From: Thermoplasmata archaeon
Lineage (GTDB): Archaea; Thermoplasmatota; Thermoplasmata; Thermoplasmatales; ARK-15
Assembly (NCBI GenBank): GCA_038729465.1
Contig: JAVYRZ010000001.1
Location: 20,512-84,511 of the forward strand
Length of the DNA: 64,000 bases
Direction: 5' to 3'
The notes under the pieces are model-generated. The model saw nothing but the letters and a program-made list of their open reading frames with translations, was not told where the DNA came from and ran no database searches. This document shows positions 1 through 64,000 of this stretch, piece after piece. A program made the position numbers and the translations under genes. The stretch's first letter is position 1. Each line of letters starts with the position of its first letter.

Positions 1-1
1 A

Positions 2-478
2 AAATATCTGGCAGTGGAGCCAGAGATGAAAAAGATAGTAACAGAAGCAATTACACTTAGAGACTTTTTAACACAGTTAATGGATCGTGATGTGGAAGAG
101 TTCAACATGATCATGGCAGCGTATAAGCTGCCTAAAGAGACAGTTCAAGAGAAGGAGCTCAGAGATAAAAAAATAGAAGAAGCATCTATTAGAGCAAGTA
201 ATGTACCATTAGAAACTGCCAGAGCATGCGTAAAAATAATGGATCTTGCTTTGAAAGTTATAAAGAGTGGAAACATCAATGCGGTTAGTGACGGTATTTG
301 CAGTTTTCAATTTGCAAACTCTGCGATGAAAGGTGCTTTAGCAAACGTTAAAATCAATTTGAACAATATAAGCAATCAAGAGATTCTGCAACAGTTCAAT
401 ACAGAGATAGAGAACATAGAAAAAGAATCTATAAATATGTATGAAAGGAATAAAGAGCTATTAGAGAAGGTGAAATAA
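2..478 (+). CDS. fchA: Methenyltetrahydrofolate cyclohydrolase, FchA/FTCD-C family (5' partial)
   Basis: Probably interconverts 5,10-methenyl-THF and 10-formyl-THF in the cytosolic folate one-carbon pathway. The reading frame is open to the left edge, so the N-terminus (including the usual glycine/alanine-rich start of the family) lies outside the window and about 158 residues are visible. Family features seen: the AAYKLPKET segment about 30 residues in, the PLETARACV helix, NAVSD, and ALANVKINL. The stop codon overlaps the ATG of fhs by one base (TAATG), so the two are translationally coupled and act on the same metabolite. A distant formiminotransferase-cyclodeaminase activity cannot be excluded, but the fhs neighbour favours the cyclohydrolase. 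Confidence 0.85.
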   Translation, partial: KYLAVEPEMKKIVTEAITLRDFLTQLMDRDVEEFNMIMAAYKLPKETVQEKELRDKKIEEASIRASNVPLETARACVKIMDLALKVIKSGNINAVSDGICSFQFANSAMKGALANVKINLNNISNQEILQQFNTEIENIEKESINMYERNKELLEKVK

Positions 479-2121
479 TGAAAGATCTAGAACCAATATT
501 AAAAATTGCACAGAAAATAGGATTAACTGAAGAGGATCTTGAACTATATGGAAAATATATGGCAAAAGTTTCTCTAGAGGCAATAAAAAAATATAAAAAT
601 AACAAGGATGGAAAACTGATTGTAGTGACAGCTATGACCCCTACTCCTGCAGGAGAGGGCAAAACCACCACTTCTATAGGGTTGGTGCAGGGGATGACAA
701 AACTCGGCAAAAAAACGATGCTGGCAATAAGAGAGCCATCTCTAGGCCCAGTGTTCGGTATAAAAGGCGGCGCTACAGGAGGTGGCAAGGCGATGGTAGA
801 ACCCATGGAAGAAATAAATCTTCATTTTACAGGAGATTTTCATGCGATCACTTCTGCGCATAATCTTTTATCTGCAATGATAAACAATCACATTTACTTT
901 AGGAACGAGCCAAGAATAGACCAAAGAAAGATTACATGGAGAAGATTAATAGACATGAATGATCGTTCTCTCAGGCATATAATTGTAGGGCTGGGAGAAT
1001 CAAATGGTGTAATTGTAGAGGAAGGCTTTGACATCACTCCAGCATCCGAGATCATGGCAATTATGGCACTTGCCGAAAATTATAAAGATTTGAAATCTAG
1101 GCTTGGCAATATTTTAGTAGGTTACAGTGAGAAGAAAGAGCCGATATTTGCAAGGGATTTAAAAGCGGACGGTGCAATGGCAGCACTGTTAAAAAATGCA
1201 CTCAAACCCAACTTAGTGCAGACCATTGAACATGTACCGGTATTTGTCCATATAGGCCCATTTGGTAATATTGCGCATGGCACAAACAGTGTAATAGCAG
1301 ACCATATTGGAATCAAGCTCGTGGATTATTTTGTTACAGAAACAGGATTTGGCAGCGATCTTGGATTTCAAAAGTTTGTGGATGTGGTCAGCAGAGCCAG
1401 CAATTTGAAAATTAGTGTAGTAGTCCTTGTTGCTTCGATCCGCGCGCTTAAAATGCATGGAGGGGTACAGAAAGAGGATCTTAAACTGGAGAATGTTGCA
1501 GCATTGCAAAAAGGGTTTGAAAATTTACAAAAACACATTACAAACATAAGAAATTACGGATTACCGTTAGTGGTTGCAATAAACAAATTTGTCTCTGACA
1601 CAGATTCAGAGATAAAGGCACTTGAATCATTATTAAAAACAATGAACGTCTCCTATTCATTAAGCACTAGTTTTGAGGATGGCGGAAATGGAGCAGTGGA
1701 CCTTGCAAAAAAAGTTATTGAAGAGATTGATGCACATCCAGATCCAAAAGTGAATTATACATACTCTCTAGACGATCCTTTAGAAACAAGAATATATAAT
1801 ATTGCAACAAAGATTTACGGCGCCAAAGATGTGATATATACCAAAGATGCTATTAATGACCTGAAACTTATTAAGAAGAACGGTTTTGATAAGTTTCATG
1901 TGATCATGGCAAAAACGCAAAACTCGCTAAGCGACGATCCAAAACTGGTTGGTGCACCTAAAGATTTTACAGTTACAGTGCGTGAGTTAAGAGTATTATC
2001 AGGTGCAGGCTTTATAGTAGTAATATTGGGCGAGATCATGACCATGCCAGGATTGCCAAAAGAGCCAGCGGCAGTAAATGTGACATTGACTGATGATGGA
2101 GAGATCAAGGGGCTATTTTAG
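478..2121 (+). CDS. fhs: Formate--tetrahydrofolate ligase
   Basis: ATP-dependent ligase making 10-formyl-THF from formate and THF; it feeds purine synthesis or runs in reverse to make ATP. At 547 residues it is close to the usual length of about 555. The nucleotide loop TPTPAGEGKTTT sits at about residues 54-65, followed by EPSLGPVFGIKGGATGGG at about 86-103, the family hallmark. It starts at an ATG overlapping the fchA stop, and its 3' end overlaps the convergent pantoate kinase gene by 17 bases. Together with fchA this gives a bacterial-type formate to methenyl-THF module inside an archaeal genome. Confidence 0.97.
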   Translation: MKDLEPILKIAQKIGLTEEDLELYGKYMAKVSLEAIKKYKNNKDGKLIVVTAMTPTPAGEGKTTTSIGLVQGMTKLGKKTMLAIREPSLGPVFGIKGGATGGGKAMVEPMEEINLHFTGDFHAITSAHNLLSAMINNHIYFRNEPRIDQRKITWRRLIDMNDRSLRHIIVGLGESNGVIVEEGFDITPASEIMAIMALAENYKDLKSRLGNILVGYSEKKEPIFARDLKADGAMAALLKNALKPNLVQTIEHVPVFVHIGPFGNIAHGTNSVIADHIGIKLVDYFVTETGFGSDLGFQKFVDVVSRASNLKISVVVLVASIRALKMHGGVQKEDLKLENVAALQKGFENLQKHITNIRNYGLPLVVAINKFVSDTDSEIKALESLLKTMNVSYSLSTSFEDGGNGAVDLAKKVIEEIDAHPDPKVNYTYSLDDPLETRIYNIATKIYGAKDVIYTKDAINDLKLIKKNGFDKFHVIMAKTQNSLSDDPKLVGAPKDFTVTVRELRVLSGAGFIVVILGEIMTMPGLPKEPAAVNVTLTDDGEIKGLF

Positions 2122-2950
2122 GATAGCCATTATAGATATCTGTCATATAGACTGTGCCATATCTTTCGAATAGATCCTGTAGATTCTGAGAATCGCCAAT
2201 TGCAACAATAGATTTCCCAATCAAGCTTATTGTTGCAAATCCATATTTTTCTGATTTTTTAATAATCTCTTCCATTTCTCCTGTTAGAAAGCCTATGCTT
2301 TTTGAAAATTTAACGCCTAGCTCAAATGCGTACTCTATGTTCTTATTTTTTAAAAACATGTCTAGCGCATTTTTACCATAAAATGTGATTTTCTTCTTGT
2401 AAAATGGATCTGTGATAATGCTCTTGGTTTCTACCTCTCCATCAAGTGCAAGAATCGTCAGTTTACTATCTACCATTACTCGATCCACGATTCCGTAAGG
2501 CAAAGCACCCTCTTTCAGCCTGATCGTGAACCCGCCCATGCTCTGTGTTGCAATGTCACCGAGTCCTGTATGGTTCATGATCTCCGCTCTGTGAGCAATT
2601 TGAAGTGTTTCAAAATAGCTTAGGTTCAATTTAAATTCATGATTTAATGCTAAAGCTGTAGATATTGCTGCAGCGGCGCTCATTCCAAATCCATGTTGTG
2701 GCGGCAATAAAGTATCTGTATAAACATTTGCATTTAAATTTAGTAATTTCAATATTGTGTGTTGTATAGATGCTTTAATTTTTTTGTTATTTAAAAACAC
2801 TTCTGTATCCCTTGCTTTTTTAACGTATGTAAGTGCACCTAGACTGGTGGTTATACCTACACCTCTAGATCCTCTTTTCAGCAAGTTTTTGTTTTGGTCC
2901 TTTATTTCAAAAAATAAAGTGATGCTGCCAGGTGAGAAAAATCTGATCAT
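2105..2950 (-). CDS. Pantoate kinase (archaeal GHMP kinase)
   Basis: Phosphorylates pantoate to 4-phosphopantoate, the archaeal route to coenzyme A; it would be followed by phosphopantothenate synthetase, which is not in this window. GHMP-kinase features: FSPGSITLFFEI at the N-terminus, GSRGVGI at about 27-33, and the ATP-binding PPQHGFGMSAAAAIS at about 83-97. The segment HTGLGDIATQSMGG at about 127-140 is typical of the archaeal pantoate kinase branch rather than of mevalonate or homoserine kinases. The 281-residue length fits. It is transcribed divergently from aIF5B, sharing a 69-base AT-rich spacer, and convergently with fhs. Confidence 0.88.
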   Translation of the reverse strand: MIRFFSPGSITLFFEIKDQNKNLLKRGSRGVGITTSLGALTYVKKARDTEVFLNNKKIKASIQHTILKLLNLNANVYTDTLLPPQHGFGMSAAAAISTALALNHEFKLNLSYFETLQIAHRAEIMNHTGLGDIATQSMGGFTIRLKEGALPYGIVDRVMVDSKLTILALDGEVETKSIITDPFYKKKITFYGKNALDMFLKNKNIEYAFELGVKFSKSIGFLTGEMEEIIKKSEKYGFATISLIGKSIVAIGDSQNLQDLFERYGTVYMTDIYNGYPKIAP

Positions 2951-3019
2951 AATTATAAGGTATAAAATACAAATACTTTTAATTTTTTATTAAAATCTTA
3001 AAAACATTTATTTATCAAA

Positions 3020-4771
3020 ATGTATTTACCTTTTAATTCAGCAGGAAATGATATGCAATTAAGACAACCTATTGTAAGCGTGCTAGGTCATGTCGACCAT
3101 GGAAAGACAACGTTATTAGACCAGATTAGAGGCTCTTCTATTGCCGCTCGCGAGTATGGCCAGATCACACAACACATAGGTGCCACTGAAGTTTCAATTG
3201 ATAATATATACAGTATATGCGCTGATATTATAGGGCAAAAGAAATTCAGTGTGCCAGGGTTACTTTTTATAGACACACCGGGGCATCAGGCTTTTACAAC
3301 CTTGAGGGCCAGAGGCGGAGCATTGGCAGACCTTGCAATACTTGTAATAGACATAAAAGAGGGGATAATGCCACAGACAGTGGAGAGTCTGAAAATTTTA
3401 AAAGCGTATAAAACGCCTTTTGTGGTTGTTGCAAATAAAATAGATTTGATATACGGCTGGAAAACGGAATATAATAAGCCGTTTATAGTGGCGCTAAAAG
3501 ATCAACGTGGGGAAGTAGTAGAAGACTTGAATCAAAAAATTTATCAGATAGCTGAACAGCTTTACAACAATGGATTTTCTGCAGAAAGGTATGATAGAAT
3601 TGATGATTTTACAAAAAATGTGGCAATAATACCAGTTTCTGCCAAGCACAAAGTAGGCATTGCAGATCTTTTATTGGTGTTAGTTGGTTTGGCTCAGAAG
3701 TTTTTGGAATCGGATCTCAGGACTTTAGATGAGCCTGGAGCAGCGACGATCTTAGAAGTAAAAGACGAGAAAGGGTTTGGCAAGACACTGGATCTGATAC
3801 TTTATCAGGGTGTTATTAAGAAAGGAGACATAATTGTATTTGAAGGGATATATAAGCCGATAGTATCCAGAGTAAAAGCGTTGTTAAGACCTGCACCTGA
3901 TAATAGTTCTAAGTTGAATATTGTTAATTGTGCAACTGCAGCAGCCGGAATAAAGATACTGGCATCAGATCTTGACTTTGTAAAAGCTGGGGGAATGTTA
4001 AAGGTAGCAACACCGGCAACACTGGAAAAAATAGTCGAAGAGATAAAAAGTGAGGGAAATATAAAGATTGAATTGAAAGATGATGGTGTAGTGATAAAAG
4101 CAGATGCAATAGGTTCTCTGGAGGCTATGGCTTTTGAGCTGAACATTCTAGAAATACCGATAAAGAAGGCTGAACTGGGAGAGGTGTCAAAAAGGGACGT
4201 GGTAGATGCACAGACCTCTGAAAATGAACTTTACAAAGTGATACTGGCTTACAACGTCAAATACACGCTGGATCAAAGAGATGTGCCTGTGATCTCTGGA
4301 AACATACTTTATAAGATTATAGATGACTATAAGGCATGGAGGGAGAATAGAATATTAGAACTGGAAGCAGAATCAAGAAAGGCATACATATACCCAGTAA
4401 AGTTGTTGGTACTGGAAAATAACATATTCAGAGTTTCCAAGCCTGCAATAGTAGGAGTGAGAGTTCTTGGGGGAGAATTAAGGGCAGGAGTAAAAATTTT
4501 AAAACCTGATGGAAGAGTAATTGGCACATTAAAAAGCATCAGAGAGAAAGAGAAGACGCTAGATAAAGCAATTATGGGATCTGAGATAGCAATTTCGGTT
4601 GATAATGCAGTGGTTGGAAGAAATCTTAGAGAAAATGACATATTGTATGCAGATTTGAGAGAGGAAGATATCAGGTTCTTAAAAACTCAAATATTAAGTT
4701 ACGAAGAAAAAGAGATTATAGAAGAAGTATTGAAAATTAAAAGAAAAGATAAGGCTTTTTGGGGTGCATAA
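3020..4771 (+). CDS. infB: Translation initiation factor aIF5B (IF2-like GTPase)
   Basis: Ribosome-dependent GTPase that promotes initiator tRNA positioning and subunit joining. G1 GHVDHGKTT lies at about residues 23-31, G3 DTPGH at about 85-89 and G4 NKID at about 139-142, followed by the beta-barrel and C-terminal domains; the length of 583 fits archaeal aIF5B. The start is uncertain. The ATG at 3053 (MQLRQPIVSV) is preceded by AGGAAATGAT, a plausible ribosome site, and aligns better with family N-termini than the ATG at 3020. The upstream spacer is AT-rich and shared with the divergent pantoate kinase gene. Confidence 0.96.
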   Translation: MYLPFNSAGNDMQLRQPIVSVLGHVDHGKTTLLDQIRGSSIAAREYGQITQHIGATEVSIDNIYSICADIIGQKKFSVPGLLFIDTPGHQAFTTLRARGGALADLAILVIDIKEGIMPQTVESLKILKAYKTPFVVVANKIDLIYGWKTEYNKPFIVALKDQRGEVVEDLNQKIYQIAEQLYNNGFSAERYDRIDDFTKNVAIIPVSAKHKVGIADLLLVLVGLAQKFLESDLRTLDEPGAATILEVKDEKGFGKTLDLILYQGVIKKGDIIVFEGIYKPIVSRVKALLRPAPDNSSKLNIVNCATAAAGIKILASDLDFVKAGGMLKVATPATLEKIVEEIKSEGNIKIELKDDGVVIKADAIGSLEAMAFELNILEIPIKKAELGEVSKRDVVDAQTSENELYKVILAYNVKYTLDQRDVPVISGNILYKIIDDYKAWRENRILELEAESRKAYIYPVKLLVLENNIFRVSKPAIVGVRVLGGELRAGVKILKPDGRVIGTLKSIREKEKTLDKAIMGSEIAISVDNAVVGRNLRENDILYADLREEDIRFLKTQILSYEEKEIIEEVLKIKRKDKAFWGA

Positions 4772-4776
4772 ATATT

Positions 4777-4995
4777 TTATTTTATTATAAAATATCCTGC
4801 TGATTTTTGTCTGGCCACTCTTTTTATGTATCCTTTGTTTTGCAGCTCTTGCAGAGAGTTAGTGACTATGCCTTTTCCTACGCCAGAAGCTTTCATAATA
4901 TCATCAGCGGTCTTCAATTTGTCTTCGGAACTAGCACCTACTTTTTTCATGGCTTCGTAAACTTTTTTTGCCATTGGAGAAAGATCTTCTACCAT
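4777..4995 (-). CDS. Small winged-helix DNA-binding protein
   Basis: A 72-residue protein that reads as a single winged helix-turn-helix: helix 1 around PMAKKVYEAMKK, then TADDIMKASGVGKGIVTNSLQELQNKGYIKR as the HTH and recognition helix, ending in a short wing (GYFIIK). No effector or metal-binding domain is present. It lies tail-to-tail with infB, five bases away. An AGGTGAA Shine-Dalgarno precedes the ATG. The role (local regulator or general DNA-binding protein) cannot be assigned from sequence. Confidence 0.8.
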   Translation of the reverse strand: MVEDLSPMAKKVYEAMKKVGASSEDKLKTADDIMKASGVGKGIVTNSLQELQNKGYIKRVARQKSAGYFIIK

Positions 4996-5077
4996 AATTT
5001 CACCTTTTTTATGAAACTTTGAATATATATGGATAGTGAAAAAATATATTTAAATGTTTTTAAAAAAATGCACTTTT

Positions 5078-6604
5078 TTAACTTTTATGATCTGTTTTTA
5101 AAAAAGTGCTATCTATAACCATACCCTCTATTCTTAATGTCTTATATTTTTTGTATACTTTCTGTGCTTCTTCTAATCTATTTTTATTTTCACTATACAA
5201 TCTTAATAGATCTTCTCCAGAATCCACCTTGTCACCGATTTTCTTATAAACCCATATGCCCGCACCCTTGTCTTTCGGCGCTCCTAAAATTCTGGCAATT
5301 GTTACTAACGAGGCATTTGATACATATGAGATATATCCCTCTTCTTCTGATACTATATCTAAACTGTACTTTCCAATCTGAATATCCTCGCTCTTTTCTA
5401 TCTGCTTAGACCCCTGCGCATTTACAATCTCTAAGAACTTATTCAGTGCCTTTTTGTTTTTGAGGATTTCCCTGGCCTTGTTTTTTCCAGCTCCTGGTTT
5501 TACGATATTTCCCATCTCTAATAAAATACCAGCAAGTTCTAAAGATTTCTCTATCAAGCTGTTCGATCTGTACTTTCCTTCAAGAGCTTCCAGAGCTTCT
5601 TTTGCCTCCAGTGCAGGGCCTATGCTTCTTCCAACAGGCTGGCCACCGTATGTGAATGCGCATTCAACATTAATTCCTAACCGCTCTCCAAGATCTATAA
5701 AGTTTCTTGCTAGCTTTCTTGCATACAATTCATCATGCACTTTCGCTTCAGAGCCTATTGGTATGTCGATCAGCAACTTATTTATGTTTAACGCTTTTTT
5801 CTTAGCCATCACAGACGCCAACAGCTGAGACTGAGGATCTATGCGCAGCAAATACTCAATCTTAATTATTTTATCATCTGCGGGGGCGAGGTTTACTGCG
5901 CCACCCCAAGCAAGCGTGGCACCTACAGTATCTACGATCTTCCGGATCTCTTCAAGTCTCAGGTCTACTTTCGCTAGTACTTCCATCACATCCGCAGTGC
6001 CTGCAGCACTGCTTATGGCCCTTGATGAAGTTTTTGGAATTTTAAGCCCAAGTGCCGCCACGATAGGTACTGTGATCAGCGCATATTTATTGCCAGGTAC
6101 TCCACCAATGCTGTGCACATCGACCACGGGGTACGGGAAATCCAATGTTTCGCCAGTATCTACCATTGCTCTGGTCAAATAGTCCGTTTCCTCAATGTTC
6201 AGTTCATTGATAAATAACGAAGTAACATAAGCGGATAGTTCTATGTCTGATATGTTCTCTTTAACAATGTCATCTATGATCTTATAAATTTCCTCTTTGC
6301 TCAGCTTAAGTCCCTGCATCTTCTTTTTTATAAACTCTAATGATTCTGGTTTTAAAGTTTGCTCTATCTGAATTGAGTCATACGATTTTACTCCCAAAAT
6401 CTCGCAGGTACCTGTGAATATTCCTATTTCTCCTCTGTTAATCATAGAATTAGATGTATTTACGATTGCTGTAACACTTTTATCTTTATAATATATTTTC
6501 ACACGATCATGCGGGAATACCCCTAGTTGCCTACAATCTTCATCGCTTAACAGTACTGTGTTTTTTCCACTTTCCAGATCAAGCTCCCTAACTTTTAGTT
6601 TCAT
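5078..6604 (-). CDS. deoA: AMP phosphorylase
   Basis: Archaeal nucleoside 5'-monophosphate phosphorylase converting AMP, CMP or UMP plus phosphate to ribose-1,5-bisphosphate and base. This is the first step of the AMP salvage pathway that ends in Rubisco; no Rubisco or R15P isomerase gene is in this window. The 508-residue length matches the family. There is an N-terminal extension (about 85 residues) absent from bacterial thymidine phosphorylase, then VHSIGGVPGNKYALI and KTSSRAISSAAGTADVME (phosphate and ribose sites). The start overlaps the upstream GNAT gene by 17 bases, so it is the last gene of a three-gene operon. Confidence 0.93.
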   Translation of the reverse strand: MKLKVRELDLESGKNTVLLSDEDCRQLGVFPHDRVKIYYKDKSVTAIVNTSNSMINRGEIGIFTGTCEILGVKSYDSIQIEQTLKPESLEFIKKKMQGLKLSKEEIYKIIDDIVKENISDIELSAYVTSLFINELNIEETDYLTRAMVDTGETLDFPYPVVDVHSIGGVPGNKYALITVPIVAALGLKIPKTSSRAISSAAGTADVMEVLAKVDLRLEEIRKIVDTVGATLAWGGAVNLAPADDKIIKIEYLLRIDPQSQLLASVMAKKKALNINKLLIDIPIGSEAKVHDELYARKLARNFIDLGERLGINVECAFTYGGQPVGRSIGPALEAKEALEALEGKYRSNSLIEKSLELAGILLEMGNIVKPGAGKNKAREILKNKKALNKFLEIVNAQGSKQIEKSEDIQIGKYSLDIVSEEEGYISYVSNASLVTIARILGAPKDKGAGIWVYKKIGDKVDSGEDLLRLYSENKNRLEEAQKVYKKYKTLRIEGMVIDSTFLKTDHKS

Positions 6605-7136
6605 GTTGATCCTCTAGAAATATAGACATTAATATATCATCTACATATTCATTGTTGATTTTAAACTGTTTTTTCCACTTACCTTCTATTATAAATCCAA
6701 GTTTTATATATAAATTTATGGCTGCACAATTTGAAGAAAATACCTCTAAACATATTTTTTCTATTTTTTTATCTTTGGCCCATTCTATCGCAGTTTTAAT
6801 CAGTGAAGTACCTACTCCCATCTTCCTAAATCGATCAATTATAGCAATGCTTAAATATGCAGTATGCTTATTTTTTATATAGCGGCCCCGCGTTAGAAAT
6901 AAGACACCAATTATCTCATTGTTGTACTCTGCCACAAGAGTCAAATCCTCTCTTAAAGTCCTAATTCTCTCTGCCTCAAATTCTTCATAATACGAATACT
7001 GCTCTCCCAATAGATAAATTCCTTCTTTCATGACATTATTCATACATGTTACAATACCCTTCGCGTCACTTGGCATCGCGATCCTAATTGTGCATTGCCC
7101 GCCATATGGAATATTCAACAATCTTGTCAGCTGCAT
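6588..7136 (-). CDS. GNAT-family N-acetyltransferase
   Basis: Acetyl-CoA-dependent acetyltransferase of about 182 residues. Visible are the core strands (LTLVAEYNNEIIGVLFLTRG), the pantetheine-binding loop RFRKMGVGTSLIKTAIEWA and the C-terminal NLYIKLGFIIEGKWKKQF. The start is placed at 7136 because AAGGAGGG lies a few bases upstream of that ATG; the longer open frame to 7214 has no such site. This start still leaves a 53-base overlap with the end of the acyl-CoA synthetase gene, so the two are translationally coupled. The substrate is unknown; the ACD-GNAT neighbourhood recalls Pat-type protein lysine acetyltransferases, where the two modules are fused. Confidence 0.85.
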   Translation of the reverse strand: MQLTRLLNIPYGGQCTIRIAMPSDAKGIVTCMNNVMKEGIYLLGEQYSYYEEFEAERIRTLREDLTLVAEYNNEIIGVLFLTRGRYIKNKHTAYLSIAIIDRFRKMGVGTSLIKTAIEWAKDKKIEKICLEVFSSNCAAINLYIKLGFIIEGKWKKQFKINNEYVDDILMSIFLEDQHETKS

Positions 7137-8460
7137 GAACAACCCTCCTTGCAGTAGTAAATACAGGAATCCTAAAATCCTGCAACTTTTTTTCAACGCG
7201 TTTTGTAAATTCACCGCCGGCCATTACTGCTATCACGGTCTTGTCTAGAGTTTTGGTATTTTTCATTACTTCTATCATGCTATCTATATTATTAAATATC
7301 GGGGCATTGGGTACTACAAAATATGATACTATTATCTCCAAATCCCCGCTCTTCCCCAAGACATCAAATCCAGCCTGATACCAGTCTGGTGTGGCAGATC
7401 CTGTCAAATCCAGCGGATTAGAAATGATTGCAAAATCAGGCAATACTCTCTCGAGTTCTATTCTTTCAGAATCTTTCACTGCTGAAAGTTTTAGATATTT
7501 AGATTCACCAACCTCATCTGAGGTCACAACACATGGCCCCGCACCATTAGTGATCATGGCTAAGTTACCATTTTTCGGCAACCTCTGAAATGACAGAATC
7601 TTGATAATATCCACAAGATCTTCAATATCATCCACTAAAATTACTCCAGCCTGTTTCATAGCCCCTTTAAACACTTCATAGTTCTGAGCCAGAGCACCTG
7701 TATGCGATCTTGCAGCTTTATTACCCAACGCATTTCTTCCAGTCTTTAATACTACTATGGGTTTGGTCTTTGCTACTCTTCTAGCGCGTTCAAAAAATTC
7801 ACGACCATCTTCTATACTTTCTAAGTAAGCAGCAATGATTTTGGTGTCTTTATCTTTTTCTAAATAGTCCAGCATATCCAGCTCATTCACATCTATTTTG
7901 TTGCCAAAACTTACAAATTTGCTAACACCAAGATTGTTCTGTTCTAAATACTCTAAGAGTGTCACACCGTAAGTCCCTGACTGTGTAATAAATGCTATAT
8001 CCCCTTTTTTTGGGCGGCTTAAAGCTTTCTGGGCCTGAAAAAAAGTATTGAATTCAGAATCTCCAGAATATACTCCGATACAGTTTGGTCCAATAACTCG
8101 AATATTATACAGGTTTGCTATTTTTTTTACCTTTTTTTCCAGTTCCGCACCTTCTTCAGAGATCTCTTTGAACCCTCCGGATATTATCACTATCCCTTTT
8201 ACGCCTTTTTCATGCGCTTCTTCAACAATTTGAGGCATTTGTTTTGCAGAAACAGATACTACCAATAGATCTATACTGTCAGGGATCTCATTAATAGTTT
8301 TATAACATTTTCTTCCTAATATATAATCATCCTTTGGGTTTACAGGATATATTGTTGCCTTGGTTTGTAATAGTGACTGCATGATCTCAAATCCAATTCT
8401 TCCTTTTTTTGATGATGCACCAATTAACGCGACAGTTCTCGGATTGAAAAAATAGTCCAA
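7084..8460 (-). CDS. ADP-forming acetate/acyl--CoA ligase, alpha subunit
   Basis: CoA-binding and ligase-CoA domains of the NDP-forming acyl-CoA synthetase, which makes ATP from acyl-CoA and ADP. The Rossmann CoA-binding domain starts with LDYFFNPRTVALIGASS, and the phosphorylated histidine is kept in ARSHTGALAQNYEVFKGAM. The ATP-grasp beta subunit is not fused and not adjacent. The start is placed at TTG 8460 because AAGGTGG lies just upstream and the protein then begins as the family usually does; the in-frame ATG at 8490 sits inside a TATA-like sequence (ATATATAA). It heads an operon with a GNAT and AMP phosphorylase. Confidence 0.88.
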   Translation of the reverse strand: MDYFFNPRTVALIGASSKKGRIGFEIMQSLLQTKATIYPVNPKDDYILGRKCYKTINEIPDSIDLLVVSVSAKQMPQIVEEAHEKGVKGIVIISGGFKEISEEGAELEKKVKKIANLYNIRVIGPNCIGVYSGDSEFNTFFQAQKALSRPKKGDIAFITQSGTYGVTLLEYLEQNNLGVSKFVSFGNKIDVNELDMLDYLEKDKDTKIIAAYLESIEDGREFFERARRVAKTKPIVVLKTGRNALGNKAARSHTGALAQNYEVFKGAMKQAGVILVDDIEDLVDIIKILSFQRLPKNGNLAMITNGAGPCVVTSDEVGESKYLKLSAVKDSERIELERVLPDFAIISNPLDLTGSATPDWYQAGFDVLGKSGDLEIIVSYFVVPNAPIFNNIDSMIEVMKNTKTLDKTVIAVMAGGEFTKRVEKKLQDFRIPVFTTARRVVHAADKIVEYSIWRAMHN

Positions 8461-8536
8461 AGTTATCCACCTTCTAATCTTATATATCATTTGCGTAAAT
8501 AAACATTTTTTTTAGATTGTGTCATTAAAAATAAAA

Positions 8537-9388
8537 CTATCTGTTTACTAACGCTACACCTCCTATTACCATTATCCCTCCTATTATTATTGTTACTGTT
8601 ATTGCTTCATGAATAATAAAATATGCGCTTATTATAGTGAAAAGTGGGCTAAAATAGTAAAAAACAGAAGCTCTTGAAGCGGTAAGTATCTGTAGGCCTT
8701 TAAAATTAAGATAAAAGGCAACGAATGTTGCAAAAATAACAAGAAATGCAAGTGCATAGATTTCAATTATATTTAATCTTATAAGTTCTGCCGGCATTTT
8801 TGAAATGAAAGGTAAAAAAAAGACAGTTCCAAAAACCATGGATAACGAGGTGACAAACATAGCATCATATCTCTCCAAAACATTTTTTGAAATAATGGTG
8901 TAAACACTCCATGCAATTGAGGCACCGAGAATCAATATTATGGATACAATGCTAAGCAGATCTGTAATGCTGTTAATTGAAATAAATATAATGCCTATAA
9001 AAGAAATGATTATCCCTGTCATTTTTAAAATGCTGAATCTTTCACCTATGAAAATCATCGAAAGCAAAAATATGAATATTGGCTCTGTTGATACTACAAT
9101 CGATCCAACTCCCGCAGAAACACCGTTTGCACCGGAATTGTAAAGAGACTGGTACAGCATTACGCCAGTCAGCCCCATCATGGCAATTAGAAGAAAGTCC
9201 TTTAATTTTGGTTTTTTCCATAACTTGATCATGATAGGTATGAAAAAGAGAGTAGAAAAAAAGAATCTTGTAAATCCAAGCGTTAAGGGATCCATAACTT
9301 GCAGGCATATTTTAGTTGCTGTGTAACCTACACCCCAGATAAATGCAACGATAGTCATTAAGACGTACCCAAGAAATCTTTTTTCCAT
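8537..9388 (-). CDS. EamA/DMT-superfamily transporter
   Basis: Integral membrane protein of 283 residues with about ten hydrophobic helices in two EamA repeats; the second begins near TDLLSIVSIILILGASIAWSV. The N-terminal WGVGYTATKICLQ and the IGERFS segment after the fourth/fifth helix are typical of the family. Family members export or import small metabolites such as amino acids; the substrate cannot be told from sequence. It stands alone, divergent from the ClC channel gene. A second family member is at 52178. Confidence 0.9.
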   Translation of the reverse strand: MEKRFLGYVLMTIVAFIWGVGYTATKICLQVMDPLTLGFTRFFFSTLFFIPIMIKLWKKPKLKDFLLIAMMGLTGVMLYQSLYNSGANGVSAGVGSIVVSTEPIFIFLLSMIFIGERFSILKMTGIIISFIGIIFISINSITDLLSIVSIILILGASIAWSVYTIISKNVLERYDAMFVTSLSMVFGTVFFLPFISKMPAELIRLNIIEIYALAFLVIFATFVAFYLNFKGLQILTASRASVFYYFSPLFTIISAYFIIHEAITVTIIIGGIMVIGGVALVNR

Positions 9389-9478
9389 TGAACGTTGATT
9401 ATCTTATGAATATATAAACATATTTTATGATTGTAACAGTTAAGATTTAAATAAATAGAGATCTTAATAGAAGTTAAA

Positions 9479-11269
9479 ATGAGCCTTAAAATTAAAAAAT
9501 TTAATCTTGGGTTTTTACTTAATTACTCATATTTAAGAAAATGGACATTTTTAGGTATATTAATAGGCATTATGGGTGGTGTTATAACAGTAATATTCTA
9601 TTATCTTATTGAACTCACTACAAAATATTTTTTGACAGACCTTACAGGATATGTGCAACCAGGTAGCCACAACCTTTTATCTCCTATATGGCCATATGAT
9701 ATATTTTTAATACCAATAATAATGACTGTGGGAGGATTGATTGTTGGAATGTTGATATACAAATATGCACCCGAAGCAGAAGGGCATGGTACTGATGCAA
9801 CCATTAATGCCTTTCACAGAAATAAGGGGAGGATAAGATATCGTGTACCGCTGATAAAGGTTATAGCCTCTGCCATTACAATCGGAAGTGGAGGCAGTGC
9901 TGGCAGAGAAGGACCTACAGCGTTATCTGTTGCTGGATTTGGTTCAGCAATAGCTAATATTTTAAAGCTATCGGACAAAGATCGAACAATTGCAGTTTCG
10001 GTAGGAATAGGCGCAGGAATAGGTGCTATGTTCAAATCTCCATTTGGTGGGGCAATATTTGGGGCAGAAGTCTTATATAAAAGAGATTTTGAGAGCGAGG
10101 CTATATTGCCCTCTTTCATAGCCTCTGTTGTTTCATATAGTATTTTCGGAGCTGTATATGGGTATCAGCCAATTTTTATAGTACCAGGGTACACATTTAC
10201 ATCCCCAATTATACTTATCTACTTTGCGATTTTAGGGGTTTTAATGGCGCTTTTTGGAAGATTTTATATTCGCATCTTTTATGGCACCAAATTATTATTT
10301 TCAAAGTTAAAGGTACCAAAATATACGAAGCCGGCCATAGGTGGATTTTTTGCAGGGCTTATTGCTTTGTTCTTTCCCCAGATTATGGGTATTGGGTACG
10401 GGTGGATAAGAATCATAGTTAATGGCCAGTATTCTATGCTTTTTAACAATGGATATATTACAGTATGGTATATCCTGATTCTTCTTATTGTTTCTCTCTC
10501 TATTTTCAAGATCTTTGCCACCTCTTTTACCGTAGCAACAGGTGGTAGCGGAGGTGTATTTGCGCCAGCTTTGTTTGAAGGTGCAATGTTAGGTAATGCC
10601 TTTGCCTTAATAATGGTGCATTTTAACATGCCATATTTTCCTGATAATATAGGAACCATTGCTGCATTTACAGTAGTTGGTATGATGGCTTTTTTTGGTG
10701 GAGTTGGAAGAGTACCAATTTCTGTCATTTTAATGGTCAGTGAGATGACAGGGAATTACCAGTTATTATTGCCAGCTATGATAAGTGTAACAATAAGCTA
10801 CTTTTTGATTAAAGACACAATATACCGGTCTCAGGTTGAAACTAGAGCCGATTCACCAGTCCATGAGCTAGAATATGTAAAGGACCCGTTATCTTATATT
10901 CCAGTTTCAAAAATATTAAAAAAAGAATTCATAACTATTTCCAGCAATTCAAATATTGAAGATTATGATATTGAAAGATTCGAGAAAAATATAATTGCAG
11001 TTGTAGATGATAAAGGAAGATTCATTAATGAGCTAACTAAGAAAAATATTTCTAAACTTGCAATAACAAGCACTAAAAATATTAAAATTGGGAGTCTGCC
11101 GTACGACATAATATCTGTTGTCAGGGATACAGATAGCTGTGCAGAAGCTCTAAAAATAATTATAAACAAGAATATTGATCATGTTTGGGTTTTAAACAAA
11201 GAAGATCAACCTTTAGGATTTGTTACTCTAGATGGCATTTTAAATGAATACATCTCAACCGGCAAATAA
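9479..11269 (+). CDS. ClC-type chloride channel/antiporter with C-terminal CBS-like region
   Basis: Membrane protein of 596 residues with the ClC fold. The anion-selectivity segments are GSGGSAGREGP (about residues 139-149, carrying the gating glutamate), the FKSPFGGAIFGAE helix and ATGGSGGVFAPALFEG. After the last helix (about 445) there is a roughly 145-residue cytosolic tail resembling degenerate CBS domains (VSKILKKEFITISSNSNIED, then SVVRDTDSCAEALKII). The position matching the internal proton glutamate of antiporters appears to be valine, which could mean channel rather than H+/Cl- exchange activity; this is an alignment by eye. TTTAAATA lies about 28 bases before the ATG, suggesting a leaderless mRNA. 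Confidence 0.92.
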   Translation: MSLKIKKFNLGFLLNYSYLRKWTFLGILIGIMGGVITVIFYYLIELTTKYFLTDLTGYVQPGSHNLLSPIWPYDIFLIPIIMTVGGLIVGMLIYKYAPEAEGHGTDATINAFHRNKGRIRYRVPLIKVIASAITIGSGGSAGREGPTALSVAGFGSAIANILKLSDKDRTIAVSVGIGAGIGAMFKSPFGGAIFGAEVLYKRDFESEAILPSFIASVVSYSIFGAVYGYQPIFIVPGYTFTSPIILIYFAILGVLMALFGRFYIRIFYGTKLLFSKLKVPKYTKPAIGGFFAGLIALFFPQIMGIGYGWIRIIVNGQYSMLFNNGYITVWYILILLIVSLSIFKIFATSFTVATGGSGGVFAPALFEGAMLGNAFALIMVHFNMPYFPDNIGTIAAFTVVGMMAFFGGVGRVPISVILMVSEMTGNYQLLLPAMISVTISYFLIKDTIYRSQVETRADSPVHELEYVKDPLSYIPVSKILKKEFITISSNSNIEDYDIERFEKNIIAVVDDKGRFINELTKKNISKLAITSTKNIKIGSLPYDIISVVRDTDSCAEALKIIINKNIDHVWVLNKEDQPLGFVTLDGILNEYISTGK

Positions 11270-11279
11270 AAACATTGTT

Positions 11280-11726
11280 TCAAAAAATGTCAGAAAGTAT
11301 TCTGTATGTTAAACCCCATATCTTATATTCTCTATAATAATAACAATCGTCGGCTTTTTTAAGATCTTTTTCATCAACCCAGAAAGCCTTCTCTACCTCA
11401 TCACTAATCTTGAATTCTTCGGTTTTTTTGCAAAACGCATAAAATGCCTGAACCCTAATCTTGCGGTTCAAAGGTATATATACCCCCAAACTACCCTCTA
11501 TCTCTGGCTTTATTCCAACTTCTTCAAAGCACTCTCGTTCTGCTGCCTGCATTATAGTCTCTTCGGCCTTTTTAAATCCGCCTGGCAATGCCATATGCCC
11601 AGACCATGGATCGTCAATTCTCTCTTTCCTTTTTATCAGTACGAATCCATGTTTATCAGTCAAGAAAACCACTGCGGCGTCAGTATTTAATAACTCTATT
11701 TTTTTTGTAAATTTATCCAGATTCAT
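11280..11726 (-). CDS. NUDIX hydrolase
   Basis: Hydrolase of nucleoside diphosphates linked to another moiety, 148 residues. The Nudix box matches G-x5-E-x7-RE-U-x-EE-x-G-U at GFKKAEETIMQAAERECFEE, followed by VGI; the hydrophobic position after RE is a cysteine. The N-terminal DKHGFVLIKRKERIDDPWSG and ALPGG are typical of the general housecleaning subgroup. Substrate is unknown. It is convergent with the ClC gene (10-base gap) and divergent from mutS. Confidence 0.88.
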   Translation of the reverse strand: MNLDKFTKKIELLNTDAAVVFLTDKHGFVLIKRKERIDDPWSGHMALPGGFKKAEETIMQAAERECFEEVGIKPEIEGSLGVYIPLNRKIRVQAFYAFCKKTEEFKISDEVEKAFWVDEKDLKKADDCYYYREYKIWGLTYRILSDIF

Positions 11727-11783
11727 TTTAAAAATAGATATAATTTATAGTATTTAAAGAATAAGATCAGATAAAGTTTAAAA

Positions 11784-14363
11784 ATGAAGAAAGTATATAG
11801 ATCTATAATGGAAACACCACTTATGGCACAGTACTATTCTATTAAAAAGAGGTTCCCCGATACAATATTACTTTTTAGAGTTGGCGATTTTTATGAGACC
11901 TTTTATGAAGATGCAAAATTGGTATCTAAAGAATTGAATATTGTATTAACTTCTAGAAATAAGGAAAAAAGCAATATACCGCTAGCCGGCGTGCCATATC
12001 ATGCCATTTATTCTTATCTTTCAAAACTAATAGAAAAAGGATACAAGGTTGCAATTTGTGAGCAGTTGGAAGATCCTAAAAAAGCAAAAGGGCTCGTTAA
12101 GAGAGATGTAATAAGGGTGATAACTCCAGGCACTATACTTGATGAACAGTTGCTTACCAAAGAAAATAACTATTTAGCATCATTAACAGTTGAGAAATCT
12201 GGATATGGTATTGTTTTTGTGGACATCTCCACAAACGAGATGTTTGGTGCAGAATACGAAAGAGAACAAAAAAATGAGCTCATTTCCGATATTTTAAAAT
12301 ATCGTCCTGCGGAGATTTTAGCATTTGATACAGAGAAAGAGGTTGAACATGAAATAGAAGGAAAGATTAAAGTTAGCCTTACTTATTTCAAAGATTTTTA
12401 TTTTGACAAAAAAGTGGCAGAAAAAGAGATATGTGAACAGTTTGGTGTGCCAGAGCTGAGAAGCATAGGACTAGAAAATAAAGAGCATCTTCAATTTGCA
12501 ATAAGTTTGATATTGAAATACATTGCCGATACTCAAAAAACAAAGATTAAATTTATCAAGAATATTACGATATATGAGTCTAAAGAGTACATGCTCTTAG
12601 ATTATACTACACTCAAGAACCTGGAGATTTTTGACAGTATAAGAAATGAAAAACAGAATACTTTATTTGGGATCCTGGATCAGTGCAAAACATCAATCGG
12701 GTCAAGGACATTAAAACGGTGGATACAGAAACCCTTATTAAATCCAGAGCATATAAAGTATAGAAGTGATGGGGTAGAAGTGCTGTACAAGAACAGTATA
12801 ATTAGAAGCGTTATTTTTGATATTTTATCTAAGATTGGGGATTTAGAGCGAATAAACAGCAGAATATCTTTCAAGACTGCCAATCCCAGAGATCTTATTA
12901 CCCTTAAAAATTGTTTGAAGCAGGTCCCTTATTTAAAAGAGATGATCAAAGAACTAGATGTTAAAATAATAAAAGATATATATAAAAACATGGATCCTTT
13001 GCCTGACTTAAGTTATTTAATAGAACAAGCAATTATAGATAATCCACCAAACAACATTGAATCTGGTGGAATACTGAAAGATGGGTACAACGAGAGCTTA
13101 GATCAATACAGAAAGACAAAGAAAGAAGGCATTAACTGGATATCGAGCATCGAAGAAAAAGAACGTAGAAACAGTAACATAAAAAATCTAAAGATAGGAT
13201 ATAATGACCTGATAGGATATTATTTTGAGATCAGCACATCTAATTCAAATAAAGTACCAGCTCATTTTATCAGAAAACAGAGTTTGAAGAACAGTGAAAG
13301 GTTTACCACTCCAGAATTGCAGGAAAAAGAGTATCTTATAAGATCAGCAGATGAAAATATAGTAACTTTAGAAAAGGATCTTTATTTAGATATATTGAAT
13401 ATATTAAATAATTATATTGATAAAATTCAAAATCTTGCTCAAGGAATAGGGCAGCTAGACGCTTTAAATAATCTGGCAGAGCTAGCAGTGAAGCGTAACT
13501 ATACTAAGCCAATCGTTGATGATACCGGGATAATAGAATTAAAAGATTCAAAACATCCTATACTTGATATAATACAGGAAGATGTTGTAGCAAACGATCT
13601 GTATATGGATAGCAATGAAAACAGATTTTTGATTATTACAGGCCCTAACATGGCAGGTAAGAGCACTTATATGCGCCAGATTGCAATAATTATTATAATG
13701 GCACAGATAGGTTCATTCGTGCCCGCAAAAAATGCAAAGATAGGAGTTGTAGATAAAATATTCACACGCGTTGGAGCAAGTGACGATGTTTTAAGAGGTC
13801 AGAGCACATTTATGACTGAAATGATCGAATTATCTAATATATTGAATAGTGCTACAAGCAACAGTCTTGTAATACTTGACGAGATTGGAAGGGGGACCAG
13901 CACATTTGACGGGTTAAGCATTGCATGGGCTACTGCTGAGTACATACATAACACTATTGGCTGCAAAACGTTGTTTGCAACGCATTATCATCAGATGATC
14001 GAGCTAGAAAAATTTTTGAATGGTATTAAAAATTATTATATTTCTGTAAAGGAAACACCTGAGGGATTGGTATTTATAAGAAAGATCATGCGTGGGGGAA
14101 TGAGTGAAAGCTACGGCATTGAAGTTGCAAAACTTGCAGGGCTTCCAACATTGCTGATAAATCGAGCCAGACAGGTACTTGAAAAGATAGAGTCTGAGAA
14201 CGTGTTAGAAGTGAAAAAGCAGGCCAAGATATTCCAGAGTGTGTTTGAGATTCGCGATGATAATGAGCTGTTAGAAGAACTAAAAAAGATAGACATTAGT
14301 GCACTTACTCCTATAGAAGCATTAAATAAAATAAATGAGTGGAAAAAGAAGATTCAAGGATAG
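11784..14363 (+). CDS. mutS: DNA mismatch repair protein MutS (bacterial MutS1 type)
   Basis: Recognises mismatches and recruits MutL. Full length at 859 residues. The N-terminal mismatch-recognition loop GDFYETF (about 35-41) keeps the Phe-x-Glu pair that stacks on mispaired bases. The ATPase has Walker A GPNMAGKST (about 620) and Walker B LVILDEIGRGTSTFDG (about 695), and the dimer-interface histidines ATHYH follow. This is the canonical MutS1 type, common in bacteria and patchy in archaea. TTTAAAG about 28 bases upstream of the ATG suggests a leaderless transcript. The 3' end overlaps arcC by 10 bases, and mutL lies about 2.2 kb away on the opposite strand. Confidence 0.96.
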   Translation: MKKVYRSIMETPLMAQYYSIKKRFPDTILLFRVGDFYETFYEDAKLVSKELNIVLTSRNKEKSNIPLAGVPYHAIYSYLSKLIEKGYKVAICEQLEDPKKAKGLVKRDVIRVITPGTILDEQLLTKENNYLASLTVEKSGYGIVFVDISTNEMFGAEYEREQKNELISDILKYRPAEILAFDTEKEVEHEIEGKIKVSLTYFKDFYFDKKVAEKEICEQFGVPELRSIGLENKEHLQFAISLILKYIADTQKTKIKFIKNITIYESKEYMLLDYTTLKNLEIFDSIRNEKQNTLFGILDQCKTSIGSRTLKRWIQKPLLNPEHIKYRSDGVEVLYKNSIIRSVIFDILSKIGDLERINSRISFKTANPRDLITLKNCLKQVPYLKEMIKELDVKIIKDIYKNMDPLPDLSYLIEQAIIDNPPNNIESGGILKDGYNESLDQYRKTKKEGINWISSIEEKERRNSNIKNLKIGYNDLIGYYFEISTSNSNKVPAHFIRKQSLKNSERFTTPELQEKEYLIRSADENIVTLEKDLYLDILNILNNYIDKIQNLAQGIGQLDALNNLAELAVKRNYTKPIVDDTGIIELKDSKHPILDIIQEDVVANDLYMDSNENRFLIITGPNMAGKSTYMRQIAIIIIMAQIGSFVPAKNAKIGVVDKIFTRVGASDDVLRGQSTFMTEMIELSNILNSATSNSLVILDEIGRGTSTFDGLSIAWATAEYIHNTIGCKTLFATHYHQMIELEKFLNGIKNYYISVKETPEGLVFIRKIMRGGMSESYGIEVAKLAGLPTLLINRARQVLEKIESENVLEVKKQAKIFQSVFEIRDDNELLEELKKIDISALTPIEALNKINEWKKKIQG

Positions 14364-15286
14364 ATCCACGTTCCATTTTTATGTTCTAGTGCATCATTTA
14401 ATTTTTCCGGTGAGGTGATCAACACTGCCTTACCACCAGATTTTATGAATTCTATGGAAGCGAGTATTTTTGGGAGCATGCTTCCGGGCTTGAAATGTCC
14501 TTCTCCAACATATTTTGAAAGTTCTGGCAAATGAATTTGAGTTAACGCTTTCTGATTCTCCTTATTATAATTTATATATACTTGATCAACGCTGGTGAGG
14601 ATAAATAGCATATCCGCATTGATATCTCTTCCTAATACCGCAGCACCAAGATCTTTGTCTATTACTGCCTCGACACCTTCAAGGCCTCCATTTTTTCTAA
14701 CAACAGGGATACCACCACCGCCCACAGCAATAGCGATGAAACCAGAGTCTATTATAGAGCGAATAACTTTTTTTTCTATTATTTCGATTGGCTTTGGCGA
14801 CGGTACAACTCTCCTCCATCCTCTTCCAGAATCTTCTACCATATTCCAATGATTTTTTTCTTTTAAAGCCATAGCTTCCTCTTTTGAATAAAATGGACCA
14901 ATTGGTTTGCTGGGGTTTTCAAATGCTGGATCTTTACCATCCACAAGCACCCTTGTCATAATGGTAACTAAATCTTTGTTAATATGATGTTTCTTAATTA
15001 CTTCATTAAAACTTTGCTCTAGCATATATCCAATGCTCCCCTGCGACATTGCATCGCAAACGTCTAAAGGCATTGGAGGTACAATGTTTTTAGAGTGTTC
15101 GTTCTGTAATAAGATAGCCCCCACCTGAGGACCATTGCCATGAGTAATTACTATCTCGTATTGTTTAAAAATGTCTAGAATGCTTTCTGCAGTTTCTCTA
15201 GCTCTCTTAAACTGCTCTTCTGCTGTTCCATGATCTTCCGGTCTCAATAATGCATTTCCGCCTACTGCTATTACTACTGTTTCCAT
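14354..15286 (-). CDS. arcC: Carbamate kinase
   Basis: Catalyses reversible carbamoyl phosphate + ADP to carbamate + ATP. The 310-residue length is typical of the amino-acid-kinase-fold enzyme. Seen: AVGGNALLRPEDHGTAEEQ at the N-terminus, ITHGNGPQVGAILLQNE, GYMLEQ, and the PVVRKNGGLEGVEAVIDKD nucleotide region. It is divergent from the ornithine carbamoyltransferase gene. Together they can make ATP from citrulline, but no arginine deiminase gene is in this window. The alternative is carbamoyl phosphate supply for biosynthesis. Confidence 0.95.
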   Translation of the reverse strand: METVVIAVGGNALLRPEDHGTAEEQFKRARETAESILDIFKQYEIVITHGNGPQVGAILLQNEHSKNIVPPMPLDVCDAMSQGSIGYMLEQSFNEVIKKHHINKDLVTIMTRVLVDGKDPAFENPSKPIGPFYSKEEAMALKEKNHWNMVEDSGRGWRRVVPSPKPIEIIEKKVIRSIIDSGFIAIAVGGGGIPVVRKNGGLEGVEAVIDKDLGAAVLGRDINADMLFILTSVDQVYINYNKENQKALTQIHLPELSKYVGEGHFKPGSMLPKILASIEFIKSGGKAVLITSPEKLNDALEHKNGTWIYP

Positions 15287-15664
15287 GATCTCAACTCATA
15301 TACTTTTAATAAGAAGTAACGTAATTACATTTAGCTATTTAAGCATTATTTATAGAGGTTGTCAACCTATCATCGAAAATCAATATACATCTAAAATATA
15401 GTAAAATTAAGCGTATTTTATCTATTTCTACACTTATTAGTATCTTAAGTAATTGATCATAATCAACGGAAAGTTGAAAATATATTACAGAAACCTCTCA
15501 GATCTAATATTATGAATACTAACAATAAATATGATATAATCTATTTCAGATCACTTATATTACATCTTTTATGCCTGATTTTATCTCTCAATTTTTGCAA
15601 AAGTCAAATTAAAAAACATTTTAATAGGTTTTTGACATAAAGGTAAAAAAAAGGAGGAAATATT
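15287..15664. promoter_or_regulatory. Divergent arcC/argF intergenic region with palindrome
   Basis: This 378-base AT-rich spacer carries the promoters of both arcC (leftward) and argF (rightward). A perfect 6-base-arm palindrome, AGGTTG-T-CAACCT, lies at 15356-15368, about 70 bases upstream of the arcC ATG. AT-rich TATA-like candidates lie on both sides, for example ATTTAAGC near 15340 for arcC and TTAAAAAACATTTTAA near 15610 for argF. The argF ATG is preceded by AAAGGAGG, the strongest Shine-Dalgarno seen in this window. No other gene is visible in the spacer. Confidence 0.45.
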
Positions 15665-16573
15665 ATGAATAAAGATTTGATTTCTGTATACGACATAAAA
15701 GATGATATAGATGAGATTCTGGATCTTGCAATAAAGATAAAAAAAGACCCCAAAAAATATGCGAGAACACTAAAAGATAAAAGTTTGGGTATGATCTTTG
15801 AAAAACCTTCTACCAGAACCAGAATTAGTTTTGAAGTGGCGATGACGCAGCTTGGAGGTCATGCACTTTATTTGAGTCCGAAAGACATGCAGATGGGTAG
15901 AGGAGAAACTGTAGCCGATACTGCTAAAGTTCTTTCGAGGTTTGTGGATGGTATAACATATAGGGCATTTGATCATAATATGGTACTGGAGCTAGCTAAA
16001 AACGCAACTATCCCTGTAATAAACGCGCTTGACAATTTAGAGCATCCAGCCCAGATTGTTGCAGATTTATTAACGATTCTTGAGAAAAAAGGGACTTTTA
16101 AAAACCTGAAATTTGCATATGTAGGCGATGGAAACAATGTCGCAAACTCTCTTATATTAGGATGCGCAGTTGTGCATATGGACTGTTATATTGGATGCCC
16201 GGCTACGAATCAGCCAAATGCAGAGATTTTAAAGCGTGCGAGAGAGATTGCTGCTGGTAAATCTAAAATTGAAGTGGTAGAAGATCCTGCCGAAGCAGTA
16301 AAGGATGCTGATATAATATATACAGATGTGTGGGTTTCAATGGGTGAAGAGGCGCAGAAAGAAGAGAAAGAAAAGTTATTCAGACCATACCAGGTAAACA
16401 GCGAGCTAGTCAAAAATGCGAAGAAAGACTATATTTTCATGCACTGTTTACCAGCACATAGAGGATTTGAAGTGACTGATGAGGTAGTGGATAGCAAGAA
16501 CAGCGTGGTATTCGACGAGGCTGAAAACAGGCTACATGCACAGAAAGCGCTGTTAGTAAAAATGTTAAAATAA
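15665..16573 (+). CDS. argF: Ornithine carbamoyltransferase
   Basis: Transfers the carbamoyl group between carbamoyl phosphate and ornithine/citrulline, 302 residues. The carbamoyl phosphate site FEKPSTRTRISFE is at about residues 41-53, LEHPAQIVADLLT follows, and the ornithine-binding FMHCLPAHRGFEV with the catalytic cysteine is at about 262-274. The start is fixed by AAAGGAGG seven bases upstream. The head-to-head neighbour carbamate kinase uses the same intermediate, suggesting a citrulline-fermenting or deiminase-like module, although biosynthetic use is possible. Confidence 0.95.
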   Translation: MNKDLISVYDIKDDIDEILDLAIKIKKDPKKYARTLKDKSLGMIFEKPSTRTRISFEVAMTQLGGHALYLSPKDMQMGRGETVADTAKVLSRFVDGITYRAFDHNMVLELAKNATIPVINALDNLEHPAQIVADLLTILEKKGTFKNLKFAYVGDGNNVANSLILGCAVVHMDCYIGCPATNQPNAEILKRAREIAAGKSKIEVVEDPAEAVKDADIIYTDVWVSMGEEAQKEEKEKLFRPYQVNSELVKNAKKDYIFMHCLPAHRGFEVTDEVVDSKNSVVFDEAENRLHAQKALLVKMLK

Positions 16574-16579
16574 CCTCTT

Positions 16580-18283
16580 TCAATCTTTTCTTTTAAACAT
16601 TTTTTCTAGATCTGAATTTTCTATTTTTATCATGGTAGGTCTTCCATGCGGGCAGGTGAAAGGCACATCGCACTGCATAAGTTTGTAAATAAGATCCGCC
16701 ATATCTTTCGTGCTCAATTTCTGGTGTGCTTTTATTGCACCTTTACAAGCCATTAAAATCATCAATTTTAGTTTTAGTTCTTCTATGTTGGTTATTTTTT
16801 TATTTGATAATACCTCTCTTATGGACTCTTTCAACCCTGCAATGGCATCTTCTCTTGTAAGAATAGGTGGCAAAGTCCTGATCAATATCTCATTTTTACC
16901 TATTTTATCAATGTCAAATCCTATATCTTTAAAAATCTGTATATTGTTCATCACGATCTCTAATTCCATGTTGTTGAGAGTGAGAGTGATCGGTGTGATC
17001 AGGCTCTGTATTTTCTTATCCTTAACACCCTTTATAAATGCCTCAGTCCTGATTCTTTCATGTGCAGCATGTTGATCTATAATCAGCATATTCTCTTTAA
17101 AAGAGGCAATAATATATGTGTTGTCAATCTGTCCGAAAGGTTCTATTTCTAGCATTTTAGGCACTGACTCTTCAAGTGTTTTTATTTTTTTAGGTTCAGT
17201 AGTCTGAAATATTTGTTGAGCTTTAATAGGTTGGATAGGTGCCGTAAACTCAAGAGTTTCAGGTTTGTTAAATTTCATGGCGGGAATCAGATCTTTTTGT
17301 TTCAGCGCCTGTGATATTGCCTCAGTTACATATTTTTTCAACAATGTCTCTTCTGAAAACTTGATCTCTGTTTTTGCGGGATGTATGTTTACATCTACCT
17401 GATCATAAGGTACAGTCAAGTTTAGAATAGTAACAGGATAAAGGTCTCTGAATAGCAAAGATCCATATCCCTTCAATATCGCATCTATTATGTTATTTTC
17501 TCTTATTATTCTTCTATTAACAGATAATATAATGTTTTTATTTGTCTTCCTGGTCATGGATGGCAAGGATGTAACACCTTCAATCCTGATATTATTATTT
17601 TTAAAGTCAACTGATAAAAAGCTCTGGACCTCTTTCAAGCTAAACAGATAGTTCAGCTTATCCATAAGTTTCTCAGACGCTGGGACATCAATCAATATTT
17701 TCTGATTATTTGTAAATTTCAATGCTATTTCTGGGTGCGAAATAGCTAATCTGAATAGAAGATCATAAATATGATCCAGTTCCACTAAATTAGATTTTAA
17801 AAATTTCTTTCTTGCAGGAAGGTTGTAAAATAGGTTATTCACTGTAACAGTAGTGCCATTTGTAGTCCCCACCTCTTTAACGTTCAGTATCTTTCCAGCC
17901 TCAATCTCTACCATGGTACCTACCTGATCCTCTTCACGTTTTGTAACAATTATCATTTTAGAAACTGAAGCTATGCTGTATAATGCTTCTCCTCTAAATC
18001 CAAGAGTTGAGATATTGTTTAAATCTTCTTCGCTCTTAATCTTGCTAGTTGCATGTTTTTCAATTGCTTTTAAGCAATCCTCTCTGCTCATTCCCTCCCC
18101 ATCATCTTTTACGATGATTGAGAGTTTACCACTATCAATCAGATCCACTATTATCTTTCTCGCGCCGGCATCTATAGAATTTTCAACCAGTTCTTTTACC
18201 ACGGATGCTGGTCGTTCTACAACTTCACCAGCAGCTATCTTAGCCGATATAGTTTCTGGCAGGATGTTTATCTTATTAGTCAT
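16580..18283 (-). CDS. mutL: DNA mismatch repair protein MutL with endonuclease motif
   Basis: GHKL ATPase and strand-nicking partner of MutS, 567 residues. N-terminal motifs: KELVENSIDAGA, DDGEGM and GFRGEALYSIASV. The C-terminal domain keeps the metal-binding DQHA-x2-E-x4-E motif (DQHAAHERIRTE, about residues 401-412), ACKGAI and CPHGRPTM. It is therefore predicted to be a nicking MutL, as in organisms without MutH. It lies six bases from the convergent argF stop. Confidence 0.96.
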   Translation of the reverse strand: MTNKINILPETISAKIAAGEVVERPASVVKELVENSIDAGARKIIVDLIDSGKLSIIVKDDGEGMSREDCLKAIEKHATSKIKSEEDLNNISTLGFRGEALYSIASVSKMIIVTKREEDQVGTMVEIEAGKILNVKEVGTTNGTTVTVNNLFYNLPARKKFLKSNLVELDHIYDLLFRLAISHPEIALKFTNNQKILIDVPASEKLMDKLNYLFSLKEVQSFLSVDFKNNNIRIEGVTSLPSMTRKTNKNIILSVNRRIIRENNIIDAILKGYGSLLFRDLYPVTILNLTVPYDQVDVNIHPAKTEIKFSEETLLKKYVTEAISQALKQKDLIPAMKFNKPETLEFTAPIQPIKAQQIFQTTEPKKIKTLEESVPKMLEIEPFGQIDNTYIIASFKENMLIIDQHAAHERIRTEAFIKGVKDKKIQSLITPITLTLNNMELEIVMNNIQIFKDIGFDIDKIGKNEILIRTLPPILTREDAIAGLKESIREVLSNKKITNIEELKLKLMILMACKGAIKAHQKLSTKDMADLIYKLMQCDVPFTCPHGRPTMIKIENSDLEKMFKRKD

Positions 18284-18328
18284 ACTGATAAAACATATGT
18301 ACTATTTAAATAAAGAATTTTCTATTTA

Positions 18329-19096
18329 TCAGCAAGAGCTTTTTATTTTGTAATATCTCTCTGATAAATACTCAAAATTTCTTTTTTGGCATGCCTGACA
18401 ATCATCGTTTCTCAAAACCTGTATTTTGTCCAGATCAATGTTCCAACCATCAATATAGTACATCTCGTTTTTTATCTCATATCCTAATAAAATCTTTATT
18501 GAGACAGAGACGGCGATAGAAGCAATCATGCTAGGTACAGTATTCAATACTCCTATTTCACTGCATTTTTGTTCTTCCACCGGAAGATCTCTGATCAGGC
18601 ATCTTAAACATGCAGTTTTGCCAGGTATAATCGGCATAACTGTACCATAATAACTGATAGCGGCAGTGTAAACCCATGGTTTATTCAGTTTCACGCATGC
18701 ATCATTTATTATAAACCTGGTCAAGAAATTGTCAGTTCCATCCATTACTATATCCACCTTATTTACAATAGTCTCAGCATTTAAAGCGCTAAATTGCTGA
18801 TAAACTTTTTCGATTTTAATGTCAGAATTAATCGAGGCTAGAAAATTAGCTGCAACTTCAACTTTCAATTTTCCCACATCTTCTTCTCTGAATAATAGCT
18901 GTCTGTGTAAATTATCAAGGCTTACATAATCCGGATCGACAATTATGAGTGTACCAACGCCGAGCCTTGCTAAAAGTTGAGCTATTAAGCCACCAGTTCC
19001 TCCTAACCCGATTACTGCAACCTTTGCATCTGCAAGCTTGCTTTGCCCTTTAGCACCAATTTTATCCAAGAGTATCTGTCTGGAATATCGATCCAT
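18329..19096 (-). CDS. ThiF/MoeB/HesA-family adenylyltransferase (E1-like)
   Basis: Adenylates the C-terminal glycine of a ubiquitin-like sulfur carrier (MoaD, ThiS or a SAMP). In 255 residues: the ATP-binding GLGGTGGLIAQLLARLGVG at about 30-48, DPDYVSLDNLHRQLLF, the DGTDNFLTRF loop, paired zinc cysteines C163/C166 and C233/C236, and a conserved-type cysteine (C178) in the crossover loop. No rhodanese domain is attached. It is upstream of mutL on the same strand (45-base gap). In archaea this family usually serves both tRNA thiolation and molybdopterin synthesis, which cannot be separated here. Confidence 0.92.
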   Translation of the reverse strand: MDRYSRQILLDKIGAKGQSKLADAKVAVIGLGGTGGLIAQLLARLGVGTLIIVDPDYVSLDNLHRQLLFREEDVGKLKVEVAANFLASINSDIKIEKVYQQFSALNAETIVNKVDIVMDGTDNFLTRFIINDACVKLNKPWVYTAAISYYGTVMPIIPGKTACLRCLIRDLPVEEQKCSEIGVLNTVPSMIASIAVSVSIKILLGYEIKNEMYYIDGWNIDLDKIQVLRNDDCQACQKRNFEYLSERYYKIKSSC

Positions 19097-19191
19097 AAAA
19101 CACCTATAACTTATTTATTTAATTAATTTTGTCATGAGATTATAAGTAAAATATATATATAAATAACAAATTTACATACTGATCTGAAACA

Positions 19192-21021
19192 ATGAAAATA
19201 TTATTTATACATTCTGACCATTTAGAGTACAGAGTTCGAGAAAAAGCGATAGAAAATCCTGAGCCTGTAGAATTACAGGAAGAGAGTATTGATGAAGTAT
19301 TAGTTTGTTTTATAAGCGTAGAAACATCAGATTCTGAATCTATGCTAAATAATGTAGCTGCTGAGATCAAAGATGTGGCTCTTAAAGTGAAAGCTACAAA
19401 ATTGGTATTGTATCCTTACGCTCACTTAAGCTCTGATCTGGCAGATCCAGAAACAGCTAAAAAGCTATTAAGGGAATTAGAAGAGCTATTAAATAAAGAG
19501 TACGAAGTGCACAGGGCTCCATTTGGCTGGTACAAATCATTCACGATTTCCTGTAAAGGACATCCATTATCAGAGCTGTCTAAAAGTATAAAAGAGGATC
19601 TTATACCAGAAGCTGTAAAAGCCGAGGAGAAAATAATCAGTTACTGGAAAATATTGAAAGATGGAAAACTGGAAGATATTGATGATTTTAATTTTAGCGA
19701 TCATAAAGATCTAAAAACATTTGCAGATTACGAGATCAGCGGTACTAGGGCAGTAAAAGAGATACCCCCTCACGTAGTGATGATGCAACAATTAGAACTT
19801 GTTGGATATGAAGAGGGAAGTGATGGTGGAAATTTCAGGTACTACCCAAAAGGTAAGATGATAAAAGCACTATTAGAAGAATACGTTACTAAAAAAGTAC
19901 AAGAATATGGCGCAATGGAAGTAGAAACTCCCATAATGTACGATTATGAACATCCTGCATTAAAAAGCTATTTACAGCGTTTTCCAGCAAGGCAGTATAC
20001 TCTCCTTTCGGGTGAAAACAAATTCTTTTTGAGATTTTCAGCTTGTTTTGGGCAGTTTTTAATTGCGAAAGATTCTGTGATAACATACAAGCAATTGCCG
20101 ATCAGGATCTACGAACTCGCAAAATATTCATTCAGAAGGGAGAAGAGTGGAGAGCTTGTGGGGCTGAGAAGGCTTCGAGCATTTACTATGCCTGACATGC
20201 ATACTCTCACGCTGGATCTCAATAATGCAAAAGAAGAGTTTTTGAAACAATACAAATTTTCTATGGAAGTTTTGAAGGAGATAGGTATTGAAGATTATGA
20301 AGTAGCAGTAAGATTTACAAAAGAGTTCTGGGAAAACAACAAAGAGTTTATTCAGGAACTTGAGAGAGTAATTAAAAAGCCAATATTGGTTCAGATGTGG
20401 AACGATCGATTCTTCTATTTTATTTTGAAATTTGAGTTTAATTTCATAGATACTATGCAAAAAGCGGCCGCATTGAGCACTGTTCAAATAGATGTAGAAA
20501 ACGCGAAAAGATTTGAGATAACCTATTATGCAGAAGATAGTTCAAAAAAGTATCCTTACATTTTACATTGTTCTCCGAGCGGGGCTATAGAAAGATTGAT
20601 CTATGCTATTTTAGAGAACCAGGAAAAAAGAAAGCATAATGGCCAAAAACCTATATTTCCATTATGGCTTGCGCCCACTCAGGTCAGAATCATTCCTGTT
20701 TCAGAATCATTTTTAGGGTACTGTGAAAAACTAGCCAAAAAACTCAATAATGATACTATCAGAGCAGATTTTGATGACAGAGAACTAACAATGCAGAAAA
20801 AGATCAGGGAAGCGGAAAAAGAGTGGGTACCGTATATAGTGGTCATAGGCGAAAAAGAGATACAGAATGAAAAATTAAATGTGAGAATCAGAGAAAATGG
20901 AAAGATTAAGGAATACAGCTATCTAGAATTAAAAAGAGAAATTCATAATTTGACAGGTGGTTATCCATTCAGAGCCATACCAGAAAACGAGAAATTGAGC
21001 ATGAGGATCAAATTTTCATAA
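19192..21021 (+). CDS. thrS: Threonyl-tRNA synthetase, archaeal type
   Basis: Charges tRNA-Thr and edits serine. At 609 residues it is a full-length archaeal enzyme. The N-terminal roughly 145 residues are the D-aminoacyl-tRNA-deacylase-like editing domain (starting MKILFIHSDHLEYRV), not the bacterial TGS/N2 domains. The class II core includes GNFRYYPKGKMIKALLE, the motif-2 region FRREKSGELVGLRRLRAFTM and the motif-3 region SPSGAIERLIYAILE. The anticodon-binding domain follows (IFPLWLAPTQVRIIPVS). A run of TATATATATAAA lies 30-40 bases upstream of the ATG. Confidence 0.97.
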   Translation: MKILFIHSDHLEYRVREKAIENPEPVELQEESIDEVLVCFISVETSDSESMLNNVAAEIKDVALKVKATKLVLYPYAHLSSDLADPETAKKLLRELEELLNKEYEVHRAPFGWYKSFTISCKGHPLSELSKSIKEDLIPEAVKAEEKIISYWKILKDGKLEDIDDFNFSDHKDLKTFADYEISGTRAVKEIPPHVVMMQQLELVGYEEGSDGGNFRYYPKGKMIKALLEEYVTKKVQEYGAMEVETPIMYDYEHPALKSYLQRFPARQYTLLSGENKFFLRFSACFGQFLIAKDSVITYKQLPIRIYELAKYSFRREKSGELVGLRRLRAFTMPDMHTLTLDLNNAKEEFLKQYKFSMEVLKEIGIEDYEVAVRFTKEFWENNKEFIQELERVIKKPILVQMWNDRFFYFILKFEFNFIDTMQKAAALSTVQIDVENAKRFEITYYAEDSSKKYPYILHCSPSGAIERLIYAILENQEKRKHNGQKPIFPLWLAPTQVRIIPVSESFLGYCEKLAKKLNNDTIRADFDDRELTMQKKIREAEKEWVPYIVVIGEKEIQNEKLNVRIRENGKIKEYSYLELKREIHNLTGGYPFRAIPENEKLSMRIKFS

Positions 21022-21052
21022 TCTGATCAATCGAGAGATATTAACTGTTTTC

Positions 21053-21070
21053 TTCTGAATTTTTTCAGAA
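21053..21070. terminator. Bidirectional hairpin between thrS and the polyprenyl synthase gene
   Basis: A perfect 7-bp stem TTCTGAA/TTCAGAA with a TTTT loop sits in the 51-base space between two converging genes, with T-rich sequence on both sides. It could end transcription or stabilise the 3' ends of both mRNAs. Archaeal termination relies mainly on T-tracts, so the role of the stem is inferred. Confidence 0.5.
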
Positions 21071-21072
21071 AG

Positions 21073-22101
21073 TTAAAATTTTCTGGAGATTACATAATTT
21101 GCAAATTCTATTAAAAACTCTTTTTCTGGCACTTTTAGATCTTTGATAGTAGTTATTGCATCTGCAATAAGCTTTTCTGACATCTCCTGAGAGTACTTTA
21201 GAGCCCCGGTTTTTACTGCTATATTACGCACATATTGTAGTTCTTCTTCTGATATATTTTTTGATCCCAGAATATTTAGTATTTTATCTTTCTCTTCTTT
21301 ATTTGCGCATTCCAATATTTTTATGATCAACAATGTTTTTTTACCCTCTTCTAGGTCAGAAGTAACAGGCTTTCCCAGTGCTTTTTCATCTCCAAACAAT
21401 CCAAGTATGTCATCTTGCAATTGAAATGCAATTCCTACATCTATGGCATATTTGCTGATCATTTCAAAATTATTTTTTCCAGCTAATAATCCTCCCAGTA
21501 TTAACGGGCCTTCGATTGTGTATTTTGCAGTTTTATACTTGTGAATAAGCAATAAGTTCTCTTCAAAATTGTCGGTTTGATATGGGGATAAGATATCAAG
21601 AACCTGCCCATATCCTGTGTATTCTATAATTTCTGATAACTTTACAATAGCTTTATATTTTAATCGATCTTCAAAATCAGAGCTGTTAATCAATTCTGTA
21701 GCATAAGAATCTGCCAGATCTCCTGCAATAATGGCAAGATCCGCACCTATTTTTTTGTCATCATATTCTTTTTCGAAAATTCGATGAATTGTAGGCTTTC
21801 CTCTTCGTAGCAGACTTTCATCTATTATGTCATCGTGAATAAGAAGGTAAGATTGTACAAGCTCTAAGGATGCAGAAGCTTTAATTATCTCTTCAGTATT
21901 TTTACCACCATATAGCTTGTAGCCGAAGATCATTAAAACAGGCCTGATTCTTTTTCCCCCTCTTAAAGTATATTCTTCAATTTTTTCAATTATATCTCTG
22001 ATATTTTCATTTTTGCAATTTTCTTTCTTTATTTTAAAAAAGTCAGAGAGAACTTTTTCTACTTTTTTAGGATATTCTTCAAAATATTGGTTCATCATCA
22101 A
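21073..22101 (-). CDS. Geranylgeranyl/farnesyl diphosphate synthase (polyprenyl synthetase)
   Basis: Short-chain trans-prenyltransferase supplying the C20 chains of archaeal lipids. In 342 residues the first aspartate motif is DDIID (90-94), followed by RRGKPTIH; the second is QDDILGLFGDEKALGKP, the usual archaeal form. A tyrosine lies at the fifth position before the first aspartate motif (YLLIHDD), the kind of bulky residue that limits product length to C15-C20. It is monocistronic in this window; the later lipid genes (tes, fdx, ggr) are about 10 kb away. Confidence 0.92.
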   Translation of the reverse strand: MMMNQYFEEYPKKVEKVLSDFFKIKKENCKNENIRDIIEKIEEYTLRGGKRIRPVLMIFGYKLYGGKNTEEIIKASASLELVQSYLLIHDDIIDESLLRRGKPTIHRIFEKEYDDKKIGADLAIIAGDLADSYATELINSSDFEDRLKYKAIVKLSEIIEYTGYGQVLDILSPYQTDNFEENLLLIHKYKTAKYTIEGPLILGGLLAGKNNFEMISKYAIDVGIAFQLQDDILGLFGDEKALGKPVTSDLEEGKKTLLIIKILECANKEEKDKILNILGSKNISEEELQYVRNIAVKTGALKYSQEMSEKLIADAITTIKDLKVPEKEFLIEFANYVISRKF

Positions 22102-22181
22102 AGATGTGTAACTAATAAAAGATTAAAAAGTTTTTTCTTGTAAAACTGAAAATATATAAATAAAGAGAGATATTCAACATT

Positions 22182-22892
22182 ATGAATCTTGAAAGAGTTA
22201 GCGTAGACACAAGATATGGGCAGATATCGATTTTGATGAGAAATGGTAGATTTCCAGTCTTATTTTTGCATGGATTAGGTGCTACAGCAAATGCTTGGAA
22301 GAAGTTATCTAATTATCTGAGAGAGTATAAGATCCTCTACCTCGATCTTTTAGGACATGGCTTATCAGCAAAGCCGGATATACAATATAACATACTGGCC
22401 CAGTGCAACGCCATTTCTGATGTGATGCAGAGTCTAAACATCGATAGATTTGCGTTGGTGGGCAATTCTTATGGTGGCTGGATATCCTTATATTTTTCAA
22501 TATTTTACAAAGCTCCAGAATACCTGGTGCTGATTGATAGTGCAGGGTTAAATCCCGGGGTAGGCACTTTGCCAAACGAGGAAGTTGATAGATTTGTGGA
22601 AAATATCGTAAAAAAAGGAAAGATGAACAGTAAGGAAATAATAAAGAACATAATATTAAACAATGCAGTACCTGATTTCCGAATGAATGAACAGATCTTG
22701 AAAAGATTGGACACGAAAGTGCTCATAATATGGGGCAAAAACGATCAGGTAATCGATTTAAAATATGCGCATAGCTTAAATAAGTTTATTAAAAACAGCG
22801 ATCTTCATATATTAGAAGAGGCAGGTCATTCACCGCATATTTCAACACCAGAGAAGGTTGCAGAACTTATTAACAATTTTATAAGAGTATAG
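22182..22892 (+). CDS. Alpha/beta hydrolase
   Basis: A 236-residue alpha/beta-fold hydrolase with the full catalytic triad. The nucleophile S96 is in GNSYGG, the acid is in the GKNDQVID segment and the histidine in EAGHSPH; the oxyanion-hole HGLG is at about 30-33. There is no signal peptide, so it is cytosolic. Relatives include esterases, C-C hydrolases and haloperoxidase-like enzymes, and the substrate cannot be assigned. It is divergent from the polyprenyl synthase gene. Confidence 0.88.
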   Translation: MNLERVSVDTRYGQISILMRNGRFPVLFLHGLGATANAWKKLSNYLREYKILYLDLLGHGLSAKPDIQYNILAQCNAISDVMQSLNIDRFALVGNSYGGWISLYFSIFYKAPEYLVLIDSAGLNPGVGTLPNEEVDRFVENIVKKGKMNSKEIIKNIILNNAVPDFRMNEQILKRLDTKVLIIWGKNDQVIDLKYAHSLNKFIKNSDLHILEEAGHSPHISTPEKVAELINNFIRV

Positions 22893-22968
22893 AATAAAAC
22901 AAAGAAAATTAAATGTAAAATTTTAAATAACGGATTTATACTACTTATTTGAGCAAGGTGTAAAAGCT

Positions 22969-23205
22969 ATGAGATGTGCATTTGAAGATGAATCTGGAAT
23001 TTGCCATGGCAAATATGCTGGATTTAAATGCATAAAAGATAGGTGTAGTGATTACGGAAAATATCTATTACCAGAGGAGTTTTGCGCTTATTTTAGGGAT
23101 GGATACTGCAAAAAGCTTGGAACTTTTGACTGTAATGGAAAAAATAAGAGCTGTAAATACTTTAAATACAGTCTAGATGAAGAGGATACAATACTGTTAA
23201 AATAG
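22969..23205 (+). CDS. Cysteine-rich small protein of unknown function
   Basis: Seventy-eight residues with nine cysteines in a repeated spacing (CAFEDESGIC, CIKDRC, CAYFRDGYC, CNGKNKSC), suggesting bound metal or an Fe-S cluster. It has no signal peptide. The stop is nine bases before the ATG of the MobB/Fe-S gene, so the two are co-transcribed. I do not recognise a named family. The pairing suggests a role in metal-cofactor or Fe-S chemistry with that GTPase, which is inference. Confidence 0.75.
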   Translation: MRCAFEDESGICHGKYAGFKCIKDRCSDYGKYLLPEEFCAYFRDGYCKKLGTFDCNGKNKSCKYFKYSLDEEDTILLK

Positions 23206-23214
23206 GTGATCTGC

Positions 23215-23919
23215 ATGTTAATAGGATTTTATGGAAAATCAGATAGCGGTAAAACCAGGTTAATCTCAGCGATTGTAAATAAATTGAATGCTGAAAATTA
23301 CAAAGTTGCAGTGGTAAAGCACACGAATCATGATAGATTTGATCTGGATTTGAAAGGAAAAGATACTGATATATTTTTTAGCGGGGATAGCAAGCTTGTG
23401 ATAGGCAGTGCAATAAATCAAACGCTAATTTTTATTAAAGGTTCAGAAGAGTTGGAAAGGTTATCCGGGTTCTTGAATTATTTTTATAATTTTGATTTTG
23501 TATTAGTAGAAGGGTTCAAAAACATTGATTGGCTAGAAAAAATAAAAGTGGGGGATATTGAAGAGGAAAAAAACACGGTTTTTAAATTTGAGAATAATCT
23601 AGACCAGATACTGGAATACCTCAAGGTAAACAGACAGATAGAAAAGATACATGAAGCATTGCCAAAATTTGATTGCGGAGAATGTGGACATAAAGATTGC
23701 CGAGAAATGGCAAGGGCAATTTATGAGAAAAAAGATAGCTTCAAAAATTGCGAGTATTGGAACCCAGACAAGAAAATATCTTTAAAGGTAAATGATAAGA
23801 ATGTTTATTTAGGCAAATTTGCGCAGAGTATATTATTTAATACAATTGAAGGATTGGTAAAATCTCTAAAGAACAGTGATAATGCGGAGAGTATCAAGAT
23901 AGAAATTAAAAAGCTATAG
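23215..23919 (+). CDS. mobB: MobB-like GTPase fused to a four-cysteine Fe-S domain
   Basis: The N-terminus (about 1-140) is a P-loop GTPase of the MobB family: Walker A GKSDSGKT at 7-14, VVKHTNHD at 34-40, and FVLVEGFKN as Walker B. The C-terminal roughly 90 residues hold C154-x2-C157-x4-C162-x16-C179, the pattern of 4Fe-4S domains in RnfB and corrinoid Fe-S proteins. The start is placed at ATG 23215 because AGGTGATC precedes it; a GTG at 23206 is in frame. No molybdopterin biosynthesis gene is adjacent except the E1-like gene about 4 kb away. The 3' end overlaps the convergent radical SAM gene by six bases. Confidence 0.85.
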   Translation: MLIGFYGKSDSGKTRLISAIVNKLNAENYKVAVVKHTNHDRFDLDLKGKDTDIFFSGDSKLVIGSAINQTLIFIKGSEELERLSGFLNYFYNFDFVLVEGFKNIDWLEKIKVGDIEEEKNTVFKFENNLDQILEYLKVNRQIEKIHEALPKFDCGECGHKDCREMARAIYEKKDSFKNCEYWNPDKKISLKVNDKNVYLGKFAQSILFNTIEGLVKSLKNSDNAESIKIEIKKL

Positions 23920-24960
23920 TATAATTGAAATCTTAGCGCCGCATCTCTTGCACGTTCCATTCTCAGACAAATTTAGGATCTTTATGTCAAACCCAAATCT
24001 CTCTATCAGCTTAGCACCGCAATTGTAGCAGTAAGTGGACTCAAAATCCATGGATGGATAATTTCCAAGGTATACATATCTGAGCATGCGCTCTTTTGCT
24101 AATTTATATATTTCTTGCATGGTCTTTATTGGAGTAGCAGGAAGGTAGTTCAGTTTATAATCTGGGTGAAATCTTGAAAAATGGAGTGGTATATCTAACC
24201 CCAGGGTTTCAATAACCCAGTCCAAGTATTTTTCAATATCTTCTTTCTTGTCATTAAGTGTTGGCACCACCAAATAAGTAAGCTCAATATGTATTTGCAA
24301 GCTCTTTGCCAAAATTACAGTATTCAGCACCGGCTCAAGAGTGCCCCCAAGATATTTTTTATAGAATTCATCAGTGAAACCTTTTACATCAATGTTCATG
24401 GCATCCATATAAGGTGCTATCTCTCTCAAAGGATCTTCATTAATGTATCCATTTGTAACATAAACATTATACATCCCATCTTTTTTTGAAATTTTACTGG
24501 TATCCAGCGTATACTCAAACCAAATCGAAGGTTCATTATAGGTCCAAGCAATGCCTTTAGAGCCATAATTCTTTGCTATGCTCACAAGCTCTTCAGGAGT
24601 ATAATATTCTAGCTGTGATCTCGGTATCAGCCCTCTACTCAACTCATAATTCTGGCAGTACATACACCTGAGATTACAGCCTATTGTACTCACAGAAAAG
24701 ATCCATGAACCTGGATGAAAATGAAATAATGGTTTTTTCTCTATAGGATCATTGCTTATGGCAGACACAAATCCATATACTTCTGAATATAATTTATTAT
24801 CCACATTTTTCCTGACGCCACATATTCCCATATTCTCAATTTTTAAATAACAACGATGTGGGCACAGGTCACATCTTACTCCATCACTTTCTCGATGCCA
24901 GTACATCGCTTCATGTAAAATGCTCATATCCTCTCTCTTTAATTTCATGTTCTTTACCAT
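23914..24960 (-). CDS. amrS: AmmeMemoRadiSam-system radical SAM enzyme (PflA-like)
   Basis: Radical SAM protein of up to 348 residues resembling the enzyme found with AMMECR1 and Memo proteins. The N-terminus has CDLCPHRC, the radical SAM cluster site is CNLRCMYC, followed by GIAWTYNEPSIWFEY and MNIDVKGFTDEFY. A C-terminal zinc ribbon (CYNCGAKL, CKRCGAK) is typical of this group and absent from true pyruvate-formate-lyase activators. AMMECR1 and Memo genes are not in this window. The start is uncertain: ATG at 24960, 24948 or 24927 (MSILHEAMYW) are all possible, and all overlap thiL. Confidence 0.88.
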   Translation of the reverse strand: MVKNMKLKREDMSILHEAMYWHRESDGVRCDLCPHRCYLKIENMGICGVRKNVDNKLYSEVYGFVSAISNDPIEKKPLFHFHPGSWIFSVSTIGCNLRCMYCQNYELSRGLIPRSQLEYYTPEELVSIAKNYGSKGIAWTYNEPSIWFEYTLDTSKISKKDGMYNVYVTNGYINEDPLREIAPYMDAMNIDVKGFTDEFYKKYLGGTLEPVLNTVILAKSLQIHIELTYLVVPTLNDKKEDIEKYLDWVIETLGLDIPLHFSRFHPDYKLNYLPATPIKTMQEIYKLAKERMLRYVYLGNYPSMDFESTYCYNCGAKLIERFGFDIKILNLSENGTCKRCGAKISIIL

Positions 24961-25861
24961 CTTTTAACAATAAGTTTCTTCCTTTTTTCACACGTCCAAT
25001 TTCTGTGAGCTTAAAGTTGTTTTTTTCAGCATATTTCTTCAAAGCCATCCATTTTTCCCGGGGTATAGTAAACAATAGCTCATAATCCCCACCATAATTT
25101 AAGGTTAGTTCTTCTATTGAAATACCCAGCTCCTCATTCACTTTTTTTGCAAGTGGAGAAACTGGGATCTTTGAAAAATCTATAAAAAATCCAAGTCCTG
25201 TAATTTTTTTTAGCTGTGCAATAGAGGAATAAATGCCATCTGAAAGATCCATTGCAGCTGTTGCACCAAATCTTGAAATAATGAGTCCCTCTTTTATTCT
25301 AGGCTCAACCTCCAGAAGTTTGTCTGCACCAGCATTTGAATTTTTTAATTTCCAAAGATAGTATCCTGCACTATTTTTGCCGAGATAATTAGTCACACAT
25401 AATATATCTCCTACTTTCATACCATCACGTTTCAGAATCTTTTTTTTGTTTACTTCCCCAATACCTATTCCAGATATAACCATTTCAGTTCCCTCTTTGC
25501 AATCTCCTCCGATCATCCTTGTATTATATTTATTAAGGCATTTTGATATTCCACTTTCTATTTTTTCTAGATCTTTTATTTTCATGCTTTTTGGCAAGGT
25601 TAGAGAGCTCATAAAGTATTTTGGAATACCGCCCATAGCAGCTATATCACTAAGAGTTATTGCAGCTAAAAAATAACCCACTTTTACAGGATCTACATGA
25701 TCCGGAATGTGCATAGACTTAGATATAGAATCCACCGTGATGAGTATATATTTATTTTTTTCTAGAAAATAAGAACAATCGTCATCTACCCATTTATAAT
25801 CATATATTTTTCTGATGTTATCTATTATATTTCTTTCACCTAATTCAGAAAGCATCATCAA
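24911..25861 (-). CDS. thiL: Thiamine-monophosphate kinase
   Basis: Phosphorylates thiamine monophosphate to the active diphosphate. At 316 residues it has the PurM-like fold motifs: LITVDSISKSMHIP, AAITLSDIAAMGGIPKYF, MIGGDCKEG and TAAMDLSDGIYS. The ending YGGDYELLFTIPREKW is characteristic of ThiL. It is the first gene of a two-gene unit with the radical SAM enzyme, overlapping its start, and is divergent from the phosphoesterase gene. Confidence 0.94.
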   Translation of the reverse strand: MMMLSELGERNIIDNIRKIYDYKWVDDDCSYFLEKNKYILITVDSISKSMHIPDHVDPVKVGYFLAAITLSDIAAMGGIPKYFMSSLTLPKSMKIKDLEKIESGISKCLNKYNTRMIGGDCKEGTEMVISGIGIGEVNKKKILKRDGMKVGDILCVTNYLGKNSAGYYLWKLKNSNAGADKLLEVEPRIKEGLIISRFGATAAMDLSDGIYSSIAQLKKITGLGFFIDFSKIPVSPLAKKVNEELGISIEELTLNYGGDYELLFTIPREKWMALKKYAEKNNFKLTEIGRVKKGRNLLLKDGKEHEIKERGYEHFT

Positions 25862-25944
25862 TAGTAATGGATTATTTTTTGTTATTTATATTTTGTCAAA
25901 TTTTCAGGAAAGTTTAATTAATTAGAATTCGTTATTAAAGTCAT

Positions 25945-26682
25945 ATGATCGATGAGATCAGACTAAATAATGATTTAATCATAAACAAGAATTACTCTCT
26001 ATTTTTCATTAATGAGAAGATTTTAGTGCTAAGTGACCTGCACATAGGGTTTGAAGAGGTAATGGCACAGAAAGGTTTATTGTTGCCCAAGATTCAGACG
26101 TCTGAAATTATAAAATTGTTGAATACAGTAATAGATAAATATAACCCAGAGCAGGTTTTGATAGATGGTGATTTCAAACATGAGTTTTCAAAAAATGTTG
26201 AACAAGAATGGAGAGACATCAAAAAGATCATAGAGTTTATTTTGTCTAGAACAAAGCTAACAATCATTCGCGGTAATCATGACAATTTTTTAAAGAATAT
26301 ACTTGCTAAATATGAGGTACCATTCGTAGAGTCTATGAAGCTTAATAATTATCTTTTGGTACACGGTGACAAGAAGATAGATAGAAAAAACAGTTTTTTG
26401 ATACTTGGTCATGAGCATCCATCTATAAAAATAAGGGATTCTATAGGCGCAATAGTAACAATTCCTGCATTTTTATATGCGCCAGAAGATAAGATATTGG
26501 TATTACCATCTCCAAGTATATATTCATCTGGATCTGACATACTGTCTTCCAATACAATCTCTCCAATGTTGCGGGATATAGAATTTTCAAAATTTTTGGT
26601 TTATGGCATATCTAAAGAGATGGGATTACTATACTTGGGTGATATCCAGGGGCTTAAAGATATCTATACTTTTTTAATGTAA
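25945..26682 (+). CDS. Metallophosphoesterase
   Basis: Calcineurin-like phosphoesterase of 245 residues with the metal-binding motifs in order: LSDLHIGFE, DGDFKHEF, IRGNHDNF, VHGD and LGHEHPS. The DLHIGFE plus DGDFKHEF combination is typical of the small archaeal/bacterial group often found near helicases and ligases. The natural substrate is unknown. The 3' end overlaps the convergent RPA-associated gene by 19 bases, and the first RPA-operon gene stands on the other strand. Confidence 0.9.
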   Translation: MIDEIRLNNDLIINKNYSLFFINEKILVLSDLHIGFEEVMAQKGLLLPKIQTSEIIKLLNTVIDKYNPEQVLIDGDFKHEFSKNVEQEWRDIKKIIEFILSRTKLTIIRGNHDNFLKNILAKYEVPFVESMKLNNYLLVHGDKKIDRKNSFLILGHEHPSIKIRDSIGAIVTIPAFLYAPEDKILVLPSPSIYSSGSDILSSNTISPMLRDIEFSKFLVYGISKEMGLLYLGDIQGLKDIYTFLM

Positions 26683-27527
26683 CCAAAAGTTGGCTGATAG
26701 GTTATTCCGTCATTTTCTAGCGATTCCAAGATCTCGTCAAGTTTTTCAGAACTGATCTTTTCCTTTTCTGCATATTCTCTTAAATCTTCGTATTTTACTC
26801 CTTTTCCATCATAATCATATCTTTCTATATAGCTTAATATCTTATTTTCATATTCTTTGTCTTTAGATTCTTCAGGCTCTTCAATTGTAGGGATTTCAAA
26901 TTCTCCATCCTGATATCCTGGCGATATTGATTTCAGTGAATATTCTAGTATATTTATATAGGGTTCAACATCAATATCTCCATATTCTCTCAGTGCTAAA
27001 AGGGTGTTTTCAGACACAGACTTTGGAAACCCAAGATCCATAAGCATTTGTACTGTAGGATCCTTCATTTTTTTCGCCTCATCCATAGCGTTAATTCTCA
27101 CGTTTAATCTCTTAGCAACACTGTATATCCAATATTTTCTGACATTTTCATCTGATTTTGTGATATTTTCTGGAATTATACTTACCCAGAATTTATCTGG
27201 CTCTGGGTTGTATACAGAGATTTTCCCACTAAGAGATACTATTAAAGGAGGCACTAGATTTTCGATACTTTTCCTTACACTATCCTGATATTTTGAAGCT
27301 TTAATAAAAAAATTGGAAGTGCCATCTGAAACCTTGGCTTTTGTAAAACCATCTTCACTTTCAGCAGGCACTACATCTACAAGTACACCTACTAAAAATA
27401 CTCTCCTTACTTTAGCACCTAAAGGAGTTAAAACATAGGTTATCGCTTTGTCTCCATCTTGTACAATTTTCTTTTTAGAGAGGTTTAGTTCTCCTGAAAA
27501 AATTCTCCATGCCGTTTCTCTTCTCAT
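26664..27527 (-). CDS. RPA-associated protein (OB fold plus winged helix)
   Basis: Euryarchaeal partner of replication protein A. In 287 residues the N-terminal half is an OB fold (VRRVFLVGVLVDVVPAES, KVSDGTSNFFIKAS). The C-terminal part ends in a helical/winged-helix region with acidic linkers (IPTIEEPEESKDKEYENKI). The start has AAGGTGG upstream. It follows RPA with a three-base gap, the standard euryarchaeal pairing in which the two proteins form a single-strand DNA-binding complex. Confidence 0.9.
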   Translation of the reverse strand: MRRETAWRIFSGELNLSKKKIVQDGDKAITYVLTPLGAKVRRVFLVGVLVDVVPAESEDGFTKAKVSDGTSNFFIKASKYQDSVRKSIENLVPPLIVSLSGKISVYNPEPDKFWVSIIPENITKSDENVRKYWIYSVAKRLNVRINAMDEAKKMKDPTVQMLMDLGFPKSVSENTLLALREYGDIDVEPYINILEYSLKSISPGYQDGEFEIPTIEEPEESKDKEYENKILSYIERYDYDGKGVKYEDLREYAEKEKISSEKLDEILESLENDGITYQPTFGYIKKV

Positions 27528-27530
27528 TAT

Positions 27531-28793
27531 TTACCACCTTAAATTCTCTAACACTTTTTCTGCTTCTTCCTCTATTTTCGTATAGTCTACTGTACTGAAA
27601 TCTTTCACAAACATTGTCAAACCGTTTTCAGAGGTCATTATATTCCCTGACAGATAAATTGGCTTGAAAAGAAATCTGTCTTCTACCTCATGCAGTATCA
27701 CGGATGCACCTATGTTCTCAGACTCTCTCTTCTTCAACTCTTCAAAATTAGAAGATAAAAGTTTTTCAGATACCTCTTTATTGAATATTGCCATTAAGGC
27801 GCCAGTTCCATCATCAACTACAGCCTTGATTCTCAAATCCAGATAAACGCCAACTTTACCATGCTCTGGGCAAAGACCATTTACCAGCACTTTTTTACAT
27901 TTATCACATCTAGCAATTACTCCAGCTTCTTTGATCTCTAAGATAATACCCTCTATTTTTAAGTCTGGGCCTCCTCTGTCTTCAATATTTTCAATTGATA
28001 CAACCGATCTCTTAACATTTATCTCAACATCTTCATACTGAACGCTCGAGTTTTTATCTATAACAAGGTTAGGCATGTTTCTAAATTCTTTTACATAGGC
28101 ACCTTTAATCCTGGCAGTTGCGTTATTTTTAATTTCAGTATCCCACGCAGAAAATACGATACTACCAGTTTCATCGGCAATGGTGCCAGAATAAAGAGTT
28201 CTATTTTTATTATCTACAATCACATTCTTTGCAGAGGAACTTAGTATTTTTCCAACAATTTCAACTCTTCCTGGCTGAGGCTTTAAGTCTATGATTTTAA
28301 ATTTGCTGAGTTTAGACTGTACATTCTTGATTAAATCCTTTGGCATCATCGAGACACTCGTATAGTTACCAATTACAATCTTTACATTATCTCGCCATTC
28401 TTTAGTATAGCCATTTACGATCTTTATGACATCTCCTTTCGATACTTCAATATTTAATTTCCAGGCAGTGAAAGGTATGGATCCAGTTTCATCTGCAAGG
28501 ATACCATAATACATATTTCCTTTATTTTCAAGCTCTTTTTTATTAATAGACAAAACTTTGGCAACCAAACTTACGCTATGATCACCACTTTCAATATCTT
28601 TTATTTTTATAAAGGCATTAAATTCTTTCTCAGGATTAAATTTTTCAATAATTTTTTTCATTATATCTTTTATGTTAATTCCTGAAAACTGAAGCCATGA
28701 ATTGAGCTCTTTCTCAATTTTATCCCTAGAAGCTTTCTCTCCGATAGTAGATACTAACTCATCTACAATCTTTTTATATTCTTCTTTATCCAT
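27531..28793 (-). CDS. Replication protein A (single-stranded DNA-binding protein)
   Basis: About 420 residues with several OB folds, each marked by a phrase like YYGILADETGSIPFTAW, TLYSGTIADETGSIVFSAW and LRIKAVVDDGTGALMAIFN. A zinc finger CDKCKKVLVNGLCPEHG lies between the second and last OB folds. It binds single-stranded DNA in replication and repair. ATG 28793 is preferred because GTGAT lies just before it; an in-frame GTG at 28802 overlaps the upstream stop. It sits in an operon with the gene upstream (28799) and the RPA-associated gene downstream. Confidence 0.95.
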   Translation of the reverse strand: MDKEEYKKIVDELVSTIGEKASRDKIEKELNSWLQFSGINIKDIMKKIIEKFNPEKEFNAFIKIKDIESGDHSVSLVAKVLSINKKELENKGNMYYGILADETGSIPFTAWKLNIEVSKGDVIKIVNGYTKEWRDNVKIVIGNYTSVSMMPKDLIKNVQSKLSKFKIIDLKPQPGRVEIVGKILSSSAKNVIVDNKNRTLYSGTIADETGSIVFSAWDTEIKNNATARIKGAYVKEFRNMPNLVIDKNSSVQYEDVEINVKRSVVSIENIEDRGGPDLKIEGIILEIKEAGVIARCDKCKKVLVNGLCPEHGKVGVYLDLRIKAVVDDGTGALMAIFNKEVSEKLLSSNFEELKKRESENIGASVILHEVEDRFLFKPIYLSGNIMTSENGLTMFVKDFSTVDYTKIEEEAEKVLENLRW

Positions 28794-28798
28794 AACAA

Positions 28799-29422
28799 TC
28801 ACTGATATGCGGCTGAGTCTCCTGGCTTTATAGGTACCTCTTCCGTGCTCTTTATAATTTCATTTAATAGCTTATCTGCACTATTACTATCCATCCCGAC
28901 TTTGTTTACTAAGAAATCTAATAGGTCTTGTTTTGTGGCACCTTTTTCCATCCTTTCCTTTATCATTAAAATTACTCTCTCTGAAAGTTCTTTATTGAAC
29001 TGTTCCTCAAGCTTAAATTCTTTAATCATCAAGAATAGTGCTGTTATCAACCCAGTTAAAACATCATCAAACTCTTTTTTTGCTATTGCAATAAGGTCCA
29101 GTTCCGACCTAAGCACAATTTCTTCATTCAACCCTCTGATCACATATTTCACAAGATCTATGCGATCATTCAAAAACAAAAGTTTTCTTGAAATGTCCAG
29201 TCTCTGTACGGGATCTAATAACGCCGTGTTTAATCCAGTAAACACGCTCATTCTCACGAAATGGGTGTCAATTGATATATATAGAGAAAACGGTACTTTC
29301 GGATGATCGGCTATCAGTGTCCCATTCTCTTCCCTAACATTCCAAATCAGATCGATAGGATCTTCAGACTTATCAGATCCTGACGTTAACCATTGAGTAA
29401 TTTCTTCTTTCCAATCGGTCAT
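28799..29422 (-). CDS. Conserved hypothetical protein, YbjN/secretion-chaperone-like fold
   Basis: About 207 residues and first gene of the RPA operon. The N-terminal two thirds (IWNVREENGTLIADHPK, PFSLYISIDTHFVRMSVFTG, then LNDRIDLVKYVIRGLNEEIVLRS) reads like the mixed alpha/beta YbjN or type III secretion chaperone fold. The C-terminus is a helical region (KQDLLDFLVNKVGMDSNSAD). GGTGA upstream of ATG 29422 supports that start over the GTG at 29434. The fold call is by eye; the role is unknown, though co-expression with RPA suggests DNA metabolism. Confidence 0.75.
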   Translation of the reverse strand: MTDWKEEITQWLTSGSDKSEDPIDLIWNVREENGTLIADHPKVPFSLYISIDTHFVRMSVFTGLNTALLDPVQRLDISRKLLFLNDRIDLVKYVIRGLNEEIVLRSELDLIAIAKKEFDDVLTGLITALFLMIKEFKLEEQFNKELSERVILMIKERMEKGATKQDLLDFLVNKVGMDSNSADKLLNEIIKSTEEVPIKPGDSAAYQ

Positions 29423-29621
29423 TCTTTTCACCACTTAAAAATAATCAAATACTCATATATTATTCTTTCTAATCTCAATGGAATAGATTTCTGGGTAATG
29501 TCTGAACTTTACTCCATGTTCACTTTCATTCGCTATCTTCGGGAGGGTACTTCCCTGCTCAAAGATTAAAAATTCAGAGTGTTCAAGTTTTAGAAAAAAG
29601 ATGCTTAAAAAAAACAAAATT

Positions 29622-29712
29622 TATATACTACTAAATTAATATGCTATTTGTCAGACATAAAAATAAAAAAACACACAAATAATAGAACAAATGTCTGACA
29701 AGAGGTAATAAA
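29622..29712 (+). promoter_or_regulatory. ftsZ promoter with paired palindromes (candidate operator)
   Basis: A TATA box TTTATATA at 29622-29629 predicts a start site near 29650-29653. A perfect 11-base inverted repeat flanks 32 bases: TTGTCAGACAT at 29648-29658 and ATGTCTGACAA at 29691-29701. Each arm is itself a palindrome (TGTC-A-GACA and TGTC-T-GACA), with centres 43 bp apart, about four helical turns. The left arm covers the predicted start and the right arm abuts the AGAGGT Shine-Dalgarno. This looks like a two-site operator for a dimeric regulator; an mRNA stem masking the ribosome site is the alternative. Confidence 0.6.
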
Positions 29713-29713
29713 A

Positions 29714-30760
29714 ATGGCGTGGGATATGTTAATTAAAGATGCACTATCGTTTGAACCAGATATCAAAACATCGACGATAAAATCTGTAACATGTGGTGTT
29801 GGCGGAGCAGGAAACAACACAATTACAAGACTCACTAAAATGGGGCTCAAGAACAATAAGATGATCTCTCTTAACAGTGATCGCATTGCACTTGAAAACA
29901 ATGAAGCAAATGTTAAAATAGTATTAGGTCAGAATATAATCAAGGGTAGAAGTACAGGCGGAAATATAGATCTGGGTGAAAGAATTGCAGATGTAAGCAG
30001 GGCTGATATATACCAACAGATTGCAGGAAATGATCTTATTTTTGTTTTGGCAGGACTGGGTGGTGGAACTGGAAGTGGTAGTGGGCCAGTAATCGCAGAT
30101 ATCGCCAAAAACACAGGATCGCTGGTGGTTTCTATTGTCACTTTACCATTTAAGGCAGAGGGGAACAGCAGACAAAATATTGCAAAACTAGCGTTAGAAA
30201 GATTTCATAAATATTCACACACAGTCATAGTTATAGACAATAACAAACTGTTGCAGATGGAACCAAATTTACCTATAAGAACGGCATTTTCAGTTATAGA
30301 TTATCTTATTAGCGATATAATTAAAAGCATTACAGATACAGTAAATATACCTTCAATGCTTAATATAGATTTTTCAGACCTGAATTTTATGATGAGAAAA
30401 GGAGGGACTTCTACAATTCTGTATGGAGAGGGAGAGATCAATAATATTGAAGGTGTAATAGATGATACATTGAATTCTAAATTTTTAGACACAGATATTA
30501 TAGGTGCCTCAGGAGCAATAGTTCATGTCACTGGCGGTAAAGAAATGTCTCTTAAAGTATTAAAGAAAGTGGTAGAAGGAATTACAGTAAATATGTTGGA
30601 TAACTCTGAAGTGAAGATAGGTGCTAGGATTGATAACAACTATACAGGCAAATTGAAAGTAACCACAATACTGACCGGTATTTCAAACTCTGGCAATAAA
30701 AATAGAAAAGGAAGTGTTTATGGAGCTGCAAAAATAGATGAATCTATTCTAGTCTACTAA
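29714..30760 (+). CDS. ftsZ: Cell-division GTPase FtsZ (divergent)
   Basis: Tubulin-like GTPase forming the division ring, 348 residues. The N-terminal GVGGAGNNTITRL and the signature loop LAGLGGGTGSGSGPVIADIA at about 112-131 bind GTP; the usual GTGTGA/S is GTGSGS here. The T7 synergy-loop residues appear as NIDFSDLNFMM. The extended anchor motif seen at many FtsZ C-termini is not evident. AGAGGT precedes the start and the promoter carries paired palindromes. The 3' end overlaps trmJ by 17 bases. Confidence 0.93.
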   Translation: MAWDMLIKDALSFEPDIKTSTIKSVTCGVGGAGNNTITRLTKMGLKNNKMISLNSDRIALENNEANVKIVLGQNIIKGRSTGGNIDLGERIADVSRADIYQQIAGNDLIFVLAGLGGGTGSGSGPVIADIAKNTGSLVVSIVTLPFKAEGNSRQNIAKLALERFHKYSHTVIVIDNNKLLQMEPNLPIRTAFSVIDYLISDIIKSITDTVNIPSMLNIDFSDLNFMMRKGGTSTILYGEGEINNIEGVIDDTLNSKFLDTDIIGASGAIVHVTGGKEMSLKVLKKVVEGITVNMLDNSEVKIGARIDNNYTGKLKVTTILTGISNSGNKNRKGSVYGAAKIDESILVY

Positions 30761-31460
30761 TTTTTTTCAAAATTTTCGAGAATATGCCAGCAAGCATATG
30801 ATATTCCCACTTAGTTAAATTGGCTTTCCCTATAAATCTTCTAAACATGTTCTTTGCATTTTTTTTCTTGTGTTCTGGATAGCCTATAGCTTCTAATATG
30901 TTTGAAAAAAATTCATTTATTTTATCTAATTCTATTTTTTCTGCAAGTAATTTACCTTTTTGCACATATTTAAAATTGACGAATAACTCATAAAATATCA
31001 CAGCGGCGGCATGTGTTATATTCATTATTGGATACTCTTCACTCGCTGGAATGGTAACCAATAAATCACATAACTCTAGTTCATTGTTCAATAACCCAAA
31101 ATTCTCTCTTCCAAATAAGATTGCAATTTTGCCACTGTATCCAGAGACGCTCTCAGAAAATTCTCTTGGAGTCTTTGCTATCCTCAAAAACTTTTTTTCA
31201 GAAACAGTAGATTTTCCACTGGTACCTACGACCAATCCCATATCTGTAAGAGCATCCTTTAAATTAGTAACTATTTTAGCACTTGTTAAAATATCGGTAG
31301 CGTGCATAGCATATTTATACGCATCTTCATCAATCTTGAAATTTTCAGATACTAATATCAAATTGTTCAATCCAAAATTTTTCATAACTCTACATAATGA
31401 GCCAACATTTCCACTGTATTTAGGGTCTACAAAAATTATGCTTATGTTGCTTATATCCAT
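30744..31460 (-). CDS. trmJ: TrmJ-like SPOUT RNA 2'-O-methyltransferase
   Basis: A 238-residue SPOUT-family enzyme that most likely methylates the ribose of nucleotide 32 of tRNA. N-terminal motif 1 is VDPKYSGNVGSLCRVMKNFG; the knotted SAM site is ILFGRENFGLLNNELELCD followed by IPASEEYPIMNITHAAAV. The C-terminal helical tail (KKKNAKNMFRRFIGKANLTKWE) matches TrmJ rather than bacterial TrmH. It is convergent with ftsZ (17-base overlap). Confidence 0.88.
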   Translation of the reverse strand: MDISNISIIFVDPKYSGNVGSLCRVMKNFGLNNLILVSENFKIDEDAYKYAMHATDILTSAKIVTNLKDALTDMGLVVGTSGKSTVSEKKFLRIAKTPREFSESVSGYSGKIAILFGRENFGLLNNELELCDLLVTIPASEEYPIMNITHAAAVIFYELFVNFKYVQKGKLLAEKIELDKINEFFSNILEAIGYPEHKKKNAKNMFRRFIGKANLTKWEYHMLAGIFSKILKKISRLE

Positions 31461-31526
31461 GATACATTATATGATTCGAAAGTATAAAAAATATTTTGTA
31501 AATCGTTTGATAAATATAAAAAAAAT

Positions 31527-32720
31527 TTAGAGAAGATCTTCAAATTCTTTGATCAGTTCTGGATATTTTTGTTGCACGGCGCTGAGCAAGCTTTTGACTG
31601 AAATAGAATCAATGTTTACTGAAGATATGGCATCTACCAATTTATTCAAAGTATCATCACTTAACTCAGAGAGTTTTTCTTTTGCAAACCAGTTTCTCAG
31701 ATTTCTCTTTTCAAATTTCTCTTTTATTATTTTGTCATATTTCTGTAAAAACTCTTTGCTTGTATTGCCCGTTTGAATGGCTTCATATGCGATCTCTGCA
31801 GCATTTTTGCCGGATATGCATGCGTTTGCGATGCCACCACCCGTGATAGGATCAATTAATCTTGCTGAATCTCCTACTAGCATTACATTATCTGTTACTA
31901 CAGTTTTTGGGACCTGAGATATCGATACCGCACCAGTGATAAGCTCAATTGGAGTTCCTTTTCTCAACTCTTTATGAGAATTGATAAAATCATCCAGATA
32001 CTTTTTAACTTCTCCACGATCCTTGATTTTATTTAGAGCGATGCCAATCCCAATATTTGCCTCGCTTTTACCTTTTGGAAATACCCATACATACCCTCCC
32101 GGTGCTGCTGAACCAAGATAGAAATCAGTGAATTTTTCATTGAGATCAATTCCGACCATTCTGTACTCTATACAGGACTCTATATCATTCTCCTTTAGCA
32201 TCGTATTGATACCTGCCCATCTGCCTATCTGACTCTCAAATCCATCCGCGCCGATTATTATCTTTGCTCGAACAATGACTTTTTCTCCAAATTTACGAAC
32301 TATTGCGCCAACTACTTTTTTATTTTCTTTCAACAACTCTAATGCCGGCGATTTTACCCATATTTCAGCACCGGCTTCTCCAGCCAGAGCAGCCAAATAT
32401 TTATCGAATTTATCTCTCTCTATTATATAACCAACCTCATTTCCAGCTTTTTCTGCAGAAAGTTCTATATGCGTAGCCTCATTAGGAGGAAATATTCTGG
32501 CACCTAAAACTTCGTTTGAAATCCAGGATTTCTGAGGCGTAATACCAACTTCTGGTAACCATGACTTGGATATGCCTTCACCGCACCTGACAGGTGAACC
32601 AATGTCCGGCCTCTTCTCGATCAACAACACTTTCAATCCTTTTTCTGCAGCAAATCTTGCAGCAGTGCTACCTCCAGGTCCTGCACCTATTACCAGCACA
32701 TCATAATTATATTCCTTCAT
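31527..32720 (-). CDS. Geranylgeranyl reductase (digeranylgeranylglycerophospholipid reductase)
   Basis: FAD enzyme saturating the isoprenoid chains of archaeal lipids. In 397 residues the FAD Rossmann motif VLVIGAGPGGSTAARFAAEKG begins at about residue 7; the middle has EYRMVGID and YVWVFPKGKSEANIGIGIAL, and LVGDSARLIDPITGGGI closes the FAD site. The start at 32720 is chosen because the ATG overlaps the ferredoxin stop as ATGA; an upstream in-frame ATG (32756) lies inside the ferredoxin gene. It is the last gene of the tes-fdx-ggr operon, and this ferredoxin is the likely electron donor. Confidence 0.94.
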   Translation of the reverse strand: MKEYNYDVLVIGAGPGGSTAARFAAEKGLKVLLIEKRPDIGSPVRCGEGISKSWLPEVGITPQKSWISNEVLGARIFPPNEATHIELSAEKAGNEVGYIIERDKFDKYLAALAGEAGAEIWVKSPALELLKENKKVVGAIVRKFGEKVIVRAKIIIGADGFESQIGRWAGINTMLKENDIESCIEYRMVGIDLNEKFTDFYLGSAAPGGYVWVFPKGKSEANIGIGIALNKIKDRGEVKKYLDDFINSHKELRKGTPIELITGAVSISQVPKTVVTDNVMLVGDSARLIDPITGGGIANACISGKNAAEIAYEAIQTGNTSKEFLQKYDKIIKEKFEKRNLRNWFAKEKLSELSDDTLNKLVDAISSVNIDSISVKSLLSAVQQKYPELIKEFEDLL

Positions 32721-32896
32721 TTCCACCACTCCGCAGATATGGCGCCAACTGGACAAACTCTAATGCAAAATCCGCACTTTACACATTTGTCTTCATCGAT
32801 CATAACCTTCGTTTCATCCAAAAACATGCAATTAACAGGGCAAGAGCCTATGCAAGAGCCACAATAGTTACATAATGAGGTATCAACGTTCATCAT
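32717..32896 (-). CDS. Two-cluster 4Fe-4S ferredoxin (59 residues)
   Basis: A very small gene found between tes and ggr. The protein begins MMNVDTSLCNYCGSCIGSCP and later has CVKCGFCIRVCPVGAIS, giving two complete C-x2-C-x2-C-x3-C(P) sets for two 4Fe-4S clusters. Its ATG directly follows the TAA of tes and its TGA overlaps the ATG of ggr (ATGA), so all three are translationally coupled. It probably delivers electrons to geranylgeranyl reductase, and possibly to the radical SAM enzyme for cluster reduction. It is short enough for routine gene callers to miss. Confidence 0.93.
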   Translation of the reverse strand: MMNVDTSLCNYCGSCIGSCPVNCMFLDETKVMIDEDKCVKCGFCIRVCPVGAISAEWWK

Positions 32897-34456
32897 TTAC
32901 CCTTCAACTCCGACCACATTTCCATGTCTTTTTCTATATTCTTCAAGAGTGATTGAGAATTTTTTCTCGACACCGGTCCTATAGGTAGGGCCACTATTAT
33001 AAGCACAAAACGGTATAATCCTTCCATCGGGTATTGCATAGTGAATATCGCATCTCTTAAGCCTTTCAAGATCATAATTATAACTGTCTTGAAAATGCAT
33101 TGCACCTATGAACATTGAGCTCCACTGCAACTTTGCCAATGCATCTCTGTTTCCTTCATTAAAAACATCCAATATTGTTCTTAATTTAAACCCTGTAGGA
33201 GCCTCTTTGGCATTGAAGTATTTTTTAAAAGTTCTCGATAAAGAAACTGCGCTCATGATCTTACTTTTTCCGTCGAATTTGTTATCAAAGATTTGTGGGC
33301 TAAGCTCTTCAATTAACCCTTCTACATCAATAAACTTGGAAATCGGAATAATCTTATTTTTCTGATGATCTTTAAATACATATGTTGCAGTACCGCAATG
33401 AGGATGTGTTGTAAAGGCTGGTTTTGGAGCCTGGAAAATTTGAGATCCTAACTCTGCAAAAATACCGGCCACAGGAATAGGATAAAAATCTGATTTTTCA
33501 AAGTATCCTGTCTGCGCAATAAGATCCCTTACCAGGTCTCCCTGCGTATAACGTCCTTTAATGCGCTCATCTTGATCTATTCTCCCAGTAAAAGCTACCG
33601 GCTGATATGTTACAGATCTGATAACATCTATATTGTCCAATCCAAACTGGACAATCTTTCCAACCTCATCATCATTTACACCTTTTACTATTACAGGTAC
33701 AAGTACAGTTGAAGTCGGATATGGTTTCGTATGCCTAAGCCTATCTATCGCCACCATCTTTTCTTTCAAAAAACCCGGTCTGTTTCTTGTAGTTAAGTAT
33801 GTAGATTCTTTAAAACCATCAAACTGCAGATATACAGTATTCAATCCGGCATCTACCATCTGCTGAGCAAAGTTTTCTTCCTGCGCGATTCTGATTCCAT
33901 TAGTAGCAACCTGAATCTGAGCAAAATTAAGCTCTTTTGCCTTCTTAATAACATCTAAGAATTGGGGATATATTGTAGGCTCTCCCCCTGCAAACTGCAC
34001 TGCGGGAGTAGGCACTGGTTTTTCGTTTCTTAAGGTCTGAAGCATTGCTGTTATTTGTTCAAAAGTTGGCTCATAGACATAACCTGCAGCATTAGCATTT
34101 GCAAAACAGATCGGACATCTCATATTACAGCGATTTGTAAGGTCCACGTTCGCAAGGGCAGTATGACTATAATGAAGTGTGCATAATCCACAGTCTACTG
34201 GGCAGTTGCCACTGTTTATTTCCGGGTTCTGAATACCAATACCGTCCACCGCAAATTTTTCAAATCTCAAGTATTGTTCTACATCTCCATAATATATATC
34301 TTTAAATTCTCCATGTTCCGGACAAGTTTTTTTATACATTACTTTTCCGTCTTCCTCATATATAGTTGCCGGAATGACTTTTAAGCATACAGGGCAAATT
34401 GATTGAGTTTCTTTTGGCAACCCTGTCTTTGATTCATACTTTTTAATTATGTACAT
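32897..34456 (-). CDS. tes: Radical SAM protein of the tetraether lipid synthase (Tes) family
   Basis: A 519-residue enzyme that in this family joins two archaeol tails by sp3 C-C bonds to form caldarchaeol (GDGT). The N-terminal domain has a CPVCLKVIPATI zinc-type pair and CPEHGEFKD; a cysteine set follows (CPVDCGLCTLH). The radical SAM site is CNMRCPICFANANAAG, then VQFAGGEPTIYP. The C-terminal domain ends with CDIHYAIPDGRIIPFCAYN. AGAGGTAAT precedes the ATG. Co-transcription with a ferredoxin and geranylgeranyl reductase supports a lipid role over other MJ0619-like radical SAM enzymes. Confidence 0.9.
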   Translation of the reverse strand: MYIIKKYESKTGLPKETQSICPVCLKVIPATIYEEDGKVMYKKTCPEHGEFKDIYYGDVEQYLRFEKFAVDGIGIQNPEINSGNCPVDCGLCTLHYSHTALANVDLTNRCNMRCPICFANANAAGYVYEPTFEQITAMLQTLRNEKPVPTPAVQFAGGEPTIYPQFLDVIKKAKELNFAQIQVATNGIRIAQEENFAQQMVDAGLNTVYLQFDGFKESTYLTTRNRPGFLKEKMVAIDRLRHTKPYPTSTVLVPVIVKGVNDDEVGKIVQFGLDNIDVIRSVTYQPVAFTGRIDQDERIKGRYTQGDLVRDLIAQTGYFEKSDFYPIPVAGIFAELGSQIFQAPKPAFTTHPHCGTATYVFKDHQKNKIIPISKFIDVEGLIEELSPQIFDNKFDGKSKIMSAVSLSRTFKKYFNAKEAPTGFKLRTILDVFNEGNRDALAKLQWSSMFIGAMHFQDSYNYDLERLKRCDIHYAIPDGRIIPFCAYNSGPTYRTGVEKKFSITLEEYRKRHGNVVGVEG

Positions 34457-34521
34457 CTAACATTACCTCTGTTTGTGTAAGAATTTTATGACTAAATTTA
34501 AAGTTTTTGTAGTCTTTTTAA

Positions 34522-35133
34522 CTACAATTTTCTGGAAGGACAGTATTTATTAACAGGGCAAATTTTGCATTTTGGAGATACAGGTTTACATATGGTCTGC
34601 CCAAAAACCACCAAGGTACCATTCAATCTATGCCAGTACTTTTTAGGTATTATCTTTTTTAATTCTATTTCAGTATCCTCAGGTGTTTTAGTGTGAACCC
34701 ATCCTAACCTATTTGTGATTCTGTGTACATGAGTATCCACAGCAATTGTATCAATATTAAATCCTGCTGAAAGAACAATATTCGCAGTTTTTCTACCAAC
34801 GCCAGGCAATTTTAAAAGTGCAGCTAGCTCGTTTGGAACGGTTTCAGACTGGGCTATAATATTTGCAATCTCTTTGATCCGTTTTGCTTTTTCTCTGTAA
34901 AATCCTGCCGGATAAATTAATGAGGCTATATCTTCCACAGTTCCTTCAGATAGCTCTCCCACAGTTTTAAATCTCTCAAACAGTTTTTTCGATGCCTGAG
35001 CAGTAACAGAATCTTTAGTTCGCTGGGATATTACTGTTGTAATAAGTATCTTAAATGGATCATCGTAAAAATCTGTATGGTCAGGAACAGTCCGGTAAAG
35101 AATTTTTAAAACTTTTAATATATTTGAATCCAT
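34522..35133 (-). CDS. nth: Endonuclease III (DNA glycosylase/AP lyase)
   Basis: Removes oxidised pyrimidines, about 203 residues. The helix-hairpin-helix [16 protein letters not shown] carries the catalytic lysine, and [16 protein letters not shown] carries the catalytic aspartate. The C-terminal 4Fe-4S cluster is C-x6-C-x2-C-x5-C ([17 protein letters not shown]). ATG 35133 with AGGT upstream is preferred over the in-frame TTG at 35139. The start region overlaps the stop of the PP-loop gene, so the two are coupled. Confidence 0.95.
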
Positions 35134-35135
35134 AA

Positions 35136-36908
35136 TCAAAACCTATAAACAGGACAGGGGCCAATACATAAACTGCAATGTGAACATCGTTTTTCATCAA
35201 TCCATGCTTTTTGATTTTCAATGTATATCGCATTATTTTTGCATCTAGAAGAGCATACTCCACAACCGATACATTCTTCTGCCTGTATGATAACCTGCTT
35301 TACTACATTTTTAAGATTTTCACTAACAACAATATTATTTTCATTCAATTTATAGCTTTTTTCATTAATTATATTTAACATGTTATTTAATCTATTGAGA
35401 TCAACTTTTTTATTGAACGTTATAATAATTTTATCATCTTTTAAAATAGTCTCTAATTTTAAATTACTTCTTTCATGTCGATCATATTCTATTTTGATAT
35501 TCTTTTCTTCTAGCATATTTAATATCCATGGCGGGAAATGGTTCCATCTCCATAATCCAAGCTCTACCCATTCTGTTGGTAGCTTTTTTTCAGTGGCATA
35601 AGATTCTAAATAATCCTCCCATCTTGAAAATCCAGGATAATTATCCTTTACAATTTCCAAATCAGCAAGGTCAGTTGAAGGGCACAGATAACAGCCTATC
35701 CTTGCCAACCCTAAATCATACCATGGATTGTATGGAATCTTGCTTTTAAATATGTATAACCATATGCTCAGTGAATTCCAATGCTGAACTAAGCTGTATC
35801 CTATCTGATTAGATACCCACTCATTTCTCCATTTTTTTCCTTTAATGGCTCTTTGCTGACTTTCATATGATCTCTGCCCTACAAAAGTCAGTATATCTGT
35901 TTTGTAAACTTCTTTTATATACCTGGTAGTTGGTCCTAATTTGCAAGCTTTGCAGCACCATCTATAATCTTTTCCTGGGGGTCCGAAATGATTAAGAGAG
36001 TCCCAAAAAGCATTTTTTGCATCAATGATATCGATATCTATATTCAGGAGTGAAGCTATTTTTTTTACATATTCTATGGTCTCAGGAAACTCTATACCGG
36101 TATTTAAAAAAAAAGATTTAGGCATAGCTCCAGACTTAAGAACTAATAATAAAGTAACAAGGCTATCTTTCCCACCACTAAATGAAACTACTTTATTTAT
36201 ACTTCCCAAACTCTTAATCTCTTCTAATGCCTTATTTTCCAAACGATCTAAATGATATATATTGGCTTTTACAGCTTTATCCCATGTTGTTTTAACAGAA
36301 TTTTTCTTTGATGTAATTTTCCCAGAATCTCTAACTTTAACAGCTAATCCTTTTCTATTGTTTTTCAAGAGTTCGCTATTTATCTTAGAGGTACCAATAG
36401 CAAAAGGGTTCATATTTTTATCAAACAATACAGTTTCAGAATTTATGTCTAGATCATCGGAAATATCTATTATCCCTGGGATAAGTAGATTTGAACCATT
36501 GAGTATTGGATTAACTGCGCCTTCATCAACTTTAATCCAGTTCTTTGCAGGATTTAAAAAAGGTACAGCATTGAGCTTTAATGAAAGCTTATATTTTTTT
36601 AAATCAAACTGCAAGTTACCAATATTATATCCGTCTATAATAATTTCTTCAGATCGGTCTATTCCAGGTATTCTATTCAAAAGAATTACCCGATCGTCAA
36701 GAAAAGATAGGTCAGAAGTGACATCCTTAAAAATAGTTTTCAATAGATCCAGATCATGTTTTAAGGCAGGTCTTACATCCCCTGGAGGAGTTAAAGTGAC
36801 AGCCCTTCCATCTTTATTGCATATACTACATTTTTTATTGATCAATGGTACATTACACTCATCGCACCAATAAAGCTCTACTTTTCCTAGATAAACAGGT
36901 TTAGACAC
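35136..36908 (-). CDS. PP-loop (PAPS-reductase-like) protein with zinc ribbon, PUA-like region and ferredoxin tail
   Basis: About 590 residues in four parts. The N-terminal zinc ribbon is [21 protein letters not shown]-like middle follows to about residue 190. The PP-loop ATPase has [32 protein letters not shown] and [17 protein letters not shown]. The C-terminal ferredoxin has [16 protein letters not shown] and [12 protein letters not shown]. Such archaeal proteins may transfer sulfur or modify nucleic acid; reduction of PAPS is not proven for them. The start is GTG 36908: a TTAAATAG element lies 26 bases upstream and the protein then begins MSKPVYLGK, the usual family N-terminus. The mRNA is predicted leaderless. 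Confidence 0.85.
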
Positions 36909-36929
36909 AGAGAGATAAAACAAAACCAA

Positions 36930-36938
36930 CTATTTAAC
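36930..36938 (-). promoter_or_regulatory. TATA box of the leaderless PP-loop gene
   Basis: GTTAAATAG on the minus strand is centred about 26 bases before the GTG at 36908, the archaeal spacing for transcription starting at the start codon. It lies just three bases beyond the 3' end of tRNA-iMet, which is transcribed in the same direction, so the gene has its own promoter immediately after the tRNA. Confidence 0.5.
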
Positions 36939-36940
36939 AG

Positions 36941-37015
36941 TAGCGGGGGGTGGATTTGAACCACTGATCTACGGGTTATGAGCCCGTCGGGATTTCCTAG
37001 CTACCCTACCCCGCT
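36941..37015 (-). tRNA. Initiator tRNA-Met (CAT)
   Basis: A complete 75-base cloverleaf. Acceptor stem AGCGGGG/CCCCGCT with A1:U72, anticodon stem ACGGG/CCCGT around CTCATAA, T loop TTCAAAT, discriminator A. The A1:U72 pair and three consecutive G:C pairs in the anticodon stem mark it as the initiator, not an elongator or the Ile2 tRNA. No intron, and CCA is not encoded. The outermost T-stem pair reads A:C, a mismatch. Confidence 0.96.
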
Positions 37016-37156
37016 TTCTAAATACCTTATATCGAGCATATTAATCAAATTTATGGTTAATATTAAAATAAACAATTTGATATATAAAATATTTATCATA
37101 AAGTTTTTTATAGTAGAAATCATATGGGAACAATACGCCCTTATAGGTGATTGATA

Positions 37157-40100
37157 ATGCGATTAGGTAAATTTAATATATCGAGCGGTGGACTAAATAA
37201 GTGGAAAATAGTTTTGTTGTTGGCATTTATCATTGGGCTTGCATTTTTTTTAAGGACATACTATACTTTGCCAGTAGCAATTCAGAATGCTAGCAATGGA
37301 TGGTTCTCAGTATCTGGTGGCGCAGATTCATATTACCACGAGAGAGCAATATCCTATATATTAACCACGCATCATCAATTATTAGAAGATACAATGCTTA
37401 ATTATCCGGTTGGATTAATGGATCCAAGACCTCCATTTTTCGATTGGTCAGTGGCATTATTCGGATACGCACTTTCACCCTTTTTTGGATTTAATATTAA
37501 CTTAGCGACAAATTATGCTTTGATTTTAATTACATCGATATATGGCGCATTGATAGCCATACCAATGTACTTAATAGGGAAAGAGGCATTCAATAAGAGG
37601 GTTGGAATTATATCTGCATTTTTAATTGCTATCAGTGCAGCTAACATGACCAGAAGTATCGCTGGCTGGGGTGGCTACGATGATGTAATACTATTTTTTG
37701 CGTTACTAACATGGTACTTTTTCTTGAAAGCACTTAAAAGCGTTAAAAAAGATGTCTGGATTGAAAGCTGGTTTAAATGGTCAAGCATCAAAATTGGGGC
37801 CAAGAAATTTTTCTCTGAAAATCATAATACGATAATTTACTCTGCACTATCTGGTATAAGCTTGGGAACAGTGGCCCTGATGTGGCAGGGGTTCTCTTAT
37901 GTAGAGGTAGTTATTTTAGTATTCTTGATCATACAGGTTTTCATAAATAGATTTAGAAATGTTTCATCTTTTCATATATTAATGATATCTCTAATATTTG
38001 GATTATTTGCATATCTGCCATCTTTACCATGGTATGTTGTTGATAATGCTGTATCTCCATGGTACAATGTTCCATTATACTTATTAATATTTACTATCTT
38101 CGTAACGATTTTTATGGAGTTAACTTCTAAATATCCTTGGACTTTAGTTTATCCTTCGGCAATAGCAGCAATCATAATAATATATGTCGCTGCATCTTTT
38201 ATTGACCCTTCTCTGATACATTTCATAGTGAGCGGGCAAGGATACTTTATAAAAAATAGATTATACTCTACTATTGCAGAGGCACAGCCACCAACGCTTT
38301 CAGAGTTAATAATGAGCGTAGGAGTTGGAGTGTTCTTCCTGTTTGTTGGTGGATTCTTATATATGATATACAAAGCTAGAAAAGCATTAAATGATTATTA
38401 TATATTTTTCATCATATTTTCTGCAGTTTCAGTTTATATGGCTTTTTCAGCTTCGAGATTCATTATAAATGGATCCCCTGGATTTATTATTCCTGCCGCA
38501 TTTGCTCTTGATATAATTATCACAAAATTCAACTTTGGACAGATAAAAAAAGATTTCAAGAACATGTCACATTTAGGATTTACAGGATTTAAAAAGAGCG
38601 TAAAATGGAGCAAGGTGGCAGTAGTAGTATTAATAGCAATCCTGGTAATATTTCCGAATGTATGGAGCGCCATGGATGCTGCGATACCGCTCACAAACGA
38701 TTCACAATACAATAAACAGATCTACGATGCAATGCCATCAGTTTTGAGGCCAGCTAATTACACATCACCATGGTATATAGGCGCATTTGGATCTTATTTG
38801 CCTCTATCCACAGATCCTTTAACCAGGGCTGAAACTTGGTTGTCAGAACAGAACACCAATCTATCTATGGAGGACCGGCCCGCTTTACTTTCTTGGTGGG
38901 ATTATGGATTTCAGACAATAGAGCAGGGACAGCATCCAGTAGTAGCAGATAACTTCCAGGATGGCTATCAGGTAGCTGGGCAATTTTTACTTGCTCAGAA
39001 CGAGAGCCAGGATATAGCATTATTAATAGCGAGAGTACTGGACGGAAATCAGCAAGTAGCTGTGAATGAAAAGCTAAGTACCACATTCACCCCTCAAATC
39101 GAGCAGATTTTGGTAAATTATTTAGGTGCCAAGGAGGTACAAAACATTCAAGACTATTATAATTATAACACAAATCAAAAATATTTAAGTACTATACTGG
39201 CCAACCCTAGCATTTATGGAGTTTACGCTAACAGCATATCGTCACAGAATATAAAATATATAATGATTTCTGGAAGTCTAGCCAGTAACTATTCAGAAAA
39301 TACTTTGGTAAATCTATACAGTGCACTTGAAGCTGCTACTGGTTATGATATCTCATATGTACTTATTGATTCTGCTATGTTTCCTTTTTCCGGAAATGAT
39401 ACCGGCACTTTTTATGCACCAGCAACATTAACGGACAGAGATATTTATAGTATAGATGGCAATGATATCCCATATACATATTATAATTTAACAGCAATAA
39501 ACGCGAGCGGTAATACTTTTCCTTTAAATAACATTCCAGCTGATGCAGCTATTGTGGGTTATAATATCTCTTATACTCCCGCATTTTACAACACTACTCT
39601 TTACAGGCTATTCTTGGGATACTCTGGCAGCGAGGTTGGAGCAACGCAGGGGTTACCAGGTTTGTCTTCAAATCTGGCGTATTATCCACCAATGCAGGGA
39701 TGGAACATGACACACTTTGAGGTTGTTTACAAGACAGCTTTCTGGAATCCTTACAAAAATTATCAGAATCATACCTCTGCCTGGAAACCAGTTTCTCTTC
39801 AGCAAGCTTATTATTACCAACAAAAAGGTATAGGAACTGTGGATTTAGAGCCTCCTGCAAATCAGACACTAGTAAATGATGTGGTAATTGATGAATATTA
39901 TCCAGGCGCGATCATAAGCGGCAAAGTGACTTTACCTGATGGAACACCTTTAAGTAATATTATGGTAACGCTCTATGATCAATATGGAATTCCACATAAT
40001 TATACTTATACAAATTCTCAGGGATATTATACCATTTATGCAGTGGCAGGAAACGACACTTTAAAGTTCACCACAGATGGCGGCCTAGATAAACTTTTGT

Positions 40101-43100
40101 TGGATGATAAAACAACGCTATCCTCTATCACTCTGAATATTTCTCAGGATCAGGCAGACAGAATACCCACCGCACTTAATGCATCTGGTGTACCTAATTA
40201 TTATATTACCAAGAATTTAGTGGTTCCGTCATCTAATGTAGATGGTGTAGTATATTATAATGTATCGGGTATACAAAAAGATGTTTCTGGAGCAGTAGTT
40301 CATTATTATAACAGTACTTATGGATTATACTATAATGCTACAACAAGTAGTAATGGGTACTATTCAATTACAAATGTTATCCCACATACTTATCAGATTG
40401 CAATTACTGTAGATAAAAATACCTACAATGTCTCAAAAACAGAGACTGTAAGTATGGGAAATAATGTTACTTTAGATCTGCCACTCTTACCAGACATATT
40501 AAAGGGGGAAATAATAAATACCAATACACCTTCTTTGGCATATCCAATACAGATAACAAATACTAATAATGTGACTGAAACAGTATACAGCAGTGCTAAT
40601 GGATCATATTCTGCAATTTTAGTGCCTGGGAACTATACAGTATTCATAAATCAACCATACATTAAATCTTATCCATATACAGTATCTTTTAAAAAGTGGA
40701 ATACGTCATTGCACCAAAATATTACAGTATCTAAATTTTATAGAGTATCGGGGATGATATCTGGATCCCCAGTGATACCAGATAATGCTTTTATAAGCTT
40801 TGCTGATACCGCATCACCGCAAAATATTGAATCAGTGCACAGCAATGCTACTGGCCAATATATCACTTATTTACCAGGTGGATATTACAATATTTATGCC
40901 CAATATACTTATGATAACATTCACTATTCATATATTAAATCAATTTATATCGGTGGGAACACTACATTAAATTTGACATTATCAAAAGCATATGAATTTT
41001 CAGGGTATACATTATTAAACTATTCAAAATTAGGAAATGCAACAGTATCTATTTCTAACAATGGTAATTTTATAAACATATATTCAAACAATACAGGATA
41101 TTATTATATATACCTACCTTCAGGAGAATATAATATAGGAGTGGTAGGATTTAGTTCTAGTAAAACTCCATATTCTTACTATTTCTCTCTAAATATTACA
41201 AATAATGAGTTCGTTAACGTATCTTTAGAATCTACAAGTACATATAGTGGAACAGTTTACAATGCAAATGGCGAGAATAACAATATTATTTATGGGGCAA
41301 TAATAATGAATGGATCAAATGGCCCTACTTATGAAACCTATATCTCACAGAATAACCAGTTTTCAATATATTCACAATCAAATTTCACAGTTTCAGTAAT
41401 GTCCCCAAATTATGTTCAGAAAACTGTAGAATATTCAGGTAAGAACATATATGTTTATCTGCTGCCTAAAAATATTACGTTACAAGGAAACATATCCTAT
41501 ATTAATAATGTATCTTATTCAGGAATATTGACAGTCAATTTTAATAAGGGAGTAAATACCTATTCAGTTACAACAGATAACAAAGAATATTCAATCTCCC
41601 TTGCGCCAGGTACATACAATATATCGTTCTATGCAAATAATTTAATGCCGCTATCAAAAACTAAGAGTGTAACTATTTATTACGGTAACTCTACGCAGAC
41701 ACTAAATTTAAATGTAGCAATGTTTGCAAATGTCAGTATCAGTCCAACTTTAGCATATAGTCTTTGGTTTGATACTAATGGAAACATTGTGAATACAGGA
41801 GCGACAACTAATTTGATGGTAGGTAGCTATACATATTATTCATATTCAGATGAATATGCTACAATAAACAATATTACAATAACTCAAAACTCAACTTATT
41901 ATTTACAGCCAACTAAAGCTTATAATGTAACAGTTAATGTGATAGGCCCTGCAATTGAGTTTCCACTAACTGTGTCTTCAAACACATTTAAATTTATAAT
42001 TCCCATAAATGGTTCTACATCATTAAAATTACCTACGGGAACTTTTAATATATCAATATATTATGTAAATTATGAGCAAGGCTATTACTATAGTTATAGT
42101 GGATATATCATTACAAAAGTTTCTGGAAATGTGTCTATAAATATATTATTGCACAAGAGCATTGCCGTTGGAACATTGCAGGGAAAGGTATCTATTAATG
42201 GCAATTTGATGCCATACGTAAATATCAATTTTATATCTTCGGAAAATCCTAATGTTTCATATACTGCTTATTCTGTTTCTAACGGTACATACCTCTCTAA
42301 ATTACCATATGGATCGTATACGGTATATGTAAATTATGTCTATAATAGTATTTATTATGCATCATTATCAAACATAAATATATCATCACAGAATTCAGTT
42401 TTAAACATAACCTTGACTAAAGCATATTATATCTCCGGAATAGAAACAATAAAAGGAGTGCCGGTAAATGTACCTATAAATGTTACATTACAGAATGCAA
42501 TATTAAGGGTAACTACTGTTAACGGTACATACACGCTGATCATCCCAGCTGGATCATATACATTCCAAGCAGAAATCGCAAAGACAGAATATAATATGTC
42601 TGTTTCTTATTCTTTAAATGAAACATTTTATATAAATAAAAATGAAAGTATAAACTTACAATATATGAGAAATAATATAACTAATATTGCGGAAAATACA
42701 ATTACTCCTTTGCAGACAGTATCACCTAATACAAATGTTACTTACCAAATACAAATATCTAATAGTGGAAATACCATGGAAACCATACAGTTAGAAACCC
42801 TTAACAGCAATTGGAAAAGTACTTTCAGCATGAATAATTTCAACATAACCCCTAACTCATCAGAATTACTAAATATTACAATCAAAGTACCGCAATCTGC
42901 CACTTACGGAATAAATAGCGTTTCATTCAGAGCTGTTTATAGTGGAAATTATACAAATTTTGCAATAAATGTGAATGTAACAGCTTATTATAATACAACA
43001 ATAAAATTCGATGCCAAGAATACTACTATGTACTCGAACACCCTAGAAATACCAGTTATAATATATAACAATGGAAACACTTTACAATCTTATAATATAT

Positions 43101-43471
43101 CCATACTGAACAAATTACAGTTAAGAGGTCTTGGATGGAATTCAACATTATATTATAATAACATAACTTTAAATGGATCAATATCAATAAAATCTCAGAG
43201 CTATATCACCTTAATATTAAAAAACGTACCAAATTCTACTTTAGTGACTAAAAACATTACAATCTATGTCACAGCTGCAGATTCTGCAAAAGCATATACT
43301 GCATCTTATTCTCCTCCATTGCCCACTATGAAGACAGGATCTATCTCAATAACAAATCTAAACTACAAGGGAATACCTTCTGCATTTGATACCACTTTGC
43401 TATTGATCGCTATAATAGTTGTAGCTGCAGTATTTATTTCAATTATAATATTCATCAGGGTGAGAAAATGA
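37157..43471 (+). CDS. aglB: Giant AglB/STT3 oligosaccharyltransferase with a long C-terminal repeat region
   Basis: About 2,104 residues, versus roughly 800-1,000 for most archaeal AglB. The N-terminal part has about 13 membrane helices with the catalytic ADSYYHE (about 56), GWGGYDD (about 172) and TIAE (about 371) segments. The acceptor-sequon-binding WWDYG is at about 578-582. From about 915 the outer part is a string of carboxypeptidase-regulatory-like beta modules (SGKVTLPDGTPLSNI and many later copies), then two CARDB/NEW3-like modules (ISNSGNTMETIQL, IYNNGNTLQSYNI). A final membrane anchor follows near 2,080. I count about 70 N-x-S/T sequons beyond residue 500. AGGTGAT before ATG 37157 fixes the start. 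The stop overlaps the next gene (ATGA). Confidence 0.93.
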   Translation: MRLGKFNISSGGLNKWKIVLLLAFIIGLAFFLRTYYTLPVAIQNASNGWFSVSGGADSYYHERAISYILTTHHQLLEDTMLNYPVGLMDPRPPFFDWSVALFGYALSPFFGFNINLATNYALILITSIYGALIAIPMYLIGKEAFNKRVGIISAFLIAISAANMTRSIAGWGGYDDVILFFALLTWYFFLKALKSVKKDVWIESWFKWSSIKIGAKKFFSENHNTIIYSALSGISLGTVALMWQGFSYVEVVILVFLIIQVFINRFRNVSSFHILMISLIFGLFAYLPSLPWYVVDNAVSPWYNVPLYLLIFTIFVTIFMELTSKYPWTLVYPSAIAAIIIIYVAASFIDPSLIHFIVSGQGYFIKNRLYSTIAEAQPPTLSELIMSVGVGVFFLFVGGFLYMIYKARKALNDYYIFFIIFSAVSVYMAFSASRFIINGSPGFIIPAAFALDIIITKFNFGQIKKDFKNMSHLGFTGFKKSVKWSKVAVVVLIAILVIFPNVWSAMDAAIPLTNDSQYNKQIYDAMPSVLRPANYTSPWYIGAFGSYLPLSTDPLTRAETWLSEQNTNLSMEDRPALLSWWDYGFQTIEQGQHPVVADNFQDGYQVAGQFLLAQNESQDIALLIARVLDGNQQVAVNEKLSTTFTPQIEQILVNYLGAKEVQNIQDYYNYNTNQKYLSTILANPSIYGVYANSISSQNIKYIMISGSLASNYSENTLVNLYSALEAATGYDISYVLIDSAMFPFSGNDTGTFYAPATLTDRDIYSIDGNDIPYTYYNLTAINASGNTFPLNNIPADAAIVGYNISYTPAFYNTTLYRLFLGYSGSEVGATQGLPGLSSNLAYYPPMQGWNMTHFEVVYKTAFWNPYKNYQNHTSAWKPVSLQQAYYYQQKGIGTVDLEPPANQTLVNDVVIDEYYPGAIISGKVTLPDGTPLSNIMVTLYDQYGIPHNYTYTNSQGYYTIYAVAGNDTLKFTTDGGLDKLLLDDKTTLSSITLNISQDQADRIPTALNASGVPNYYITKNLVVPSSNVDGVVYYNVSGIQKDVSGAVVHYYNSTYGLYYNATTSSNGYYSITNVIPHTYQIAITVDKNTYNVSKTETVSMGNNVTLDLPLLPDILKGEIINTNTPSLAYPIQITNTNNVTETVYSSANGSYSAILVPGNYTVFINQPYIKSYPYTVSFKKWNTSLHQNITVSKFYRVSGMISGSPVIPDNAFISFADTASPQNIESVHSNATGQYITYLPGGYYNIYAQYTYDNIHYSYIKSIYIGGNTTLNLTLSKAYEFSGYTLLNYSKLGNATVSISNNGNFINIYSNNTGYYYIYLPSGEYNIGVVGFSSSKTPYSYYFSLNITNNEFVNVSLESTSTYSGTVYNANGENNNIIYGAIIMNGSNGPTYETYISQNNQFSIYSQSNFTVSVMSPNYVQKTVEYSGKNIYVYLLPKNITLQGNISYINNVSYSGILTVNFNKGVNTYSVTTDNKEYSISLAPGTYNISFYANNLMPLSKTKSVTIYYGNSTQTLNLNVAMFANVSISPTLAYSLWFDTNGNIVNTGATTNLMVGSYTYYSYSDEYATINNITITQNSTYYLQPTKAYNVTVNVIGPAIEFPLTVSSNTFKFIIPINGSTSLKLPTGTFNISIYYVNYEQGYYYSYSGYIITKVSGNVSINILLHKSIAVGTLQGKVSINGNLMPYVNINFISSENPNVSYTAYSVSNGTYLSKLPYGSYTVYVNYVYNSIYYASLSNINISSQNSVLNITLTKAYYISGIETIKGVPVNVPINVTLQNAILRVTTVNGTYTLIIPAGSYTFQAEIAKTEYNMSVSYSLNETFYINKNESINLQYMRNNITNIAENTITPLQTVSPNTNVTYQIQISNSGNTMETIQLETLNSNWKSTFSMNNFNITPNSSELLNITIKVPQSATYGINSVSFRAVYSGNYTNFAINVNVTAYYNTTIKFDAKNTTMYSNTLEIPVIIYNNGNTLQSYNISILNKLQLRGLGWNSTLYYNNITLNGSISIKSQSYITLILKNVPNSTLVTKNITIYVTAADSAKAYTASYSPPLPTMKTGSISITNLNYKGIPSAFDTTLLLIAIIVVAAVFISIIIFIRVRK

Positions 43472-44241
43472 GAGCTAGATCTATTATTATACTACTTATC
43501 TCTGCCATACTTCTAGCTACTGTATATTCGGTACCTCTAACAAACGCGAGTGCTGTCAATGTTACAATCTCTGGCCCGTCACTGGTAGGAACAAATCAGA
43601 CAATTGAGTATAAAATAATAGTTAACGGATACTTTAAAGATTATGGATATCATTTATTTTTATCTGGCGAAAATCTGGTAGGTGCACTGCCAGTTCAGGA
43701 AATAACTGCATATTCTAACAGCACCAACATATTTTATACAAATATTACATTTCCGAGCCAGCCTCAAACAGTGTATATAATGGTGCAAGGAATTGGTGGA
43801 GTAGATAATTCAAATGTGACAAATACTGCTGAGTATCCTGTAAAGGTAGTATATCCTGTAATATTTACTGCTAAAGTATATAATAGTGCGGCAATTAAAT
43901 TATACAATATACCTGTTAGTTTCTATTTTGATAACGTGTACATTGGAAATAAGACCATATATGAGATCAATCCAAATTCTAGTGCGGAAACTAATTTTTC
44001 TTGGATAGTTTCTTCGGTGGGCAGTGGGCAGCATACTGTAAAATTTGTAGTGAATTCTACATTCATATATTTTAATAATGGTCAAAATAGCTATCAGTAT
44101 CAGATATATATTGGTAATCCTCCCAATTATAGCTGGGTATGGGACTTATTTATTATTGTCGTAGTTTTAATAGCCGTATTGCTCTTCTTGTTTTCAGCAG
44201 GATCTAAAAAGAGATTGCCAACTCCAAAATGGAAAAAATAA
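43468..44241 (+). CDS. Secreted membrane-anchored protein co-transcribed with AglB
   Basis: A 257-residue protein with an N-terminal signal peptide (about 1-27, hydrophobic IIILLISAILLATV), an extracellular beta-rich region with about ten N-x-S/T sequons, and one C-terminal membrane helix (about 222-243). A short basic cytosolic tail (KKRLPTPKWKK) follows. The outer region resembles the CARDB-like modules at the AglB C-terminus (YNSAAIKLYNIPVSFYFDN). The ATG overlaps the AglB stop by four bases, so the two are made together. A role as an oligosaccharyltransferase subunit or glycosylated surface partner is inference. Confidence 0.85.
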   Translation: MRARSIIILLISAILLATVYSVPLTNASAVNVTISGPSLVGTNQTIEYKIIVNGYFKDYGYHLFLSGENLVGALPVQEITAYSNSTNIFYTNITFPSQPQTVYIMVQGIGGVDNSNVTNTAEYPVKVVYPVIFTAKVYNSAAIKLYNIPVSFYFDNVYIGNKTIYEINPNSSAETNFSWIVSSVGSGQHTVKFVVNSTFIYFNNGQNSYQYQIYIGNPPNYSWVWDLFIIVVVLIAVLLFLFSAGSKKRLPTPKWKK

Positions 44242-44246
44242 AATTT

Positions 44247-44987
44247 TCATTTTTTATTATTTTTTTCTTGAATTTCAATAGCTTGTTTTATAGATATCTT
44301 ACCACTTAAAACTTTTTTAGCTAAAAGTCTTGATATTGTAATTTTACCATCACTAAGCATACGACTTTTTTTCTGAATTTCGGTAATCCCACCATTTTTA
44401 TAATGAATGGGCTGTCTTTCAGAAACTACAGTGCCATTTAAAAAGGCAATTTTTCTAGCTGAAACAATATCATTTCTTTTATATTCAGAAGTATTTTTCT
44501 CATCAACAATCTCCAAAGCAAAAATTTCTATTAATTGATTTATAATATTATTTCTATTTATAATATCTCCACTGCCAATTTTTATTTTAAAATTTAAGAA
44601 TTTATAGTCTTCATATATCTTTTTGATTGTAGATAATATGTTATCAATTATAATTTTTTCTTCTAATACAAATCCATCACCTACAACTACCATGCCAGGG
44701 ACAGGTCCTGGATCTATGCCAATGACAATATTCAAAAAAGCATCTTTGTCAAATATATAAGAAGCTGCAGTTCTGATACATTTTTCCACATCATTAATAT
44801 CACAGTGTATTACGGTATCAAAATTTATTGTTTCCGAGCTTGAGCATAATATAGCAGATATATTTTTTGGGATATTTTCAGCAGAATCTAAGATCAAAAA
44901 ATTAAATTGAAATTGTTTAATGCTTTCTAACAGTCTGAAAAAAAGTCTAGAGTCTTTTGTAAATAACCCGATCTGTTTTGTTATCAT
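44247..44987 (-). CDS. Conserved hypothetical protein with RNase-H/RuvC-like DPG motif
   Basis: A 246-residue cytosolic protein. The clearest motif is NIVIGIDPGPVPGMVVVGDG at about 86-105, the first strand pair of an RNase-H-like fold with its catalytic-type aspartate. Later segments KFKIKIGSGD and VDEKNTSEYKRNDIVSARKI could hold further acidic residues of the fold. The C-terminus is a lysine-rich helix. The family may be nuclease-like (RuvC/YqgF class) but the complete active site cannot be confirmed by eye. It is convergent with the AglB operon, five bases away. Confidence 0.65.
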   Translation of the reverse strand: MITKQIGLFTKDSRLFFRLLESIKQFQFNFLILDSAENIPKNISAILCSSSETINFDTVIHCDINDVEKCIRTAASYIFDKDAFLNIVIGIDPGPVPGMVVVGDGFVLEEKIIIDNILSTIKKIYEDYKFLNFKIKIGSGDIINRNNIINQLIEIFALEIVDEKNTSEYKRNDIVSARKIAFLNGTVVSERQPIHYKNGGITEIQKKSRMLSDGKITISRLLAKKVLSGKISIKQAIEIQEKNNKK

Positions 44988-45294
44988 GCCACAGTACCTC
45001 TCTTATAAAAAAATATTTTCATAAACTCTTTTTTAAAAATATAAAAGTTTGCAAAATATTTGATAAATAAAGCGTTATTTTTTAGAAAAGCATAAGAGAG
45101 ATTATTTCCAAATATTAATTGGATAATCCAATTGTCTTCTTGGTAATTGAACCTTTTTTGGAAGGATATGTATCTGTGCACAAACACAGCTATTCAATAC
45201 TTTTATATAAAGAATACTCTGCTCTTATTTTGTGATCAAAAATTTAAAAAGACAACTCTTAGGCACTAAGATGTTAATATAAAAATATAAGAAA
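44988..45294. other. Intergenic region with palindrome
   Basis: No convincing gene is seen in these 307 bases. A palindrome AATTGGAT-A-ATCCAATT is at 45117-45133, about 130 bases from the start of the gene on its left. A short stem CTGTG/CACAG lies near 45173-45188. TATA-like sequence (TTTTATATAAAG) is at about 45200. A short open frame here (44984-45187, minus) has no family resemblance and was not called. Confidence 0.4.
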
Positions 45295-45960
45295 TTAATT
45301 TTTATATTTTTTATATGCCTCCATTACGTATTCTATAAAGTTCTCTTCAGGATATGCTCCAATAAATTGTACATTTTCATTAATGACAATGTGCGGAACG
45401 CTCTGCACACCGTATTTATCTGCTCTATCTGGAAATTCAATAGATTCTACCATCTCTCCAGTAATATTCTCATTATATTGCGCAAATTTATGTGCAACTC
45501 TGACCGCTTTAGGGCAATAGGGGCAGGTAGGTGTAACAAATACCTGAATTTTTATTGGTTTGTCCACTTCATCTAAATGCTCTAATACATGATCATTAAA
45601 TTCTAATTTTCCAGACGAGATACTTATCACATCTTCTATAAGTGACGAAAATTCATATCCAGCAGGGATACCAGTATATCTTATTCTGCCCCCCATTGAC
45701 TCTTTTTCATCAGTTATAATGGTTGTAGGTGAAAACTCAACATTAAAAGTTTTTGCTTTAGGATCTTTAAGATTGTAATTTTCAACAGAGATCAGACTAG
45801 ATAACTCCCCCAACTCTTTTGTGATTTCCAATGTTTCATTGCAGTATTTACAATCTGGAGAATTGTCAGTAAACACAACTATCTTGACTTTGTCTTTTAG
45901 ATCTTTTTCAAACTGCTCTTTTAGGTATTTTTTATCTTCCTCGCTAATTAATGATGCCAT
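45295..45960 (-). CDS. Protein disulfide oxidoreductase (two thioredoxin folds)
   Basis: A 221-residue glutaredoxin/PDI-like protein of thermophilic archaea with two tandem thioredoxin folds. CKYC is at residues 37-40 and CPYC at 146-149; cis-proline contexts FSPTT and SVPHIVI follow in each unit. It has no signal peptide, so it acts in the cytosol, where such proteins form or shuffle protein disulfides. The N-terminal CxxC is unusual in being CKYC; the C-terminal one is the classic redox pair. Confidence 0.93.
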   Translation of the reverse strand: MASLISEEDKKYLKEQFEKDLKDKVKIVVFTDNSPDCKYCNETLEITKELGELSSLISVENYNLKDPKAKTFNVEFSPTTIITDEKESMGGRIRYTGIPAGYEFSSLIEDVISISSGKLEFNDHVLEHLDEVDKPIKIQVFVTPTCPYCPKAVRVAHKFAQYNENITGEMVESIEFPDRADKYGVQSVPHIVINENVQFIGAYPEENFIEYVMEAYKKYKN

Positions 45961-46057
45961 AAATATACACCTTTCACACTCTAAAATAAGCTCCTCTATA
46001 TATAACTTTCTAATTTTGTATTATATATAATTTATACAATATTAAAGAATGGTTTTA

Positions 46058-46732
46058 TTAAGGTTGTAAAAAATATTTTTTGTAAAGATCTTCAAAAAGC
46101 AAAGGTGCCACATTATATACTTTTTTTAACATCTCCAAAGCTAAAGCACGAATTTCCCACTGTGCCGATTTATCTGCTCTTAAACTTATAAAATACCGTA
46201 ATTCCCTGCCGTTCATTGTTACAACTATTTTTGTTTCTACGGCTTGAGTCAATAAAAAACGAGCATCTTCTCTCTTAATTTTAGCATTTATCATCTTTTT
46301 ATATAGTTCAGTGGTCTTAGAAATAAGATCATATGCTTCATCTCTAAATTCGCTTTTAGATACACTCTCTGGTAATATATAGGTTGGGTCTAAAGGAACG
46401 TATCTCTGGCTCTGCTGAGTAAACGATGCCAATCTATGTCTAATTAACTGGTGAGAACATACCCTAGAGATTCCTTCTATCCTAAATGTAAAACTGACAT
46501 GCTCGAAAACACTTTCATGGCCTAAAGATTTTAGTAGCGCTATTAAATTTTTTACTTTTTCATTATCGAGATCTTTAAAATTTTTAGAATGTGAAATAGA
46601 ACCGCTCTCAGCTGCAATATAGTCTGGACCCTTGCCAGAAACGCTCAATAATTCTTTATATTGCGAGGCATAGTCTGTGTAAGCTATTAAATCCACCACT
46701 AATCCTTTAGATCCTTCATATATAACTGACAT
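46058..46732 (-). CDS. thyX: Flavin-dependent thymidylate synthase
   Basis: Makes dTMP from dUMP using methylene-THF, FAD and NADPH. The ThyX signature RHR-x7-S is present as RHRLASFTQQS at residues 98-108 followed by QRY; ESVFEHVSFTF and the C-terminal NGRELRYFISLRADKSAQWE match the family. The length of about 224 residues is normal. ATG 46732 is chosen; an in-frame TTG lies three codons upstream. It draws on the same folate pool as the fchA/fhs genes at the window start. Confidence 0.95.
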   Translation of the reverse strand: MSVIYEGSKGLVVDLIAYTDYASQYKELLSVSGKGPDYIAAESGSISHSKNFKDLDNEKVKNLIALLKSLGHESVFEHVSFTFRIEGISRVCSHQLIRHRLASFTQQSQRYVPLDPTYILPESVSKSEFRDEAYDLISKTTELYKKMINAKIKREDARFLLTQAVETKIVVTMNGRELRYFISLRADKSAQWEIRALALEMLKKVYNVAPLLFEDLYKKYFLQP

Positions 46733-47064
46733 AAGAATCAACTTAATATTAACTCTTATAATTTAAAATTTTCTATTATTTAGTGAGACAATTTTTGGCA
46801 AGAAAATAGAAGAAATAAGATAAATTATTTTTATTAATATTACAGATAAGGTTAATATTTGTAAAATCCTATATAATAAAAACTAAAAACAGTTAATACT
46901 TAGTCAAAGCAGTAAAAATAAATGCCATGAAATATTAAAAAGTAACCTCTTTAATTACTATGTTGAAAACATTAACTAAAGAACTTATTTTGCATTTGAA
47001 ATAATCATACATTAAATCAAATACTAAACGTGAATAAAAAAGAAAAATAGTTTTGTGAGAGAAC
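46733..47064. other. Intergenic region, no gene seen
   Basis: An AT-rich spacer of 332 bases upstream of thyX. TTTAAAATT/TTATAAGAG near 46755-46765 is a possible thyX TATA element. No RNA structure or open frame of note was seen. Confidence 0.3.
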
Positions 47065-47460
47065 TTATGCAAATCTAATGTATGCAAATGCTATTATTAC
47101 TACAGCTGACAATATAAAAGCCACTCTAACCCATTTATCCATTTCTTTTCTTATTAATGGGATTATTAATAATATAAACGATAAAAGTGTAGTTCCTAAA
47201 GAGTATATTATAACTGCAACTTCTAACAAAGTGTTGTTGGCACCACCAATATTAGCAGCATAAAATACAGTACCAATCCACATCAATAATAGACTTATTA
47301 AAATAGACAGAATAACTAATGAATCGTTGAATAGCTCTGCTATTCCAATCTTTATCTTTGGGTAATATTGTGGCATTGGTTGCTGTAAAGACGGTTGCGA
47401 AGAAGGTATATTACCAGCCTGGCTTGGCTCTTGAGGCGGATATTGAGGATAACTAACCAT
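47065..47460 (-). CDS. Small membrane protein with Pro/Gln-rich cytosolic head
   Basis: A 131-residue protein. The first 35 residues are low-complexity and rich in Pro, Gln, Ser and Tyr (YPQYPPQEPSQAG and so on). Three hydrophobic helices follow (about 47-67, 76-101 and 110-129) with a short NNT-containing loop between the first two. I recognise no family. The ribosome site AGAGGT is part of a palindrome just upstream, so translation may be structure-controlled. Confidence 0.7.
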   Translation of the reverse strand: MVSYPQYPPQEPSQAGNIPSSQPSLQQPMPQYYPKIKIGIAELFNDSLVILSILISLLLMWIGTVFYAANIGGANNTLLEVAVIIYSLGTTLLSFILLIIPLIRKEMDKWVRVAFILSAVVIIAFAYIRFA

Positions 47461-47467
47461 ATTTATA

Positions 47468-47481
47468 ACCTCTCAAGAGGT
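47468..47481 (-). promoter_or_regulatory. Palindrome masking a Shine-Dalgarno
   Basis: ACCTCT-CA-AGAGGT is a perfect palindrome whose right half on the minus strand, AGAGGT, is the ribosome-binding site of the membrane protein starting at 47460. In RNA it could fold as a 5-bp stem with a four-base loop and hide the site. This is a structural inference only. Confidence 0.35.
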
Positions 47482-47691
47482 AATAATCTTATCAATAGAT
47501 AATCTTTTCCATTTTTAGACGGTATCAAATCTTCGTTGACAAGTGAATATTATTTCATTATGCCGAAGCCATAGTTTTTATCTTGATCATTTAATTTGCA
47601 TCGTTTTCGAAATATGTGAGTTATGTTAATTGATAATCTTCTCAATATTTTTCAACGGAGAATTGATAAATCTCATTTTTAGTAATAGATC

Positions 47692-47758
47692 AGGATTATG
47701 AAATTGTAATCTAAAAGAAAGTGTCATTTACACTATATTTTATATTTATCATTATTAC
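47692..47758. repeat. Interspersed repeat, copy A
   Basis: About 65 bases closely similar to 48391-48455; the first 46 bases differ at five positions. Both copies contain the small hairpin AGTGT-CATTT-ACACT. The copies flank the rimI gene in the same orientation. Confidence 0.6.
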
Positions 47759-47875
47759 AAAATAAAAATTGATAATTTATCCTTTAAATATAGTAAAAAT
47801 TACGCATAATACTCGTACTTATGTTTTAAATACAATACAGGGCAAGAATAATAGAAAAAAGAGATATTAGAGTTG

Positions 47876-47893
47876 TTTAGAAATATTAAAATA
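47876..47893. repeat. 18-base direct repeat, left copy
   Basis: TTTAGAAATATTAAAATA, identical to 49102-49119. The pair brackets a 1.2-kb segment with rimI and the IS110 remnant. AT-richness makes chance identity possible. Confidence 0.4.
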
Positions 47894-48335
47894 GAAATTT
47901 TTCCATAAGATATGCGTCTCTTGACCCACGATAACTCATAGAATAAAAATTTTTTAGGTTATCTATTATCTTATAATTATGCTTTTCATAGAATTTAATA
48001 GCTTTTCGGTTATGTATTCTTACTTCTAATACCGATCTTTTAACTCCTTCTTTCATCATAATTTTTTCATATTCTTTGAGCAAAATAGTTCCTATTCCAG
48101 TCCTTTTTGCGCTAGGAATTATAGCTATTGACTCAATTTCTCCAAAAATATCATCTACTTTTATAAAACTTATATATCCTAATGGAATTTGGTTTTCATA
48201 TATTAATGTCATAGAATTTTTTTGAGAAAGCATATTTTTTAGTTCATTGGTACTATACGCAAATTTATTAAAAGATGCTTTCTCTATTTTTCTAACAAGT
48301 CTAAGATCATTGATATTTGCAATTCTAATATTCAT
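47886..48335 (-). CDS. rimI: RimI-like N-alpha-acetyltransferase (GNAT)
   Basis: About 149 residues, acetylating protein N-termini in the archaeal Ard1/RimI manner. Visible are IRIANINDLRLVRKIEKASF, the acetyl-CoA loop SAKRTGIGTILLKEYEKI, LEVRIHNRKAIKFYEKHNY and the end RGSRDAYLMEK. ATG 48335 (MNIRIA) is preferred to 48359, which lies within TATA-like sequence. It stands alone between two copies of a short repeat in an accessory patch. Confidence 0.88.
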   Translation of the reverse strand: MNIRIANINDLRLVRKIEKASFNKFAYSTNELKNMLSQKNSMTLIYENQIPLGYISFIKVDDIFGEIESIAIIPSAKRTGIGTILLKEYEKIMMKEGVKRSVLEVRIHNRKAIKFYEKHNYKIIDNLKNFYSMSYRGSRDAYLMEKFLF

Positions 48336-48390
48336 AAAAGAGAAGAATAAATATTTCATATATTTAACTTTTCAATTCTCATAAGTCTTC

Positions 48391-48455
48391 AGGATTATAA
48401 AGTTGCAATTTAGAAGAAAGTGTCATTTACACTATATATTTATCATTAATTACAA
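48391..48455. repeat. Interspersed repeat, copy B
   Basis: Second copy of the repeat at 47692-47758, same orientation, including the AGTGT-CATTT-ACACT hairpin. It lies between the rimI promoter and the IS110 left end. Confidence 0.6.
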
Positions 48456-48560
48456 TAATGTAAAAATTAAGTATAATACTAATTCTTTATTTAACTTAGC
48501 TTCATAATAATGGTCATTTACCAATTCTCAAGATATATCATAATTTAGGTGTCATAAAAA

Positions 48561-48759
48561 AGGTATTTGACCGCGATAACATGACGGTGTTATCGTGAGA
48601 GTCGGATATGTGGTCGATCTTTCTCTTGACACTCGAGGTCGTCTATGAGGTTGACCACTTCTTCATCTCGGCACAGTACCCTGAAACAAGGGTGAATAGA
48701 AGTTTGTCGAGATTTACGGCCCTATAATCTCTCACGAACCCACTTAATAAGGTGGGGAA
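48561..48759 (+). ncRNA. Structured segment upstream of an IS110 remnant: candidate bridge RNA
   Basis: About 200 bases, clearly more GC-rich than the surroundings, with successive stems. Stem 1 is CGCGATAACA/TGTTATCGTG (48572-48581/48588-48597, one G:U). Stem 2 is GTGGTCGA/TTGACCAC (48610-48617/48651-48658) closing a 33-base loop. Stem 3 is ACCCT/AGGGT (48678-48682/48689-48693). Stem 4 is CCCAC/GTGGG (48739-48743/48752-48756). IS110-group elements encode their bridge RNA in this position, between the left end and the recombinase ORF. The bridge-RNA call is inference from position and structure. Confidence 0.55.
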
Positions 48760-49009
48760 ATGATAATTGGATGTACATAAGGATTTGGTATACGTGACAA
48801 GGATGGAAGAAGATGGAAAAATAATAGAAGAGTGTGAAATGGAGAACAATGAAGAATCCCGGAACAAGTTTGTTGTAAAATATCTGCTTGAAATGCCAGG
48901 AATAGCACTTGAATCATCAACAACAGGTAAATATGTGGCGAAATTGTTGAGAAATGCAGGAATTGAACATTCAGGAAAGCATAAAATTAATATCTTCAAA
49001 GAGGTTTAA
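48760..49009 (+). pseudogene. IS110-family transposase/recombinase, truncated remnant
   Basis: Only the first roughly 80 residues remain of a family normally 300-400 long. The DEDD-domain start is clear: DVHKDLVYVTRMEEDGKII with the first aspartate, then IALESSTTGKYVAKLLRNAG with the glutamate. The sequence then degenerates (HSGKHKINIFKEV, stop). The native start was probably ATG 48760, preceded by AAGGTGGGG and reading MIIG; a small deletion there shifts the frame, so the visible open frame begins at TTG 48767. The downstream aspartates and the C-terminal serine domain are missing, so it cannot act alone. Confidence 0.85.
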
Positions 49010-49101
49010 ATCACTGTCAAGTAAATCTTTTTCATAGAAGATATTAGATAAAAAAATTTGCCGTATTTTCAAGCTTTCAAAAGACGACGTATGAGCTAAA
49101 A

Positions 49102-49119
49102 TTTAGAAATATTAAAATA
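49102..49119. repeat. 18-base direct repeat, right copy
   Basis: TTTAGAAATATTAAAATA, identical to 47876-47893, in the gap between the IS110 remnant and the DgcN-like gene. Confidence 0.4.
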
Positions 49120-49170
49120 TAGGTATGTGATAACATCTCACTATGGAAAACCTTAATGTGGTGATAAAAA

Positions 49171-50751
49171 ATGGAAGACGACGGTGATAGTGACGGCCAC
49201 CCAAAAGAATTTTTAGTAAATAGATCATTTTATAAAAAAATGGTATATGAGGAAATCCAAACTTTTTTAAAAGATCAAAATGTAAGGAATTTATATAGCT
49301 ATTTTGAACCTAACTTTATTTTTAACGATAAAACAGAGTTTAATGATAATGAATCGAAAGAGACTTTTTTTAAGACAAGCAATAATAATTTAAGCTATGA
49401 TTTTTCTTTGCAATATAAGATCAATAAAGAGGCAATTTACGCTATTTTTAGTTTAAGTGCAAATAAAAATAAAGTTACAAAATCATTAGGCACTTTAAAA
49501 GATAATGTAAAAATATACAATAAAAAAGATGTATCTGAAACAGGAGTCATGTATATGAAAAAGTTAGAAGATTTTATGTTAGAGGATATCAAAGTAAAAA
49601 CTTATAATAATTTATCTAATTCCCAAAGTGATATCAGTAATTTTTCAAGTGAAGGTATAATCAAGCCTTATGAATTAGAGACATATTATCCAGACCAAAG
49701 TTGGGTAGATTCAAAATTAGAGAAAGCAGTGATATTAGCTGAAGGAGTTTATGATACATCTAACGGTAAAACTGCTCATGGATTAGTTAGATTTACAAAA
49801 AGATATGATATTATAGGGTTAATAGACTCTAAATTTGCAGGAAAAGATGCTGGGGAAGTACTGGATGGAAAATTTAGAAATATACCTATACGCGCGAGCA
49901 TTAAAGAATTTTTAGATGATCATCCTGACACTTTAATTGTAGGGGCTGCTACTGATGGAGGTTTACTTCCAAAAGAGTACAGACCTTACATTATTGAAGC
50001 TTTAAAAAATAAAATTAGCGTAGTTTCTGGGCTGCATGAATTTTTAAGTGAAGATCCTGAGTTTAAAGAAATTAGTGAGGCTAACAAGGTCAAGATCACA
50101 GATGTCAGAAAGATGTTTTTACATAAATGTGATTTTTTTACAGGTGAAATTGAAAAAGTAAAAGCTAAAAAAATTGCAGTATTAGGAACTGACAGTGCAG
50201 TAGGTAAAAGGACAACATCTGTAATGTTAACAGAAAATTTGAACATGGTAGGGCACAGTACAATTTTTATAGGAACCGGGCAGACTGGATGGATGCAAGG
50301 AGCAAAATACTGTGCGTTAATAGATTCTATGATCAATGATTTTGTTGCAGGTGGTATTGAAACAGAAGTAGTAAAGGCTTGGAATGATAATCATCCAGAG
50401 TTTATAATAATTGAAGGGCAGGGGGCAATATTGCATCCTGCATATCCAGGAGGATTCGAAATTATAGCGGCCGGTAGGCCTGACGTGATAATATTGCAGC
50501 ATTCTCCAAAGAGAAAGTACTACGATGGATTTGAGAATTATCCTATCCATGACATTGATAAATACATAAAAGTAATAGAACTATTATCCGGAAAAAAGAT
50601 TGCAGCAATAACACTTAATACTGAAAACATGGCGAAAGATGAATTAGAGTACTATAAAAAATACTATTTTGAGAAATATGGGATTCCTGCAATTGCACCT
50701 TTATATGAAGGAACAAGTGAATTAGTAAAAATACTGGAAAAAACAGATTAA
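49171..50751 (+). CDS. DUF1611/DgcN-family protein with a unique N-terminal extension
   Basis: A 526-residue protein. Residues from about 185 form the DUF1611 core: a Rossmann-like half (AVILAEGVYDTSNGKTAHGL, DSKFAGKDAGEVLDGK, VGAATDGGLLPKEYR) and a P-loop half (VLGTDSAVGKRTTSVMLTE, IFIGTGQTGWMQG, IIEGQGAILHPAYPGG). The DgcN branch is D-glutamate N-acetyltransferase. The first 185 residues are Asn/Lys-rich and match nothing I know. GGTGAT six bases before the ATG supports the long form. It sits 12 bases before the MurL-like gene, so the two form an operon. Confidence 0.82.
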   Translation: MEDDGDSDGHPKEFLVNRSFYKKMVYEEIQTFLKDQNVRNLYSYFEPNFIFNDKTEFNDNESKETFFKTSNNNLSYDFSLQYKINKEAIYAIFSLSANKNKVTKSLGTLKDNVKIYNKKDVSETGVMYMKKLEDFMLEDIKVKTYNNLSNSQSDISNFSSEGIIKPYELETYYPDQSWVDSKLEKAVILAEGVYDTSNGKTAHGLVRFTKRYDIIGLIDSKFAGKDAGEVLDGKFRNIPIRASIKEFLDDHPDTLIVGAATDGGLLPKEYRPYIIEALKNKISVVSGLHEFLSEDPEFKEISEANKVKITDVRKMFLHKCDFFTGEIEKVKAKKIAVLGTDSAVGKRTTSVMLTENLNMVGHSTIFIGTGQTGWMQGAKYCALIDSMINDFVAGGIETEVVKAWNDNHPEFIIIEGQGAILHPAYPGGFEIIAAGRPDVIILQHSPKRKYYDGFENYPIHDIDKYIKVIELLSGKKIAAITLNTENMAKDELEYYKKYYFEKYGIPAIAPLYEGTSELVKILEKTD

Positions 50752-50763
50752 AAGGGAGAGGCA

Positions 50764-52188
50764 ATGGATCTAAAATGTTTTGATGAGATTTACATTAGCA
50801 ATCCTATAGTTACTAAAAACAGTATCTCTTCTATATATAAGCTAAAATCTGGGGGAAATATAAAAGAATTCAAACTTGAATTTAGGTACTCAGAGCCAAT
50901 TAATATTGAAAATATTGAAAAATTGGCAAGAATGATCGTTACTATGCCAGTGATAAATTATGGACTTTTTACAGAGTCCATATTTTTAGATTTTGAAATT
51001 GATAAAAATGACTTGAAATATTTATATGATATGCTCGAGATAACAGCTACGGATGTATTTGTAAATAAAATATGCCGCAGAAGAGCTGAATTTATAAAAA
51101 AAGAGTATTTACCAAAGCAGGAAGATATTAGAATAGAAAATGCACATAATAGAGCGAAGATATATTGCAATATTTCAGCATCAGAAAGCAATTACAAAGC
51201 AGACCCAGACCAGAATAAAGCAGCAGTTTTATCTTCTGGAGGAAAAGAGAGCCTACTAACCTATGGGTTATTAAAAGAGATCGGAGCGGAGGTATACCCA
51301 TTATTCTTTAACGAGTCTGGTGGGCATTGGAGAACCGCAATAACAGCTTATAGAGAGTTCAGCAATACTGAGATAAATACAAAAAAGGTATGGTCAAACA
51401 TAGATAGATTTTATCTTTTTATGTTAGATAATATGAAAATAATTCGTAGCGATTATAGATCTATCCGGGCAGATACATATCCTATTCGCTTGTTTATATT
51501 TGGGCCCTATATTTTCTCTTTTTTACCACTGCTATTAAAGTATAATATAGGCAACATTTTACTTGGAAGTGAGTATGATGATCCAAGAGTACCAGGAGTA
51601 TATGAAAATATACCCCATCGCTATGGAATATATGATCAAAGCGAAGAATTTGATGAGTATATGACTGACTATTTTTTTAAAAAAGGTTTTAATATCGTGC
51701 AATGGAGTGCAGTGAGGCCTTTATATGGTCTTATAGTGGTAAGAATATTATCTAACAGATATCCTCAATTATTTAAGTTACAGAGATCATGTCATTCTTG
51801 TCACATAGAGGATAAGGAGATAATACCCTGTGGCGAATGCACTAAATGTCTTGGAGTATTATCTTTCGTAATTGCAAACGGTAAGGATCCAAGAATAATA
51901 AACTATAAAAATGAACATCTTCAAAACTTTGAAAAAAATATCAACAATACAAAATTAAGGCTTGATGATGATGAGAGAGAGCACGTATTTTATATTTTGA
52001 ACAAGATGGGTTATCACATTAACGGAGCGTCTCATGAACATGTAGAAAAACTGCATTTTGACAATAAAAATTCCAAGTTAAATCACATACCAGAGATATA
52101 TAGGGATAAATTATTCAAGATATACAAAGAGTATACTAAAGGAGCCGTGTTTTTGGAAAATAACGAGTTCAAAGAGTTTATTTTTTAA
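50764..52188 (+). CDS. PP-loop protein resembling MurL-type glutamate epimerase
   Basis: A 474-residue protein with an ATP-pyrophosphatase loop AVLSSGGKESLLTYGLLKE at about 156-174, YPIRLFIFGPYIFSFLP, and a four-cysteine cluster (CHSCHIEDKEIIPCGECTKC) near 340-359. This layout recalls MurL, which epimerises a terminal L-glutamate residue in an ATP-dependent way, but I cannot confirm the assignment without a search; other PP-loop enzymes (thiolation, ligation) share the loop. GGGAGAGG precedes the ATG. It is co-transcribed with the DgcN-like gene, and both families touch D-glutamate. Confidence 0.6.
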   Translation: MDLKCFDEIYISNPIVTKNSISSIYKLKSGGNIKEFKLEFRYSEPINIENIEKLARMIVTMPVINYGLFTESIFLDFEIDKNDLKYLYDMLEITATDVFVNKICRRRAEFIKKEYLPKQEDIRIENAHNRAKIYCNISASESNYKADPDQNKAAVLSSGGKESLLTYGLLKEIGAEVYPLFFNESGGHWRTAITAYREFSNTEINTKKVWSNIDRFYLFMLDNMKIIRSDYRSIRADTYPIRLFIFGPYIFSFLPLLLKYNIGNILLGSEYDDPRVPGVYENIPHRYGIYDQSEEFDEYMTDYFFKKGFNIVQWSAVRPLYGLIVVRILSNRYPQLFKLQRSCHSCHIEDKEIIPCGECTKCLGVLSFVIANGKDPRIINYKNEHLQNFEKNINNTKLRLDDDEREHVFYILNKMGYHINGASHEHVEKLHFDNKNSKLNHIPEIYRDKLFKIYKEYTKGAVFLENNEFKEFIF

Positions 52189-53020
52189 CTGCAATCAAGA
52201 TCATACTGGATACTATCATCACTGCACCAATAATGGATATGATTCCAAGAGTTTCATTTAATAATATGTAAGAAAACATCATTGCAAAGATGGGCTCTGA
52301 AGTCAAAAATATAGATGCTTCTGCAGATGACAAATATTTTTGGGCATTTGTTTGTATGTATATTGCGATCGCAGTAGCAACTATAGCTGTAAATATAAGT
52401 GCAAAAATGAGGTCAAAATTTAGTATAATTTTAAAATTAAATGGTGTTAAAAAAGAGCTTAATATAGCAACTAGAAATATCTGATAAAAAGTTATAGGTA
52501 TAGGATCTTTAAATTTAACATATTTATCGATCAATACTACTTGGAAAGCATATGAAATTGCAGAAAAAATGGTTAGAATATCCCCAAAGTTCAGACTGTG
52601 CGTACTATAATATCCGGTTAATAATATTAGGCCTGCCAGTGCCATTACAATGGCTACTATCACATATATATTGATCTTCTCTTTTAACATAAAAAATGCA
52701 AGAATAGGTGCAATAATAACATATAACCCTGTTATAAGCCCAGAATGTGAAGCAGTAGTGTAAAGCAATCCAACAGTCTGGAAATAATATCCAAAAAACA
52801 GGGCTATGCCAATTATTAGCCCGAACATCACAGTTTCTTTTGACACCTTTATTATCTTTGATCTAAATATTATAAAAAATATGGCGGATCCAATAATAAA
52901 TCTTAAACTTAAAAATATATATGGAGAAGTGTAATCTAACGCTATTTTTATGATGGGAAAAGTACTCCCCCATATTATTCCATCTAATATCAAAAGTAAA
53001 TAAGCACTAATCTTTTTCAT
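52178..53020 (-). CDS. EamA/DMT-superfamily transporter (second copy)
   Basis: A 280-residue membrane protein with about ten helices in two EamA repeats (DGIIWGSTFPIIKIALDYTS at the start, LTSEPIFAMMFSYILLNE near the end). It overlaps the ksgA stop by 14 bases, so it is the last gene of the Pus10-L21e-RpoF-DUF655-KsgA unit, and it overlaps the MurL-like gene's 3' end by 11 bases. Substrate is unknown. Confidence 0.9.
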   Translation of the reverse strand: MKKISAYLLLILDGIIWGSTFPIIKIALDYTSPYIFLSLRFIIGSAIFFIIFRSKIIKVSKETVMFGLIIGIALFFGYYFQTVGLLYTTASHSGLITGLYVIIAPILAFFMLKEKINIYVIVAIVMALAGLILLTGYYSTHSLNFGDILTIFSAISYAFQVVLIDKYVKFKDPIPITFYQIFLVAILSSFLTPFNFKIILNFDLIFALIFTAIVATAIAIYIQTNAQKYLSSAEASIFLTSEPIFAMMFSYILLNETLGIISIIGAVMIVSSMILIAVKK

Positions 53021-53786
53021 TTAAGCGGGCAATATCTACAAAGTTAATTAAATTTTTTGAAAAAATATAGTCTGCTATCTCAATGATTTCTTCAGGGCTG
53101 AGAGATTCTACCCTTCTGTCTGCATAGGGAATATCTTTGATATTCAATATATTTTTTATCATTTTTCTTCTCTGCGAAAATAATAGTTTGGTCACTTCGA
53201 AAAATGTGTTTTCGTCAGCAGTATTCATAATATGATGCGGAACGATATCTATTATTGCGGAATCTACATTAGGGACAGGTCTAAAACAAGATCGTGAAAC
53301 ATGGTCTAGAATTTTAGTGATACCAAAATAGTATGCGTTAACCGAGAGTCGGGAATAGTTTTCTGTGCCTGGTAATGCCACTAGCCGCAAAGCAAATTCT
53401 TTCTGTACGAGCAAGATCGCTTTTTTAAATCGGTATTTAAAAAATTTAAACAGCAATGGTGATGATATTTGGTATGGTATATTAGAAACAATCTTGTCAA
53501 AATATGGAAAATCAATTTTCAAAGCATCTCCTTCAATTAATATCAATTTACCAGCTTCGATCTCTGTATTGAATTTATCTCTTAATATGCACGCTAATTT
53601 ATCAGAGTACTCAACACTAATTACCTGCTTTGCATATTTTAGCAGTTTCTCTGTCAAGTTGCCAGTGCCTGCTCCAATTTCTAAGATTATTTCATTATCT
53701 TTTATATCCGCATATTTACAAATGTTTTCCACTATATTTTTATCAATTAAAAATACCTGCCCAAACTTCTTATGTAATCTGATCAT
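53007..53786 (-). CDS. ksgA: 16S rRNA adenine dimethyltransferase (KsgA/Dim1)
   Basis: Dimethylates two adjacent adenines near the 3' end of 16S rRNA during small-subunit maturation. In 259 residues: the N-terminal KKFGQVFLIDKNIVENI, SAM-binding ILEIGAGTGNLTEKLL, the acidic SVEYSDKLA and the catalytic VSNIPYQISSPLL. The start overlaps the DUF655 stop by four bases, the conserved archaeal order. Confidence 0.95.
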   Translation of the reverse strand: MIRLHKKFGQVFLIDKNIVENICKYADIKDNEIILEIGAGTGNLTEKLLKYAKQVISVEYSDKLACILRDKFNTEIEAGKLILIEGDALKIDFPYFDKIVSNIPYQISSPLLFKFFKYRFKKAILLVQKEFALRLVALPGTENYSRLSVNAYYFGITKILDHVSRSCFRPVPNVDSAIIDIVPHHIMNTADENTFFEVTKLLFSQRRKMIKNILNIKDIPYADRRVESLSPEEIIEIADYIFSKNLINFVDIARLNEKD

Positions 53787-54331
53787 TTTGCTACAAATAT
53801 CTTGTATTTTATATCTCTCTGTTCCAATTCCAGCATAATCCTCTTGGTAATAAGTTTTTCTGGGTGGTGAATGGTTTTTACACGGTTTTCAAGATCACTG
53901 AAGGTCTTGAATTTTTCTTTTTCGCGCTCTTCAATTATTGACCACATTGTTTTCTTTCCCAACCCTGGTAACAACTCAAGCATGTGATATCTGGTTGTTA
54001 TTGGGCCTGCAGTATTGAAAAAATTGATAAATTTTGTTTCTTGAGCTTTTACAATATCTTCAATAACAAACTCTGTTTCTCCCTTAGCAGCATTAGTCAG
54101 TTCTTCAAAGGCAATGCGCCTTTTTACATGCTCTATCTTATCTCTTTTTACAAGATCTTTACCTATATACACTCTTTCACCAACTCTTAAGGTAACATTC
54201 ATTTTTGGAATAAGTTCAAACAGTTTAAACTCATCTTCACCTATAGCCAGCGCTAAAGGAGTTCTTTTAAAAGCGCGTTCTTCAATTCTACCTTGTGGTA
54301 AATAATCTAATATAAAAACATAATCTTCCAA
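53783..54331 (-). CDS. DUF655 RNA-binding protein
   Basis: A 182-residue archaeal protein of the COG1491 type. The N-terminus is a beta domain (FILDYLPQGRIEERAFKRTP, VGERVYIGKD). The C-terminus has a helix-hairpin-helix (MLELLPGLGKKTMWSIIEE) and a basic tail. It is conserved between RpoF and KsgA in many archaea, suggesting a role in translation or rRNA processing; no activity is established. Confidence 0.92.
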   Translation of the reverse strand: MEDYVFILDYLPQGRIEERAFKRTPLALAIGEDEFKLFELIPKMNVTLRVGERVYIGKDLVKRDKIEHVKRRIAFEELTNAAKGETEFVIEDIVKAQETKFINFFNTAGPITTRYHMLELLPGLGKKTMWSIIEEREKEKFKTFSDLENRVKTIHHPEKLITKRIMLELEQRDIKYKIFVAK

Positions 54332-54352
54332 AAATGTTCACCCCTTCAACTT

Positions 54353-54667
54353 TTATATTTTTTCGAAGATCTCTAAAATTTTTTTGATGTCATCTAATGG
54401 GACAACAATATTATCTTTTTGGAAGATCGCTCTGATTTCCTCATAGTTTTTTGGTATAATATCGATTAGTTTAGTTGCAAATTTTTCGTCAATAAAATCT
54501 AGTTTTAAAAGCTCTTCTCTGAGTTTTTTAACTTTTTTTAACGGAACTTTAGAAAAGTCTTCTGCATACTTTAAAGTATTCTTCTGTAAATTATTTAGTT
54601 CATTAGTTTTATTTATTTCTTGCAGAATCTCTTTTACTTCCGGAATAGATACATACCTTTTTTTCAT
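54353..54667 (-). CDS. rpoF: DNA-directed RNA polymerase subunit F (Rpb4-like)
   Basis: A 104-residue all-helical protein that with RpoE forms the polymerase stalk. Seen: VSIPEVKEILQEI, YAEDFSKVPLKKVKKLREEL and IIPKNYEEIRAIF, all typical of archaeal RpoF. It overlaps the L21e stop by four bases (ATGA) and is followed by DUF655 after 21 bases. Confidence 0.94.
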   Translation of the reverse strand: MKKRYVSIPEVKEILQEINKTNELNNLQKNTLKYAEDFSKVPLKKVKKLREELLKLDFIDEKFATKLIDIIPKNYEEIRAIFQKDNIVVPLDDIKKILEIFEKI

Positions 54668-54966
54668 TTAGGCACCTCATGTCTCCTTAGATGCTCAGAA
54701 TTTGCAATAATAACTTTCTTCTTATTGCCATCAGATACCTCTACTAAGTATGCATTACCTTGTGTGCCTATAACTTTCCCTATTTTTCCGTGAAATCTAT
54801 GAAACGGCATGCCTTTATGTAAGCTAGAGTCTATATTAATTGCGACTCTGTCATCTACCTCAAAGCTCTGAAAGTATCTTGTTAGAGGTACCATAGTTCC
54901 ATCTTTTCTGTTCTTTCTAAGCTTCTGTCTCGATTTTGATCTTGGTCCATGTGACATTTTACTCAT
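54664..54966 (-). CDS. rpl21e: Large-subunit ribosomal protein L21e
   Basis: One hundred residues, basic. Family motifs: SHGPRSKSRQKLRKNRKDG at the N-terminus, VDDRVAINIDSSLHKGMPFH, RFHGKIGKVIGTQGNAYLV and HLRRHE at the end. It overlaps the Pus10 stop by eight bases. Confidence 0.97.
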   Translation of the reverse strand: MSKMSHGPRSKSRQKLRKNRKDGTMVPLTRYFQSFEVDDRVAINIDSSLHKGMPFHRFHGKIGKVIGTQGNAYLVEVSDGNKKKVIIANSEHLRRHEVPK

Positions 54967-56149
54967 TGTTCAAATCCTCCAAATCATGTATAGCTATTAC
55001 ATCTAAACTTACTATTTCTACTTTTTGGTTTATAATCTCTGCGAAACTTGGTATGGTTCTGCCATTATCTCCATGAATCAGTTCTTTGATATATAGTCCT
55101 GCATCAGTTTCCAGTATAATTGTTAGAGTATTGCCTGTGTATTTTTCCAGTACTACTTTATGCACAGTCCTCTCTCTAACTAAATCTGACCTACGATGCA
55201 ACACCCTCAATGGAGTTCTCTGATATATAACTTTTCCTTCTAATTCTTTAATATAATTTTCTAATATATTATATGGTAAATTCTTTTCAATTCTAACATT
55301 TACCCTATACGTTTTTCTTGATTTTGTGCCTTTGATATCACGAACCTCCTTCCTACTAGATAACTTTAGCTCTTCTACTTCTATTTTCCCCCCTGCATGC
55401 TGATTTATTTGATTCTCTAACTCTTGAATATCAATATGCCTCCTCTTCGGTGATTTTAGCTCTAATATAAATGGTCTGCCAGTGCCAAGCATTAATACAT
55501 CTGCATCTTCCCTTCCCATTCCATGCAAAACATAATCTTCAGCTCCAAAAAAATCCTTTGATATGCTACCAATATAATCTTCTACAGTAAATGAATTTTC
55601 AAAATTTTGGTGTGTCTGAAAGATGCCTCTCTGATATTTTTTATACTTTCCTCTAATAAATACTGGATTTGAAAATATCTTGATTGAATCATACATAGTG
55701 TCCACCAGAACTACAATGTTCGGATTAAGCAAATCCACCTCTTTATTCAAAATTCTTGAAAGATTCTTTCCTATCTCTCTGTTTAATTCATTGGTTATTT
55801 CTTCCCCATTGTTTCCATATTTTTCCTGTATTATTTTCTCTTTTGCAATTATATCTGAATCTACTTTACTGCCTACTAAGAATGTATCAAAATCAAACTC
55901 TTTAAGATATTTTAAAGCTAAACTCACATATTTTTCTATATTATTAAATATGCCTGAACACAATGCGCATTTTTCTGGAATAGTTTCTTTATAATCTACA
56001 TTTTTGGATAGCGCATAATATATCCTGATAGCCTTACCCCTTTCTGCATTAGAAAGACCATGCGATAGCTTTCCATATACTCTGCCAAGACAATTATCGC
56101 ACAAGTTTAAAAGTTCTTTATCAACTTCTACCATAATGCTATAATTCAT
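54959..56149 (-). CDS. pus10: tRNA pseudouridine synthase Pus10
   Basis: Makes pseudouridine 54 (and 55) of archaeal tRNAs. In 396 residues the N-terminal THUMP-like domain carries zinc cysteines (CDNCLGRVYG, CALC). The catalytic aspartate is in YVLHGMGREDADVLMLGTGRP, and RRHIDIQELENQ and YQRTPLRVLHRRSDLVRER follow. ATG 56149 directly follows the upstream stop; ATG 56134 (MVEVDKELL) is an alternative. Confidence 0.94.
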   Translation of the reverse strand: MNYSIMVEVDKELLNLCDNCLGRVYGKLSHGLSNAERGKAIRIYYALSKNVDYKETIPEKCALCSGIFNNIEKYVSLALKYLKEFDFDTFLVGSKVDSDIIAKEKIIQEKYGNNGEEITNELNREIGKNLSRILNKEVDLLNPNIVVLVDTMYDSIKIFSNPVFIRGKYKKYQRGIFQTHQNFENSFTVEDYIGSISKDFFGAEDYVLHGMGREDADVLMLGTGRPFILELKSPKRRHIDIQELENQINQHAGGKIEVEELKLSSRKEVRDIKGTKSRKTYRVNVRIEKNLPYNILENYIKELEGKVIYQRTPLRVLHRRSDLVRERTVHKVVLEKYTGNTLTIILETDAGLYIKELIHGDNGRTIPSFAEIINQKVEIVSLDVIAIHDLEDLNNE

Positions 56150-56153
56150 TCCC

Positions 56154-58823
56154 CTATTTTTTAATTTTCTTGATTGAATTTACAAAACCGTAAGCACCAA
56201 TACTCAAAAACAATAATTCTGATTTTTTTAGATAGAAATCATCATTTGAGCTTTTAACCTGATAAACGCCTAAATAAAAATATAATTTCGAGAGCAAAAA
56301 GATCAAAGAATTCTCTTTTAAATTATATTCTATTTTTTCTAATTCTCCTGAAAACCTTGGATCTTCAGTTATGTAGTAGTATACTATATTTAGAATCTGT
56401 AGATTTAAGTCCCTATAATCTTTTTCTTTCGAGAGTTGATAAATTTTATCGTACAATTCAATGAAATCATGGATATTATAATTGTAAAGCAAGAATTCCC
56501 CATACAAAAGATATGCATTTAAAAGAGACATTGAATACTCTCTGGATTTAAAGCTATTTATATACATATCAAATAGATTGGGGATATCTTCATTTAGGTC
56601 ATAAAGTATATAATATGCAATTTTTGATTCAAGCTCAGCTAACTTAACACTACTTGTCTCAAATTTTCTCATATTTTGCCAGTTTTGAATTAATATGTCT
56701 ATTTGTGGATTTTTGCCCACGATCATCTCAATATAAAATAATCTTTCGTTTGCTAAAACCCATCTATAAAATATATCCAGTTTCAATGCTAAATCTCTAC
56801 TACTTAAAAAATATTTTTTACTCTCATTAAAATTACCTTTTAGCAATGAAAAATTACCAAGTGAATAATTGATCAAAAAAGAAAATTCGCCCATTGCTTC
56901 AATATCCATAAGTTTTTTTGAAATATTGATACTAGAAAGATATTTGCGTATATCTCCCTCATATAAATATATTTTTGATAAATTATAGTTTACTGCCAAT
57001 ATTATAGCATAGTTTCCTCCTAAATTGGCATACTTCATAGCTATCTCAAAATATTTTTTAGACTCCGATAAGCTCTTTTTCTCTAAATATATATCAGCAA
57101 TGTTGTTGTAAGTTTTGGCTATACCACTGTAATAATTTATTTTAAAATATTCTTCTAATGCTTTTAGATAAACGCGCTCTATTTGATCCACAGATTCATT
57201 TTTTTCTGCATATATTTTTCCAAGATCTTTATAAGTTTCTGCTATTTCATAATGATCATCAAGACCTTTTAAAATCTCTAAAGCTATAGATATATGTTCC
57301 TGCGCATTTTTTAAATCTTTTTTAATAAAATATATATTTGCGATTCCACGGTGTGCAATTACTAATAATTTTGGATCATTACTGTTCTCTAAAACCTGTT
57401 TGAAATATTTTAATGCAATTTCTGTGTTACCTAATCTCGTATAAACTGTACCTAAACTTGCATAAGCTACTATTTTATTATTTTCACTAAGTTCTTCTAA
57501 TGAAGAATTATAGTAATTAATGCTTTCTTCATATCGGTCCATGTTTTTATAGACTTCTGCAAGAGCAAACTTGACATCCGCATTAATATCTCCATTTATC
57601 TGCTCTGCCTTTTTAAAGTACTCATATGCAGTTTTGAAATCATAGCTTTTCATCTTATTGAACCCTGCATCTAAGTAATTTCGGTATGCTTTTTCTTTAA
57701 TACCTGCATTAAAAAAATGGTACGCGATTATGGCTGGATCTTCTTGCTCTAGCTCTAAAATTTCAGCAATTTTTTTGTGCACTACTTTTTTTCTGATATT
57801 AGAAATTTTACTATACACATAAAATCGAAAAGATGAAGAAACAAAAAAATATTTTTTATCTTTAAAATTAATAATATTCATATCTACTAGATCTTTTAAA
57901 ATAATATTTAAAAGATTTTCATCAACATTAGATATGCTTTTTAGTAGTTGTAATTTGAAATTTTCACCAATAATTGCCGCGTTGTTCAATATTAATAGAT
58001 GCTTTTCATCTAGATTATAATATGTATTTATCATTATTGGATCTGGAGTTTTAAAAAAATCTTCATTAATCTCTATATCGTATGCGATCCAGTTTTTATC
58101 TTCATCTATATATTTGTTTGTTTCAAAGGTACTTAATATTTCTAAAACCTTTAACTTGTTACCCTTTGTGATGTTATATATTATCTCGATTATATATTCT
58201 GGTATATTATACCTTCCCTCTTTCAAAAATAAAAAAAGTTCTCCTAAAGTAAATTGTTCAATTTTTAGTTTTTTTACATTTGCTTTCAACTCTAAAAGCG
58301 ATAAGACATTATTAAAGTGCGGATTTGATTCTTCACTAATATAGTAAGATGCTACCACTAAAATATTTTTATTTATGGAAAAGTCTGCTAGATAACTAAA
58401 CAAATTTAATGAATTTATATCTCCCAATTGAATGTTTTTTATATATAATACAATATTATAAGAATACAAAATTGTACTAAATATTTCTATAAACCTTTCA
58501 TATATGATTGGATCAACTATCGGGTCATAATTTTCAGGATTTAGTTCTTCAATTTTAAGATCTACATTTAAATACAAATCTTTATTTTTAATAGAATCTA
58601 ATATCTCTAAAAAGCAATAATATGGTTCTACATTTTTATAACCAACACATTCAGTCTTCAAAAAAATGGTATTGTCATTTTGTTTATCTTTTTGTAAAGC
58701 ATTAAAAAGATCATCAACATCCATTCCATAATCCACGTATAATAAAACAATTTCCCCTCTACTATTCACAGCATTTTTATATGAGCTCTCTAAGATTTCC
58801 AAATCTTTTAATTTTGCAACCAT
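56154..58823 (-). CDS. TPR-repeat protein with a degenerate STAND/AAA-like N-terminal domain
   Basis: An 889-residue protein. The N-terminal roughly 380 residues follow the layout of STAND ATPases such as MalT or cyclase-associated ATPases, but the Walker A position reads VLLYVDYGMDVDDLF without GK[T/S]. The Walker B position reads VLYIKNIQLGDINSLNLF, where active relatives have an acidic ED-hWAD. From about 400 to 870 there are about twelve tetratricopeptide repeats (YEYFKKAEQ, YASLGTVYTRLGNTEIALKY and so on). It probably works as a scaffold without NTP turnover. No DNA-binding domain is seen. It is six bases upstream of pus10. Confidence 0.78.
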   Translation of the reverse strand: MVAKLKDLEILESSYKNAVNSRGEIVLLYVDYGMDVDDLFNALQKDKQNDNTIFLKTECVGYKNVEPYYCFLEILDSIKNKDLYLNVDLKIEELNPENYDPIVDPIIYERFIEIFSTILYSYNIVLYIKNIQLGDINSLNLFSYLADFSINKNILVVASYYISEESNPHFNNVLSLLELKANVKKLKIEQFTLGELFLFLKEGRYNIPEYIIEIIYNITKGNKLKVLEILSTFETNKYIDEDKNWIAYDIEINEDFFKTPDPIMINTYYNLDEKHLLILNNAAIIGENFKLQLLKSISNVDENLLNIILKDLVDMNIINFKDKKYFFVSSSFRFYVYSKISNIRKKVVHKKIAEILELEQEDPAIIAYHFFNAGIKEKAYRNYLDAGFNKMKSYDFKTAYEYFKKAEQINGDINADVKFALAEVYKNMDRYEESINYYNSSLEELSENNKIVAYASLGTVYTRLGNTEIALKYFKQVLENSNDPKLLVIAHRGIANIYFIKKDLKNAQEHISIALEILKGLDDHYEIAETYKDLGKIYAEKNESVDQIERVYLKALEEYFKINYYSGIAKTYNNIADIYLEKKSLSESKKYFEIAMKYANLGGNYAIILAVNYNLSKIYLYEGDIRKYLSSINISKKLMDIEAMGEFSFLINYSLGNFSLLKGNFNESKKYFLSSRDLALKLDIFYRWVLANERLFYIEMIVGKNPQIDILIQNWQNMRKFETSSVKLAELESKIAYYILYDLNEDIPNLFDMYINSFKSREYSMSLLNAYLLYGEFLLYNYNIHDFIELYDKIYQLSKEKDYRDLNLQILNIVYYYITEDPRFSGELEKIEYNLKENSLIFLLSKLYFYLGVYQVKSSNDDFYLKKSELLFLSIGAYGFVNSIKKIKK

Positions 58824-59514
58824 CTTCTAATAAACAATGGTATTTCTAATATTTAATATTTCCTTGAAGCTTTTTATCTAAGTTTTAAATTTAGCTGCAT
58901 AATCTGAATTTTTAGTATTTAGATCTTAACATATTCATCAATCATATTAATTTAGAAACTGATTGACTATATCTGGTAAAAGGGAAACATTGATAGTAAA
59001 AATGTACATATTAAAAAATAATATAAAAGTTACCAGTATTTTTTCTATTTTTCAAATCAATTACCCATATAATTTACCAAATCCGTTTTCAAATTGCCAT
59101 GCTTTTTCCCATTTTGAGATATTCTAAAAAAGATACTTTTTCATTGTTTTAGCTGGTGATCCTGTTATCTTTCTTCCGTAATTGAAATCATTTAATCCAT
59201 AGCTGAAATATATTAGCTTATAATCTTTATTTTTACAGAGATTCTATTGAGATGCTCTATGCTGGTATATGTTATCACTGATGGATAATTTGTTGAATAA
59301 AGTTTTAGCAGAAATCTAAGTTTATTTGTTTTTCTTATTTTTATCTCTCTGGGTCCTAGACATATCAAAAAACACTTTGAGAAAAGAAAAAATGCAACGA
59401 AAGTTATGAATTATTGGCAATAGGTATAGATTATATTTAATAATATACAAAATTAAAATATTACTAAAACTCCAGTAAAAATATTTAATATAGAATGTAT
59501 TAACCACCAGTAAT
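58824..59514. other. Long intergenic region with coding debris
   Basis: The longest gap in the window, 691 bases. Apart from the decayed minus-strand frame noted at 59091-59322 I see no gene or RNA structure. The right part must hold the promoter of the ABC ATPase gene; AAATATTTAATATA near 59480 is a TATA candidate about 28 bases before its ATG. Confidence 0.4.
59091..59322 (-). pseudogene. Decayed coding remnant, unknown family
   Basis: On the minus strand two overlapping frames read like one interrupted protein. The first is LRFLLKLYSTNYPSVITYTS continuing into EHLNRISVKIK. A shift of frame then leads to NKDYKLIYFSYGLNDFNYG and ending ITGSPAKTMKKYLF before a stop. A further frame downstream reads ISKWEKAWQFENGFGKLYG. 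Composition is protein-like, but I recognise no family and no intact start. Confidence 0.35.
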
Positions 59515-60267
59515 ATGGCGTTCATAGAAGTAAAGAATCTTACTAAAATATTCAAAACTGGCGAGAAAGAAACAGTAGCATTTGAAAATATATCTTTTTC
59601 TATGGTTGAAAGAGAGTTTATCTCTATTGTAGGTCCATCAGGATGTGGCAAATCTACAATATTGAGAATATTAATAGGACTAGATAAACAAACTTCCGGC
59701 GAGATTCTTTATAAAGATTTACCTTTAACGATAAATAAACCAAAATTTTCGATTGTTTTTCAAACACCTTCACTATTTCCCTGGCTTACAGTGCAAGAGA
59801 ATATTGAGGTAGTATTAGAAGCAATGGAGATCAAAAAAGAAGAGAGAGCTGAAATTGTTGAAAAATATATTAAAGTAATTGGTTTGGATGGTTTTGAAAA
59901 TGCATATCCTAAAGAGTTGTCCGGAGGAATGAGACAGAGAGTTGGAATTGCCAGAGCTCTGGCTGTAAATCCAGAATTATTATTATTGGATGAACCTTTT
60001 TCAGCATTAGACTCTTTTACAGCAGAAGGGTTAAGAGAGGAAATATTGATGTTATGGTCAGATCCAAGTTTGCCACCGGATGATATTATTCTCGTTACTC
60101 ACAATATAGATGAAGCAGTGCAGTTGAGCGATAGAGTGATAATATTGAGCCCTAGGCCAGGGCATATCATAGGAGAAATAAAAATAGATTTGCCAAGGCC
60201 AAGAAATAACAGATCAGCTGATTTTTACAATTATGTTGATAAAGTTATAACATTGTTATCAAAATAG
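59515..60267 (+). CDS. ABC transporter ATP-binding protein, nitrate/taurine-type
   Basis: A 250-residue ATPase of the NitT/TauT importer class. Walker A is GPSGCGKST, the Q-loop region is IVFQTPSLFPWLTVQENIE (the PWLTV phrase is typical of this class), the signature is LSGGMRQR, Walker B is LLLLDEPFSALD and the H-loop is VTHNIDEA. No permease or binding protein of this class is adjacent; the downstream gene is a convergent peptide-type binding protein. A leaderless start is likely. Confidence 0.92.
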   Translation: MAFIEVKNLTKIFKTGEKETVAFENISFSMVEREFISIVGPSGCGKSTILRILIGLDKQTSGEILYKDLPLTINKPKFSIVFQTPSLFPWLTVQENIEVVLEAMEIKKEERAEIVEKYIKVIGLDGFENAYPKELSGGMRQRVGIARALAVNPELLLLDEPFSALDSFTAEGLREEILMLWSDPSLPPDDIILVTHNIDEAVQLSDRVIILSPRPGHIIGEIKIDLPRPRNNRSADFYNYVDKVITLLSK

Positions 60268-60357
60268 TTTATTTAAAAATACTTTTTAAAAACTTCAATT
60301 TATGCGAAACAACAGAAATATTATAATTAAAAAAATTAAAAAGATAAAAAAGGAAGA

Positions 60358-63006
60358 TTAACTCTTCCATAGATATATATACATTGTATCTCCGCCACCG
60401 CCATATATAGCATTCTGTTCGTATTGTACTCCGTGCAGATTTGAAGAATAGAACCAGAATGCGTTTTCTTGCTCAGTGTATGTATAGAATGTAAGGTTCA
60501 CGCCTAATACCTCTGCCTGATCATAGTATTTAAGTGCTAATGTTGCATTACCTGTAGCCTGTGCATCAGCTATGTACTGGTTCATCAGTGCGTCTTCTTT
60601 TGCCTGGTTAGGATGTCCTGCTGCTGCTAAAATCTGCGGATTCCAAGCGTTTGCTGCTCCGTAAGTACCATTTTCCTGATACATTGGAATCATGTAATCT
60701 GACGGGAATGGATAGTCTGGAGCCCAACCAAGTATGTATATCGGCATTGGATTCTGTCCTGCTACCATATATCCTATGATCTGAGAAAATTCCATGTAGA
60801 GCGCTGTTGCGTGTATGTTTGGATCAATGGATTCCATCGTTGTTATCCAGTCTTGTACTGCTGCAAAATCCACAGGATCTCCTGCATATACGATGATCGG
60901 TATGTTTATAGAGGTATTGTACAGTCCAGATTCTATCATATACTGCTTTGCTATAGTTAGATTGTAAACTGGCACTACTGCACCAGCTTGAGTTAACTGT
61001 TCCGGAGTCATATATCCAGGCATGCCCTCAGGAATTACACCAGTGTAATGGAAGGCAAAATCTGCTCCGTATTTAGCGTTTCCTACAAGATTTTCAATGT
61101 AGTTTGTGTAATTAAACGCATAGGACCATGCTCTTCTAACATCAAGATTTGTAAAGTAATATTGAGGTATTGTATATCCAGATCCAAGGGTTGGTAACAT
61201 TGTTGTGTTAACATTGAAATTGTATTCGAACCAGAATATGCTCAACGTTGGGAATGGTGTAATGGTTATTTTACCTTGTGATTGCAGTTGTGCCATGATC
61301 GGATAGTCGTAGGTAGGCAAACCTTCAATAATGTCGGTCTGGCCAGATTCTGCAATCAATAGTGCGGTTGATGGATCTTTTTCCCATTGTATGTAAATTG
61401 TATCATTTGCAGTGTGATTGTAGCCTGGGACCCCAGGAATAGGAGTATAATATGGATTTGGAGCCAATGTTACAGACTGTCCAATTTGGTAACTCTTGAT
61501 CATATAAGGGCCAGAGCCCATTGTATTGTACCTGAGATAATTGTTATAGTTTGATTCCATTGAGTAGCTGGTATATGCCAAGAACCCTGCAGGAGTAAAT
61601 GTTATACCTGCTCCATGTGCCACTGCCCAGCTATAATCTATTATACCACCGCCAATTGGATCTGCTATGTAGTCCAAAAATGCAGGATCTGCTTTTAAAA
61701 GATGGAAAGTAACGGTCTGAGTCACATTGTTTACTGTAATAGCACTGGTAATATTATCATAAAGCGCGGTACCATTTGTGTACAATCCCGGTGCAAATCC
61801 TCCAGCCGGCAATAAATCCTGTGCCAATATCCAACCTGCAGTACCTGGTGAACCCTGTACAAATAGCAAGGTCCTTACGAAACTTGTATACGCATCCCAC
61901 GCTGTCAATGGATCTCCATTTGCAAATTTCAAGCCGCTTCTAATATGGAACGTATAGCTTAGGTAATTTGCTGAAATTCCGCCGTTAGCAACAGTTGGAA
62001 CCTGTGTGGCAACTTCTGGGAACATCTGTGACTGGCTTGTTGAAGAACCATTGTACTGAATCAAAGTTTCATATACATTCATTATTTCTTCAAATCCTAC
62101 CGTTTCATAGTCTATTGCCGGATCGAAAGAGTATGCTCCACCTGGCACTACCTCAGTAACTGTAATCTCACTTGGGTTTGTATGTGGTGCACTGGTTTTC
62201 AAGAGCTGAGCGGTCGAATTCACTACTATCGTGCTCATATAGGTAGTGTTCTGGTACTGTCCTCTGGACAGTATTGATGATAATTCTGATACTGGATAAT
62301 AGGTGTAGTTTATTCCATATGATGTATATGTTTTGGGCACATAGTTTGTGGCATTGAACGTGATGACCCCCAGAGTAACAGTATATATTCCTGCAGTGCT
62401 GTATAGATGATTTACAGTTCCAGCCATGAAGTTACCAGATGAGGTATTGAATACAGTATAGTTTGTACTTGTAGAACCATCACCAAAGTTCCATATGTAA
62501 TATCCAATAGTCCAGTTCGTGGCTGTTGGAGGCTGCAATGTTGATGCGGTCAATGATACTGTACTGCCAGGTGCAAAAATCTGTGTTGACGTAATTATTG
62601 ATGGCACTGTGATCTCAGATGCAACAGTAGGACTTACTGATGCTGGAGTAACTGATATTTCATTAATGCTTTTCATGTTATCCGCTGTTTTGCCGTTCAC
62701 AGTTGCTGTCGCAGTAACAAGATACTTACCTGCAGAACTGTATGAATGTGTTACTGTATACTCGTTACCCGACAAGTGTGTGGCAGTGCCTGTGTTTCCA
62801 TCTCCAAAGTTGAACACCACGCTAGATGGAGTTCCTCCAGAGATAAATGCTGCAAAAGTAATACTTTGTCCGACAGTAGCAGTTGTAGTACTGGTAGAAA
62901 CTGTCATGGAAGCTGAAGAACTAGTAGGAATAACTTCCAGAACAGCAACAACTAATACGATTACCACTACAACGGCAATCACTGCATATAAAGCTTTTTT
63001 ATTCAT
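60358..63006 (-). CDS. Peptide/oligosaccharide ABC substrate-binding protein with two PKD domains
   Basis: About 883 residues anchored outside the cell. An N-terminal membrane helix (ALYAVIAVVVVIVLVVAVLE) is followed by two PKD beta domains, marked by VVFNFGDGNTGT and YIWNFGDGSTST. A family 5 extracellular solute-binding domain follows (PGGAYSFDPAIDYETVGFEE, YTFHIRSGLKFANGDPLTAWD, ILGWAPDYPFPSDY). Many N-x-S/T sequons are present. The start is set at ATG 63006 because the predicted TATA (63056-63064) places transcription start near 63034, excluding ATG 63054; ATG 63015 is possible, and GGAGAG lies upstream. No permease genes are in view. Confidence 0.88.
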   Translation of the reverse strand: MNKKALYAVIAVVVVIVLVVAVLEVIPTSSSASMTVSTSTTTATVGQSITFAAFISGGTPSSVVFNFGDGNTGTATHLSGNEYTVTHSYSSAGKYLVTATATVNGKTADNMKSINEISVTPASVSPTVASEITVPSIITSTQIFAPGSTVSLTASTLQPPTATNWTIGYYIWNFGDGSTSTNYTVFNTSSGNFMAGTVNHLYSTAGIYTVTLGVITFNATNYVPKTYTSYGINYTYYPVSELSSILSRGQYQNTTYMSTIVVNSTAQLLKTSAPHTNPSEITVTEVVPGGAYSFDPAIDYETVGFEEIMNVYETLIQYNGSSTSQSQMFPEVATQVPTVANGGISANYLSYTFHIRSGLKFANGDPLTAWDAYTSFVRTLLFVQGSPGTAGWILAQDLLPAGGFAPGLYTNGTALYDNITSAITVNNVTQTVTFHLLKADPAFLDYIADPIGGGIIDYSWAVAHGAGITFTPAGFLAYTSYSMESNYNNYLRYNTMGSGPYMIKSYQIGQSVTLAPNPYYTPIPGVPGYNHTANDTIYIQWEKDPSTALLIAESGQTDIIEGLPTYDYPIMAQLQSQGKITITPFPTLSIFWFEYNFNVNTTMLPTLGSGYTIPQYYFTNLDVRRAWSYAFNYTNYIENLVGNAKYGADFAFHYTGVIPEGMPGYMTPEQLTQAGAVVPVYNLTIAKQYMIESGLYNTSINIPIIVYAGDPVDFAAVQDWITTMESIDPNIHATALYMEFSQIIGYMVAGQNPMPIYILGWAPDYPFPSDYMIPMYQENGTYGAANAWNPQILAAAGHPNQAKEDALMNQYIADAQATGNATLALKYYDQAEVLGVNLTFYTYTEQENAFWFYSSNLHGVQYEQNAIYGGGGDTMYIYLWKS

Positions 63007-63055
63007 ATTTTTCATCTCTCCATTTCTTTCTATTTCTTTCTTTGACTTTTCCATA

Positions 63056-63064
63056 GTTTTTATA
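63056..63064 (-). promoter_or_regulatory. TATA box for the PKD solute-binding protein gene
   Basis: TATAAAAAC on the minus strand predicts a transcript start near 63034 and so helps choose the start codon at 63006 or 63015, both downstream of it. Confidence 0.5.
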
Positions 63065-63195
63065 CGCTAAGTCAAAGCTTACTAATAATAGAAGATACTC
63101 TGGTATATATAATTTTTGGAACAATCGATGGCAGAAATAGAACGTTAGAATTTTCACTGATTTTTTGCAATTAGATACTGCACTGCACAAAAAAA

Positions 63196-63494
63196 ATAAA
63201 ATCGGGAAAAGAGTATTATGAGCTTTAGGGCGTTAAAAGAGTAGATGGCAAAGTAGATGGCAATGTTGTTGCTAAATATATAGGATACGTTGGCAAAACA
63301 TCTAATGCTAAAACAGAGCTTACTGATAAGGATTTATATCCATATATAGAAAGTTCTTAAAAATAGGCATAACAGATGATCGATTGAGAAAGATTCTAAA
63401 TGCGAGTGGCATAAAAGTAGATGTATGGCCTATTGTTAAAATCATAATAGAACACGATAGGAAACTTGGCAAGATCACAATCAAACTAAAATGA
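63196..63494 (+). pseudogene. Insertion-sequence ORF A remnant
   Basis: A protein of about 100 residues broken by one in-frame stop and one frameshift. It reads KKIKSGKEYYEL, stop, then KRVDGKVDGNVVAKYIGYVG, a typical transposase-associated N-terminus. It continues to TDKDLYPYIESS and, in the next frame, FLKIGITDDRLRKILNASG to HDRKLGKITIKLK. Its final stop overlaps the ATG of ORF B as ATGA, showing the original two-gene arrangement. The IS family is not certain; a two-ORF archaeal group such as ISA1214 is possible. Confidence 0.6.
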
Positions 63495-64000
63495 TACAAT
63501 TATATTTTTCTCCGAACATTACAGAATGCCCAGTATGTGTTTCCAAACTTAAAGCATATAAAACAGTAAGAAAAATTGTAAGATCTGTAAATCTAGGCAC
63601 GTTTATAGCAGTAGAAAAGATCAAGCAATGTAAAAATAATCATGAAAGAATGATATTCAGGTCAGAAACTCTGAGATACATAATAGCATCATATTGCAAA
63701 TATGCAAATGATGTAATGGTAAAATCAGCAAAGATGAGGTTTATAGAAGGTAAAATCTGTTCAGAAATAGCAATTGGTTTGGGGCTTGGGTTTGTGAAAG
63801 GCAAGTAGCAAACCTTAGCAATATGGCACTCGACATTTTTACAAGGATACACGAAGAGAATATTGACAAGATAAAAGAATGCGCGATGAGATCATATATT
63901 TTATATATAAATAGATGGTGCAGTAGATTCAGAATATTCAATGATTGTAACAGTAAGGGACAAAATTACCGACTTTGTGCTATACGTTAAGAAATGCAAT
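63491..64000 (+). pseudogene. Insertion-sequence ORF B (zinc-ribbon transposase) remnant, 3' end outside window
   Basis: Transposase-like sequence in three successive frames. Frame 1 (63491-63808) has ECPVCVSKLK and FIAVEKIKQCKNN, the remains of a zinc ribbon, then YCKYANDVMVKSAKMRFIEG. Frame 2 from about 63782 has CERQVANLSNMALDIFTRIH and EENIDKIKE. Frame 3 from 63914 has DGAVDSEYSMIVTVRDKITD up to the window edge, where the aspartate after a hydrophobic strand is the likely first catalytic residue. Two or more frameshifts make it inactive. Confidence 0.65.

What the first reader, a model, noticed from the sequence alone, without database searches (positions are those of the whole stretch)
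48561..49009. Possible archaeal bridge RNA preserved in front of a truncated IS110 recombinase
A GC-enriched 200-base segment with four successive stems, one enclosing a 33-base loop, directly precedes the N-terminal remnant of an IS110 recombinase (DVHKD...ALESSTTGKYV). IS110-group elements encode in this place a bridge RNA whose loops pair with target and donor DNA. The recombinase is dead, so any conserved structure would be a fossil or a non-autonomous RNA served in trans by a full copy elsewhere.
Basis: partly seen in the sequence, partly recalled or inferred. Interest (0 to 1): 0.75.

Follow-up and report, generated by a model that had tools for sequence, protein, structure and literature searches.

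The report
Archaeal bridge RNA in gutted IS110
A dead jumping gene in an acid-loving archaeon still carries the guide RNA that once told it where to cut and paste, and its intact relatives show that this RNA matches both the element's own ends and its landing sites, in a mirror-image arrangement that mixes two groups of elements thought to be distinct.

Summary
The segment is the bridge-RNA gene of an IS110-family element found across the archaeal order Thermoplasmatales. The window copy is not just an N-terminal remnant. It is a complete left end, an intact-looking RNA (48569-48735), a frameshifted N-terminus, a deletion of about 0.9 kb, and a complete right end (element 48547-49038, flanked by the core AG).

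A covariance model finds the RNA in 39 of 117 genomes of the order. Of its 44 base pairs, 36 show changes on both sides (0/500 shuffles). The conserved loop matches both element ends and co-varies with them. The variable loop matches the insertion flanks at the predicted register (left z about 7-8, right z about 5). A 260/260-identical empty site in three other genomes confirms insertion at a single AG core.

The arrangement is a new variant. The RNA lies upstream of the recombinase, as in IS110; the subterminal repeats, the 7/3-bp tips and the guide order are those of IS1111. A sister clade keeps the same RNA in the same place, but its ends are swapped.

The window copy itself is most likely a fossil: no recombinase C-terminal domain in the assembly, and target guides that no longer match its flanks. 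Function is inferred from sequence only.

The parts
48547..49038 (+). Whole internally deleted IS110-family element (492 bp), including one copy of the AG core at its left end
   Evidence: Ends set by three near-identical full copies in G067, a precise empty site and matching motifs in the window
48547..48553 (+). Left tip AG|GTGTC (core plus 5 nt that pair with the donor loop)
48554..48564 (+). Left subterminal inverted repeat ATAAAAAAGGT
   Evidence: Counterpart of ATGAAAAAAGTTC in full copies
48569..48735 (+). Bridge RNA gene (covariance model R1, 150.4 bits, E 5.8e-39; window is one of the seed sequences)
48571..48597 (+). 5' hairpin of the RNA
   Evidence: 11 pairs, 10 with changes on both sides across the family
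48609..48658 (+). Target-binding loop: outer stem 48609-48617 / 48650-48658, 5' guide about 48617-48625, inner hairpin 48626-48641, 3' guide 48642-48647 plus core copy AG 48648-48649
   Evidence: guide-flank tests
48667..48711 (+). Donor-binding loop: outer stem 48667-48673 / 48705-48711, donor guide GGCAC 48670-48674 (left tip), inner hairpin 48678-48693, donor guide AATAGAAG 48695-48702 (right tip and core)
48760..48939 (+). Frameshifted N-terminal remnant of the DEDD recombinase gene
   Evidence: 80% identical to the G003 copy; frame broken after the start
48940..48959 (+). Deletion junction; about 880 bp present in the G003 copy are missing here
48960..49038 (+). 3' end of the recombinase gene (out of frame) and right end of the element
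   Evidence: 83% identical to the G003 copy over 48960-49042
49025..49035 (+). Right subterminal inverted repeat ATCTTTTTCAT, followed by the 3-bp tip AGA
49039..49040 (+). Core dinucleotide AG left on the target side of the right end
   Evidence: Single AG in the empty site of the G067 copy; position by motif

Best explanation
The segment is the bridge-RNA gene of a Thermoplasmatales clade of IS110-family elements (called type A here), kept in an internally deleted, immobile copy. In intact relatives the RNA works like the IS621 bridge RNA but mirrored. [quoted passage not shown] In the target loop the 5' guide (about 7 nt) pairs with the top strand to the right of the AG core, and the 3' guide (about 4 nt) with the bottom strand to its left. 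The recombinase exchanges strands at AG, leaving an AG on each side of the element. In the window copy the ends and donor loop still fit each other, but the recombinase is destroyed and the target loop no longer fits the flanks: a fossil. Shown here: structure with covariation, donor and target sequence matches at family level, exact insertion boundaries, loss of the recombinase. Inferred: transcription, RNA-protein binding, recombination chemistry.
For: Covariation: 26 sequences, 88.6% of cells paired, 0/500 shuffles; 72 matches (68 distinct), 36 of 44 pairs with changes on both sides, 0/500 shuffles, partner slid by 1-3 columns drops pairing to 27-47%. Spread: 39 of 117 genomes of the order. 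Recombinase: intact relatives carry both Pfam IS110 domains over cut-off. Donor: DBL bases co-vary with tips ATGTC/GACAT, GTGTC/GACAC, AGGTC/GACCT, AAATC/GATTT, and ATAGAAG, ATAGGAG, ATAGTAG on the other side. Target: left z = 8.0 (n = 55), right z = 5.1 (n = 22), and z = 7.1 and 5.1 with within-clade permutation. Boundaries: empty site 260/260 identical in three genomes. Fossil: no Transposase_20 domain in the assembly, only a broken N-terminal piece, guides not matching flanks.
Against: No expression data. Target matches are imperfect (about 2.3 of 4 left, 3.8 of 7 right on average), and some right flanks fit one or two bases off register. A fresh G067 insertion matches its left guide at only 2 of 6 bases. 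The window copy alone gives no target match. Alignment A2 was fitted to the model and leans towards its structure.
Confidence: 0.9

Rival explanations
1. The window copy is a living non-autonomous (MITE-like) element: it carries its own bridge RNA and both ends and is moved in trans by the recombinase of a related element.
For: Both ends and the RNA are kept while the gene is gutted; the donor loop still fits both tips (4 pairs plus one G-U on the left, 7 of 7 on the right). In ISEc11 a mini element moves when transposase and RNA are supplied in trans (PMC11187229). The assembly is in 40 contigs, and contig C35 ends 49 bp beyond another copy, so a full copy could be missed.
Against: No Transposase_20 domain in an assembly that is 96.8% complete; only one copy of this deleted form was found; its target guides match its flanks at chance level.
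Confidence: 0.1
2. The conserved structure is an ordinary leader of the recombinase mRNA (a translational control element), not a guide RNA.
For: It lies directly upstream of the start codon on the same strand.
Against: A leader would not be expected to track the sequences of the element's tips or of the insertion flanks, nor to have one hypervariable and one conserved loop.
Confidence: 0.02
3. The RNA in the window has been kept for a host function after the element died.
For: The target loop is the best conserved part between the window copy and the C35 copy (94.7%).
Against: RNA and dead coding remnant have diverged equally between the two copies (89.3% and 88.8%), so there is no sign of selection on the RNA alone.
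Confidence: 0.03

Closest known systems
IS621 bridge RNA and the IS110 group (Durrant et al. 2024, PMC11208160)
   Same: RNA upstream of a DEDD recombinase; a variable target loop followed by a conserved donor loop; each loop has two guides for opposite strands that include the core; one long and one short target guide
   Different: Guide order and ends are mirrored (core AG on the RNA strand, CT on the other); long subterminal inverted repeats; archaeal, recombinase outside the IS621 branch; Rfam has no model for it
IS1111 group with seekRNA, e.g. ISEc11, IS4321 (Siddiquee et al. 2024, PMC11187229)
   Same: Subterminal inverted repeats of 11-13 bp, 7-bp left and 3-bp right tips, no further duplication at the target, top-strand complement 5' of the bottom-strand match
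   Different: RNA upstream, not downstream, of the recombinase; recombinase does not group with IS4321
Sister clade in the same archaea (type B here; L119, L120, L122, L124, L126, L039 reverse strand)
   Same: Same RNA by covariance model (E 3e-11 to 5e-13), same upstream position, recombinases 45-48% identical to a type A one
   Different: Ends swapped: left end CT|ACT..., right end ...GACAC|CT, so the donor junction is inverted relative to the RNA-recombinase unit and the guide order is IS110-like

Membership tests
IS110 family (broad) | Recombinase with DEDD_Tnp_IS110 and Transposase_20 domains | tested here: met
   Met in full-length relatives of both types. The window's own 80-aa remnant matches no Pfam model; its homology is by DNA to full copies.
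IS110 family (broad) | Structured RNA in a long non-coding end | tested here: met
Bridge RNA | Donor-loop guides complementary to both element ends | tested here: met
   also fits in the window copy, with one G-U pair
Bridge RNA | Target-loop guides complementary to the insertion flanks | tested here: met
   Met for the family; not met for the window copy itself, whose flanks match at chance level
Bridge RNA | RNA is made, binds the recombinase and directs recombination | not testable with these tools
   Needs RNA sequencing and assays
IS110 group (as opposed to IS1111) | RNA upstream of the recombinase | tested here: met
   All RNA matches with a readable gene lie upstream of it on the same strand
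IS110 group (as opposed to IS1111) | Bottom-strand match 5' of the top-strand match | tested here: not met
   Type A has the reverse order; type B has the IS110 order
IS1111 group | Subterminal inverted repeats of 11-13 bp with 7/3-bp tips | tested here: met
   ATGAAAAAAGTTC / GAACTTTTTTCAT with AGATGTC and AGA
[quoted passage not shown]
   It is upstream; PMC11187229 lists a few IS1111 exceptions
IS1111 group | Transposase groups with IS1111 transposases | tested here: inconclusive
   Only IS4321 was available; it falls elsewhere, on a long branch beside IS621
Rfam families | Match to a curated RNA family at gathering score | tested here: not met
   Only a tRNA at 36941-37015 in the whole window

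The most novel reading that the evidence does not exclude
Guide order (IS110-like or IS1111-like) is not tied to where the RNA sits. In Thermoplasmatales two sister clades with the same upstream RNA differ by an inversion of the donor junction relative to the RNA-recombinase unit. The reversed guide order would then be the automatic result of flipping that unit between its subterminal repeats, giving a simple route between the two groups.
Probability: 0.65. Interest if true: 0.65.

Novelty: new variant of a known kind. Interest (0 to 1): 0.55.

Why it matters
The bridge RNAs and seekRNAs tested experimentally in the two papers read here are bacterial. This gives a well-supported archaeal RNA family with exact element boundaries, an empty site, a covariance model and candidate intact elements from acid-loving archaea that could be tested as programmable recombinases. 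It also makes an open question testable: how the IS110 and IS1111 arrangements turned into each other, since here the position of the RNA and the orientation of the ends vary independently.

Tried and rejected
Rfam gave no hit besides a tRNA. RNAalifold on the seed alignment missed the donor-binding loop, whose columns hardly vary, and drew another closing stem; a structure named by hand was tested instead.

A first right-flank test used the wrong register (it included a core base) and gave a weak result; it was redone with the register that follows from the donor loop.

A first recombinase tree held wrongly extracted reading frames on very long branches and was replaced.

Bacterial relatives found with the recombinase profile do not carry this RNA convincingly (one at 13.6 bits, E 0.055), so the family appears confined to Thermoplasmata; in a class-wide sample one genome outside the order matched.

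A search of the window's genome for the site its guides specify found none with up to 2 mismatches.

The amtB-like sequence left of the G003 copy was first suspected to be part of the element; comparing many left flanks shows it is flank.

The C35 copy looked at first as if its left flank fitted the shared guides, but its left end has indels, so the register is ambiguous and I do not use it.

Full report
OBSERVATION. The 167 bases at 48569-48735 are 47% GC in a 33.6% GC window and fold with z = -2.9. A search of the window's own genome with 48400-49200 found a second copy at 86% identity on contig C35 and a right-end fragment at C1:149669-149737. Among 101 genomes (the own genome and relatives in the order), 34 held matches, many of them starting at the same place, 48543-48547.

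ELEMENT AND ENDS. Genome G067 has three copies more than 99% identical in different places. Their ends are AGATGTC-ATGAAAAAAGTTC... and ...GAACTTTTTTCAT-AGA, followed by AG. Joining the flanks of one copy around a single AG gives a 260-base sequence found uninterrupted and 100% identical in three other genomes. Insertion is therefore exact at an AG core, with no other duplication. In the window the same ends are AGGTGTC-ATAAAAAAGGT at 48547 and ATCTTTTTCAT-AGA ending at 49038, with AG at 49039-49040. Between them, about 880 bp of the recombinase gene that the G003 copy has are missing. A 5-base loss also breaks the frame just after the original start at 48760.

RNA STRUCTURE. A 26-sequence alignment supports six helices: a 5' hairpin, a closing stem, outer and inner stems of the target loop, outer and inner stems of the donor loop. 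88.6% of cells pair, and no shuffle of 500 reaches the percentage paired or the covariation score. The covariance model built from it finds matches in 39 of 117 genomes of the order. With 72 matches (68 distinct), 36 of 44 pairs have changes on both sides (400 cells against 127 in shuffles), and sliding the partner by 1-3 columns drops paired cells from 87.7% to 27-47%. That alignment was fitted to the model and leans towards it, but the seed alignment, a plain MAFFT alignment, agrees. One genome outside the order but in the same class also matches. Record titles name hosts as Thermoplasmatales or Thermoplasmata, among them E-plasma and Acidiplasma aeolicum. The species of the window's own genome was not identified.

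DONOR PAIRING. In type A the run GACAT on the 5' side of the second loop is the reverse complement of the left tip ATGTC. Lineages with other tips carry matching RNA: GTGTC/GACAC (G003, G001; the window has GGCAC, one wobble), AGGTC/GACCT (G064), AAATC/GATTT (genus g9). On the 3' side the RNA's ATAGAAG equals the right tip plus core and changes with it (ATAGGAG in g9, ATAGTAG in type B). A minority of copies, many of them degraded, do not match.

TARGET PAIRING. From the donor logic, in type A the 3' guide should read like the left flank next to AG, and the 5' guide should be the complement of the right flank. Left flanks match far above permuted pairings (z = 8.0, n = 55). Right flanks do so at the predicted offset (z = 5.1, n = 22) and not significantly at any other single offset. 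Permuting only within clades, and dropping a duplicated site, leaves z = 7.1 and 5.1. The signal lies at positions -1 to -4 and within +1 to +7: one short and one long guide, as in IS621, but mirrored. Matches are imperfect, and some right flanks fit one or two bases off.

FLIPPED SISTER CLADE. Six distinct, more divergent matches (type B) have left ends CT|ACTATGAAAG (one with a small insertion). If the donor junction is inverted, their right end should read ...GACAC|CT; all five copies with a readable right end do. Type B is sister to type A in the recombinase tree (support 99/99 for A, 95/95 for the B branch), and its few flanks fit the IS110-like order (left z = 3.1 allowing small shifts, n = 6, p = 0.004; right z = 2.6, n = 5, p = 0.016). 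So RNA position and end orientation are separable. The papers read here tie RNA position and guide order to the two groups while noting exceptions in RNA position (PMC11187229, PMC11208160). I found no report of this flip, but the library lacks most subscription papers.

THE WINDOW COPY. Its donor loop still fits both of its own ends, but its target guides fit its flanks only at chance level. The assembly has no recombinase C-terminal domain and only a broken N-terminal piece. RNA and dead coding remnant have diverged equally from the C35 copy (89% identity each). It is most likely a fossil, though a recombinase hidden in an assembly gap cannot be excluded.

LIMITS. Everything here is inference from sequence. 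Cells in the covariation counts and elements in the permutation tests are not independent events. IS1111 and IS110 group features are taken from the two papers named; only one certain IS1111 transposase (IS4321) and IS621 were in the tree, both on long branches.

Noticed in passing
window 47701-47813 and 48400-48468: A roughly 70-110 bp repeat flanks the GNAT acetyltransferase gene (81% identical copies) and recurs at G000:C16:15690-15800 and G000:C7:63090-63175; it contains the palindrome AGTGT-CATTT-ACACT.
   Followed up: no
G000:C1:149669-149737 (L007 1670-1738): A solo fragment of the element's right end, 88% identical, beside what looks like a decayed tyrosine-recombinase reading frame.
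   Followed up: no
L039 about 1250-1500 (G083 and G058): A type A element sits head to head against the left end of a type B element; the type A copy's right tip reads CATAGT, like the type B end, rather than CATAGA.
   Followed up: no
L038 1001-2358 (G003): A full-length copy with a frameshifted recombinase interrupts an ammonium-transporter-like gene after the FYGGLV motif.
   Followed up: partly
L185 1501-1760, L186, L187: The empty site of one G067 insertion lies in a 234-aa gene next to a gene resembling a HerA/TraG-like ATPase, in DNA identical over 260 bp in genomes assigned to three other genera, probably another mobile element.
   Followed up: partly
L088, L093 (G033): Copies in genus g9 are interrupted by an IS3-type (integrase-core) transposase gene.
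   Followed up: no
window 49171-50751: The gene right of the element encodes a DUF1611 protein with both domains; the next gene (50764-52188) has no Pfam match.
   Followed up: no
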